Source of the DNA: Promethearchaeota archaeon
GTDB lineage: Archaea; Asgardarchaeota; Lokiarchaeia; Sigyniarchaeales; SOKP01
Assembly: GCA_019058015.1 (NCBI GenBank)
Contig: JAHLWH010000122.1
Span: forward strand, 1 to 51,868
Length of the DNA stretch: 51,868 nt
Direction: 5' to 3'
Below the pieces are notes generated by a model that saw only the letters and a program-made list of their open reading frames with translations, searched no databases and was not told where the DNA came from. Positions 1 through 51,868 of the stretch are shown here, piece after piece. Each line of letters starts with the position of its first letter. Positions within the stretch are counted from its first letter, which is position 1. Both the position numbers and the translations under genes were made by a program.

Positions 1-326
1 ACTTTACGTGCATCATTGGTTATATTTTGATAGATGGGCGGTCCTGGGTTTGTCGGGTCGGAAATATCAATGACCGCCAAGCCTGAGCTCGTAGCTCCCA
101 CATAAGCATAATCTCCGCTTACATAAACGTTATGTGCAGAACCGTTTGTGTATTCGTAATAAACAGAAGATTCTCTGGGGGGTTGTAGAGTAATAATCTC
201 CATGGTATTCTTTTCATCAAAGGAGACTTCAATATCTCTCTGATTACTTACTAATAGAATTGGGATTATGATTAAAGCTAAACTTAGTAATATAATCAAC
301 TTTACTTTTACTCGAATATAATTCAT
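1..326 (-). CDS. LVIVD-repeat-like protein, N-terminal part (truncated by window edge), with N-terminal hydrophobic anchor
   Basis: Reverse-strand translation MNYIRVKVKLIILLSLALIIIPILLVSNQ...NVYVSGDYAYVGATSSGLAVIDISDPTNPGPP; signal/TM segment followed by LVIVD-type repeat; open to window start. Confidence 0.75.
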   Translation of the reverse strand, partial: MNYIRVKVKLIILLSLALIIIPILLVSNQRDIEVSFDEKNTMEIITLQPPRESSVYYEYTNGSAHNVYVSGDYAYVGATSSGLAVIDISDPTNPGPPIYQNITNDARK

Positions 327-658
327 AGATTTTAACCACTCTATAGATTTTTTTAATATATATTTTTTAAATATAACCAGACCTTTATCTTTATAACTGA
401 GGTGTATCCATCTCAAATATCGTTGAGTCTTCCCAAAGTTGATTCCTTGAAGTGGAAAAGTTAATTAGAATTGACCTAATGCTATGAATTGCCATTAATA
501 TTACGAATAATGTTAATATTGAATAATTTAGATATTATTTTGGCATTATTTATCGCTTATATTTAAAATATGGGAGGATTTTTACTTAACTGTATGATTT
601 CATTTATAATAGTAATAATTAAAAAATAAAGTAAATATAAAAAAAATTGAATTTAGTC

Positions 659-2905
659 CTATAATTTTCCCCTCCAGATTAGATTATTATGGAATGTGAT
701 GTCAACATCAAGATCTTTCTCTTTTATTTCTACCATTTCTTTCTCTGATACCGGAAGTTCAATTTGATATGTTCCGTCTAATAAATCCTTGATTTTAATA
801 TCGAATTCTTTTTTCCCTACTTGTAGCTTCAATTCATAGCTATATCCCGGACCTAGCAATTGACCTTTTTTATTGCGAGGAGTGATATTAATAATCTTGC
901 CTTTCAGTTTGTCTGTTGAGGTTTCTATAAAATTAATTTTAGTTTGTTCGGGATCGGCTTTACCCGGTCCCACAATTAACGAAATCATATCTGTACGACA
1001 TATAGGACCGTTTTCTGGACTCTCATATCGAACTTTTATTTTGAAAGAATGCAATCCAGGTTGTTCCAGAGCTATTGGAATGAAAATTTCCTCCTTCTCA
1101 ATTTTGCATTCAAGATCTCCTCTTAGAAGAGAGAGATGTTTTGTATATGGTATTAAGTGTTTTTGGAAATGTGGATCAGAGGTCATAGCTTTAAGTTTCA
1201 GAATTAAAAGGTTCTTAGGAACTTTTTTTGTACTTATTTTTGATTTTTTCAATAATTCAAATGGTGAAACTTTATATTGAGCTAAAAGTTCAGGGAGTGG
1301 TACACGAAAATATTTCGTTTCTATCACAATCTCCTTAGGCATAATAAATACTGGTTTTTTCTTATTTAAAACAATAATTCTGATAGGTAATAAGTCTCCT
1401 ACTTCATAGAGTTTTTTCGGGAAATCAACTACGTGTTTAATCACTGTATCCTCCCCTATAACAAATGCATGATAATCAGCAGAAGTTCCAATTATCTCAC
1501 CACGAATAATCATACGCCACCCCCCTAGATACTCTAAACTTTCTCCATTTTGTCGTTTAGGTAAATAAATAGTTGCCATACAATGGTTTTCATATAGTCT
1601 CATCTCATTATGTAAATCTAAGAGAGTCCCATCAGGAGAGTACAACCAGAACATAAAATTACTCCTCTGTGATTTTTTCCAAGAAAGAATTACAGTTATT
1701 TTTCGGATAGATCTGTTAAGATAGAAGATCTCTGCTTTTTTATGCTCTTCTACAGATAAATTACTTGTGTTGTGATAGAGAATTGAGGGAGAGCCTCCAG
1801 CCATAATATTGCAGAGATCGATTAAATATAAAAAATCAAGGTCGGTTTCCGGGTCATTTGTTCCCTGATAAAAAGCACCTGTCTGGTTAGCTATCCCTTG
1901 TAGAAGAGTTTCATAATTTGCTGTAATACCAACACCAATGGTATGAACAGGAATATTATAGTTTGCAATATTATCTCCTGGATGTTCTGACACAATCTGA
2001 GAAGGATCTCCACACCAGTCATCACCATTTATGATTTCATAGTGGCCTGCTGGTACTTTTTTCACCAATGGATTTATATTTTGTATTCCGTCAGTGCATA
2101 ATATGACAAATGATTTCCGAGTAGGAGTACTAGGGGGTAAGGTATCAAATGCTGTCTGTAAACCCGCGCCCATAGCAGTACATGTACCTGTTACAAGGGC
2201 GTTAATCTTATCTTTTAGTCCATTTGTTATATCCCAATTAGCTTTAATTGGTAGTAATGTTTGATCTTCACTCACATCATCCGTAAACGAAATCAATCCC
2301 ATATTATCATCAATTTGTCCGTTTGTGTTTAAAAAGTTTCCGATTATTCTACAGGCTCGTTTCATCATTTCGAACTTCGAATCACCAGTTAAAGGCCAGT
2401 TCATACTGCCGGAGACATCCATAACCATTTCTAGATCTATAGGATCACGTATGTATATAGTATCCTTTAATAAACCTTCCAAAAAATCACGTCCAGGAAA
2501 ACCAAGAAATCTTTCTCTAATATGCATATTCCTATCAATGATAAAAGTATGGGGTACAACTCTATCATTAACAGGTATACCACCCATATACGAACTCCAA
2601 ATATCTTCGTTGTGGATAGCAGGGAAAGTAACAGTAACATCAAACTCCCCTGTTAACCATGTTTTAATGACAGATGTTGGAGTAGAATTTTCACGAACAA
2701 CCGCAACTATTTGAACACCATGACCAGAGTATGTATTCCATAAATTTACTAGACATTTTATTACATCTTCACAATCGGAATCATCATACTCAATAAAGGA
2801 AAGTAATATGATATCTCCTAAATGATCTCTTGTATCATATGTGATCATATCATGAATAAAATCATCTCCATCAAAATGGGGTGCAGGGTCACCAACTATT
2901 GGCAT
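659..2905 (-). CDS. Thioredoxin/AhpC-TSA-like domain fused to von Willebrand factor A domain protein
   Basis: N-term MPIVGDPAPHF...VVPHTFIIDRNMHIRERFLGFPG (redoxin-like); then MIDAS-like DVSGSM...TGTCTAMGAG...LCTDG (vWA); long beta-rich C-terminal part. Confidence 0.8.
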   Translation of the reverse strand: MPIVGDPAPHFDGDDFIHDMITYDTRDHLGDIILLSFIEYDDSDCEDVIKCLVNLWNTYSGHGVQIVAVVRENSTPTSVIKTWLTGEFDVTVTFPAIHNEDIWSSYMGGIPVNDRVVPHTFIIDRNMHIRERFLGFPGRDFLEGLLKDTIYIRDPIDLEMVMDVSGSMNWPLTGDSKFEMMKRACRIIGNFLNTNGQIDDNMGLISFTDDVSEDQTLLPIKANWDITNGLKDKINALVTGTCTAMGAGLQTAFDTLPPSTPTRKSFVILCTDGIQNINPLVKKVPAGHYEIINGDDWCGDPSQIVSEHPGDNIANYNIPVHTIGVGITANYETLLQGIANQTGAFYQGTNDPETDLDFLYLIDLCNIMAGGSPSILYHNTSNLSVEEHKKAEIFYLNRSIRKITVILSWKKSQRSNFMFWLYSPDGTLLDLHNEMRLYENHCMATIYLPKRQNGESLEYLGGWRMIIRGEIIGTSADYHAFVIGEDTVIKHVVDFPKKLYEVGDLLPIRIIVLNKKKPVFIMPKEIVIETKYFRVPLPELLAQYKVSPFELLKKSKISTKKVPKNLLILKLKAMTSDPHFQKHLIPYTKHLSLLRGDLECKIEKEEIFIPIALEQPGLHSFKIKVRYESPENGPICRTDMISLIVGPGKADPEQTKINFIETSTDKLKGKIINITPRNKKGQLLGPGYSYELKLQVGKKEFDIKIKDLLDGTYQIELPVSEKEMVEIKEKDLDVDITFHNNLIWRGKL

Positions 2906-3004
2906 TTTAAATCATCTTGCTTTTTTTGTCGTTTTTACATAAATGTAATTTTACTACATTTAATATATGAATTTTATTTATTTTCGTTTTTCTTTTTTCC
3001 TAGC

Positions 3005-3142
3005 CACTTATTTGTTATTTATTGCACGATCTCCAATTATAGATGTCTTCTTGAAACCACTTATTTTATTATTTATTGCACGATCTCCAATTATAGATGT
3101 CTTCTTGAAACCACTTATTTTATTATTTATTGCTGAGTCTTT
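3005..3142. repeat. 54-bp tandem repeat, about 2.4 copies, within 3' end of the nuclease-like gene
   Basis: ccacttatttTattatttattgcacgatctccaattatagatgtcttcttgaaa repeated; the copy nearest the stop codon is 53 bp and the last copy is partial. Confidence 0.9.
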
Positions 3143-4036
3143 CAAATATTTTGTTATTGGTTGTTGAACCTTTTTATATTCTTTAGGTTCACAAGGTTCT
3201 TTAACAGCGCCGACAACTTCATGTAGGTCCTTTATTCCTTTATGATTGCTATTAAAATCAAAACAAGCGCGATCAAAATCAAAATATTGACCAGCAGGTC
3301 CTCTATAAATAACTAATGTACCTATAAGATCATACAAATCTCTAACTTTCCACTCTTTATATACCCAAAGACCATTCTCAGCTTTTACATAGAGAGAGAA
3401 AATAAAATGGTAAGCGTTCATTTTAATAGGTCTAGGTACTAAAATAGAAACATCAAAAACTTTATCACTATCTTTTATTTTACATCTATTGGATTTAATT
3501 TCTACATAGTAAATTTTCTTTTTGTATACAAATGCCGTATCAGGAAACTTTGTATCTTTAGAAGTTTTCCCAGAAGTATTTTTAAAATCAGTAGGTGGTC
3601 TTAATCCTTTACTTATCAATACTTCATTTACAATGGGTTCAAGTTTCTGACCTCTTTTTTTGGAATCAAGACTTTCATTAAACTTTTTCTTATCAAATTT
3701 CAAAGCAACTTCATTAAAAGTTTCTATTAATAATTTTTTAACATCGTTATCTATGTGGTAGTAGCGGAGAATTTTTTTTTTGACCTTTTCAGATTGTTTG
3801 ACCTCTTCTGTTTTTTCTGCTTTTTTTTTGAAGAATAGAAATTGATCAAAATTTAATTTAATAAATTTGTGATAAGGAAACTCTCGCAGCTTCCACATAT
3901 TTTTTTTTTGTTTATCTTCGTTTATAAATATATTACACTCAACCAAATCTTCCTTACAATCATCCAATGCCCATATATAATATTCTCCATTATACATAAG
4001 TTCTAACTCTAATCTATTTGGATTTTTATCGTTCAT
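3008..4036 (-). CDS. PD-(D/E)XK-type nuclease-like protein with C-terminal 18-aa tandem repeats
   Basis: LEPIVNEVL...FPDTAFVYKKKIYYVEIKSNR matches E...PD...ExK pattern; C-term AINNKISGFKKTSIIGDR repeated. Confidence 0.6.
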   Translation of the reverse strand: MNDKNPNRLELELMYNGEYYIWALDDCKEDLVECNIFINEDKQKKNMWKLREFPYHKFIKLNFDQFLFFKKKAEKTEEVKQSEKVKKKILRYYHIDNDVKKLLIETFNEVALKFDKKKFNESLDSKKRGQKLEPIVNEVLISKGLRPPTDFKNTSGKTSKDTKFPDTAFVYKKKIYYVEIKSNRCKIKDSDKVFDVSILVPRPIKMNAYHFIFSLYVKAENGLWVYKEWKVRDLYDLIGTLVIYRGPAGQYFDFDRACFDFNSNHKGIKDLHEVVGAVKEPCEPKEYKKVQQPITKYLKDSAINNKISGFKKTSIIGDRAINNKISGFKKTSIIGDRAINNK

Positions 4037-4208
4037 AAGTATAATACATTTGACATTCTTTTTATAAAAAATTAAATATAATTTGTGTTATTTGATTAAT
4101 TTAAAATTCTAGCATCGGTTGAAAGAACCTGGTGTAAATTCTTTATCTTTCCACTATTTCCTTACTTGGAATTTCTATTTCTTTATTTATTTTATAATCA
4201 TAGAGTAT

Positions 4209-6944
4209 TTATTTCTCGGTCAAATTCTCTTTATTGGAAGACTCCTTTATTCTCTCTTGTTTATCTTTGGGTCCCTTTAGTGTTTTACTTAATATTTTAC
4301 TAGCAAGAGCTGAACTCATCTGGACGATTACTTTTTCTGAATCTTGCCAATTAAGGTCATCTAATTTCTCTTGGGATAATAGTGCTTTAAGTCTCTCATT
4401 TTCAAGTCTCAATTTCTCTTTTTCTTCTAATGCTTTTAAGACATCTATCTTTCTATGTGCTAATTTGAATGATTCTAGTGCTGTTCCAGTACCAGGTTCA
4501 ATGTCAATGATTAGATTTTGAGTGTCTAATAAAAATCTCCGAGAGCGTTCTTTTCTCAATAAATATTCTGGATAAATTTTTTTAAATAAATCATCATTAT
4601 TGAGAAATTCATCTAATTCTTCGTCACCTGACTCACTAGCAGCAGTGTATTGAGTTCTTAATTCGGGTACATAATCAATCATATCTATTCTATCATCGGT
4701 ATTAATATCTTCAGGAAGTAAATTTAAATTGTCTTGTGTAAAATGCTTTAGTTCAGGATCCATAAGAATTGGTTTTGCTCCCATATTAGGGTAATAAAGA
4801 TAGGGCGTCTTCATGATTTGTAGCATTGTAAATAACTCTGAACGAATAAATTCTGGTTTCAAGTAGTATATTGCATAATTACCATAATATCCAATTGGTC
4901 CGGCAGGATTTATTAGATCTGTTATATCAACGCAAGTGTCCCAATCTCCTATAAATTCTCCGTCTAGATCAAATAATGTCTCTTCTAATTCATCAGTTTC
5001 ATATTCTCGTACTTGTTCTAGTAAATTATCTATTGTTTTTCCTTCATCTATAGTTTCTCCAGCTTCCTCTCTACTTGTCTCACCTTCTTCTTCGCCACCT
5101 TCATCATTTAATGGATATTCAACTCCACCAAAGGTTCCATGAAAATCCCATTCGACAGGTACTTGTATTTTTAATTTTTTATATCTCAAGATCCTTTGTT
5201 GAGAGTCTTCTTGGGACCATATAGCTCTACAATAATGAAGAATGTTATCACGGATATGTTGATAAAGACGTTCACGTTTCACCTCAAGAAGCTCAATTTC
5301 TCGTTCAGTTTCGTATTTTTTTTGGAGAGCTTCTTGGTAATTCCTTTGTGCTTCTTGAATCATATCCACACCAGATAAGGATAGAGTGGTTAATTTTTCA
5401 GAGAATCTCTCAAGAAATCCTTCCTTCCCTTCTGAACCTATAATATCTCCTAACTTATCTTCCAAAGTGTTTTTAACTTCTGAATAATCGATTGGCCTTG
5501 GAACTTGACTGATAGATGTTAATGCATCCCGGAATGAATCATCTAAGAGAACTTTTGCTATGATCCAATCGTATCTTTTCACCCATTCAAAATTTACCTC
5601 AAATGAGTAAGGAATGGGTTCAGCAATCAAAATTACGTTTTGTATTTCTGCAACGCTAGTAAAAATCTCATACTGCCGCTGTAACTTGCTGTAAACATAT
5701 GTTATAGGGATTTCCTCATTGGGATTCACTATTTCAGATGCCGTTTCTACTTCAAAAGTAGACTCAGATTCTGTGCTAACTACAGTTTTGATTTCAGTCC
5801 TTATCTTGCTAGCAGTTTTCTGCATTGATTCAGAGAGATGAGTACTTGCCTTTTTTGATCTTTCCTCTGCCTCACCATGGGCTCCTGCAGAAGCACTTGC
5901 TGAAAATACAGAGAAATTTACTGATGCTTCTGCTTCTGCATTCCATCCCTGCGTGTTTGAAGCTTCATTGACAATCTCACTTGAATCCTTTGTTGTATCA
6001 GTTACCTCAGAGGATTCTTCAATGCTTTTAAGATGTTCTGCTGTCTTGGTAACTTTTATGCGACGTACTATTTTTGTTGATACCTTTTCCACTTGTTTTG
6101 GACCAAGTGGAATTGTTTTAACAATTTCACCTCGTTGATTTCCCAATGATCTCCATTCTTGGCGATATACAATCCTAAGACCTAAATTCCAACTATACGG
6201 TAAAAATGGATCAAATGTGAAAGGTGGGATGACTGTTTTCTCTCTTTTTCCTTTTTCAGCTTCCTTTTCTCTTTGCCTTTCCAATAGCTGCTCCAAATGT
6301 TCTTTCCAGTGATTCACTGTTAACCTAGCGATTACAGCCCATCGATTTTTAAGTTGATCATCAGTTTTTCTTTGCATATTAATAATTATCCAAAAAAGAA
6401 AAAAGACAAAATTTTGATAAACCGTAAAAAAGTATAGACAGGCATTTGTATTTTTTGGAACAATTGGTAGCCAATTGATAAATTCTTGTTCAGTTATAAT
6501 ATCAATCTCTTGTGCCAAACCATATAAGTAAAGAAGATTTTCATATGCTTCTATTTCAAGTAGGAGAGTGGAGATTAATCGTTCAATAATGTATTTTCGT
6601 ATGTCGTTATTAATAGGTGTAAGAAACCACCATCTAGAATTTTTTCTTATTAATTCATCTAATCTTGCTCTTAAATCTTGTAAAAATAATCTTTCATTAG
6701 GATCAATGATTGTTTCACTAATAAAAAGATCATCAATAGCGGCTTCAGAGGGCTCCAAAACCTCGGGTTCTAATACATAAAGATATTCTGAAAAGTCGTA
6801 AAAAGCAACATTTTCCAAATTAGCAGTACTTATTCCTAAAAAATTGCTTGTCTTTTTTCCTTCAAAGATACCATTAGCAAGGCTATTAATAAGGTGATCT
6901 CTATCATTCTGATTTCCAAGAGAATTATTTTCTTTACTTTTCAC
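4209..6944 (-). CDS. Large uncharacterised protein (911 aa), Ser/Ala/Glu-rich centre and coiled-coil-like segments; GTG start
   Basis: Long ORF; start overlaps upstream stop as GTGA; no family recognised. Confidence 0.7.
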   Translation of the reverse strand: MKSKENNSLGNQNDRDHLINSLANGIFEGKKTSNFLGISTANLENVAFYDFSEYLYVLEPEVLEPSEAAIDDLFISETIIDPNERLFLQDLRARLDELIRKNSRWWFLTPINNDIRKYIIERLISTLLLEIEAYENLLYLYGLAQEIDIITEQEFINWLPIVPKNTNACLYFFTVYQNFVFFLFWIIINMQRKTDDQLKNRWAVIARLTVNHWKEHLEQLLERQREKEAEKGKREKTVIPPFTFDPFLPYSWNLGLRIVYRQEWRSLGNQRGEIVKTIPLGPKQVEKVSTKIVRRIKVTKTAEHLKSIEESSEVTDTTKDSSEIVNEASNTQGWNAEAEASVNFSVFSASASAGAHGEAEERSKKASTHLSESMQKTASKIRTEIKTVVSTESESTFEVETASEIVNPNEEIPITYVYSKLQRQYEIFTSVAEIQNVILIAEPIPYSFEVNFEWVKRYDWIIAKVLLDDSFRDALTSISQVPRPIDYSEVKNTLEDKLGDIIGSEGKEGFLERFSEKLTTLSLSGVDMIQEAQRNYQEALQKKYETEREIELLEVKRERLYQHIRDNILHYCRAIWSQEDSQQRILRYKKLKIQVPVEWDFHGTFGGVEYPLNDEGGEEEGETSREEAGETIDEGKTIDNLLEQVREYETDELEETLFDLDGEFIGDWDTCVDITDLINPAGPIGYYGNYAIYYLKPEFIRSELFTMLQIMKTPYLYYPNMGAKPILMDPELKHFTQDNLNLLPEDINTDDRIDMIDYVPELRTQYTAASESGDEELDEFLNNDDLFKKIYPEYLLRKERSRRFLLDTQNLIIDIEPGTGTALESFKLAHRKIDVLKALEEKEKLRLENERLKALLSQEKLDDLNWQDSEKVIVQMSSALASKILSKTLKGPKDKQERIKESSNKENLTEK

Positions 6945-7423
6945 TTTCTCTTCGACCTCCTTCGTGATCTTATATTTCTATTTCTTTTCATTTTATTTAA
7001 AAGAACATCCTTATTTAGAGGCTCTTCAATCTTCATAGAGGGAGACGCAAGTGAAGTAGGAGTTTCTGGATCGCGTACATCCAAGACCTTCTTTTTACCC
7101 TTTTTCATTTTAACCTTCTCTTTCGAAATCACGATTTTAGCTCGACGAGCTGTTGGTTCTTTGAAATCAACAATTAAATTCACTTTTGCCTTTTCGTTGG
7201 TGTTTTTTTTCTGTCTTAGTTCTTTCTTCACTTCTGGGGAAATACTTACTGGTATTCTTGATCTGACTTTTAGTAAAGGTCGAAACTTAGGATCTTTATC
7301 TACTGCAATACTATCTTTTTCCTTTTCAAATTGATCATTTAGTCTTTTTAAAATTTCTTTTGCTTTCTCTTGCTTCTTTTTTAAGTTTTCTTGATTTTTA
7401 TTTTCACTGTTTAGTGATTCCAT
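6941..7423 (-). CDS. Uncharacterised basic protein (160 aa), coupled to the 911-aa gene
   Basis: Lys/Arg-rich ORF ending NRNIRSRRRSKRK; 4-nt GTGA overlap with downstream gene. Confidence 0.6.
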   Translation of the reverse strand: MESLNSENKNQENLKKKQEKAKEILKRLNDQFEKEKDSIAVDKDPKFRPLLKVRSRIPVSISPEVKKELRQKKNTNEKAKVNLIVDFKEPTARRAKIVISKEKVKMKKGKKKVLDVRDPETPTSLASPSMKIEEPLNKDVLLNKMKRNRNIRSRRRSKRK

Positions 7424-7660
7424 ACAATCACAACATTTTTTTTATTATATTTTTATCTTTACGGTTATATTAAAGATGATTTCGCTTTATTAATAGATAA
7501 ATTCCATACTACATAATATTGGAATCAAAAATGAATAAGACAGGGTAATATTTAATATTTATGTCCATTACGCTTCAAAAAATTCATCAGTTACAAATCC
7601 CTCAATTCAATATCTCACCAATTTTCTTACTAAAAAAGAAAATTCATTCTAATAAGAATC

Positions 7661-7765
7661 ATGAGTTCAATCAATAAATTTATAGTAATTTTGATGATTC
7701 TATTTCCTTCATTTTGGTTTATTTCTACTTTATTTTTTTCTATTCTGGATTATATTTACGAATGA
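7661..7765 (+). CDS. Possible 34-aa hydrophobic peptide
   Basis: atg...tga translating MSSINKFIVILMILFPSFWFISTLFFSILDYIYE; small, unsupported beyond ORF and hydrophobicity. Confidence 0.2.
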   Translation: MSSINKFIVILMILFPSFWFISTLFFSILDYIYE

Positions 7766-7974
7766 TTGAAGTGGAAATTCCTTATTGATAAGATTCTTTT
7801 AGATCACGGTATTACAAATTATAAACTTTTCTAATTCTGTATTTTTGATGGAATTAAATTCTTTCTACGTTATTTAAATAATATGGAACGAAATATATTT
7901 ACTAAATTCCAAATTTATTAAAGATATGAATTGATAATAATTTTTGTTGATACAAATTTTAATATAATTTTAAT

Positions 7975-8139
7975 ATGGGGGTTTTAAAAATTAAATTTGA
8001 AATTGATTTACCTGAAAAAAAATATAAAAATTTGAAAACAATTTTTGAGATGTTCAATCAAGACTTAACTGAATCGTTAGAAAAAATAGCGATAAATTTC
8101 ATTAAAAGTTCTCTTAAAGAAATTGAATTTATGCTTTAG
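7975..8139 (+). CDS. Possible 54-aa small protein
   Basis: MGVLKIKFEIDLPEKKYKNLKTIFEMFNQDLTESLEKIAINFIKSSLKEIEFML; complete short ORF with helical pattern. Confidence 0.35.
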   Translation: MGVLKIKFEIDLPEKKYKNLKTIFEMFNQDLTESLEKIAINFIKSSLKEIEFML

Positions 8140-8520
8140 ATTATTCAAATAATCTTTTTAAAAATTTGTTCAGGAAATATTGATAAATCTTTTCTTGAAA
8201 AGGGAAAAGAAAAATCATGTGGCTCTAAATTTTCATAGGTATCTTAGAAATTATTTTAATATTTTTTTATTTATGAAAATTTTAGGCTTATAAGAAAGTT
8301 CTCTATGAAAATAGCTTATCATAAACGAAAATATTCGTATAACGTTATATTATTTCGAACAACTTTTTTTATTTAAGAGATTGGATTTTTTCATGGCTTC
8401 CATAGAAAGACAATTCTTTTTAAACTTAATTAAAATTTACCAGTATAAAGAAAAAGATTTGAAGGCTCACGTTGTTAAAAAAACTATTAAACTATAAAAC
8501 TATTAAACAATTCAATATTT

Positions 8521-8820
8521 TCACATATATAAGGAAGAATTAGGACCCTTGATGGTTGAAAAATCTTCCGGTTTGATTTTTCCTGATATATACTCGAGTA
8601 ATAAAGTTATACTATAAAAAACGCAATTAAACACTTTTCGAATGATTCTATAAAAGAAATCTTTTGAAACGGTGCCATCTTTCTCGAGATATATTCTATC
8701 AATAACGATATATCTGAAGTTTTTGAGATCAATTTGAAAAAAAACATTCTGGAGGAAGAATAATTTCCGAATATCAGTAAAAAAAATTTTTTTTTTTACA
8801 TCTTTTAAGGTTGGTGTCAA
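8521..8820 (-). CDS. Hypothetical ORF, possibly remnant (TTG start, homopolymer near N-term)
   Basis: 99-aa ORF; a second frame upstream (RNIPDYCPDLNKIKKYVKKAVELDTNLK) meets it near a poly-A/poly-T run. Confidence 0.3.
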   Translation of the reverse strand: MTPTLKDVKKKIFFTDIRKLFFLQNVFFQIDLKNFRYIVIDRIYLEKDGTVSKDFFYRIIRKVFNCVFYSITLLLEYISGKIKPEDFSTIKGPNSSLYM

Positions 8821-8934
8821 GCTCGACGGCTTTTTTAACGTATTTTTTAATTTTATTCAAATCAGGACAATAATCTGGAATATTTCTTCTTACTAGATAA
8901 CAGAACTAATTAAAAATAAAAAATAAAAAAATAA

Positions 8935-9885
8935 TTATATTGGTCTGAAATATTCAATATCCGTAATTCTCTTTCTTGGTTTATCTTTAAAAACAGCTTC
9001 AACTCTCATCCCTGGTTTCAACTTTTTTGGATCGCTTTCTTTTATTATGTGCACTATTTCTGTGTTAGAACCATCAAGTGTGATTAATGCATAAGCAAAG
9101 GGCGGTTCTAAAGGCATAACGGGGGTAGAATGCGTTACAACTGTAAAACCCTTAACTGAGCCTTGATTACTAACTTCAACCCACTCATCCATTTTTTCAA
9201 AGCAATTAAAGCATATCATCTTGGGCGGAACATAAACCTTTCCACACTTTGGGCACTTAACCCCCATGATTTTATTATTTTTTCCAATTTCAGTTATAAA
9301 TCTTTCAACATATGCTCCCGCCACATGCTTATAAGGAACCTTTATTCTGCCTCTAAAAACTTTCTCTTCAATATCTTCAACCATTTTTTCAACCTTTTTT
9401 GGTTTTGGTTCTTCTCTAATTATTTTATAATATGGAATATCTCCTAAATTACCTTCTCTCTCTTCTTTGAAAACTGCTTTAACTCGCATCCCAACCCTTA
9501 ATTTTGTATGATCTACCTCATCAATGAAATGCATGGTATAAGTATCGACACCATCTAATTTAAACAGTCCATATCCGTAAGGAAAAGGTCTTAATCCACC
9601 TGTTTGAGGATCTACAAATGGATAGTTAACCACAGTGAATCCTACAAGAGTCCCAGTGTCATATAATTCAATAAGTCGTGTCATTTCCACCATACAATCC
9701 GCACAGACTGCTCGAGGCGGGAAATATACTTTCCCACATTTTGGGCATTTACTTCCGTGTAATTTTTTATTCTCCTTTAGTTCTTTAAAAAATTGTACTG
9801 ATAATTTCCCCATAGAATATCTGTAAGGAAGGTCTGTTTTCCATTTAATTTGAAATACTTTTTCTTTATCTTTACCTCTACTCAT
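8935..9885 (-). CDS. Tandem DUF35 (zinc ribbon + OB-fold, acyl-CoA-associated) protein
   Basis: Two copies of CPKCGKVY.PP...C..C followed by OB-fold (GTLVGFTVV / GSVKGFTVV...FALITLDG); ATG at 9885 (MSRGKDKEK) preferred over 9933 because it avoids overlap with the upstream gene. Confidence 0.85.
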   Translation of the reverse strand: MSRGKDKEKVFQIKWKTDLPYRYSMGKLSVQFFKELKENKKLHGSKCPKCGKVYFPPRAVCADCMVEMTRLIELYDTGTLVGFTVVNYPFVDPQTGGLRPFPYGYGLFKLDGVDTYTMHFIDEVDHTKLRVGMRVKAVFKEEREGNLGDIPYYKIIREEPKPKKVEKMVEDIEEKVFRGRIKVPYKHVAGAYVERFITEIGKNNKIMGVKCPKCGKVYVPPKMICFNCFEKMDEWVEVSNQGSVKGFTVVTHSTPVMPLEPPFAYALITLDGSNTEIVHIIKESDPKKLKPGMRVEAVFKDKPRKRITDIEYFRPI

Positions 9886-9890
9886 GATAA

Positions 9891-11057
9891 TCACCTCAAG
9901 GGTTCCTTTCCTAATATTAGAATTTCTGTCCATAGACTGCCTCCGAATCCCATAGCTAAGGATTTTTCTACATCAGGAATTTGTCGTTTATCTCCTCGCC
10001 CCATAACTTGGATTGCCGCCTCTGCAACACGAATTAATGCAGTAGCACCAATAGGATTAGTACTCAATACACCTCCTGATGGATTTACCGGTAATTCTCC
10101 ACTCATTTGAGTAATACCCTCATCCAGTAATTTTCCACCTTCTCCAAATTTACAAAAACCTAATGCTTCAGTCCAAGCAAGCTCACTCCAAGAAGTGGGT
10201 TCATATATTTCTGCAACATCTAAATCTTTTACCGGATCTGTAATTCCAACCTTTTTATAAGCTTTTCTAGATGCAATTGTTGCAGTTGGAAGATCAAACA
10301 TTGCATCATCAGTACCAAAGGTGTAATAATGGGCAGTTTCTACAGCTTGAATCCATGCTGGATTATCGGTTATATTTTTCGTTTCTCCTTCATTAGCATA
10401 AATAACTGCACATGCACCTTCGCTCTGCGGACAACAATCATGAAGCCTCAATGGATATGAAATAGTTTGGGATTTCATAACATCCTCAACTGTTAGATCA
10501 GGCATTTTTAAATGAGCAAATGGATTATTCGCAGCGTTTCGACGATTTTTTACGGTAACCCTTGCAGCTTGTCCAGGAGTAATTCCATATTTATGTTGAT
10601 ACATACTAGCCATAAGAGCGAGTGGTCCTAAAGCTCCTGCTAAAGAAGGTCTTTCCCATACTGGATCGAAAGCTGTGATAATACCAGTTGTGGCACCACC
10701 TTCTTGCAATTTTTCCCAACCTACGATTAAAACTTTATTATATATTCCTGATGCCACATTATGATACCCGCATATCGCTAACGAGGAGCCTGTAGTTCCT
10801 CCTGTGGCGACTTTAACAACTGGTTTTAGATATCCTGGTGCTGCATCTATTCCGCACCACATCTCAGAGAAATTAATTCCTTCGAAGTGATCCATATTTC
10901 CAATTATTATTGCATCAATATCATCAGGTGCGAGTTGAGCATCATCAAGAGCCATTTTTACAGCTTCATATATCATTTCGGGGATATTAACATCTCTTCT
11001 TTTGCTTCTATGCTTCGTTTGACCTATACCTACTATTGCAACATCATGTTTTGCCAT
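9891..11057 (-). CDS. Thiolase-fold protein (SCP2/Ltp2-like thiolase superfamily)
   Basis: AIVGIGQTKH...VATGGTTGSSLAICGYH...YEALGFC-like TEALGFCKFGEGG...NPSGGVLSTNPIGATALIR. Confidence 0.85.
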   Translation of the reverse strand: MAKHDVAIVGIGQTKHRSKRRDVNIPEMIYEAVKMALDDAQLAPDDIDAIIIGNMDHFEGINFSEMWCGIDAAPGYLKPVVKVATGGTTGSSLAICGYHNVASGIYNKVLIVGWEKLQEGGATTGIITAFDPVWERPSLAGALGPLALMASMYQHKYGITPGQAARVTVKNRRNAANNPFAHLKMPDLTVEDVMKSQTISYPLRLHDCCPQSEGACAVIYANEGETKNITDNPAWIQAVETAHYYTFGTDDAMFDLPTATIASRKAYKKVGITDPVKDLDVAEIYEPTSWSELAWTEALGFCKFGEGGKLLDEGITQMSGELPVNPSGGVLSTNPIGATALIRVAEAAIQVMGRGDKRQIPDVEKSLAMGFGGSLWTEILILGKEPLR

Positions 11058-11060
11058 ATT

Positions 11061-12218
11061 CTATACACCTCCATCATTTCCAAATATAAGCACACAGTTT
11101 CCTTGGGAGCATATTCCATTCATTCCATTTGCTAAACCAATTTTAGCGTTGGGGATCTGTCTTTTATCTGCTTTACCCATTAATTGTAGAGCAATTTCTG
11201 CCACGCGAATTAAACCATTTGCCATGGTTGGATTACTTGATAGAACACCTCCCGAAGGATTAACGGGTATATTTCCGGTCATTTCTGTTTCACCATTTTC
11301 AATAAATTTTCCACCTTCACCTTTCCCACAGAATCCTAATGCTTCGTAACTCATTAATTCATGATATGAAAACAAATCATAAACTTCTGCTACATCAATT
11401 TCTCTGATTGGATCAGTAATTCCAGCCATTTTATAAGCTTCTTTAGCAGCTAATTCTAGTCCAATTAGATCCGTCATTGTTCTATGCCCTAAATAATAAG
11501 CATCAGTACAACTACCGTATCCCATAAGCCAAACAGGTGAGTCTGTGAATTTTTTAGCAATCTCTTCTTTTGTTAAGAGCATTGCAACTGCACCATCAGA
11601 GAGTGGTGGTAAATCAAGTTCCTTTAAAGGATATGCTATCATTGGAGAGAAAAGGATGTCCTCAATCGTAACTGCTTCTTGTAGATGTGCATATGGGTTA
11701 TTAAGTGCATTTTTTCGATTTTTTATAACAACCTTGGCTGCTTGCTCCTCTGTAATTCCATACTTATTCACATACATATTAGCCATTAAACCAGCAGTAG
11801 ATATTTGATCTAATCCTAAAGCTCTTTGATAAAAAGGATCAAAAATGGAGTTATTTATAAGATATTGATCTCCTTCAGAGCATTTGCAATGGGATACAAC
11901 CATTACTGTATCATAGTATTCTGATAAAATTCTCATAGCTCCATATATATATGCAAAGGCTCCATCTCCTGAAACTCTTGATTCTGATTTTCCAATAGAT
12001 CCCACTGCATCTTGGATTGCCATATCAGCGATCGTTCTTCCATCGTTAAAATCATTGGAACTAGTAATTACACATCCTATATCGTCATTTGTTATTCCCA
12101 AATCATTATAAAGCTTCTTAACAACCTCAAAAACAAGTTCTGAATATGTCTGATCGATTTTATCTGCTTCATATTTTGTTTGGGCTGTGGCAACAATGGC
12201 AACATTATGTTTTGGCAT
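11061..12218 (-). CDS. Thiolase-fold protein, paralog of the neighbouring gene
   Basis: AIVATAQTKYEADK...RVSGDGAFAYIYGAMRI...YEALGFCGKGEGGKF...NPSGGVLSSNPTMANGLIRVAE. Confidence 0.85.
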   Translation of the reverse strand: MPKHNVAIVATAQTKYEADKIDQTYSELVFEVVKKLYNDLGITNDDIGCVITSSNDFNDGRTIADMAIQDAVGSIGKSESRVSGDGAFAYIYGAMRILSEYYDTVMVVSHCKCSEGDQYLINNSIFDPFYQRALGLDQISTAGLMANMYVNKYGITEEQAAKVVIKNRKNALNNPYAHLQEAVTIEDILFSPMIAYPLKELDLPPLSDGAVAMLLTKEEIAKKFTDSPVWLMGYGSCTDAYYLGHRTMTDLIGLELAAKEAYKMAGITDPIREIDVAEVYDLFSYHELMSYEALGFCGKGEGGKFIENGETEMTGNIPVNPSGGVLSSNPTMANGLIRVAEIALQLMGKADKRQIPNAKIGLANGMNGICSQGNCVLIFGNDGGV

Positions 12219-12469
12219 AATTTTTCTTTTTCTCTTTTTTATTATTATATTATAAACAGTGATTAGATAAGAGTTAAAAAATTTATAAAGTTTTCAACTA
12301 AAGCATAATGACTATTAAACGTTTTTAACATAACATCATCTTTAGAAGAAAAACAATCTAAATTTAGCCATTTATTCTATTATGGATGTTCTTAAAAAAA
12401 TGAAAAATATAAGATATGAAATATAAATTAGAAATAAGGAATTATGGATAAAATTTAGGTATATCTAAA

Positions 12470-13291
12470 ATGAGTGAATTTGATTTTCAGGATATCCTTT
12501 ATGAGAAGGAAGATAATGGTATTTGCACAATTACATTCAACAGACCTGAAAGAAGAAATGCAGTAACTTATTTAACCTTTTATGAAATTGGGCTGGTTCT
12601 AGAAGATATGGAAAAAGATAAAAATGCTAAAGTTTTAATAATTACTGGAAATCCAGAAGGGAGAGCCTTTTCATCAGGGGGTTATTTCAAGCCATCAATA
12701 TTGAATAATATAAGAGATGAAATTAAGCAAGAAATTGATTTAATGGATATCGCTCAAAAAAAAATCTGCATGAAATTTTGGAAATTTTATAAGCCTGTTA
12801 TTGTAGCCATTAATGGTTTGGCTATAGGCGGGGGAATAACAATGCCCTTATCAGGTGCAGATCTAATTTTTATGGCTGAAGATGCTTGGCTAGGATTTTA
12901 TTTTGGAAAGAGAGCCATTATACCAGAATTTGGTTCCTCTTTTATTTTGCCATTTTATGTAGGGTTTCAAAAAGCAAAAGAAATTGTATATTTTGGCGAA
13001 AAAATATATGCTCAAGAAGCTTATGAACTTGGACTTGTAAATAAAGTCTTGCCTAAGGACGAACTAATTCCATACGCTCGAGAACAAGCTTTACGGTTGA
13101 TTCCTCCTAAGGGTCCAAGTTTGTCAATAAAATTAATGAAAAAAACCATGCATGCTTATTTCCTTGAAATCATGGATAAAACTTTAGATTTGGAAAATAG
13201 AGGTCTTAGAAAAGCTTTTACTTCATACGATTTTAGAGAATCAATGAACGCACTTAAGGAAAAAAGAGACCCAGTATTTAAAGGGAAATAA
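12470..13291 (+). CDS. Enoyl-CoA hydratase/isomerase family protein
   Basis: ITFNRPERRNAV...GRAFSSGGYF...AINGLAIGGGITMPLSGADLIFMAEDAWLGF. Confidence 0.9.
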   Translation: MSEFDFQDILYEKEDNGICTITFNRPERRNAVTYLTFYEIGLVLEDMEKDKNAKVLIITGNPEGRAFSSGGYFKPSILNNIRDEIKQEIDLMDIAQKKICMKFWKFYKPVIVAINGLAIGGGITMPLSGADLIFMAEDAWLGFYFGKRAIIPEFGSSFILPFYVGFQKAKEIVYFGEKIYAQEAYELGLVNKVLPKDELIPYAREQALRLIPPKGPSLSIKLMKKTMHAYFLEIMDKTLDLENRGLRKAFTSYDFRESMNALKEKRDPVFKGK

Positions 13292-13567
13292 ATTAATTCA
13301 ATCGATTTTTCAAAATTTTTATTTCTTATTATTACATTCAATTAAAATAATTAAAATTTTAGTTGAAATTATAATATCGATGTAAGAGACTTTTTTCAAT
13401 TCATACTTGAAGATTTACATGAAATAGAAAAAAAATAGAATTAAAAGTTTTTCCTCAGACATTTAAAAATTTCTATTAATTATCGCAGACTGGGGTTTTT
13501 TATTTATAAGGCAATATTAATATTTAAGATAAATGGTTAAATTTATTATATTCAAGGAGATATAGAA

Positions 13568-14632
13568 ATGAACATTAAATTAGATAAAATCAAGCATCCT
13601 TGGTACGATCCTAGAGAGGATGTTGACGACAAATATATTGAGGAATTAGCGGAAAGCATCAAAAAAGATGGCTTATTAAATCCTATAATAGTTAAAAGTA
13701 CAGAAGATGGAATGTACGAAATCATAGCAGGAGGTCATCGATTAAGAGCGGTTAAAAAATTGGAATGGACTGAAATTGAAGCTAAACTAATGGATATTGA
13801 GGAATCTGAAGCATCGATTCTCGCTATTAAAACGAATATACTACAAAAGAATTTGACAGACATTGAAGAGGGTAAGGCAATTAAAAGAATAATTGAAAAA
13901 TTCAGTTATACTCAAAGCGAGATTGCAGATAAATTAGGGAAGAGTCCAAGTTGGGTTAGTAATAGGTTAGCTTTGATTCTCAATGTTTCGCAAAGTGTTC
14001 AAAACGCCTTAAAGGAAGAGAAGATATCAACTTCTCATGCAGTACTTTTATCGAAACTCAGTAAGAGAGATCAAGATAATTTCTTAAAATATATTATATC
14101 GAAAAAATTGAATATAAACGATGCTAGAGATGCGTTGAAAAAATATGAAAATAAGACCATATACACCATAGGGTATCAAGGGAAAGATTTAGATACATTT
14201 ATTGAAATATTAAAAGATAATAAAATCGACCTACTTATCGATATAAGAGAATCTGGTAAGAGTACTAGAAAACCAGTATTCAATTCAGAAATTTTAAAGA
14301 GAGAATTTAGCAAAACTAACATAGAATACATTCATAAACAAAAATTAGGAGTAATTTACGAAAGCAGAGTCCCTTACATTAAAGGATATATTTCACACGA
14401 TTGTTTTAAAGGTTGGTATGAATGGCATTTAGACGATATCGACTTTAATATCGAAGAATTTGTGAATTTTCTCAAAAATAATGGAACATGCTGTTTAATG
14501 TGTATGGAAGAATTCTCTAAACCAAAAAAACAACAAAAATACTATTGCCATAGAGATTTTTTGGTAGAAAAGATTTTAAATTTTAAGTCAGAAGATCCAT
14601 TATATTCCTTTGACGAGAGAATAGACTTGTAG
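13568..14632 (+). CDS. ParB/Srx-like N-terminal domain with HTH, fused to C-terminal DUF488
   Basis: GLLNPIIVK...IIAGGHRLRAVKKL (GxxRxxA-type motif) + TQSEIADKLGKSPSWVSNRL (KorB-like HTH) + TIGYQGKDLDTFIEILKDNKIDLLIDIRE...CLMCMEE...YCHRDFL (DUF488). Confidence 0.85.
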   Translation: MNIKLDKIKHPWYDPREDVDDKYIEELAESIKKDGLLNPIIVKSTEDGMYEIIAGGHRLRAVKKLEWTEIEAKLMDIEESEASILAIKTNILQKNLTDIEEGKAIKRIIEKFSYTQSEIADKLGKSPSWVSNRLALILNVSQSVQNALKEEKISTSHAVLLSKLSKRDQDNFLKYIISKKLNINDARDALKKYENKTIYTIGYQGKDLDTFIEILKDNKIDLLIDIRESGKSTRKPVFNSEILKREFSKTNIEYIHKQKLGVIYESRVPYIKGYISHDCFKGWYEWHLDDIDFNIEEFVNFLKNNGTCCLMCMEEFSKPKKQQKYYCHRDFLVEKILNFKSEDPLYSFDERIDL

Positions 14633-14722
14633 GATGCCAAAATAATTATTAAATTTATACACAGTCAGTTTTTATAAACATTAATTACTTCTTATTATAA
14701 AGATTGTATTTAGGGGATTTTA

Positions 14723-15547
14723 ATGAGTTGGGAAAAAAGAGAAATTCTTTTAATAGCTAAAACTTATCCAGAAAGAAGTCAAAAATACGGAAATACAGTT
14801 TGTACTGCGGGGATAATGGAAGATACAAATGAATGGGTTCGAGTTTATCCCATTAATTTAAATGTTTATCTTCGTAAAAAATTAAAGAAATTTGTTCGAT
14901 TTAAAGCAGAGATAAGAAAAAACAAAAGTGAAATGATAAAAAGAAAAGAATCATATAAAATTCGAGAGAAATCAATAAAAATAACCGACGATAGTCTAGT
15001 AGATCCGAAAGTAAAAGGTGTCTGGGAAGAAAGAACTAAAATATTAGAAAAAAGTCTTTCCGAATCTATGGAATTTTTAAAAAATCAATTTGAAATTAAA
15101 AGAATGTCATTAGGGATAATCAAGCCACATCAAAAATCAATAAAATTTTTAATAGAAAAACCCGTTGATAATGTAGAAATCGATGTTATTAAAGAAGTCC
15201 AATTAAATCTTTTTGGAGAACAAGTAAGAAAAGTAGATAAAATAGAACATGCATTTTCTTACCGATATAAATGCAATATAGAAAATTGTAAAGGTCACAA
15301 AATGATATGTATCGACTGGGAATTATTAGAATCATTTAGAAAGTGGAGAAAAACATACAAAACTCCACAAAAATTGGAATTTGCATTAATTAATAGATAT
15401 AACGACTGGATGATTAAAGAACGAGATCTATATCTTGTTGTTGGCACAATCTGGCGATATAAAACTTGGATTATAATTGGCCTATTTTATCCTCCAAAAA
15501 AAGGACAAAAAACGCAGAAAAAACTTAGTTCATTTTTTAAAAAATAG
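14723..15547 (+). CDS. Uncharacterised protein with C-x4-C-x-G-H...DWE motif and C-terminal PIP-box
   Basis: YKCNIENCKGHKMICIDWELLE; C-terminus TQKKLSSFFKK matches QxxLxxFF. Confidence 0.7.
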   Translation: MSWEKREILLIAKTYPERSQKYGNTVCTAGIMEDTNEWVRVYPINLNVYLRKKLKKFVRFKAEIRKNKSEMIKRKESYKIREKSIKITDDSLVDPKVKGVWEERTKILEKSLSESMEFLKNQFEIKRMSLGIIKPHQKSIKFLIEKPVDNVEIDVIKEVQLNLFGEQVRKVDKIEHAFSYRYKCNIENCKGHKMICIDWELLESFRKWRKTYKTPQKLEFALINRYNDWMIKERDLYLVVGTIWRYKTWIIIGLFYPPKKGQKTQKKLSSFFKK

Positions 15548-15589
15548 AAATGTGAGATGATAAAATAATAATGGGGAAGAATTTATATT

Positions 15590-16390
15590 ATGACCAACCG
15601 ATGTCTTAACTTAAATTATCGAAATCTAAGAAATGGGCAGAGATTATATTATTCTTTTAACCACGATGAAGCTTTACTCTCTTGGTATTATGAGAAAAAT
15701 AAATTAAATAAAGGTAATTTTTTCCTTATAACAATAGATGCCCACATAGATTGGACTGATCTGGCTAAAGAAGAATTAGTAGAACTAAAAAAATTTAAAG
15801 AACGACAAAAAAATCTTGATAATAATAATGAGGATTTAAGTGAATCAGATGACCCACACCTACAAAACTTATCTGAATTAAGGAAAATTATTGAAAATTC
15901 ATTTAGAGGGGATAATGTCTCATTTATTGTGGCTTCAATGGAATTAGGATTAATAGATGATGTATTAATTATATCTCCTAATATAAATGATCTTGAAATC
16001 CCAGAAACTTATGAAGATATGCAAGGAATTCAGCACAAAATTTATCATATACATTCTATTAGAAGTTTATGGTATCCATATGGGAGAGCAGTATTGAATG
16101 ATGATTTCAACAAAAGATGTCTGGAGATTCGGAATCATCTATATTCGAATCCATATATTGTAGACTTTGATTTAGATTATTTTACTTATTCTCGTGATAA
16201 TAAGGAATTTGTTATTAATGAAAAACACTTTAAAATAATTTTTAACGATTCAAATTTTTATAATTTATTATCTAAGGCAAGTGTTATCACAATTGCATTA
16301 GAGCCAGGTTGTTGTGGTGGTGTTCAAAATAGTGCGATTATTTTTCACAAAATAACCAGTTCTATTTCAAATCGATTAGGAAGTTTGTAA
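15590..16390 (+). CDS. UPF0489-like (arginase/deacetylase-fold related) protein
   Basis: FFLITIDAHIDWTDL...IVDFDLDYFTYS...ITIALEPGCCGG pattern of acidic/His metal-ligand-like motifs. Confidence 0.65.
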   Translation: MTNRCLNLNYRNLRNGQRLYYSFNHDEALLSWYYEKNKLNKGNFFLITIDAHIDWTDLAKEELVELKKFKERQKNLDNNNEDLSESDDPHLQNLSELRKIIENSFRGDNVSFIVASMELGLIDDVLIISPNINDLEIPETYEDMQGIQHKIYHIHSIRSLWYPYGRAVLNDDFNKRCLEIRNHLYSNPYIVDFDLDYFTYSRDNKEFVINEKHFKIIFNDSNFYNLLSKASVITIALEPGCCGGVQNSAIIFHKITSSISNRLGSL

Positions 16391-16471
16391 TTTTTTTTTG
16401 AAATTTTTTTTAAAAAATATTACTCACCCTTCTTAGATAAAGACCAGAATATTGTAAATTTTAATAAATCA

Positions 16472-16627
16472 ATGAAAAAAAACATGCATTCTTATATCCT
16501 TGAGATCCTAGAAAAAACTTTAGATTGGGAAAATAGAGGTCTTAGAAAAGCTTTTACTTCATATGATTTTAGAGAATCGATGAATGCACTTAAGGAAAAA
16601 AGAGACCCTGTATTTAAAGGGAAATAA
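16472..16627 (+). pseudogene. Truncated second copy of enoyl-CoA hydratase C-terminus
   Basis: MKKNMHSYILEILEKTLDWENRGLRKAFTSYDFRESMNALKEKRDPVFKGK* vs 13136..13291; about 12 mismatches in 156 nt by hand, similarity continues past the stop. Confidence 0.9.
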
Positions 16628-16803
16628 ATTAATTTAATTGAATTTCTAAAATCTTAATTTCTAATTATCAAAATCATTTAATATAAATGAAATAATCCTC
16701 TAATTTTAAAAAAAAAATTCACCTATTTGATATTTTAAAAAAAAATATTAAAACGAGAATAAATTAATTATGACAAAAAATATATTACTGGTAATAAAAA
16801 AAA

Positions 16804-17214
16804 ATGACAAAGATTAAAATTTTATCGGAAGAATGGGTTGAAGCTTTTGGTAAAGCAATCAATGCGAATCCAAATTATAAGCCATCAGCGCTTACTTGGG
16901 AAGGGGATATGCTTCTCTTAATTGAACCTAGTGGGAAATTAGATCATGAAGTAAGGATCTTTATTGGCCTTTACCACGGTGAATGTACAGGAACTAGACT
17001 ATTAAAAGAAGGAGAAGAGGTTGACACTCCATATATTCTATCTGGTCCTTATGATAATTTTGTGAGAGTTATGAATAAAGAATTTGACCCTATTCAAGGA
17101 GTTATGTCTGGTAAGTTAAAACTGAGCGGTGATATGGCAAAATTGATGAGACATGTTCAAGCAGCTAAAGAAATTGTGAATAGTCTTCTAACGTTCGAAA
17201 CAGAATTTTTATAA
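16804..17214 (+). CDS. SCP2 sterol-binding-like domain protein
   Basis: 136-aa single-domain; ...YDNFVRVMNKEFDPIQGVMSGKLKLSGDMAKLMRHVQAAKEIVNSL typical SCP2 C-terminal part. Confidence 0.75.
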   Translation: MTKIKILSEEWVEAFGKAINANPNYKPSALTWEGDMLLLIEPSGKLDHEVRIFIGLYHGECTGTRLLKEGEEVDTPYILSGPYDNFVRVMNKEFDPIQGVMSGKLKLSGDMAKLMRHVQAAKEIVNSLLTFETEFL

Positions 17215-17286
17215 AAAGCAAGAGAATTTTCATTTAGTTTTTTTTTTAATTTAATAGAACAATAAAAAACATCATAGGAAAAAAAA

Positions 17287-18486
17287 ATGTGGTACTTTTA
17301 TAGTCCTAATATTATATATGGTGAGGATGCACTAAATTTCTTAGAAAATATTCCGGGAGATAAATGTTTTATTGTCACTGATAAAGTAATGGAGGAGTTG
17401 GGTTATTTAAAAATTTTAACAGATAAACTGGAAAAATACGGAAAACAGTATAATGTATATAATGAAATACTCCCTAATCCTCGAGAAACTCATGTAGCAG
17501 AAGCAAGAGAAATGTGCAATTCTTACACTCCTGATTTAATTCTTGCTTTAGGAGGAGGTTCGGTTATGGATGCTGCAAAAATGGTTTGGTGTTTCTATGA
17601 ATTTCCAGAGCTTTCACTTGATGATATCCATCCATTTAGACCCGACCTTCATAATATGGGCAAAAAAGCAAAATTAGTAGCCATACCAACTACTTCAGGA
17701 ACTGGAGCAGAAACAACATACGCTGCAATTATATCAAAATTTGAAAATGATATCTGGAAAAAATTCCTATATGCTCATAAAGGAATAGTTCCTACATATG
17801 CTATAGTAGATCCAATATTCCCCGTAGGAATGCCTTCTAATTTAACTGCTGATACAGGTTTTGATGCATTAGCCCATGCGATTGAAGGAATGGGCTCTGA
17901 GTGGAGAAATGAGTTCAGTGATGCATTGGGGGTTAAAGCTATTGAATTAGTTTTTAAATATCTGCCAATTGCCATTAAAGAAGGTAAGAATATGGAAGCT
18001 AGAGATTACATGCATCAAGCAGCAACTATGGCTGGATTAGCTTTTGGTAATGGAAATGTTCATATAGGACATGGAATGGGTCATAGTTTGGGAGCAATCT
18101 TTCATATTCCTCATGGAAGGGCAGTTGGTGTTGTGCTTAGTTATGTTACACAATTCTGTTTAAATAATCCTGATGAAAAAGATAAATCTATAGAAATTTA
18201 TGCAAAATTAGCGAAACAATTAGGATGGGCAAACTGGGATGAAGATAATAAAAAGGCAGCCTTTACTGTAATCGAGAAAATCAAAGAGCTCCAAAAAGAG
18301 GTCGGAATTCCAAATAAGATTCAAGATTTAGGAATTTCTCGCGAAGATTTTGATAAGAATTTAGATATGCTAATAACTTTATGTTATGAAGATGCAACTA
18401 TTGGAATGGTCCCAAGAAGCGTAAATCCAGAGATATTTAAAAATTTATTTACATATGCTTATGACGGGAAAAATATCGATTTTTAA
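17287..18486 (+). CDS. Iron-containing alcohol dehydrogenase
   Basis: ALGGGSVMDAAK, PTTSGTGAETT, HGMGHSLGAIFHIPHGRAVGVVL. Confidence 0.93.
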   Translation: MWYFYSPNIIYGEDALNFLENIPGDKCFIVTDKVMEELGYLKILTDKLEKYGKQYNVYNEILPNPRETHVAEAREMCNSYTPDLILALGGGSVMDAAKMVWCFYEFPELSLDDIHPFRPDLHNMGKKAKLVAIPTTSGTGAETTYAAIISKFENDIWKKFLYAHKGIVPTYAIVDPIFPVGMPSNLTADTGFDALAHAIEGMGSEWRNEFSDALGVKAIELVFKYLPIAIKEGKNMEARDYMHQAATMAGLAFGNGNVHIGHGMGHSLGAIFHIPHGRAVGVVLSYVTQFCLNNPDEKDKSIEIYAKLAKQLGWANWDEDNKKAAFTVIEKIKELQKEVGIPNKIQDLGISREDFDKNLDMLITLCYEDATIGMVPRSVNPEIFKNLFTYAYDGKNIDF

Positions 18487-18579
18487 ATAATTTTTTTTTA
18501 TTTTTTTCCTTTTTTATCCATAATTGTAAATTCCCATCAAAAAGACAAAAAATAAAAATCAAAACAGAAATATCTTTTT

Positions 18580-20133
18580 ATGCAAGAAAAAATTTTTGAT
18601 GAAAACCGAGATATTTCGACTTATGAAGTTATTGTCGTTGGTGCTGGGCTAGGAGGACTCGGAGCTGCTTGTCAGCTTGCTCTTTTAGGGAAAGAAGTTT
18701 TATTACTCGAAAAACACAACGTACCGGGTGGGTTTGCAACTTCTTTCGTTAGGGGGCGATTTGAGTTTGAAGGAGCTCTGCATGAATTAAGTGATATTGG
18801 GGATGAAACTAATAAAGGAGGTCTTTATAGATACTTAGAAAAAATTGGGATACTCCCCGATAAGCTTAAGTTCAATTATGTTCCAGAGTTTTATCGGAGT
18901 GTGTTTCACGATGGATATGATGTTACTATTCCATTTGGTTTTGAGGAATATACTAATAAATTGATAGAACAATTTCCTGCCGAAAAAAAGGGAATAGAAG
19001 AATTTATGGAAATGTGCAAAGCAATGTTAGCTGGGATTCAGTACATAGCATCTAAGGGCGGTAAATTTTCACCAGGTGAAATCCTTAAAGTACATCCGTG
19101 GCTTGCACGCGTCTCGGGAATCACGCTTCAAGAACTTTTTGATAAATTTTTCAAAGACCAAAAATTAATGTGTGTAATAGCTCAACTCTGGGGATATCTT
19201 GGTTTACCACCGAATAGATTGAATGCATATGCATATATTGCAATGTTAATATTTTACTTAAAATGGGGAGCAGCCTTTCCAATAGGACGATCTCATGCAT
19301 TTACAAGTGCAATGATAAAATCTTTTGAAGAATTAGGAGGGAAAGTAAGATTAAATGCCTTGGTGAATCGTATCCTTGTGGAAAACGGACGAGTTGCTGG
19401 TGTCGAACTTTTAAATGGCGATATTTATCGATGTGAGGCAGTCATATCAAATGTCAATCCAATATGTACGGCAATGAAAATGTTACCACAAGAAATTTTG
19501 CCAGAAAGTTATAAAAAGAGTATTTATGCTCCAGAAATTGGAGTTTCTGCATTTTCAGTCTATATAGGATTAAATGCATCACATAAAAAATTGGGATTTA
19601 ATGCTCATGAAACTTTTATTAATACAACTTACGATACATCCCATGCTTTCGAAACTTTCACAAAAATTGAAGCTCCAATGTATATGGTTGTAGCGTGTTA
19701 TAATCACATTGATGAAACTATATCTCCCCCAGGAACAACACAACTTGTTCTCACTACTCTACAAATGGGCAAACTTTGGCAAGGAGTTTCTCCTGATCAA
19801 TACCACAATATTAAAGATGATATTGCAGATAAAATGATTGCAATAGTTGAACAATATCTCTGCCCAGATTTACGCGATTATATAGAAGTAGCAGAAGCAG
19901 CAACCCCACTTACATATTATAGATACTCAAAAAATATGGAAGGCGCAATATACGGATACACCCAAGACGTCATGAATGGACCAATGCTTCGATTAAAAAG
20001 CCGGGGAGCCATTCCCGGATTATATCAAGTGGGAGCTTGGACTAATTTCGGCGGAGGATACTCAACCACAATCCTTGGTGGCCGAATCGCCGCAGGAATG
20101 TATTTAAAAGATATAAAGGAGGGGAAGTGGTAA
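18580..20133 (+). CDS. FAD-dependent oxidoreductase (phytoene desaturase/CrtI-like fold)
   Basis: VIVVGAGLGGLGAACQLALLGKEVLLLEKHNVPGGFATSF; C-term LYQVGAWTNFGGGYSTTILGGRIAAGMYL. Confidence 0.9.
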   Translation: MQEKIFDENRDISTYEVIVVGAGLGGLGAACQLALLGKEVLLLEKHNVPGGFATSFVRGRFEFEGALHELSDIGDETNKGGLYRYLEKIGILPDKLKFNYVPEFYRSVFHDGYDVTIPFGFEEYTNKLIEQFPAEKKGIEEFMEMCKAMLAGIQYIASKGGKFSPGEILKVHPWLARVSGITLQELFDKFFKDQKLMCVIAQLWGYLGLPPNRLNAYAYIAMLIFYLKWGAAFPIGRSHAFTSAMIKSFEELGGKVRLNALVNRILVENGRVAGVELLNGDIYRCEAVISNVNPICTAMKMLPQEILPESYKKSIYAPEIGVSAFSVYIGLNASHKKLGFNAHETFINTTYDTSHAFETFTKIEAPMYMVVACYNHIDETISPPGTTQLVLTTLQMGKLWQGVSPDQYHNIKDDIADKMIAIVEQYLCPDLRDYIEVAEAATPLTYYRYSKNMEGAIYGYTQDVMNGPMLRLKSRGAIPGLYQVGAWTNFGGGYSTTILGGRIAAGMYLKDIKEGKW

Positions 20134-20137
20134 AATC

Positions 20138-21325
20138 ATGATGGAAGATATTAAAAAATATCAAAAAGCCGAAAAATTAAAGAAATGGCGAGATCAAGTT
20201 GAACCAACACCTTGGTATTATGATGGGTTAGAAAACCTATGCAACCGACTCCATCCCCAGAATCAGTTGCTAAAAGTTACTGATATAGAACAACTCTCAA
20301 GAGATACTAAATTGTTTCGATTAGTTTCCGTAAAACCTAAGCAATTATTGGCACCATTCCGTGCCGGTCAATATATTGGCTTTACAATAGAAATAAATAA
20401 TGTCAGAACAAGTCGCCCTTATTCGCTTGTATCATCCCCGAATCAATTAGCGTACTATGAATTAGGCATCAAGAAAAAAGAAGGAGGATTTGTAAGCCCA
20501 TACCTCTTTGAAAACACAAAAGTTGGAGACATTATTGAAGCCACCGAACCCATGGGAAATCTTTACTATAATAGACTTTTCCATGGAAAAAACTTAGTAT
20601 TTATTGCAGGAGGTTCCGGTTGTACTCCATTTATCTCAATGTTGCGAGATATCTCAGAGCGGGATCTTCCCCTTAATGTCTGGATGTTATTCGGATGCTT
20701 AACTGAGGAAGATATTTTATTTCGAAATGTATTAAAAGATATCCAAAAACGACGGTCATATATCAAAGTTGTAAATATTCTCTCGGAAGCAGGTTCTGAA
20801 TGGACCGGAGAATCTGGATTTATTACAAAAGATAAAATTTTAAAAGTAATTGGCTCCATCGAGAAAAAATTCTTTTATATTGTCGGGAATCGACCAATGT
20901 ATCATTTTGTTTTAGATGAATTAAAAGAATTGGGTGTCCCACAACATCGTATCGCACATGAGGCTTTCGGAGTGCCAGATGACATAACTCAGATTATGGG
21001 ATGGCCAGTAGAGATTGATACATCTAAAAAAATTCAAATTACTATTGATTTTAGGCGATATGGAAAGATCGAACAAAAAGTAATTGAAGCATCATGTACA
21101 GAGCCCATATTAAACAGCCTCGAACGTGCAGAACTGAAAGAACTCGAAATTAAAAGTGGGTGTCGCTCTGGGGAATGTGCTCTCTGCAGGACGAAACTCG
21201 TATTCGGTAAAATTTTTATACCACCTGAAGTAACAACCAGAGAGGCCGATAAAAACTATAATTTTATCCACCCATGCATTTCTTATCCAATCACTGACAT
21301 TCACTTAAATTTAAATGAAACCTAA
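20138..21325 (+). CDS. Ferredoxin-NAD(P) reductase-like protein with C-terminal plant-type [2Fe-2S] domain
   Basis: RPYSLVSSP, FIAGGSGCTPFISMLRD, C-term CRSGECALCRTKL...HPCIS. Confidence 0.92.
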   Translation: MMEDIKKYQKAEKLKKWRDQVEPTPWYYDGLENLCNRLHPQNQLLKVTDIEQLSRDTKLFRLVSVKPKQLLAPFRAGQYIGFTIEINNVRTSRPYSLVSSPNQLAYYELGIKKKEGGFVSPYLFENTKVGDIIEATEPMGNLYYNRLFHGKNLVFIAGGSGCTPFISMLRDISERDLPLNVWMLFGCLTEEDILFRNVLKDIQKRRSYIKVVNILSEAGSEWTGESGFITKDKILKVIGSIEKKFFYIVGNRPMYHFVLDELKELGVPQHRIAHEAFGVPDDITQIMGWPVEIDTSKKIQITIDFRRYGKIEQKVIEASCTEPILNSLERAELKELEIKSGCRSGECALCRTKLVFGKIFIPPEVTTREADKNYNFIHPCISYPITDIHLNLNET

Positions 21326-21479
21326 AGCTTTTCTTTTTTATTTCTTTTTTTAATCGTTTTTCAATTTAGATCAAAATTAAGAAAAGAGAGTCTGAAATTA
21401 TCAAGTTTTAAATTTAATTTGATCTAATATATAGTATTATCTTTTTTAATTATTAAAAATAAAAAATGATGATTTAAAA

Positions 21480-23177
21480 GTGAGTGTAGAAAAAATTTGG
21501 TTAAAATCATATGATAAACACGTCCCTGAAACCCTAACCTATTCAAATGATGATGTCGGAACCGCTATGAGTAAAGCGATGAATAGATTCCCAGATAGAA
21601 TTGCATTTCATTTCATGGATTATACGATGACTTATAAAGAACTATTTGAATTATGTCAAATATTTGCCTCGTTTTTGCAAAAAAATGGTTTAAAAAAGGG
21701 TGATGTCGTTTCTGTAAATCTTGCAAATATGCCCCAATACTTAATCGCTGTTTATGGGACTTATCTAGCAGGTGGTACTGTTGCTGGATGCTCTCCCCTC
21801 TTAAGTGCTGATGAGATGGCTTTTCAGTTAAATGATAGTAGTGCTAAATTTTTAGTTACTATGGATATTATTTACGCAAAAAGAATGCCCCAAATTCTGG
21901 ATAATTTACCAAAACTCGAAGTTATCATTCCTACAAATATTTCTGAATATATGGGGTTCTCTAGTTTTAAAGTATTTATGGGTAAGTTAATAAAAAAAAT
22001 TCCTAAGGGGAAAATAAAACCATGGCCAGGAAAAAAAGTAGTTCCTTTTCAAGAAGTAATGACCACTCCAATCGATATAAAAAAAGTTGAAATTGACCCT
22101 AAAAAAGATTTAGCATTAATTCAATATACAGGTGGAACCACTGGAACTCCCAAAGGAACTGAAATTACTCATTTTAATTGGATAGCGAATATGCATCAAT
22201 TTGATGTATGGCTTAAGAGAGAAATAGGAACTGATGTTGTTCTTTGTGCTTTTCCTTATTTCCACATCGCCGGATTCTTTGTTGGGTTATTCTTGACGTA
22301 TATTTCAGCCTCATCTATTATTATAGCAAATCCACGTGACACAGATCATATAATTCATGAAATGATCGATAAAAAAATTACTGTTTTTGGAAATGTGCCT
22401 ACTTTGTTTTTAATGGTTCAACGTAATCCAAAATCCAAGGAAATCCCAGATGAAATATTGGATAACATTACTTTATATGTTTCTGGAGCTGCACCCTTTC
22501 CAGCTGAAGCAGTTAGAGATTTTGAAAAAGATTTTCATTCGGCAAATAAGTTCGTAGAGGTTTATGGTATGACCGAAACAGCAGTTTTGGCTACGGTAAA
22601 TCCTGCATTTGGCAAGAAGAAGATTGGAAGTGTTGGTCTTCCATTACCCGATACAGAGATAAAACTTGTGGATGTAGAAACCGGAGAACAGGTTGAACTC
22701 GGTAAGCCTGGTGAAATATTGATAAAAGGGCCACAAGTAGTACGAGGATATCATAATAAACCTGATGCTACAGCAGTAACTTTTACTGAGGGATGGATAC
22801 ACACAGGAGATGTAGGTATTTTTGATGAAGAAGGATATTTAAGAATAGTTGACCGCACAAAAGACATGCTGAGTGTATCCGGATTTAAGGTTTATAGTGT
22901 GCATGTTGAAGATGTAATGACCAAACATCCAGACATACAATTAATGGCAATCATTGGACTCCCTGATAAAGACAGGCCGGGAAGCGAAATTGTGAAAGCT
23001 GTAATTCAATTAAAAGAAGGAATTGAAGCAACTGATAAAGTGAAAGAAAACATTAAGAAATTTGCGCAGGAGAATCTGGCAAAGTATGAAGTTCCAAAAC
23101 AATGGGATTTTCGTGATGAACTCCCATTAACAGCAATTGGTAAAGTGCTGAAAAGAGCACTTAGAGAAGAAAAGTAA
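21480..23177 (+). CDS. AMP-forming acyl-CoA synthetase (GTG start)
   Basis: YTGGTTGTPKGTEITH; VYGMTETA; GWIHTGDVGIFDEEGYLRIVDRTKDM; C-term GKVLKRALREE. Confidence 0.93.
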   Translation: MSVEKIWLKSYDKHVPETLTYSNDDVGTAMSKAMNRFPDRIAFHFMDYTMTYKELFELCQIFASFLQKNGLKKGDVVSVNLANMPQYLIAVYGTYLAGGTVAGCSPLLSADEMAFQLNDSSAKFLVTMDIIYAKRMPQILDNLPKLEVIIPTNISEYMGFSSFKVFMGKLIKKIPKGKIKPWPGKKVVPFQEVMTTPIDIKKVEIDPKKDLALIQYTGGTTGTPKGTEITHFNWIANMHQFDVWLKREIGTDVVLCAFPYFHIAGFFVGLFLTYISASSIIIANPRDTDHIIHEMIDKKITVFGNVPTLFLMVQRNPKSKEIPDEILDNITLYVSGAAPFPAEAVRDFEKDFHSANKFVEVYGMTETAVLATVNPAFGKKKIGSVGLPLPDTEIKLVDVETGEQVELGKPGEILIKGPQVVRGYHNKPDATAVTFTEGWIHTGDVGIFDEEGYLRIVDRTKDMLSVSGFKVYSVHVEDVMTKHPDIQLMAIIGLPDKDRPGSEIVKAVIQLKEGIEATDKVKENIKKFAQENLAKYEVPKQWDFRDELPLTAIGKVLKRALREEK

Positions 23178-23348
23178 TAATATTTTATTTCTTAAATTTC
23201 TATTTTTTATTTTTTTTAAATTCTTTATTTTGTTATTTACAAAGCAAATTTTTTTTATTTAGCACTCTTATACTATAAAAGAGAGAGAACTTATATGTAA
23301 TCATAAAATATTCAAAAATCTAGTAAATATACAATTATTTGAAAAATT

Positions 23349-23702
23349 TTGCTGAATCTTAAAGAAATCTTGAAAAAAAAAGCTGAAAGAAAAAGAAAAT
23401 TACTTTCATCTTTGGAGTCTCTAATAGATCAATTAAAAAATCTTGGAGCATTAAAAATCATTCTTTTTGGATCCCTTGTAAGAGATGAAATAGATATAGA
23501 TAGTGATCTCGATTTATTTGTAATCATGCCTTCAAATATGACCGGAAAGAAATGGTTGAATTTAATATACAGTGAAGTTGAAAGGGGAATTTCATCAGAT
23601 ATAATTGTGTTTAATCTTGAAGAATTTAACAAAAATTTGCCTTATAGTTCTTTTTTGAATAACATCGTTAACTCAGGAAGAGTTATATATGAAAAAACCT
23701 AA
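23349..23702 (+). CDS. MNT-type nucleotidyltransferase (putative antitoxin; TTG start)
   Basis: IILFGSLVRDEIDIDSDLDLFVI = GSx10DxD motif; overlaps HEPN gene. Confidence 0.85.
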   Translation: MLNLKEILKKKAERKRKLLSSLESLIDQLKNLGALKIILFGSLVRDEIDIDSDLDLFVIMPSNMTGKKWLNLIYSEVERGISSDIIVFNLEEFNKNLPYSSFLNNIVNSGRVIYEKT

Positions 23703-24105
23703 TAAAGAAGAAGCATTGAGATGGTTTACTCAAGCACAGGATGAATTTCTCGATTCAGATGATTTAAGAAAAAGAGAGCGATTTTATCTTGCCTTATTTC
23801 ATTTCCAACAAGCCGCAATAAAAGCACTTAAAGCATTTTTATATTTAAAAGTGAAATCCATAGAAGTTTTTTTTACACATTCCATTAATGATTTACTAAA
23901 TGTGGCAATTGAAATCGATACAGAATTCAAGGAAATCGCATCCGTGAAGAAGTTAGACCAATATTATATTCCAACAAGATATCCAAACGGACTTCCCAGG
24001 GGAATACCTTCTAGATATTTCGATGATCCCAGAGAAGCAAAGGATGCAATGCTACTGGCTAAGAAATTGATTGATCTGGTTGAAAAAAAATTGAAACAAG
24101 AATAG
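23689..24105 (+). CDS. HEPN domain protein (putative toxin partner)
   Basis: YLALFHFQQAAIKALKAFLYL...QYYIPTRYPNGLPRGIPSRYF; 14-nt overlap with MNT gene. Confidence 0.85.
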   Translation: MKKPNKEEALRWFTQAQDEFLDSDDLRKRERFYLALFHFQQAAIKALKAFLYLKVKSIEVFFTHSINDLLNVAIEIDTEFKEIASVKKLDQYYIPTRYPNGLPRGIPSRYFDDPREAKDAMLLAKKLIDLVEKKLKQE

Positions 24106-24191
24106 AGGGATATTTCGAATGTGTATTAATATTGATAAAAAGGAAAAAAAGAAATGATTAAATTAATAATCATTTAATGAATCTTTAAACT

Positions 24192-25631
24192 TTAACTATT
24201 AATTTCTTCTTGTTTTTTAGCAACAGGAGGTTTGAATCCTTCAGGAAATGGAGATTTATAGGGACTATCTTTAGTAGCTTCCTCAAATTCCAATTTTGCT
24301 CGATCAACTAATTCGAGATTGCTCATGAATTCTATAGCAGATAATGCTAATATTTTTGCTGCTGTTAACATACCTTTATGACCAATACTCATACCTGACG
24401 TGCATACATTTTGCCAAGAGTGCTGTGGAGATCCCATAATTTGACAAGTTGTAGCAAATTCACCCAATGGCGTGACTCTTGATACATCAGAAACATCTGA
24501 AGAGCCAGGCATAATTTTTCCTTTGCCGATTCCAGGAATTATAATTGTGTTTAAGGGTTGACTAAAAATTTGCTGAGCCATTTTTTGGAAATTAGGAGGA
24601 ATTAAACTTGTAAAAGCATCCAATGTACCAGGCGGTAAAGTTTTTTTGAGTCTCTCTGCAAATTCTCGATCTTTCTCATCAAATTTAGGACTACCAACCT
24701 TTTTCATTTTAGAAAGAATTACAGCTCCGATTACATCATTACGTAAAGGATTGTATGTTCCTCCTAAAAAATCTATTTCCATTTTGGTTTCTGTCATTAA
24801 TGTCGCACCTTCAGCTACTTTAATTACGCGTTTATAAAGTTTCTCAACCGAATGACGCTCAGGTGCTCTAATAAAGTAATACACTTCTGCTTCATCTGGT
24901 ACAACATTTGGGGCTTTACCACCATTTGTAATTACATAATGAATTCTAGCTTCAGGTATCATATGTTCTCGCATATAATTAACACCAATATTCATAAGTT
25001 CTACAGCATCTAATGCACTGCGTCCATTTTGTGGATCAAAAGCTGCATGAGCTGTACGACCATGGAATCTAAATTTCACATAATTTATTGCTAAAAGTGA
25101 CACATCAGCTAATGCATTCATAAAAGCAGGATGCCATGTTAGAGTAATATCTACGTCTTTAAATGATCCAGCTTTTATCATATAACCCTTACTGTTAAAT
25201 TTTTCCTCCGCGGGACAGCCATAATATCTAATAGTTCCATCAGTATCTCCAGCAATAATTGCATTTTTTACTGCTAAAACAGCTCCCAAAGAACCTGTTC
25301 CTAGTAAATTATGCCCACACCCATGTCCTGGCGCCCCTTCTTTTAATGGTTTTTTTATTGGTTCAGCTATTTGACTTAAACCTGGCAAGGCGTCATATTC
25401 GCCTAAAATGGCAATCACAGGCTTCTTATTACCATAGCTAGCATAAAATGCTGTAGGCATTCCTGCTACATTTTTTTCAACCGAAAAACCCTCCTCTTTT
25501 AATGTTTTAATTAAAAGATTTGTAGATTTGAATTCTTGAAATCCTACTTCTGCAAATTCCCAAATTTTATTACTAATATCTATTAATCTTTGCCGATTTT
25601 CTTTAATCCAATTTGCAAATTTTTTTGACAA
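24192..25631 (-). CDS. M20 family amidohydrolase (AbgB-like)
   Basis: ILGEYDALPGLSQ...APGHGCGHNLLG...HPAFMNALADVSLLA..FHGRTAHAAFDPQNGRSALDAVELM. Confidence 0.9.
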   Translation of the reverse strand: MSKKFANWIKENRQRLIDISNKIWEFAEVGFQEFKSTNLLIKTLKEEGFSVEKNVAGMPTAFYASYGNKKPVIAILGEYDALPGLSQIAEPIKKPLKEGAPGHGCGHNLLGTGSLGAVLAVKNAIIAGDTDGTIRYYGCPAEEKFNSKGYMIKAGSFKDVDITLTWHPAFMNALADVSLLAINYVKFRFHGRTAHAAFDPQNGRSALDAVELMNIGVNYMREHMIPEARIHYVITNGGKAPNVVPDEAEVYYFIRAPERHSVEKLYKRVIKVAEGATLMTETKMEIDFLGGTYNPLRNDVIGAVILSKMKKVGSPKFDEKDREFAERLKKTLPPGTLDAFTSLIPPNFQKMAQQIFSQPLNTIIIPGIGKGKIMPGSSDVSDVSRVTPLGEFATTCQIMGSPQHSWQNVCTSGMSIGHKGMLTAAKILALSAIEFMSNLELVDRAKLEFEEATKDSPYKSPFPEGFKPPVAKKQEEINS

Positions 25632-25717
25632 ATTTATTCCCTTTTTTTAATAGGTGCGTTTCCAATAATAAAAATGATTAAAAAAAAATATATGTTTTAT
25701 ATTATAATTAAATTTTA

Positions 25718-27031
25718 CTATTGTTTCTTAGTTTTATGCTCATATGTTTTTGGATCGAGAGTCAAAAACGTTATTATACCTACATTTGAAAGAATTGCCA
25801 TAAATATAAAAACAACAGAATAAATAAGATATGTATCTGAAGTAATTTCTGACATTAATTCAAATATTATTCCAGTGAGAATTAATCCTAACATCGTCCC
25901 AAAATTAACAAATGAAGCACTTAGAGCAAAATAAGAACTGCGAACCTCATGATATTCTCTTGAATATCCACTAGCAATAGCACCAAAACTCGAGTGACTC
26001 CAACCACTCGCAGATCCTACTATGATTACAAAAATTAATAATATTACTACAGAAACAGGAATTAGTAATAAAAGTAAAGAACCTGTTATAAGAACTAGTG
26101 ACAAATAATAAGCAAATCTTCTTGATTTTAAATCTGCAAAGTAACCTCCGAGAATGGCACCTAATAGTATGCCTCCTCCTGCTATTGCTGATATAAAAGC
26201 TATTGGTTCATATAAATTAATTTCTGCTTCCAACATTTCAATAGTAGCACCTTCAGCCGCAATTATACCTGCACGGATCAAAATGTAAAGAGAAATAACT
26301 GAAAAAATGACTCCATCAATAATCGCAGTAAAAAAAGAAAAACTGAATAGTTTCCAGTTTTCACCTTTACCGATTATTAATTTAAGATTACTTAAGTAAT
26401 TTACTTTTCTTGGTTCTTCAATATCTTTAATATAAAGAATAAATGTCGCAAAGACTATAGTTAAGATTCCTAACATAATAAATATTAAATCTAATGGCAT
26501 TATATACATAAAAAGTAAAATTGCCGGACCACCAAGCACTATTCCTGCAGATCTAAATCCCCATGTTGCCCCTTGAATACGACCTAATTGATTTTTAGGA
26601 GTAATGTCGAGAATAAACCCATCTATCACAGTATCTGACATAGCCAATCCGAACATAGAAAAGAAACCCACTAAAATAATAATTGCAATAACTGCGCTAG
26701 GATTCGCATTAACTAGAATAGGTAAAAACATCACAACTAATCCACTAAAAATCAATGCTCCAAGAATCCACGGTTTTCTTCTTCCTAGTTTTTTAATACC
26801 ATACTTATCACTTAAAGCACCAAAAATTATTTTAATTATGAAGGGGATCATAATTATTGATCCTAAGAAGGCAATAGTAGAAGCTTCTACCGAACCTAGT
26901 ATTTCAAGTAAATAAATTGGTATAATAACCATAAACATACTTTGGGTTATTCCTTGTATTAAATAAAGCAGCGAGAAAATTAGAATATAAATATTTTTAA
27001 ATTGGTATTCTTGTTTTTCCATAATATACAC
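25718..27031 (-). CDS. MFS transporter
   Basis: 12-TM-like hydrophobic pattern; GALSDKYGIKKLGRRKPWI. Confidence 0.88.
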   Translation of the reverse strand: MYIMEKQEYQFKNIYILIFSLLYLIQGITQSMFMVIIPIYLLEILGSVEASTIAFLGSIIMIPFIIKIIFGALSDKYGIKKLGRRKPWILGALIFSGLVVMFLPILVNANPSAVIAIIILVGFFSMFGLAMSDTVIDGFILDITPKNQLGRIQGATWGFRSAGIVLGGPAILLFMYIMPLDLIFIMLGILTIVFATFILYIKDIEEPRKVNYLSNLKLIIGKGENWKLFSFSFFTAIIDGVIFSVISLYILIRAGIIAAEGATIEMLEAEINLYEPIAFISAIAGGGILLGAILGGYFADLKSRRFAYYLSLVLITGSLLLLLIPVSVVILLIFVIIVGSASGWSHSSFGAIASGYSREYHEVRSSYFALSASFVNFGTMLGLILTGIIFELMSEITSDTYLIYSVVFIFMAILSNVGIITFLTLDPKTYEHKTKKQ

Positions 27032-27089
27032 TTATTTTTTTGATAAGAAATTCTAAAAGCCATATAACGCTCAACCTTACTATTAATAA

Positions 27090-27248
27090 ATCTTTCGAAA
27101 ATTAAAAAAAGGAATACTCTACTCTCCAGTAGAATATGAAAGTCAACCGTTTGACTACCCAATTGATGAGCCAGAACGCGCATATCGTCTCCCAGCTACA
27201 CGAAAACTATTAGATAAATTAGTTTCATATGAGACGTTTGAAATATAA
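27090..27248 (+). other. Coding-like fragment without start, possible gene remnant
   Basis: IFRKLKKGILYSPVEYESQPFDYPIDEPERAYRLPATRKLLDKLVSYETFEI*; composition looks protein-coding but preceded by stop, no ATG. Confidence 0.3.
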
Positions 27249-27387
27249 TTAATTTATTGTAGATTTCCTTAATTAAATTTTAAAAATTACATGAATTTAA
27301 TCGTATTTAGATTGTTTCTTCTTTCAATTTTACATTGAATAAACCTACAATTTTCTTTTTATCAAGGGCTAATTCTTTTGATTTTTT

Positions 27388-27543
27388 TTAGTAAAGTCGA
27401 TCATTTAATTTAAGGATCTTCTCTTGTAAGTGTTTTAAAACTCCATTTAATCCTGTTCCATGACTTACCTGATACGCAATTGTACGATAAATTCCAATTG
27501 CTCCTATTGCATCTAATTTATCTGCGTCGCTTAAAATTTTAAT
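27388..27543 (-). pseudogene. C-terminal fragment of HD-superfamily phosphohydrolase
   Basis: IKILSDADKLDAIGAIGIYRTIAYQVSHGTGLNGVLKHLQEKILKLNDRLY*; DADKLDAIGAIGI is characteristic; in-frame TGA immediately upstream. Confidence 0.7.
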
Positions 27544-27572
27544 TCACTTAAAAAGATATATTTTTAATTATT

Positions 27573-27941
27573 ATGTTATGTCGACATGGATTAGATAATA
27601 TCGCATGTCCAATTTGTAGGATTGGAAGTATTGTTACACCTCCTATCAATCTAGAAGTAGAAGATTCTCAATTGAAACTATTAGAACATACTAATCCGGT
27701 AATAAAAGAAATCCGAGATAAAAGAATTAAAATGTTAAACTTATTATCAGATAAAAAATCGAATTTGCGAGTTAATCCACATTTAATCCTTCCGGAACCA
27801 CCTTCAATCGGCAAAATTTCATTAATTGAACCCCCAATATATAAGAGATTGAAGGAGTTAGATGCCGAAATCCCAGAGGAATTCAATCCACAGCAAGAAG
27901 TTTCAATTAATTTACCAGATGGAAAAATTAAAAAAAATTGA
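27573..27941 (+). CDS. Hypothetical protein with N-terminal Cys/His zinc-binding motif
   Basis: MLCRHGLDNIACPICR (CxH-x5-CxxC). Confidence 0.6.
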   Translation: MLCRHGLDNIACPICRIGSIVTPPINLEVEDSQLKLLEHTNPVIKEIRDKRIKMLNLLSDKKSNLRVNPHLILPEPPSIGKISLIEPPIYKRLKELDAEIPEEFNPQQEVSINLPDGKIKKN

Positions 27942-28042
27942 AAGTTGTGAATTAGTTTCTCATTTTTATTCAATGTTAAAATATATAATTATATTCAATC
28001 AATTTTTAGATAGTTTAATCAAAAAAAATTTGTGTAAATCTA

Positions 28043-29233
28043 ATGCAATATGCAGAAAGAATGAAATATTTGGGTACTGATACTGCTTTTCAAGTTCTTA
28101 AAAAAATTTCTGAGTTTCCAGAAGAGAGACACAAAAATATTATTTCTTTTGCAATTGGAGAACCTGATTTTGATACACCTGAGCATATAAAACAAGCGGG
28201 AATAAACGCGATAAAAGAGAATTATACGCATTACACACTCTCATCGGGATTTCCAGATCTTAGAAAAGCCATTGCAAATTATGTTACTAAAAACAAAAAG
28301 ATTCCGGTTGGACCAGAAAATATTATAATTTTACCCGCAGCCAAAATAGTAGCTTGTTATGCAATTCTCACCTGTACTAACCCTGGAGATGAGATAATCT
28401 ATCCTAATCCCGGATATCCAATTTATGAAAGCATAATTAACGTTTTTGGGTGCAAACCAGTTCCCGTTCAACTAAAAGAAGAAGAAGATTTTAATTTTAA
28501 TACTAATGAATTAGAGAGATTGATATCTGATAAAACCAAGATGATAATAATTAATAGTCCTCAAAATCCTACAGGTTCTATATTAACGGAGAGATCTCTT
28601 GACGTTATTTCTGAATTAGCACTCGAAAATGATATATGGATTCTTTCAGATGAAATATATTCTAACATAATTTATGATAATTTGAATTATAAATCCATTG
28701 CTCGTATTCCTAAAATGCAAGAAAGAACAATAATTCTTGATGGTTTTTCGAAATTTTTTGCGATGACTGGATGGAGGCTTGGTTATAGTATAACAAATCC
28801 AAAAGTAGCTGAAGAATTTGCTAAATGGTCAACAAATATTGTATCATGCCCTGCATCATTCACTCAACGGGCAGGATTAACTGCAATTTTAGAGGATAAA
28901 ACACCATCGTGGGAGATGGTTAAGGAATTTGAAAAACGTAGAAATCTAATTTGTAATAAACTTAACGCTATAGATGGAATTTCAGTTAGGAAGCCAAAAG
29001 GAGCATTTTACGTGTTTGCAAATGTAACTGAAGCGTGTAAAAAATTAAAATTAAAAGGATCTTTAGAATTTCAAGATTACTTGTTGGAAAAAGCAGATGT
29101 TGCGGTTTTAGCCAGAGAATATTTTGGAAATCGGCTACTGGAAGAAAATCAGGATTATGTAAGATTTTCTTACTGTATTTCACAAGAGGATATCATTGAA
29201 GGTATAGAGAGAATCCAGACAATCGTAGAATAA
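28043..29233 (+). CDS. Class I/II PLP-dependent aminotransferase
   Basis: NSPQNPTGS; ILSDEIYSNIIYD; DGFSKFFAMTGWRLGY. Confidence 0.93.
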   Translation: MQYAERMKYLGTDTAFQVLKKISEFPEERHKNIISFAIGEPDFDTPEHIKQAGINAIKENYTHYTLSSGFPDLRKAIANYVTKNKKIPVGPENIIILPAAKIVACYAILTCTNPGDEIIYPNPGYPIYESIINVFGCKPVPVQLKEEEDFNFNTNELERLISDKTKMIIINSPQNPTGSILTERSLDVISELALENDIWILSDEIYSNIIYDNLNYKSIARIPKMQERTIILDGFSKFFAMTGWRLGYSITNPKVAEEFAKWSTNIVSCPASFTQRAGLTAILEDKTPSWEMVKEFEKRRNLICNKLNAIDGISVRKPKGAFYVFANVTEACKKLKLKGSLEFQDYLLEKADVAVLAREYFGNRLLEENQDYVRFSYCISQEDIIEGIERIQTIVE

Positions 29234-29403
29234 AAAACATTACCGAAAAATTACATCCAAATAAAAAATTTAAATAAATGTGAAAAAACTTTCTAAAACT
29301 TCTGAATTATTATAAAATTTTTTTCAAATTAACCCAATAACTTTAATTTCAAATTTAAATATTTACACAATGCAATTCTATGTATTCTCTCTATAAATTT
29401 TTT

Positions 29404-30513
29404 TCAATCAATAATATTATTTATAACAAGATTTGATATATGCTGAATTTTTTTATCTAAATTCATTTTATGCGCTATATAGCGAAGATTAAAAATACAG
29501 AAAGGACAAGAAGATATGATATTTTCACTTTTTGATTCCTTAATGATTTCTGTACCAATTTTTCGAGATAATTCTTTATCAATTGATCGAACACCCGATC
29601 CTGCCCCACAACAATAGGCATTTTCTCGATTTTGGGAAAGTTCATCAATAATAATTCCGCATTCGCTTAAAATCTCTCTTGGCTCTCCGTATAGCCCAGC
29701 CTTTCTCCCCAATCGACAAGAATCATGAAAGGTAAAAGTGTGGCCAACCTTTTTTAATTTTATTTTACCTTCTTTTATGAGATCCCGAATTATCTGAGCT
29801 ATATGAAATACTTTAAAATCCGTTTCGCCAAACAATCTGGGATAATAGGTTGAAAAACAACGATAACAACCAGCACATGGTACAATAATTCTTTTTATTC
29901 CCAATTTTTTAAATTTGTTAATATTTTCCTCGAAAATTCTTTTTGCAATATCAATTTTCCCACAATTAAAAGGATAAATTCCACAACAGAACTCATCTTT
30001 TAATATCATAAAATCTACACCGGCTTTTTTCAACAACTTATAGGAAGCACTGGCACTCTCTTTAACCAAAAAAGAGGGAAGACAACCAACATATAAAAGT
30101 GTATCAGAAGGATGGTCCTCAAATTTTTCTGAATCTCTAAATTCCTCCGGTATCCAATCAAGTCGCTTCTCTGGATCTCCATTAACAGAATTTCCCTTCT
30201 CAAGGATTCCATTAATTATGACATTATGCTTAGCTAAAGGTCCTAAACCCTTATTTACCAGCTCGATTTTTGAATCGGCAATAATAGTAGAGATTTTTAT
30301 TTCCTCCGGACAAACCACTTCACACCTACCACATTCTGTACAGTAGTAAATGCTTTGGATTTCATCTTGGGTTATTTCCTTTTCATTAAGTAATTCATTG
30401 ATAATTTGGAGCCTTACTAATGGAGAATACAAGCGATTTTCAGTAGAATAATAAGTGCAACAAACATCTATACACGCTTCACACTCCGTACAGGTTGAAA
30501 TATCTTCTAACAT
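29404..30513 (-). CDS. (Fe-S)-binding CCG-domain protein, HdrD/GlpC-like
   Basis: TCTECEACIDVC; YYCTECGRCEVVCP; two CCG-type domains (FCCGIYPFN; YCCGAGSGVR). ATG at 30513 preferred over 30621 to avoid overlap. Confidence 0.88.
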   Translation of the reverse strand: MLEDISTCTECEACIDVCCTYYSTENRLYSPLVRLQIINELLNEKEITQDEIQSIYYCTECGRCEVVCPEEIKISTIIADSKIELVNKGLGPLAKHNVIINGILEKGNSVNGDPEKRLDWIPEEFRDSEKFEDHPSDTLLYVGCLPSFLVKESASASYKLLKKAGVDFMILKDEFCCGIYPFNCGKIDIAKRIFEENINKFKKLGIKRIIVPCAGCYRCFSTYYPRLFGETDFKVFHIAQIIRDLIKEGKIKLKKVGHTFTFHDSCRLGRKAGLYGEPREILSECGIIIDELSQNRENAYCCGAGSGVRSIDKELSRKIGTEIIKESKSENIISSCPFCIFNLRYIAHKMNLDKKIQHISNLVINNIID

Positions 30514-30541
30514 CTGTTTTTTATTTATTATATTTTCCTTT

Positions 30542-31114
30542 TCAACGATTACTTTTAACCTCTTTAACAATATAATCCAAGAGTTTTTTTCCTGCTGTTT
30601 GTAATTCGCCTGAATTATCAACAGTAAAATCGGCTATATCTAAATATTGATTTTTCCGGGCTCTTTCAAGCCTTTCTTGAAGCTCTTTAGAATCCTCCCT
30701 CTCACGTTCCTTAATTCTCTGAGCAGTAATCTCAAAAGGAACATACACAAAAATAATCCTTAAAAATTCATAATTTTTTTTAGCCTCCTCCAAAATCCTC
30801 CGGCTAACATTCACAAGAACTGAATGTCCCGCTTCAATCTTCTCCATTATATCCTTTTGCACCCCATAAAACTTATGATATGTTCTCCAATGAAAAACAA
30901 ACTCCACTCTATTTAACATTTCTTTAAATTCATCCTCTGTTATTGAAATAAAATCTTCTGTATCGGGAGATGGAAGGCGAGTAATAAATCTCTTAGGAAC
31001 AATAAGTGGTGTTAATTCTTTTGGGTAATTATTCAACACCTCTCTTATTAAAGAATCTTTACCAGAACCAGAATTTCCAACTATAAAAAAGAGCTTACCG
31101 CCGATTTCACACAC
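30542..31114 (-). CDS. Guanylate kinase/PhnN-like P-loop kinase
   Basis: FFIVGNSGSGKDSLIREVL; FITRLPSPDTEDFISITEDEFKEM; FHWRTYHKFYGV. Confidence 0.85.
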   Translation of the reverse strand: MCEIGGKLFFIVGNSGSGKDSLIREVLNNYPKELTPLIVPKRFITRLPSPDTEDFISITEDEFKEMLNRVEFVFHWRTYHKFYGVQKDIMEKIEAGHSVLVNVSRRILEEAKKNYEFLRIIFVYVPFEITAQRIKEREREDSKELQERLERARKNQYLDIADFTVDNSGELQTAGKKLLDYIVKEVKSNR

Positions 31115-31295
31115 CTATTTAATATTAATACAAGAAAATAATAATAATTTTTACAAAATATTAATGAACATTTATTATTTATATTTTCAAAATTCTTAAA
31201 AATATTTTTAAAAAATTAAACTTAAAAAGTTAATTAACAAATTATAATATTATTTTTATTTAATTTTACAAAAAAAAAGATGTTTAAAATAAAAA

Positions 31296-33014
31296 ATGAG
31301 CGAAAAAAAATTTTGGAAAAAATCATGGGATGATGGAATTACTGATTTTGACCCAGAATTGTGGGAAACAACCTATATTGACGCAATTAGACCAACCTTT
31401 GAAAATTTTCTAAATAAAATGGCTTTTGAATTTTTAGGCATAGAAATAACATTTGGAGAATTGGATAAATATTCTAATCAATTTGCAAATTTTTTAATCG
31501 ATTCTGGCTTTCAAAAAGGAGATATCGTTGGTCATAATTTACCAAATACACCACAATTTATGATTGCTTGGCTTGGTACATTAAAAGTAGGTTGTGTTTT
31601 CTCTGGAGTATCACCTTTACTTTCATCCGAACAAATGCAATATCAATTAAGCGATTTAGGCATAGGAGGAAAAAAAGTTGGGATAGTTACGCTCGATGCG
31701 ATCTTCGAGCATCGGCTTAAAGAAATTGCCCCAAAATTACCGCAACTAGAATTAATTATAACTACAAATATAGCTGACTTTTTACCGAAATTTAAACAGG
31801 TCCTAGGAAAATTATTAAAAAAAATTCCTACTGGAAAAGTAATTCCACTTGAAGGAAAAAAAGTAGTTAATTTTATGGACATTTTGAAAAATTACTCTAC
31901 AGAGTTACCTGATGTAGAATTAACTCCAGATGATTTGGCATACATAATATATACTGGTGGAACTACCGGACCTCCGAAAGGGGCAATGTTAACTCATCGT
32001 AGTGCGGTTGCTGATTTAACTATTGTTATGAGATGGCTCAACTGGGAGGAGAATAGAGGTGGTGGCACTGCTCTTTCAGGATTTCCCTTATTTCATATAG
32101 CAGGGCTATTCTTCTGCGAGAATTGTGTATTTCTAGGCTGGTCACAAATTTTAGTTCCTGATCCACGTGATACAAATCTTATTGTAAAAAAAATTGAAAA
32201 ATACAAACCAACAGCCTTGGTTAATGTTCCATCTTTGTTCCAGATGTTGATAAAACATCCAAAATTTAAGAAATTGGATCATTCTGAATTAGATGTCTGT
32301 ATTTCTTCAGCATCTCCTTTTCCACTTGAATCTAAAAAAGAATTAGAAAGTATTGTTGGTGAAGGTAAATTACTAGAAGTTTACGGCATGACTGAGACTT
32401 CTCCGCTTTCAGTTATGAACCCTTATAGAGGAACAAGGAAGTTAGGTTCTATTGGCCTTCCACTGCCAAATTGTGATATAAAATTAGTAGATCCAGTTAC
32501 GGGTAAAGAAGTTGGAATTGGGGAGCCGGGGGAAATCTGTGTAAAAGGAGCTATGGTTATGACGGGTTATTTAAACAAACCAGAAGAAACTAAAATGGCT
32601 ATAGATGGCGATGGATATATGCATAGTGGCGATGTGGGGATTTTTGATAAAGAAGGATACTTAAGGATTGTAGATCGCACAAAAGACATGATTATTGTAG
32701 GTGGTTTCAAAGTATTTTCGACAAAATTGGAAGATGTGTTGACCGCCCATCCTGCAATTGAAATGATAGCTACTATTGGCATTCCAAATCCTGACAGACC
32801 AGGCTCAGAACTGGTAAAAGCTTACATACAAATTGACCCTGATTATTCATATGATGGTAATGAGGAGGCATTGAAGGAAGATATAATTAAATTTGCAAAA
32901 GAGAAATGCGCACCTTATGAAGTCCCCAAAATTATTGAATTTGCTGAAGAATTACCGCTTACTCTCGTTGGAAAAGTTGATAAGAAACGATTGCGTAAAG
33001 AAGCAAGAGGATAA
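31296..33014 (+). CDS. AMP-forming acyl-CoA synthetase
   Basis: IYTGGTTGPPKGAMLTH; YGMTETSP; GYMHSGDVGIFDKEGYLRIVDRTKDMIIVGG; GKVDKKRLRKE. Confidence 0.95.
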   Translation: MSEKKFWKKSWDDGITDFDPELWETTYIDAIRPTFENFLNKMAFEFLGIEITFGELDKYSNQFANFLIDSGFQKGDIVGHNLPNTPQFMIAWLGTLKVGCVFSGVSPLLSSEQMQYQLSDLGIGGKKVGIVTLDAIFEHRLKEIAPKLPQLELIITTNIADFLPKFKQVLGKLLKKIPTGKVIPLEGKKVVNFMDILKNYSTELPDVELTPDDLAYIIYTGGTTGPPKGAMLTHRSAVADLTIVMRWLNWEENRGGGTALSGFPLFHIAGLFFCENCVFLGWSQILVPDPRDTNLIVKKIEKYKPTALVNVPSLFQMLIKHPKFKKLDHSELDVCISSASPFPLESKKELESIVGEGKLLEVYGMTETSPLSVMNPYRGTRKLGSIGLPLPNCDIKLVDPVTGKEVGIGEPGEICVKGAMVMTGYLNKPEETKMAIDGDGYMHSGDVGIFDKEGYLRIVDRTKDMIIVGGFKVFSTKLEDVLTAHPAIEMIATIGIPNPDRPGSELVKAYIQIDPDYSYDGNEEALKEDIIKFAKEKCAPYEVPKIIEFAEELPLTLVGKVDKKRLRKEARG

Positions 33015-33339
33015 AAAGTAAAAAATTAAATTATTTTTTGAGAATTCCTTTTTTTCTCTTTTTACCATAGCTATAATTATTTTTATATAACTAAAATTTG
33101 ATATATTAAAATCTTTTTTTTTTTAATTTTAAAATTGACGGAAGGGGAAGGGTTTTTTCTTTAATAATATATCAGAAAAACTATTTTCGGAACATTTATG
33201 CTAAAGACATTGAGATTTTTATATTTTTAATGAAATATACCGTGAAAAATTAGTCCAAATATCACAAATATAAAGATTTATAAAATAATTTTGTTCAATA
33301 ATATTATCCAAAAAATTTAATAAAAAATATTATACAAAA

Positions 33340-35073
33340 GTGTTAAAGATGTCAGAAACTTATAAATCGAGATTTTGGAAGAAAAATTGGGATCCTGGTA
33401 TGGAAGATATAGACCCCAAAGAATTTGAGACGACTTATGTTGATATGATTAAACCTGTATTTGATGATTATCCAGATAAAATTGCTTTAGGGTTTTTGGG
33501 AGTAGATATAACTTACAGAGAGTTAGATAAATACAGTAATCAATTTGCGAATATGTTAATTGAGAAAGGCTTTGAAAAAGGTGACGTTGTTGGTATAAAT
33601 TTGCCAAATACGCCAGAATATATGATAAGTTTACTTGGAACATTGAAAGCGGGATGTATCGTTTCTGGAGTATCCCCCCTCCTTTCAGCGGCGCAAATAC
33701 AATATCAGTTAAATGATTTGGGATCTGGTGGAAAAAAGGTAGCATTTGTTACACTAGACGCCATATTCGCTGGACATATAGTTAAAATTGCTTCACAAAT
33801 CTCGCAACTGAAACTGATTATAACAACAAGTGTGGCTGGGTTTTTACCAAAAATTAAGCAAGTATTAGGGAAATTGCTTGGTAAGATACCTAAAGGTAAG
33901 GTAATTCCTTTACCTGAAAAGGTTGTTATTGGAATGCATAAGGATGTTCTAAAGAATTATTCTACAGATCCAATAGATATTAAATTAACTCCTGATGATA
34001 TCGGGTGGATTCAATATACGGGCGGAACCACAGGTCCTCCAAAAGGAGCTGTATTAACTCATAGAAATTGCTGTTCGAATATTATGAGCATTGTAAGATG
34101 GCTAGATTGGGAGAGTGGAAAAGGAGTATTATTAAGTGGTTTTCCAATGTTTCATGCCGCCGGTCTTACAGTTGCTGAAGGTGCTATATATTATGGTTTT
34201 TCTCAAGTACTAATTCCGAATCCCAGAGACACAGGGCATATCGTAAAAGAAATAGAAAAATATAAACCAACTAACTTAGTAAATGTGCCTTCTTTATATC
34301 AGATGTTAATTAAAGATCCAGGTTTCAAAGAGTTAGATCATTCAGCTTTAGGGACTTGTGTATCTGCCGCTGCTCCCTTTCCTGCCGTTAGTGCGGAAGA
34401 ACTAGAAAAGGTTATTGGAAAAGGAAAGCTGCTTGAGCTTTATGGTATGACTGAAACTTCACCAGTTTCAACTATGAACCCCTCTAAAGGTAAAAAGAAA
34501 CTGGGGACTGTTGGACTACCGTTTTTGAATGTAGACTTAAAAATAGTAGATCCAGCAACTGGAGAGGAAGTTCCTTTGGGAGAACCCGGCGAGATTTGTG
34601 TTAAAGGTGTTTTAGTAATGAAAGAATATTACAACAAACCAGAAGAGACTAAAAAAGCAATTGATAAAGATGGATATATGCATACGGGAGATGTTGGATT
34701 AATGGATTCGGACGGTTATATTAGGATTGTTGATCGTACGAAAGATATGATCATTGTGGGTGGTTACAAAGTATTTTCTAGCAAAGTTGAGAGCGTATTG
34801 GTTAAACATCCGGCAATTAATGTTCTAGCGTTAATTGGAATGCCAAATCTGGAGCGACCCGGTTCAGAAATAGTCAAAGCATTTATTCAACTCAACCCAA
34901 ATTATTCGTATGATGGGAATGAAGAAAAATTAAAAGAGGAAATAACTGCATTTGCAAAAGAAAAATTAAGTCCCTATGAGGTCCCAAAAGTTATTGAAAT
35001 TTCCAAGGAATTACCGCTTACTGTTATTGGTAAGGTCGATAAAAAGCGATTGCGAAAAGAAGCAAAAGAATAG
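33340..35073 (+). CDS. AMP-forming acyl-CoA synthetase, tandem paralog
   Basis: QYTGGTTGPPKGAVLTH; YGMTETSP; GYMHTGDVGLMDSDGYIRIVDRTKDMIIVGG; ATG at 33340 or 33349. Confidence 0.95.
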   Translation: MLKMSETYKSRFWKKNWDPGMEDIDPKEFETTYVDMIKPVFDDYPDKIALGFLGVDITYRELDKYSNQFANMLIEKGFEKGDVVGINLPNTPEYMISLLGTLKAGCIVSGVSPLLSAAQIQYQLNDLGSGGKKVAFVTLDAIFAGHIVKIASQISQLKLIITTSVAGFLPKIKQVLGKLLGKIPKGKVIPLPEKVVIGMHKDVLKNYSTDPIDIKLTPDDIGWIQYTGGTTGPPKGAVLTHRNCCSNIMSIVRWLDWESGKGVLLSGFPMFHAAGLTVAEGAIYYGFSQVLIPNPRDTGHIVKEIEKYKPTNLVNVPSLYQMLIKDPGFKELDHSALGTCVSAAAPFPAVSAEELEKVIGKGKLLELYGMTETSPVSTMNPSKGKKKLGTVGLPFLNVDLKIVDPATGEEVPLGEPGEICVKGVLVMKEYYNKPEETKKAIDKDGYMHTGDVGLMDSDGYIRIVDRTKDMIIVGGYKVFSSKVESVLVKHPAINVLALIGMPNLERPGSEIVKAFIQLNPNYSYDGNEEKLKEEITAFAKEKLSPYEVPKVIEISKELPLTVIGKVDKKRLRKEAKE

Positions 35074-35151
35074 AAAATATAAAATTTAATTATTTTTTAA
35101 AAATTCTTTTTTTTTATTATTACCGAATTTTAATCAAAAATTGGTTTCACT

Positions 35152-36036
35152 CTATTTTATTTTCTCTAAAAGGTTTTCCGTATTATTATTCAAAATATCT
35201 TGTGTTTCCTCTTTAGAGATTGGGAGGGTTAATATTTTATCGATTTCGATTTGAATTGGGGAGGTTATGGGTGCGTCAGAGCCAAATAGAAGTCGTTTAT
35301 GACCAACTGTTCGAATTAAACTTAATATTGCAAAACTTACTGAACATGAAGTTTCAAAAAAGATATTTTTATATTGTTTTAAGCTTATACCTACATCTAT
35401 AGCATATTCCATGCAGAATCCGGCATGTCCAACGATAATTCTTAAATTTGGAAATTGTTTTGCAAGTTTTGCCATATCCCTAGTGGATATTCCGCTAAAA
35501 AAGGGTGTTTTGGGAGTGGAGTGAATATAAAAGATGAAATCTCTGTCATATTCTTGCATAAAAGAAACTAATTTAATTACATCTTTAGGGATCTTTATTG
35601 AGTGAATACCGGAATGTATTTTTACGCCACAAAACCCTTTTTTAAAATGGTCTTCTAAAATTTTATAATCAGTTTCTTCTTCTTCAGGTCGAATTTTTGG
35701 ATTGAACCAAAATACTTTATAAAATCTCTCTGGAGATTTCTTAGCAATGTCAATAATATCTTGATGATCTAATTGGCCTCCCATTGCAAGATTTTTGCGA
35801 AATTCAAGCATCTTCTCGAGTTTTTGTTCTTCATTTAATTCCTTTGATTCACTATCAGCTAATTTTAAGTGAGCTGTTGGTCTAGCTCTCCTATTAGTTG
35901 TTGTGATTAATGCTTTTTCCACTTGAAATCGATCCATATATTCAATTATATCCTTGCTAGGTTTCATAAATGTTCCGTAGCTATGGAGGTGTGCATCAAA
36001 TATTTTAAAGGATGTGGGATTTATCAAATAAAACAA
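35152..36036 (-). CDS. Amidohydrolase family 2 (TIM-barrel metal-dependent hydrolase)
   Basis: IFDAHLHSYGTF; GVKIHSGIHS; IIVGHAGFCMEYA; LLFGSDAPITSP. Confidence 0.87.
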   Translation of the reverse strand: MFYLINPTSFKIFDAHLHSYGTFMKPSKDIIEYMDRFQVEKALITTTNRRARPTAHLKLADSESKELNEEQKLEKMLEFRKNLAMGGQLDHQDIIDIAKKSPERFYKVFWFNPKIRPEEEETDYKILEDHFKKGFCGVKIHSGIHSIKIPKDVIKLVSFMQEYDRDFIFYIHSTPKTPFFSGISTRDMAKLAKQFPNLRIIVGHAGFCMEYAIDVGISLKQYKNIFFETSCSVSFAILSLIRTVGHKRLLFGSDAPITSPIQIEIDKILTLPISKEETQDILNNNTENLLEKIK

Positions 36037-36219
36037 CTTTTTCCTTAGATGATGTTATTTCTTAAAAATTAGCCTAGTTAATTAAATTTTTTGAACAATT
36101 AAGGAGATTTGAAAATTTATGATTTAATTAATTTTTTTTAATAATAAGTCTTTTATTTTAAATAGAAATTAATCAATGAAAAGTATGAATGAAGTTAAGT
36201 ATAAGACAATTACTTATCA

Positions 36220-36321
36220 ATTAAACAGTTAGCGGATGGTGTTATGGAATTGCCTTTAAAGGAAGAGGTAAAAAAGAAATGGTTATATAACAATGCTACG
36301 AAACTTTTAGGCATTGAATAA
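36220..36321 (+). pseudogene. C-terminal remnant, probably of an amidohydrolase-family gene
   Basis: IKQLADGVMELPLKEEVKKKWLYNNATKLLGIE* resembles the 'LPI..E....IL..NA..LLG' C-terminus of this family; preceded by in-frame stops. Confidence 0.55.
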
Positions 36322-36391
36322 TAAATTCTTTTAAAAATTTTTTTAAAAAAAATTAAAAATTATTAATAGAAAATTCAATTTAGAGTTTATT

Positions 36392-38437
36392 TTATCCTAG
36401 GTATTCAATTTCGGTTTGAAGGCGAATATCTCTGGATGAGCTTCCAATAAGAATTTTAAATATTCCTTTCTCTGCTTTCCAAGAGTTGTTTATCTCGTCA
36501 AAAAAAGAAAGAACTCTCTTTTCTAGTTCAAATATGATGGACTTTTTTTCCCCAGCTTCCAACAGAATTTTCTTAAATCCTTTTAGTTCTTTTAACGGTC
36601 TATCTACACTGCATTCAACATCTTGAACATATAATTGAACAACCTCTGCCCCAGCATGATCACCTGAGTTAGTAATATCGACTGACACCGTAAATTTATC
36701 GTCTTCTGATACCATTTTTTTATCGATCTTAAGATTATCATAGGTAAAAGTTGTATAGGATAGACCATGGCCAAAAGGAAAGCGGGGATCAATCTTTTTT
36801 GTATCAAAATGTCGGTATCCAACAAAGATTCCCTCATCATAATAAACTTTTTCATTGCCAGGATAAGTTCTTTTTGAAACATGTGCTGGGGAATCTGAAA
36901 GTTTCTTAGGGAACGTTATTGGAAGTTTTCCTGATGGATTAATATCTCCAAATATGATGTCTGCGATAACATTTCCTGCTTCTTGTCCTGCATACCAAGC
37001 CTCAACAATGGCAGGTACATTTTCTATCCAATCATCCATAGCGATAGGACTACCGTTAATAAGAATGACTATTGTTTTGGGATTTTCTTGAGCAATCTCA
37101 TTAATCAGTTCAATTTGTTCGGGAGGAAGATCAAGTTTTATTTTATCCTTATTTTCTCTATCTCCATATTTTTTGTGATTGAGCCCTGCAAAAACAATGG
37201 CTACATCTGCCTCTGACGGTATATCTATAATTTCCACTTTTTCACTACATTTTTCCTTCAATCCCTTAAGCGGTGTGATTTCATAAAAAGCTCGAATCAT
37301 TGAACTACCACCTCCAAAAGCCATTTTTTTATCTGCATTAGGTCCTAGAACAGCCAACTTTTTGATCTTTTCGATATCTAAGGGCAATAGATTTTTTTTG
37401 TTCTTTAGAAGCACTATTCCTTCTTCAGCTATTTTTCGGGCTACAATCTGATGTTCAGGGGTATTTCTACTGCCCGGTGGGATTGTTTTCTCATCATCTA
37501 AAAGACCGGTAAGAAACATTACCCTTAATAATCGTTTCACATTCTCATTAAGTGAATCTTCCGTAAAATATCCCGCTGTAAGCGCCTCTCTTAATCTTTT
37601 TACCTTATATTTGATGGGGTGTGGCATTTCGAGTGTCATTCCAGCGTTTATACAACTTTCAGTTTTTAAAATATGTCTAGTTGCAAACCAGTCACTTACT
37701 ACAAAACCCCTAAAACCCCATTCTTCCATTAGTCTTTCTTTTAATATGTTTTTGTTTTCACAGCCAAATATACCATTAACCTTGTTATAGCAAGCCATAA
37801 TAGACCATACATCCGCTTCTCGAACAACAGCCTCAAATGCGGGGAGATATATCTCTTGAAGAGCTCTTTCACTTACTTCAGCACTGACTTTAAATCTATT
37901 TAGTTCTTGATTATTACATACATAATGCTTCACACACGCCGCAATTCTCTGACTTTGAATTCCTTTAACAACAGGAACGGCCATTTTTATGTTTAAATGA
38001 GGATCTTCTGTTTGATATTCAAAAGTTCTTCCATTGAGCGGAGTTCTATCAATATTTATACCTGGAGCAAGGAGCATATTAGATCCAACATCTCTTACTT
38101 CTTGCGCTATGGCTACTCCGAATTGCTCAGATAACTCTGGGTTCCAAGTGGCAGTCCTACAAATAGCAGTAGGGAAGTAAGTAGTTTTTTTTATAAAAAA
38201 AGTCCCTAAAGCTCCCACGCCATGTGGACCATCAGTCATTTTGAATTTTAGGAGATTTAATCTTTTTATTTTTTTAGTAAAAAAAAGTCTTGTTCCAGAA
38301 CATATTTTGAATTTTTCTTCTAAAGTTAATCGTCTTAAGAGATCTTCTACTCTTTTTTCCAGATCCAGGTTGTTATCCATAAAAGGTAGTTTTGCAATAT
38401 CTCCTTTAGACAAATCTTTATCTATATTTATTTTCAC
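36392..38437 (-). CDS. GH3 family beta-glucosidase-like glycoside hydrolase
   Basis: KMTDGPHGVG; GFVVSDWFATRH; GVQSQRIAACVKHY; fibronectin-III-like C-term. Confidence 0.93.
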   Translation of the reverse strand: MKINIDKDLSKGDIAKLPFMDNNLDLEKRVEDLLRRLTLEEKFKICSGTRLFFTKKIKRLNLLKFKMTDGPHGVGALGTFFIKKTTYFPTAICRTATWNPELSEQFGVAIAQEVRDVGSNMLLAPGINIDRTPLNGRTFEYQTEDPHLNIKMAVPVVKGIQSQRIAACVKHYVCNNQELNRFKVSAEVSERALQEIYLPAFEAVVREADVWSIMACYNKVNGIFGCENKNILKERLMEEWGFRGFVVSDWFATRHILKTESCINAGMTLEMPHPIKYKVKRLREALTAGYFTEDSLNENVKRLLRVMFLTGLLDDEKTIPPGSRNTPEHQIVARKIAEEGIVLLKNKKNLLPLDIEKIKKLAVLGPNADKKMAFGGGSSMIRAFYEITPLKGLKEKCSEKVEIIDIPSEADVAIVFAGLNHKKYGDRENKDKIKLDLPPEQIELINEIAQENPKTIVILINGSPIAMDDWIENVPAIVEAWYAGQEAGNVIADIIFGDINPSGKLPITFPKKLSDSPAHVSKRTYPGNEKVYYDEGIFVGYRHFDTKKIDPRFPFGHGLSYTTFTYDNLKIDKKMVSEDDKFTVSVDITNSGDHAGAEVVQLYVQDVECSVDRPLKELKGFKKILLEAGEKKSIIFELEKRVLSFFDEINNSWKAEKGIFKILIGSSSRDIRLQTEIEYLG

Positions 38438-38454
38438 CTAAATTTTAGATTTAT

Positions 38455-40485
38455 TTACTCTATATATTCAATTTCTCCTTTTTGATGGATATCTTTCGAT
38501 GAGCTTCCAACGAGAATATTAAAAGATCCATTCTCTGCTTTCCAACAGGAAGTTTTTTCATCAAAAAAAGAGAGATCTTTCTTTTCTAGTTCAAATACGA
38601 TGGTCTTTTTTTCACCAGAATCCAACTGAACTTTCTTAAAACCTTTTAATTCTTTTAATGGTCTTTCTACACTGCACTCAACATCTTGAACATATAATTG
38701 GACAACCTCTGCTCCAGCGCGATCACCGGAGTTTGTGATATCAACTGACACGGTAAATTTATCATCTCCGGATATTGTTTTCCTGTCGATTTTAAGATTA
38801 TCATATGAGAAAGTCGTATAGGATAAACCATGACCAAAAGGAAAGAGAGGTTCAATATTCTTCGTATCAAAATGGCGATATCCAACAAAAATACCTTCAT
38901 CATAATAAACTTTTTCATTACCGGGATAAGTTCTTGTTGACACATGCGCCGGCGAATCTGATAATTTCTTAGGAAATGTTATTGGTAATTTTCCTGATGG
39001 GTTTACATCTCCAAAAAGAATATCTGCAATAGCGTTTCCTGCTTCCTGTCCAGCATACCAGGCCTCAATAACTGCAGGTATATTTTCTATCCAACCAACC
39101 ATATTAATAGGGCTGCCACTAATAAGAATGACTATTGTTTTAGGATTTTCTTGCACAGTTTTTTTAATCAATTCAATTTGTTCTGAAGGAAGATCAAATG
39201 AATCCCTATCAGAATCTTCGCTATCCATCCCTTTCTCATGATTAAGTCCGGCAAATATAATAACTAAATCCGCTTCTGATGGTGAATTTACAATCTGAAC
39301 CTTATTTCTGCATTTATTTTTCAGTCCTTTAAGAGGTGTAATTTCATAAGGAGGTCGAACCTGTGAGCTGCCACCACCCTCTCCCATTTCTTTATCTGCA
39401 TTTGGTCCGATTACTTTAATTTTTTTAAATGTATCAATATTTAAAGGAAGTAGATTATCTTCATTTTTTAGAAGGACTATTCCTTCTTCAGCTATCTTGC
39501 GAGAGAGAGCTTGATGTTTGGGAGTATTTCTACTGCCAGGTGGGATTGCATTCTCATTATCAAAAAGACCGGTAAGAAACATTATCCTTAGTAATCTTTT
39601 TATGTTCTCATTAAGTGTTTCTTCGGTATATTTTCCTTCTAATAAAGCTTGATTTAATTTTTTTTTTTTATATTTTATTGGCATCGGCATCTCGAGAGTT
39701 AATCCGGCGTTTATGCAGCTTTCAGTGCTTGTCGTTTTAGCTGTTGCGATCCAATCTGAAACAACGAAACCTTTAAAACCCCATTCTTCCATTAACCTTT
39801 CTTTTATTAAATTTTTATGTTCACACCCGTAAATACCATTAACCTTGTTATAACAGCCCATAAAGGACCATGCATCAGCTTCGCGAACCGTCGCCTCAAA
39901 AGCAGGAAGATAGATCTCTTGAAGAGCTCTTTCACTTACTTCAGAACTGACTGTGAATCTATTTATCTCTTGATTATTGCATATATAATGCTTCACACAC
40001 GCCGCAATTTTCTGACTCTGAACACCTCGTACAACGGGAACTGCCATTTTTTTATTAAGATAGGGATCTTCAGTTTGATATTCAAAATTTCTTCCACAGA
40101 GTGGAGTTCTATGAATATTTACGCCAGGTCCGAGAATCATATGATATTCAATATCTCTTACTTCTTGAGCTAAAGCCACTCCGAATTGCTCAGATAACTC
40201 AGGGTTCCAGGTCGCAGTCCTACAAATGGCTGTAGGGAAATAGGTGCATTCTGCATTATTTGAACTGTGAGGTCCAATACCATGAGGTCCATCTGTCATT
40301 TTGAAAGATTTTATTCCAAGTCTCTTTATTGGCTTGGTATAAAAACTTCTTTTCCCTGAGCAGAGAGTGAATTTTTCTTTCAGTGTCAATCTTCTTAAAA
40401 GATCTTCTACTCTTTTTTCTAGATCCAGATTACTGTCCATAAAAGGCAGTGTTTTTATCTCATTATTAGAAAGTTTCTTGTTCAT
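38455..40485 (-). CDS. GH3 family beta-glucosidase-like glycoside hydrolase, tandem paralog
   Basis: KMTDGPHGIG; GFVVSDWIATAK; highly similar along its length to the adjacent gene. Confidence 0.93.
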   Translation of the reverse strand: MNKKLSNNEIKTLPFMDSNLDLEKRVEDLLRRLTLKEKFTLCSGKRSFYTKPIKRLGIKSFKMTDGPHGIGPHSSNNAECTYFPTAICRTATWNPELSEQFGVALAQEVRDIEYHMILGPGVNIHRTPLCGRNFEYQTEDPYLNKKMAVPVVRGVQSQKIAACVKHYICNNQEINRFTVSSEVSERALQEIYLPAFEATVREADAWSFMGCYNKVNGIYGCEHKNLIKERLMEEWGFKGFVVSDWIATAKTTSTESCINAGLTLEMPMPIKYKKKKLNQALLEGKYTEETLNENIKRLLRIMFLTGLFDNENAIPPGSRNTPKHQALSRKIAEEGIVLLKNEDNLLPLNIDTFKKIKVIGPNADKEMGEGGGSSQVRPPYEITPLKGLKNKCRNKVQIVNSPSEADLVIIFAGLNHEKGMDSEDSDRDSFDLPSEQIELIKKTVQENPKTIVILISGSPINMVGWIENIPAVIEAWYAGQEAGNAIADILFGDVNPSGKLPITFPKKLSDSPAHVSTRTYPGNEKVYYDEGIFVGYRHFDTKNIEPLFPFGHGLSYTTFSYDNLKIDRKTISGDDKFTVSVDITNSGDRAGAEVVQLYVQDVECSVERPLKELKGFKKVQLDSGEKKTIVFELEKKDLSFFDEKTSCWKAENGSFNILVGSSSKDIHQKGEIEYIE

Positions 40486-40687
40486 GTAATTATCCTCAAA
40501 TCTCTAATATATATTAAATCAATAATATAGTTAATTCAATAAAACAAATAAATATTCTTAAATTGCATCTTTATCTTCAGTTTACCTGGTTTGTCATCAA
40601 ATTGGAAAAAAGAGATCTTAACAAAACCCAGAGATTATAGAAATTTCTGAGAAATTTGCAAATTTTATTTGATATTAATTATTTTAG

Positions 40688-42214
40688 TTGTATAATAAAA
40701 TAATAATGACTCCGTTTTCAAAAATGACTGTAAATAATATTGAAGATACATCCAAAGAACATTTTTTGCATTCAATTTTAAATCCGAAAAGTTTATGTTT
40801 TTTTGGTGCGAATAATAATTTACTTAAGACGATGGGCTCATTTCAATTATGGAATATTATTGCTGAAGGATTTAAGGGAAATATTTATCCGATTCATCTG
40901 AGAGAAGAGAAAGTTTTAGGATTTAAAGCATATAAATCAGTATTAGACTTACCAGAGATTCCAGATTTGGCAATAATTGTAATACCTACGAGGTATATTC
41001 CTAAAGTAATGGAAGAATGTGGTCAAAAAGGCATAAAGCGATTAATAATAACATCCGGAGGTTTTCGAGAAATTGGTCCCGAGGGGAAGAGGTTTTCTCA
41101 ACAAATAGATGAAATAGCTAGAAAATATAATATGAGGTTCATTGGTCCTAATTGTTTAGGAGTCTATAATGGTTGGTATCAACCAGAAAATGATAAAAAC
41201 AAACTTAATACATTTTGGGTTTATAAATTACCAGAAAGAGGAATTATTTCAATAGCCAGTCAATCCGGTACTGTAGCATCTCATTTGTTCTGGTATGCTG
41301 AAGATATTGGGACTAAAATAGGTAAATCAATTTCTTTAGGGAATTCAAATAATATTGATATAGTGGATTGTTTAGAATATTTCAAAAGCGACCCTCATAC
41401 AGATGTGATAGGGTTATATATTGAAGAAATAAAGCGTGGTAAAGAGTTTATAAGTATAGCAAAAGAAATAACTCCCAAAAAGCCGATTGTTGCAATTTAT
41501 GCGGGTGGGACTGAAGCAGCGTTTAGAGCGATTGGCAGTCATACGGGATCAATTGCCGGTAACGATACTATTTATAAGACTGTTTTCAATGAAACTGGAA
41601 TTATATCAACAACTTCGGTGACAAATTTCTTGCACTATTTAAGAGTGTTATCTCATGGTATCTTTCCGAAAGGGAATAAAATTGGGATTATCTCAGATTC
41701 TGGGGGTGCTAGTGCAATGATGGCAAAATCTACAGAAAAATATGGCTTACAAGTTCCTGAATTTTCGAAAAAATTACAATCTGAAATAAGCAAGGTTTTA
41801 AGTGATATCTCCTATCCAAATAATCCTGTTGATTTAACATTTAATTTAAATCAATATAATTTATACATCAAAGTTCCAAAATTACTGATGAAATCTGGAG
41901 AAATCGATGGGATTATGATTTACGGTGCATTTGGTGTTGATGAATTTATTGAAGTTATGGAAAAAGCGGGATTTAACACGGATTTTTTTTCGGAATTGGG
42001 AACTTCCATGTCAGGAGTTTATTTAAAACCAATTCGGAAATTATCTCGTAAATATTCTATTCCTATATTTTATGTGGGACCTCAAGGTTATTCCGACCCT
42101 TGGATAAGAGAATTTATTGCTTTAGATATGCCAATATTTGATTTATGGGATCTTCCTGCGAAGTGCATGAAAATTCTCTGTCAGTATTCTCAATATCGTA
42201 AAAAAATTGTGTAA
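40688..42214 (+). CDS. CoA-binding/ADP-forming acyl-CoA synthetase alpha-like protein
   Basis: LNPKSLCFFGANN; GPNCLGVYN; ASQSGTVASHLFWYAED; GSHTGSIAGND (phospho-His region). Confidence 0.87.
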   Translation: MYNKIIMTPFSKMTVNNIEDTSKEHFLHSILNPKSLCFFGANNNLLKTMGSFQLWNIIAEGFKGNIYPIHLREEKVLGFKAYKSVLDLPEIPDLAIIVIPTRYIPKVMEECGQKGIKRLIITSGGFREIGPEGKRFSQQIDEIARKYNMRFIGPNCLGVYNGWYQPENDKNKLNTFWVYKLPERGIISIASQSGTVASHLFWYAEDIGTKIGKSISLGNSNNIDIVDCLEYFKSDPHTDVIGLYIEEIKRGKEFISIAKEITPKKPIVAIYAGGTEAAFRAIGSHTGSIAGNDTIYKTVFNETGIISTTSVTNFLHYLRVLSHGIFPKGNKIGIISDSGGASAMMAKSTEKYGLQVPEFSKKLQSEISKVLSDISYPNNPVDLTFNLNQYNLYIKVPKLLMKSGEIDGIMIYGAFGVDEFIEVMEKAGFNTDFFSELGTSMSGVYLKPIRKLSRKYSIPIFYVGPQGYSDPWIREFIALDMPIFDLWDLPAKCMKILCQYSQYRKKIV

Positions 42215-42328
42215 TTTAATTTTCCATTTTATTAACTCGGTTAACAATTGATTAAATCATTAAATTTTTAACTATAGTTGTGTAAAATTATTAATATTAA
42301 TTTTAATTATGAACAAATTTGATGAACA

Positions 42329-44122
42329 ATGAGTGATGAAATTAAAGAATATTGGATGGAAAATTGGCCAAAAGAAGTGCCAAGACACATAGATTATGAC
42401 GAGATTTCATTAGGAGAACTCCTACGAAGAACTTCTACTAAATATCCCGATTCAAATGCTATATATTTTGAAGGTTTCCGAATGACATACAAAGAACTTG
42501 ATGAGGCAGTTGATAAATTCGCAACTGGTTTATCTAAATTAAGTGTTAAGTAAGGTGATGTGGTGCTTATCGATTTGCCAAATATGCCCCAATTTGTGAT
42601 ATGTTTTTACGCAATTGCTCGTCTTGGTGCTATTGCAAATCCCATAATTCCATTAAACCGTTTTACAGAGATTTTACATCAAGCAAATGATTCTAAAGGA
42701 AAAATATTGATAATCCTTGATGTACTATTTGAAGAGCATCTACATGGTAAAGACTTAAGCAAAATGGAAAATTTAGAACACATAATTATCACTGGAATAG
42801 CTGAATATTTGCCAAAATTAAAGGCTAAACTAGGAACTATGTTGGGTAAGGTTCCAAGGATGAAAAATTGGCCTGAACAAATTGGAGATATTAAATGTCA
42901 TAAATTTCAGGACATTTTACAAAATGGTATTCCAATAAATGTACCCGCAGCAAAAATAAATCCAAAGGAAGATGTTGGTGTTTTAATTTATACTGGTGGA
43001 ACTACTGGTTTACCTAAAGGAGTGATGTTATCTCATTACAATCTTGTAGTAAATGAAAGGCAAGGACATATATGGGCGATAAAGCAATTACCTGAATTAG
43101 AAGATACAGCAGGTAAAGGCGGGATGGTTGTCGTTTTACCACTGGCACATCTTTTTGCTTTATCAGTTGCAATGAACTTAGGAATTTTTATGGGATACCA
43201 ATTAATTCTTTTCATAACGCCACCAAAGGAAAAGATGTCAAAGATATTAGATATTATCAAAAAAGAAAAAGCCACATTTATCCCGGGAGTCCCGACTCTT
43301 TGGAACGCAATAAATATAGACCCGAACTCTGGAAACTATAAAAATAAGCTCACCTCATTTATTGCATGTTTGAGTGGGGCAGCACCATTACCGGCTGAAG
43401 TTAAACATAAATTCGAAGAATTAACAGGTTCCTTAATAATTGAAGGATTCGGTATGAGTGAAACAAGCCCCATATTAACTGTTACCCCTTTTCCTCCGTT
43501 ATATCGTACGAATACAATCGGTTTTCCTGTAAGTGATACAATAATAAAGATTGTTGATGTTGAAACCGGCACTAAAATATTGCCTCAATGTCCTCATACT
43601 GAGCCATATTGTACAGAGAAGTGCGGAATTGAAGAATCAGAGAAATATATTGGTGAAATTTGTAGCAATGGTCCACAAGTTATGCTGGGTTATTATAACC
43701 GAGAAGAGACAAGTAAAAATGCACTTCGAAAAGATTCGAAGGATAGGGTGTGGTATTTCACTAGCGATATAGGTTGTATAGACGGAGAAGGACACCTACG
43801 CATTAAGGATCGAAAACGGGACATGATAAAATATAAAGGGCATGCTGTTTTCCCAAGAGAAGTAGAAGATATCCTTTATATGAATCCCGCCGTGAACGAA
43901 GTTGGAGTTGTTGGCGTTCCAGATCCTGATGTGGGAGAAAATATCAAGGCATTTATATCTTTAAAAGAAGAATATGTAGGCAAGGTTACAAAAGAAGATT
44001 TAATGGAATGGGCTAAGAAAAATATCTCAGCCTTTAAATATCCAAGAATCATAGAAGTTGTTGAAGAATTGCCAAAATCGGTAGTAGGTAAAATTCTCAG
44101 AAGAGAATTAAGAGAAGAATAG
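42329..44122 (+). pseudogene. AMP-forming acyl-CoA synthetase interrupted by in-frame TAA at 42551-42553
   Basis: LSVK*GDVVLIDLPNMPQF: two ORFs (42329..42553 and 42560..44122) in the same frame; paralogs read KKGDVV/QKGDIV/EKGDVV at this site. Confidence 0.9.
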
Positions 44123-44456
44123 ATTTTTTTAACTTTTTATTTCTTTTTTTTATATTTTTAATAAGAATGTAAAATAAATAGTGTCTTTCAAAAAATTTTA
44201 TATTTTTCATATGTTTGAAGTCATTTATAATTAAGATTAAGTTAAGATAATACATAATGATTGGATAAAATTCATTAAAGAAAAACTCGAATTATTGATG
44301 TTCTTCAATAGTATTTAAACTTAAATTTTCGATAAAACATATCAATCTTGGAATTTTAACAAAAGATATTAATTTTAAATAAAGAGTTATGTTTTATTAT
44401 TAGATATAACTAAAAATTTTAAATACTATAAAAATTAGATATTAAACGGGGATACG

Positions 44457-44696
44457 TTGAATAAGATGATTACATTAGATCTTTTACAAAATAATAAAGA
44501 ATTTATTGTTCGCAGGGTTCATGCTGGTTGGCGTGCAAAGACTAGATTGGCAAATCTCGGAATAGTCCCGGGTACAAAAGTGAAAAAATTAAGATCAGCG
44601 CCGTTATTTGGTCCCGTTCAAGTTAAAGTGAAAGGATCTGATTTAGTTATTGGAAGAGGATTAGCTAGAAAAATTTTAGGAGAACTGGTTACATAA
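44457..44696 (+). CDS. feoA: FeoA family ferrous iron transport protein (TTG start)
   Basis: HAGWRAKTRLANLGIVPGTKVKKLRSAPLFGPVQVKVKGSDLVIGRGLARKI; upstream of feoB. Confidence 0.88.
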   Translation: MNKMITLDLLQNNKEFIVRRVHAGWRAKTRLANLGIVPGTKVKKLRSAPLFGPVQVKVKGSDLVIGRGLARKILGELVT

Positions 44697-44822
44697 ATTA
44701 ATGAGTATGATATTAAAAAATTACTCGATTTTTCCGTATCATATTTATAATATTAAATTAGTTATTTTCAAATTGATCTCCATTATATTGATAATTTGAA
44801 TATAAGTTAATTTTAGAGAAAA

Positions 44823-46817
44823 ATGACATATAAAGATCTAACAGAAAGAAAAACATTAAATATTGCATTAGCTGGAAATGCAAATATAGGAAAATCGGTA
44901 ATTTTTAATCAACTTACTGGAATGAACCAGTGTATTGGGAATTGGCCAGGAAAAACCGTAGCGAAATGTGAGGGTAGGGTAACATTTTTAAATTATGATT
45001 TTAATATTGTTGATCTCCCAGGCATTTATTCCTTATCTACGTATTCAATTGAGGAGATCATTTCAAGAGAATTTTTAATAGGTGAAAAAGTAGATTTAAT
45101 AATTAATGTAATAGATGGAACGAATTTAGAGAGGAATTTATTTTTTACGGTTCAGTTAATTGGTTTAAAGCTTCCAATGATCTTGGCAGTTAATCAATTA
45201 GATTTAGTTAGGAAAAGAAAAATAAAGATAAATCTTGATAAATTGGAAAAGATATTTAAAATCCCAGTTATACCTGTCATTGCAGTTCATGGGCGTGGAG
45301 TGCATGAGTTATTAGAAAAAACCATTGAAATGTTTGAAAATAAATTTCAAATACCTAATGAAGATTTCTTCAAGTTTGGTAAGGAAGTAGAAAATGGAAT
45401 TCAGAAGTTAATTGAGGAAATTAATAATTATACTGACGAGTTAAAAGATATCAAATATCCCAGCAGATTCCTTGCGATTAAGATTTTAGAAAAGGATGAT
45501 GAATTAATTGGAAAGATAAAGAAACTCAAACCAGAAATTGTAGATATTGCAGCAGAAATTAGAGAAGAGTTAGAAGAATTACATGGAGAGGATATTAATA
45601 CAATTATTTCAGCAGAAATATATAATCGAATCCATGAAATTATTAACCAGTCGGTTGTTTATGGAGAAAAGCAAAAAAAAGCAACTTGGGCAGATAAATT
45701 AGATCATTTAACAACCCACTCTATTTTTGGTTATGTTCTATTATTTATTATCCTATTTGGGGCATATTGGGTTGTATTTATAGTGGGTGATATTGTTGGG
45801 GGATGGCTAGATGAGATATATGAATTTTTCACGCCTATAGTCTTTAATATATTTGGTGACAATATTGGGACTAATATTTTTTGGAATGGAGCGATGGCGG
45901 GCTTGTTTGGTGGAGTTGGTGGAGTTTTAGTTTATGTTATTCCATTTTTTATAGTAATAGAAATTCTTCAAGATTCTGGTTATTTACCTAGAGCTGCTTT
46001 TATGATGGATAAATTTATGCATCAAGTTGGAGTTCATGGTAAAGCAATTATTCCATTAATTCTCGGCTTTGGCTGTAATGTACCGGGTTGCACTGCTTGT
46101 AAAATCATGGAAACAGAGAGAGAGAAAAAGATTACTGCTTTTTTAACGACATTAGTTCCTTGTGCAGCAGTTATGGCAGTAATAATGGGATTAGTAGCAA
46201 AGCATCTAGGATTTATATATGTTTTAATCTTATATGGTATTGATTTTGCAGTTATTATTTTATTTGGAAAACTTGCAACAAAATTTTCACATGAACCTCA
46301 AACAGAACTAATTATGGAAATGCATGAGTTTAGAAAACCAAATACAAGTGTAATTTTAAAACAAACTTGGTTTAGGAGTAAGGAATTTGTTTATAAAGCG
46401 ATGCCACTTATTATTATTATTGGAATGTTAATGGAAATTATGTTAATGTTTAATTTATTAGAACCAATTAATGTGCTTCTGCAGCCAATTACAGTACTAT
46501 GGTTAGGATTACCGGTAATAACTGGCATTTTTTTAATTTATGGAATATTAAGAAAAGAATTGACTTTAGTATTACTTGAGATTCTGGCAGTTGATATTTT
46601 AGGTATTGCATTAAGTGAATTTATGACACCGATTCAAATGTTTGTGTTTGCCTTGATAACAATGTTATATATCCCGTGTGCTGCAACAATTATTGTATTA
46701 AAGAATGAAACTGGTTGGAAATTTACATTAAAGGTTACTTTTATAGAAGTCGGATTTGCGCTTTTATTGGGAGGCATTGTTAATTGGGGATATATTTTTA
46801 TAACTGGAGGAGGTTAA
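44823..46817 (+). CDS. feoB: Ferrous iron transporter FeoB
   Basis: GNANIGKSVIFNQLTG...GNWPGKTV...VDLPGIYSLS; GFGCNVPGCTACKIMETEREKKITAF. Confidence 0.95.
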   Translation: MTYKDLTERKTLNIALAGNANIGKSVIFNQLTGMNQCIGNWPGKTVAKCEGRVTFLNYDFNIVDLPGIYSLSTYSIEEIISREFLIGEKVDLIINVIDGTNLERNLFFTVQLIGLKLPMILAVNQLDLVRKRKIKINLDKLEKIFKIPVIPVIAVHGRGVHELLEKTIEMFENKFQIPNEDFFKFGKEVENGIQKLIEEINNYTDELKDIKYPSRFLAIKILEKDDELIGKIKKLKPEIVDIAAEIREELEELHGEDINTIISAEIYNRIHEIINQSVVYGEKQKKATWADKLDHLTTHSIFGYVLLFIILFGAYWVVFIVGDIVGGWLDEIYEFFTPIVFNIFGDNIGTNIFWNGAMAGLFGGVGGVLVYVIPFFIVIEILQDSGYLPRAAFMMDKFMHQVGVHGKAIIPLILGFGCNVPGCTACKIMETEREKKITAFLTTLVPCAAVMAVIMGLVAKHLGFIYVLILYGIDFAVIILFGKLATKFSHEPQTELIMEMHEFRKPNTSVILKQTWFRSKEFVYKAMPLIIIIGMLMEIMLMFNLLEPINVLLQPITVLWLGLPVITGIFLIYGILRKELTLVLLEILAVDILGIALSEFMTPIQMFVFALITMLYIPCAATIIVLKNETGWKFTLKVTFIEVGFALLLGGIVNWGYIFITGGG

Positions 46818-46821
46818 TAAA

Positions 46822-47274
46822 TTGGAAACAGTTGATAACGAGTTAAAGAAAATCCCAGAGTCACAGCAAAAGTATCTCGACGCCATCTATTTGATTTCAA
46901 AAACTAAGAAGGCAGGGTGGGTTTCAAACAAAGAGATTAAAGAATTTTTAAAAGTCCAACCATCATCTGTAACAAATATGCTGCGCCAGTTAAAAGAAGG
47001 TGGATTTATATCATGGACACCAAGAAAAGGGATCAGACTTACTAAAGAGGGTAAAAAAGTCGCAACGAGATTAGAACAGATCGACTCTCTTTTAAGGGAT
47101 TTCTTTTCAATGATTTTAAAAATAAAAGATGAGGAATTAGTAACTTCTTTATCTTGCGCGGTTGAGCACCACATCTTTGAGCAGAAAGATGAAGTTTATC
47201 AAAATTTAAAAAAATTTGTAGGAAAGAGAGAAGATTTACTTAAATTTTTGGAAGAATTAGATGATTCGGAGTAG
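46822..47274 (+). CDS. DtxR/MntR family metal-dependent transcriptional regulator
   Basis: QQKYLDAIYLIS...VQPSSVTNMLRQLKEGGFISWTPRKGIRLTKEGKK; adjacent to feoAB. Confidence 0.9.
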   Translation: METVDNELKKIPESQQKYLDAIYLISKTKKAGWVSNKEIKEFLKVQPSSVTNMLRQLKEGGFISWTPRKGIRLTKEGKKVATRLEQIDSLLRDFFSMILKIKDEELVTSLSCAVEHHIFEQKDEVYQNLKKFVGKREDLLKFLEELDDSE

Positions 47275-47360
47275 TTCTTCTAAATTAGGATTTTATAAAA
47301 TTAAGATTTAAATATCATATTACAATTAAAATATTTATGAAATTATAAAGGAAGATCTAT

Positions 47361-48119
47361 ATGTCAGTAAATTTAGAAAAAAAGATTGAATATATAAAAG
47401 ATGCTTTTAAAAATTTTAAAAATTATATCGAGTTAGAAGATTTTAAGAATTATCTTTTTTTTACTCTAAATGCTCCAACAGCAATTATAATTACACCAAC
47501 TTTGAATTTTGGGAAAAGCCCGAATGTAACACTTGGGTATGATCCATTCAGAAAGATATATTTCACAAAACTCCAGACGAACTTATTTGTCAGTTCTGAT
47601 ATAATTATTTATTATGCAAGCAAACCACTAACAGATAAATTAATTCTGAAAAAAGATGACAAATTTTTTGATGATTATTTAACAGCAAATGAAAAAGAAA
47701 TAGCCTTTGCTGGGAGAGAAAAGTTTCTATTTATTAAGAAATCAATAGGAATAGAGAATGATAAAGAAAAAAGTAAAATTGAATTTAATATAAATAATTA
47801 CTTTAATGAAATGGAAAGTTTTATTAGCTCAACCTCCCTTCCTTTCATTTTTCTTTTAGAAGGAAGTGCCAAAGACGACCCAGATCTTTTATTTACATTT
47901 AATCTTAAACCTTCTCTAAATTTATCAAATACAATTATATATTATATCGATTGCTTTTTAGATAAAGAGCAAAAATTAAGAAGTATTAATTATATCAAAC
48001 AAGATGAGAATTTGGAATTAACATTTATGCAGGACTTTAAAGATATAGGGCACTCCGAGCTATTTAAATCTACATTTGATTTGTTGCTTAAAATCAAATC
48101 TTTTAATATTCCAAGTTAA
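47361..48119 (+). CDS. Hypothetical protein (252 aa)
   Basis: Intact ORF with upstream ATG; no family recognised. Confidence 0.6.
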   Translation: MSVNLEKKIEYIKDAFKNFKNYIELEDFKNYLFFTLNAPTAIIITPTLNFGKSPNVTLGYDPFRKIYFTKLQTNLFVSSDIIIYYASKPLTDKLILKKDDKFFDDYLTANEKEIAFAGREKFLFIKKSIGIENDKEKSKIEFNINNYFNEMESFISSTSLPFIFLLEGSAKDDPDLLFTFNLKPSLNLSNTIIYYIDCFLDKEQKLRSINYIKQDENLELTFMQDFKDIGHSELFKSTFDLLLKIKSFNIPS

Positions 48120-48359
48120 TTTTTATTTTCATCAATTTTTTTAAAAATTTTTTAATATATTAAAATGTTAATGCAGAAATGTTTATGTGTTATTTGTCAG
48201 ACATGATTTATTCTTTAAAATTAAGAATTTTATTATTAATTTCTCATCCTCTATTAACCAATTAAGGCATATCGACATAAATATTTATATTAAATAAGGA
48301 TTTTAATAATATTTATATCAATTTCATAACAATAGTCATTTAATTACAGAGGTATATGA

Positions 48360-48569
48360 ATGAGGATTATAACAATTAACCTTCCACACAGATATTTAGA
48401 TGCCATTCAATGTTTAATAGAGCTAGGTTATTATCCTTCTCGAAGTGAAGCTATAAGAATAGCTCTTCGTGAATTTTTAGGTAGCGAGATAGAAATGTTT
48501 TCGAAACTAGAGAAAGGATATTTTGAGAAGATTAAAAGATCTCAATTGAAATCGATGATTGCTCTCTAA
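48360..48569 (+). CDS. Short ribbon-helix-helix (CopG-like) regulator
   Basis: MRIITINLPHRYLDAIQCLIELGYYPSRSEAIRIALREFL. Confidence 0.88.
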   Translation: MRIITINLPHRYLDAIQCLIELGYYPSRSEAIRIALREFLGSEIEMFSKLEKGYFEKIKRSQLKSMIAL

Positions 48570-48595
48570 ATATAAACCTTTTTTTTTCTCTTCTA

Positions 48596-49552
48596 TTATA
48601 ACTCTTTATTGTCTTCAGGCTCAGGCTTCTGACAGATCGCTAGATAAGAACCTCCCTCTACATAACACATCTCTAAACCCTCTCCTTCTAACTGACGGTC
48701 TATTTTTATAATATCTCTTGGCGAAAATTTCCTAGAGTCGAATACATCGATGGAATTAAGCCGCGGCACATCCTTTATCGGATGAATCCTGATTATGGGG
48801 TTATCATTGACTCTAACTTTATAAAGATTAATCAATTCGTCAATCCCTTTGAACTCGGTTATTTTATTTCTGGAAAGGTCAAGCTCAAATAGGGTTGTGA
48901 GATTTCCCAGCCCTTTGATTTCGGTAATATTATTATTTGACAAGTTAATTGTGTGAATGTTTTCGAGGTTGTTAAGTCCCTTGATCTCGGTTATTTGGTT
49001 ATTTTCTAAATATAAATCTCTTAGATTTTTGAGGGTATCTAATCCTTTAATCTCGGTTATTTGGTTATCAGATAATCTAAGGTAATCTAAATTAACTAAG
49101 TTATTTAGCCCTTTAATTTCTGAGATCTGGTTTTTATGCAATCTTAAGATTACTAAATTGTGGAGATCTTCCAAACCCTCAACTTCTTTTATATGATTAC
49201 CGGCTAGATCAAGGTCAGTTAATCTTTTAAGATTTTCAAGGCCTTCTATTCTTTTTATGTTATCGCTATTCATACTTAATTGTTGGAGCTTCTTGAGTGA
49301 ATCTACCCACTTCAAATCATGAATATGTGTTCCTGAAAGGGAGAATTTCGAAAGATGAGTAAAATTAGAAAATACAGATGGATTGGTAATATCTATGTTC
49401 GATATATATAAAGTCATTACCCTTCCTTGCCAATCCAAAAAAAAACTTAAAAAACTTCTCTTATAATTGTAATCCTCTGTAATATCGTAGAGTATTTTTC
49501 TTTCATAATCATCAGAAATTCTATTGATTTCTTTAATTATCTTTTCTCTCAC
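48596..49552 (-). CDS. SDS22-like leucine-rich repeat protein
   Basis: About 8 repeats of 22 aa, e.g. LNNLVNLDYLRLSDNQITEIKG LDTLKNLRDLYLENNQITEIKG. Confidence 0.92.
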   Translation of the reverse strand: MREKIIKEINRISDDYERKILYDITEDYNYKRSFLSFFLDWQGRVMTLYISNIDITNPSVFSNFTHLSKFSLSGTHIHDLKWVDSLKKLQQLSMNSDNIKRIEGLENLKRLTDLDLAGNHIKEVEGLEDLHNLVILRLHKNQISEIKGLNNLVNLDYLRLSDNQITEIKGLDTLKNLRDLYLENNQITEIKGLNNLENIHTINLSNNNITEIKGLGNLTTLFELDLSRNKITEFKGIDELINLYKVRVNDNPIIRIHPIKDVPRLNSIDVFDSRKFSPRDIIKIDRQLEGEGLEMCYVEGGSYLAICQKPEPEDNKEL

Positions 49553-49692
49553 CCGTATTTTTTTTTATTTTTTTTCTATTAATTTTTCTCCTTGAACTCT
49601 TTAATTCAAACCACTTTTTTTAAAAATTTCTTCTAATAGATAAAAAAACGTTTAAATATTTAAAATCTTACACGCTGTATGTTTTATAATTA

Positions 49693-50010
49693 TTATATAT
49701 CTGCGAACTCCCGAACGTTTGGGAACCAATGTGGTAAAACCAAGAAATCAGAGGTAAACCAAGGCTGAAACTTAATGTCTATTGTCTCGAAATTATAATC
49801 ATCCGGATTCCTAAACCAATCATCAATTACGGCAATATGTTCATCAATCATTATACTTAGAAAAATTGTAATCCCTATTTTGTCTATATCATGGACATCT
49901 TTCTTAATAATATAATAATCATACCACCAATCCCAAAGTTCTTTTTTAGCAGGGGACAACTCCTTCAGTGCGACCTCTTTATTGAAATAATCAATTGATA
50001 TTATCTTCAA
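49693..50010 (-). CDS. Hypothetical protein (105 aa)
   Basis: Intact ORF with Trp/acidic-rich composition. Confidence 0.45.
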   Translation of the reverse strand: MKIISIDYFNKEVALKELSPAKKELWDWWYDYYIIKKDVHDIDKIGITIFLSIMIDEHIAVIDDWFRNPDDYNFETIDIKFQPWFTSDFLVLPHWFPNVREFADI

Positions 50011-50230
50011 AATCTTAGGACACGGAATAGGAATTGGCTCTTTAGGTTTGTTAAATTGGTTTCTTTATAAAGCTAGAACAAATAAGGTTAATTATGGGAA
50101 AGTAACTATTAATTTCAATAACTATGGCGAATTGGATGCAGAAACAATTGGATTTGCAATCGGTCTTATATTCTTAACGGGCTATTCAATTTGGGATATA
50201 ATTAAATATTTAAAAGAACATTATTAAGAA

Positions 50231-50329
50231 ATGAAAACCAAATCTGAAAGGAAAATCGAGAAATTAAGAAAAGCGATAATGAAAGAACTCAAACATTATT
50301 TCAAAAAGAGAGAGAAAAATGATAGATAA
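50231..50329 (+). CDS. Possible 32-aa basic peptide, first of a coupled small-ORF chain
   Basis: MKTKSERKIEKLRKAIMKELKHYFKKREKNDR*; overlaps the next start via ATGATAGATAA. Confidence 0.4.
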   Translation: MKTKSERKIEKLRKAIMKELKHYFKKREKNDR

Positions 50330-50543
50330 AAAAATTCTTGATTGGAAAATAAAGACCAAAGAGTTTAAGGATAAAACAGATTATTTAGATGCAAAAAGTA
50401 AGGGGAAGGATTGTTCTAAATGTAATGGCATTGGAGTTATACAATTGAAAAGGGTTAAACCTAATGATCTATATATTACTCAAATATGCTCTAAATGTAA
50501 TGGAAACGGTTTTATAGAAAAAAAGAGAGAAAATGATAGATAA
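50319..50543 (+). CDS. Small zinc-finger protein with two DnaJ-type CxxCxGxG motifs
   Basis: CSKCNGIGVIQL...CSKCNGNGFIEKK. Confidence 0.7.
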   Translation: MIDKKILDWKIKTKEFKDKTDYLDAKSKGKDCSKCNGIGVIQLKRVKPNDLYITQICSKCNGNGFIEKKRENDR

Positions 50544-50739
50544 TTCAATAATGGTTAGGGCTTGTGTTTTGCAATGCAAAGAGTATGTAATTATCGACCC
50601 GATAGACCCGAATAATCAAGATTTGATTAATATGTTTGAAATGAAACATTTTGGACATCCACTCGCCACAATTCCACTTTCAGAAGTTGAGGGCTATTGC
50701 AAGAATGTAGAAAATGAATTATTCACTTCAATTTATTAA
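50533..50739 (+). CDS. Hypothetical small protein (68 aa)
   Basis: ORF starting in the ATGATAGATAA overlap with the previous gene. Confidence 0.5.
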   Translation: MIDNSIMVRACVLQCKEYVIIDPIDPNNQDLINMFEMKHFGHPLATIPLSEVEGYCKNVENELFTSIY

Positions 50740-50818
50740 CCCAAAAAATTAAATATTTCGACAATATTATTATTTGTGGGATAAAATATGAGTAAAACTT
50801 AAAAATCTCGATTTTTAA

Positions 50819-51037
50819 ATGAATGCAAATAATTTAAAATATAATAAACAAATTAATCTAAGTTTTAGAACTTACAACATAATTCCAAATATAAGGAAAT
50901 TATCTGGAAAAATATATCCAGAGTTCGAAAATGCAATAAAATATCTTTCTAATAAGGAACTAAGCGAAATCAATAGTTTCTTAATGGAAATGAAATATAA
51001 AATAGATAAATTAGAGGAAATTCAAAACAAAAAATAA
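50819..51037 (+). CDS. Hypothetical small protein (72 aa)
   Basis: Intact short ORF following the small-ORF cluster. Confidence 0.4.
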   Translation: MNANNLKYNKQINLSFRTYNIIPNIRKLSGKIYPEFENAIKYLSNKELSEINSFLMEMKYKIDKLEEIQNKK

Positions 51038-51310
51038 AATTAAAAAGAGATTGATTAAAAATAATTAAAATAAAGAAAAAACAACTAATTAAGATAATTG
51101 AAATAACTTTGGTTTGTGCTGTAGTATATATTATTGTTAGAATATTGTTCACAATATTGTTCAGATTGTTGTCGGGAGTTTTATGAATTTTGTGGTGAAA
51201 AACAATATTAAAGTTTATTTTTTTCAATCCCTAAATCGTTTCGGTTTATAGGAATTAAAATAAAAATAAAAAGGGATTCCTGCTACTCTGGATTTTTGTC
51301 TTTTGGTTGG

Positions 51311-51868
51311 GTGCGACGTGATGTTATATGATTGAATGCGAGACCTTGATTAGAATCAAGAAATCGCCTTTTAAGTTGGATAAATGTGCCTACCTGAATG
51401 TGCGTTGTTGGCAACGACAAGGTGCAAAGCTTCAGGGACAATGTATTGACAGCGGAAACTACATTCTGGCTGCAAGCTAGGCAAGACCCCTATGGTAAAC
51501 GGAAGTGAACTTGCGATAAACCTCGTAAAAGCAAAGAGGCGAAAAGTAGTGATACGCCTTGCCAAAATGGCAACACTGTCTGTAGATATTACTCTAACCT
51601 TAATATCTATCTAACCGATGTACAGTCGGGGGAAAGCAAGTACCTAAGGGGGTTGATGAAAGTCGATCATGTGGAACACGGTAAACCCGATAAACCCCAT
51701 ACATGGATATACATGGAATGGTATCCCGACCGCGAGGAAGGGGGAAGGTTTAGCGGGCAAAGGAACTAAGAGGAAGCGAATGCCAATCTATATTGGATTG
51801 GATAGGGTCTACTATATTAAATTTATAGTAGTAGATACCCAACTCGAAAGGGTGCTGACTTCGAAAGT
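51311..51868 (+). mobile_element. Group II intron, 5' portion (domain I onward), truncated by window end
   Basis: 5' GTGCGAC (GUGYG consensus); domain-I-like text CCGATGTACAGTCGGGGGAAAGCAAGTACC, GGTAAACCCGATAAACCCC, AAGGAACTAAGAGGAAGCGAATGCC; GC-richer than surroundings and no convincing ORF. Confidence 0.8.

Follow-up and report, generated by a model that had tools for sequence, protein, structure and literature searches.

Results

Three genes at a Lokiarchaeal locus

The window, meaning the whole stretch of 51,868 nucleotides of Lokiarchaeal DNA that we analyzed, carries three co-directional open reading frames separated by 90 bp and 42 bp. Beta-oxidation/thiolase-type genes lie on one side of them and a run of SCP2-like and alcohol-dehydrogenase-like genes on the other. 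This agrees with the initial annotation, which had described three closely spaced genes on one strand. The first two genes are referred to as M19A and M19B, and the third as gene 3 (Table 1).

Table 1 Features of the locus, in window coordinates
Feature	Position	Strand	Remark
Upstream repeat copy	13130..13357	+	3' end of enoyl-CoA-hydratase-type gene (12470-13291) and trailer
Inserted segment with all three genes	about 13358..16465	.	~3.1 kb, missing in two same-genus genomes
M19A ORF	13568-14632	+	354 aa
ParB_N in M19A	about 13571-13840	+	Pfam 2e-19
HTH_ParB in M19A	about 13850-14149	+	Pfam 1e-21
DUF488 in M19A	14189-14569	+	Pfam 4e-13
DUF488 invariant C-x-E ... C-H-R, putative active site	14501..14554	+	alignment of 40 homologues
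M19B ORF	14723-15547	+	274 aa; predicted tandem OB-fold protein, PDC-M19B family
Internal QLNLF, second clamp-motif-like peptide	15200..15214	+	loop between predicted OB domains
C-x4-C-x2-H-x3-C, possible zinc site	15272..15310	+	C184, C189, H192, C196
C-terminal PIP box QKKLSSFF	15515..15538	+	M19B residues 265-272
UPF0489-like ORF (gene 3)	15590-16390	+	266 aa; arginase-fold type
Downstream repeat copy	16466..16693	+	shortened duplicate of upstream gene's 3' end

M19A couples a conserved DUF488 domain to an exchangeable N-terminus

All three domains of M19A scored above the Pfam cut-off, as expected from the proposed fusion of ParB, HTH and DUF488. Its ParB_N part carries the phosphate-binding motif GGHRLRA, and the N-terminal half matches Noc structures (phmmer, 4e-32). 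No canonical ParB C-terminal dimerisation domain was found among the Pfam hits; DUF488 occupies the C-terminus. The PADLOC model PDC-M19A (PDLC04505, E 1e-20) covers the C-terminal half alone, matching the DUF488 part at residues 182-340.

Eleven DUF488 residues are invariant in the 40 homologues, including C129, E131, C144, H145 and R146 (numbered along the aligned stretch). AlphaFold modeled DUF488 as a small alpha/beta domain (pLDDT 90, pTM 0.85), for which searches of the PDB by sequence and by fold returned no significant match; two phosphatases (2f46 and 6byf) appeared in the fold search only at the non-significant E-values of 0.55 and 0.93. DUF488 is a putative member of the rhodanese-phosphatase superfamily, with its Cys-based Rossmann-like active-site fold. 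Judging by the invariant residues, it is probably an enzyme.

While DUF488 is the constant part of M19A, the N-terminal DNA-binding part is exchanged between lineages. The ParB and HTH domains are confined to Asgard and Sulfolobus copies. Elsewhere we observed a MazE/AbrB-type N-terminus (L043, MazE-type, E 1e-7; weakly in L042), HTH_59 (L115) and an HTH-like stretch seen by eye in Streptomyces; L014-L016 and many viral copies have yet another module. Since ParB had no match in any bacterial or viral M19A examined, it lies outside the core mechanism. An archaeal ParB-HTH-DUF488 protein has been reported to bind CTP (PMC12704722). In a related genome, a ParA/MinD-type ATPase gene lies about 1.3 kb from the ParB-HTH-DUF488 gene (G004:C13, L019:15231-16148), and a separate ParB_N gene is found near another M19 pair of the same genome (G004:C10, L018:5000-6025). 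There is no parA at the window locus.

M19B is predicted to contain tandem OB folds

No Pfam family was found above the cut-off in M19B, which matches PADLOC PDC-M19B (PDLC04508, E 5e-47) over residues 5-263. Its closest named relative, from a Candidatus Lokiarchaeota MAG, is 70% identical. An AlphaFold model made with 39 sequences (pLDDT 89, pTM 0.86) found OB-fold DNA-binding proteins as its best Foldseek matches in the PDB, namely P. abyssi RPA (E 6.5e-6), HIN-200 (probability 1.00), LEF-3, CST and Teb1; from a viral structure library it retrieved LEF-3 proteins. The Foldseek probabilities for RPA, HIN and LEF-3 were 0.9-1.0, but because the TM-scores were low (0.2-0.34, with 7-15% identity) the OB match denotes a fold class and does not demonstrate homology. 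Thus, M19B is predicted to be a tandem OB-fold protein, and the model suggests that it may bind ssDNA or branched DNA. By sequence, a large profile of M19B had no match in the PDB. A short match to kinesin/EB chimeras (E 0.0015) was dismissed, and it was gone with the larger profile.

All 8 close Asgard homologues keep the four residues of the possible zinc site, which are missing from several bacterial ones. The loop between the predicted OB domains is poorly ordered (mean pLDDT 50-68), and its QLNLF peptide is identical to the Pol V clamp-motif sequence given in PMC11139829. At the same alignment column, 39/57 bacterial/viral homologues have Q..[LIM]F, while Q..[LIM] is present in 18 of the 19 archaeal proteins, 6 of them retaining the F. 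That archaea conserve Q..L is unexpected, as a beta-clamp motif should serve no purpose there. One Lokiarchaeal M19B (L017:437-2420, on the same contig as L011) is broken by an in-frame TGA next to an open M19A, by decay or sequencing error.

M19B tails resemble the clamp-binding motifs of the host

The C-terminus of M19B, ...QKTQKKLSSFFKK, fits the PIP box definition Qxx-aliphatic-xx-aromatic-aromatic (PMC11139829), so the PIP box claimed for the 274-aa protein is a textbook one. The QKKLSSFF tail lies in an accessible segment and has a pLDDT of 47-58 in the model. The tails of the host's own expected PCNA partners look alike, with QTSLEQFFK in the FEN1-type protein, QRKLFSFI in a second XPG-type protein and NKKISEFL in RNase HII. 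Other archaeal M19B carry PIP-type tails such as QKTMNSFW (L017), SSLDQFV (L014/L015), RKITEFF (L042), KTTLDQFF (L043) and NVKLDDFI (pSOG1). Within the last 25 residues, the PIP pattern occurs in 9/19 archaeal M19B versus 5/107 control ORFs (p 7e-6, a value inflated by related sequences); restricted to the last 12 residues, it is found in 6/19 archaeal and 0/57 bacterial/viral proteins. The host genome has two PCNA-type genes, whose C-termini are nearly identical (L170, L171; G000:C208, C204), and also two genes of the XPG/FEN1 type, each with a PIP-like tail (L167, L168).

Bacterial and viral M19B proteins end instead in peptides such as EQLSLF (Fischerella, Calothrix), QQISLF (Pseudomonas), EQISLF (Gordonia phage), LQPSLF (Massilia) and RQGSLF. 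A relaxed beta-clamp pattern, Q..[LMIF][FLIW] within the final 12 residues, was present in 42/57 of them, and in 22/34 when counted by 60%-identity clusters. Among the other ORFs at these loci, the count was 5/822 (Fisher p 3e-53, likewise inflated by relatedness). The DUF488 partners had it in 1/55 cases, and 3.6 were expected from shuffles. The strict form, Q..LF, was found in 29/57 of these M19B and in 0/822 control ORFs. None of the 19 archaeal M19B had a beta-clamp motif in the last 12 residues. There was no recognisable tail in two close Asgard copies (L018, L019), nor in most of the divergent ones (L044-L048).

In a tree built without the tails, a single branch parts the archaeal from the bacterial/viral copies (support 98/91); the switch from PIP box to beta-clamp motif therefore counts as one phylogenetic contrast. 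Even so, both tail types have been kept across deeply diverged copies. EndoMS/NucS offers a precedent: its archaeal forms have a PIP tail, and those of Actinobacteria a clamp motif (PMC8228993). As a prediction, clamp binding of M19B through its tail is well supported by these motifs, and it would be expected to occur in vivo.

M19A and M19B form a conserved pair in archaea, bacteria and phages

Two genes, M19A and M19B, make up the conserved unit. We sampled 77 non-redundant loci from Asgard genomes, the Sulfolobus plasmids pSOG1 and pBEU9E1, bacterial plasmids (of Rhizobium, Pseudomonas, Burkholderia, Massilia, Streptomyces, Arthrobacter, Fischerella and others), Gordonia phages and IMG/VR contigs. 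Prophage-like contigs are among these sources. A DUF488 gene lay <=300 bp from M19B at 74 of these, the exceptions being L044, pSOG2 (L052) and a Natronococcus plasmid (L139). The two genes are co-directional or convergent, and often overlap. For these two families, the gene-neighbourhood search suggested earlier thus revealed co-occurrence across archaea, bacteria and phages. Among 58 genomes, comprising the host's own and its relatives, M19B was present in 8, with DUF488 adjoining in all 8. A search of viral contigs with the single M19B protein found no match; alignment-based searches were needed to detect homologues.

The Sulfolobus islandicus plasmids differ from each other, as pSOG2 has M19B without a ParB-DUF488 gene in the stretch examined, unlike the related pSOG1 (L064). 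On Sulfolobus plasmids, a third gene overlaps M19B (L064:4852-5355, L051:4864-5355). Its product looks PD-(D/E)xK-like by eye (IEID...FEMK), and its pSOG1 copy had no Pfam match. In Gordonia phages of the Nymphadora group (L058:3033-7101), M19B and DUF488 correspond to gp43 and gp42, annotated just as hypothetical; the immunity repressor and integrase genes flank them.

M19A and M19B could represent a toxin-antitoxin-like pair, in which M19B blocks the clamp or ssDNA, and M19A regulates and neutralises it through an antitoxin-like N-terminus (AbrB/MazE, HTH or ParB). The exchangeable DNA-binding modules, such as those of L043 and L115, would fit this idea, and clamp-binding peptides can inhibit bacterial growth (PMC7261172). 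We nevertheless consider it quite unlikely: many pairs are convergent and hence not one operon, pSOG2 seems to have M19B alone, and DUF488 retains an invariant putative active site.

The pair was probably acquired as a mobile element

The segment carrying the three genes is missing from the corresponding sites of two same-genus genomes (G004:C8, L162, and G001:C46, L163), where the flanking genes are kept; the hydratase is 98% identical in G004 and 88% in G001. The blastn breakpoints fall at 13357/16466 relative to G004 and 13350/16466 relative to G001. The segment is bounded by a direct repeat of 228 nt with 88% identity; the downstream copy encodes 53 aa that are 87% identical to the C-terminal end of the upstream gene's product. 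In a second Asgard genome (G010, L013), the M19A/M19B pair also lies between direct repeats (512 columns, 87% identity), here derived from the 3' end of a glycosidase-type gene (L013:7532-8036 and 10304-10814). No comparable flanking repeat was found within 5 kb at the other Asgard loci.

Because the same order of gene, cassette and shortened copy of the gene end occurs in two separate cases, these sequences suggest that a circle with a copy of the gene end was inserted, perhaps via homologous or site-specific recombination. Integrase-type insertion of an island was also considered; the insert has no integrase gene.

The best reading is that the Lokiarchaeon acquired M19A and M19B as a small mobile gene pair. 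Evidence of mobility comes from the empty sites, the flanking duplications in two genomes, the carriage by plasmids and phages, and the patchy spread (16/228 Asgard genomes). This bears on two alternatives. The pair could be a chromosomal DNA-repair factor whose processing of the host's own lesions is stimulated by the clamp, and EndoMS/NucS shares its tail logic; a patchy, mobile pair with empty sites, found in few close relatives and on plasmids and phages, makes this very unlikely. Alternatively, the pair could load on clamp-bound DNA and aid the replication or persistence of its carrier, with the ParB-like parts regulating or partitioning. Its carriage on Sulfolobus plasmids and on conjugative plasmids of Rhizobium, Burkholderia, Pseudomonas and Arthrobacter, its place between repressor and integrase in Gordonia phages, the archaeal ParB fusion and, in L019, the nearby gene for a ParA-type ATPase all suit such a maintenance role. 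We regard it as somewhat unlikely, as Asgard copies occupy differing chromosomal places, mostly amid ordinary genes, bacterial M19A lacks ParB, and pSOG2 has M19B without M19A in the stretch examined.

Gene 3 is probably a passenger

The initial annotation had joined a UPF0489-like gene to the other two as a three-gene cassette. By the refuting condition set with that annotation, this grouping fails and that of M19A with M19B passes; among the M19 loci examined, the UPF0489-like gene adjoins the pair only in the window. The assignment to UPF0489 itself stands in part: the Mn-binding motifs of the UPF0489 arginase BipC (EEHxE, DxHxD and DIDLD; PMC12707348) have counterparts in gene 3 in FNHDE (H and E alone kept), DAHID and DFDLD, but the Pfam score is below the gathering threshold (E 0.036; 14.9 vs 27 bits). 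Matches to gene 3 were found in 3/228 Asgard genomes, which are its own, one with a homologue and one with a fragment; among the close relatives, its own genome alone has it. The homologue, 38% identical and in a distant Asgard genome, is the sole other substantial relative, and does not adjoin an M19 pair.

The shared strand, the 42 bp gap and the common insert would suit a three-gene system with the UPF0489-like enzyme as a working part. However, the other M19 loci examined had no gene 3 homologue beside the pair, and the 227 other Asgard genomes yielded a single substantial homologue, which is unlinked to M19. Since the gene is not conserved with the pair, we reject such a system as most improbable, and gene 3 is probably a passenger.

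Discussion

A model for the M19 pair

Our model, to which we give even weight for and against, is that M19 is a mobile two-gene module, here with one passenger, that is tethered to the sliding clamp and brings DUF488 to replicating DNA. The tandem OB folds of M19B would hold ssDNA or branched DNA while its C-terminal peptide docks on the host clamp, PCNA in archaea and the beta-clamp in bacteria, so that M19B would be carried along replicating or repair-active DNA. M19A would couple DUF488 to a swappable DNA-binding part, which is a ParB-type CTP clamp with HTH in archaea, possibly allowing CTP-gated DNA loading, and an AbrB-type domain or various HTHs elsewhere. Together, the pair would place DUF488 at the clamp, where it would process or modify nascent DNA or DNA ends, and this action could interfere with the replication of competing viruses or plasmids. 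Burroughs and Aravind (2023), in a study of the rhodanese-phosphatase superfamily, reportedly propose a role in processing DNA ends, within conflict systems, for some members of a RapZ-C/DUF488/DUF4326 clade; that work may already describe part of the M19 pair.

In this model, pairing, mobility and the clamp-motif tails come from sequence, and the OB fold from prediction. Clamp binding in vivo, the binding of ssDNA, the chemistry of DUF488 and a benefit in defense or inter-element competition are our inference, the last because of the mobility, the patchy spread and the PADLOC listing. The clamp-binding-type tail and the pairing across archaea, bacteria and phages support the suggestion, made when the locus was first annotated, of a DNA-linked, defense-like module, in which defense itself would be the presumed role. 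More speculatively, and with considerable doubt, PDC-M19 might be a cross-domain immune or inter-element competition module that detects replicating DNA via the sliding clamp, with an OB-fold sensor riding on PCNA or the beta-clamp, possibly via two peptides. The sensor would then bring in a DUF488 enzyme to alter nascent strands or DNA ends. We found no description of such sensing of the replication state through a clamp tether in the literature searched.

The clamp-tethered module would link mobile defense-like genes, sliding clamps and ParB CTP switches across Asgard archaea, phages and plasmids. M19B has clamp-type peptides fitted to the host clamp in archaea and in bacteria, atop a predicted RPA-like core, and its tail suggests an undescribed route by which a defense-like module could attach to replicating DNA. 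Moreover, the pair has gone in behind ordinary genes, whose ends are duplicated.

Comparison with known systems

Both window proteins match the models of PADLOC PDC-M19 strongly, and their genes are adjacent, although the N-terminal module of the PADLOC model differs from the ParB and HTH of archaeal M19A. The entry gives no mechanism, and we did not find the clamp tails of M19B described. PADLOC PDCs are putative candidates, most of them awaiting validation (PMC12988326). Because our literature search found no publication naming PDC-M19, no defense phenotype is on record and none is known for it. Kaljevic et al. 2025 (PMC12704722) treat an archaeal ParB-HTH-DUF488 protein with the same domain set as M19A; in the accessible sections of their survey it stands as a single protein, with no mention of an M19B partner or of clamp tails. 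The claim that the genes were undescribed is consequently not borne out, with genes 1-2 catalogued and CTP binding reported for an archaeal ParB-HTH-DUF488 protein.

The N-terminal half of M19A resembles the Noc/ParB CTPase clamps, with DUF488 replacing their C-terminal dimerisation domain. The closest folds to the M19B model are those of archaeal RPA, HIN-200 and LEF-3, at the low TM-scores and identity noted above. Gene 3 has metal motifs in common with the UPF0489 peptide arginases BipC and OspR; it is sub-threshold and has no adjoining RiPP genes. EndoMS/NucS is, as we propose for M19B, a clamp-dependent DNA protein with lineage-specific tails; unlike M19, it is a nuclease encoded by a single gene, without a DUF488 partner, and is not known as a mobile pair. 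M19 is therefore a catalogued but uncharacterised pair, whose new feature is the clamp tails on M19B, and these give a candidate defense pair a concrete, testable handle.
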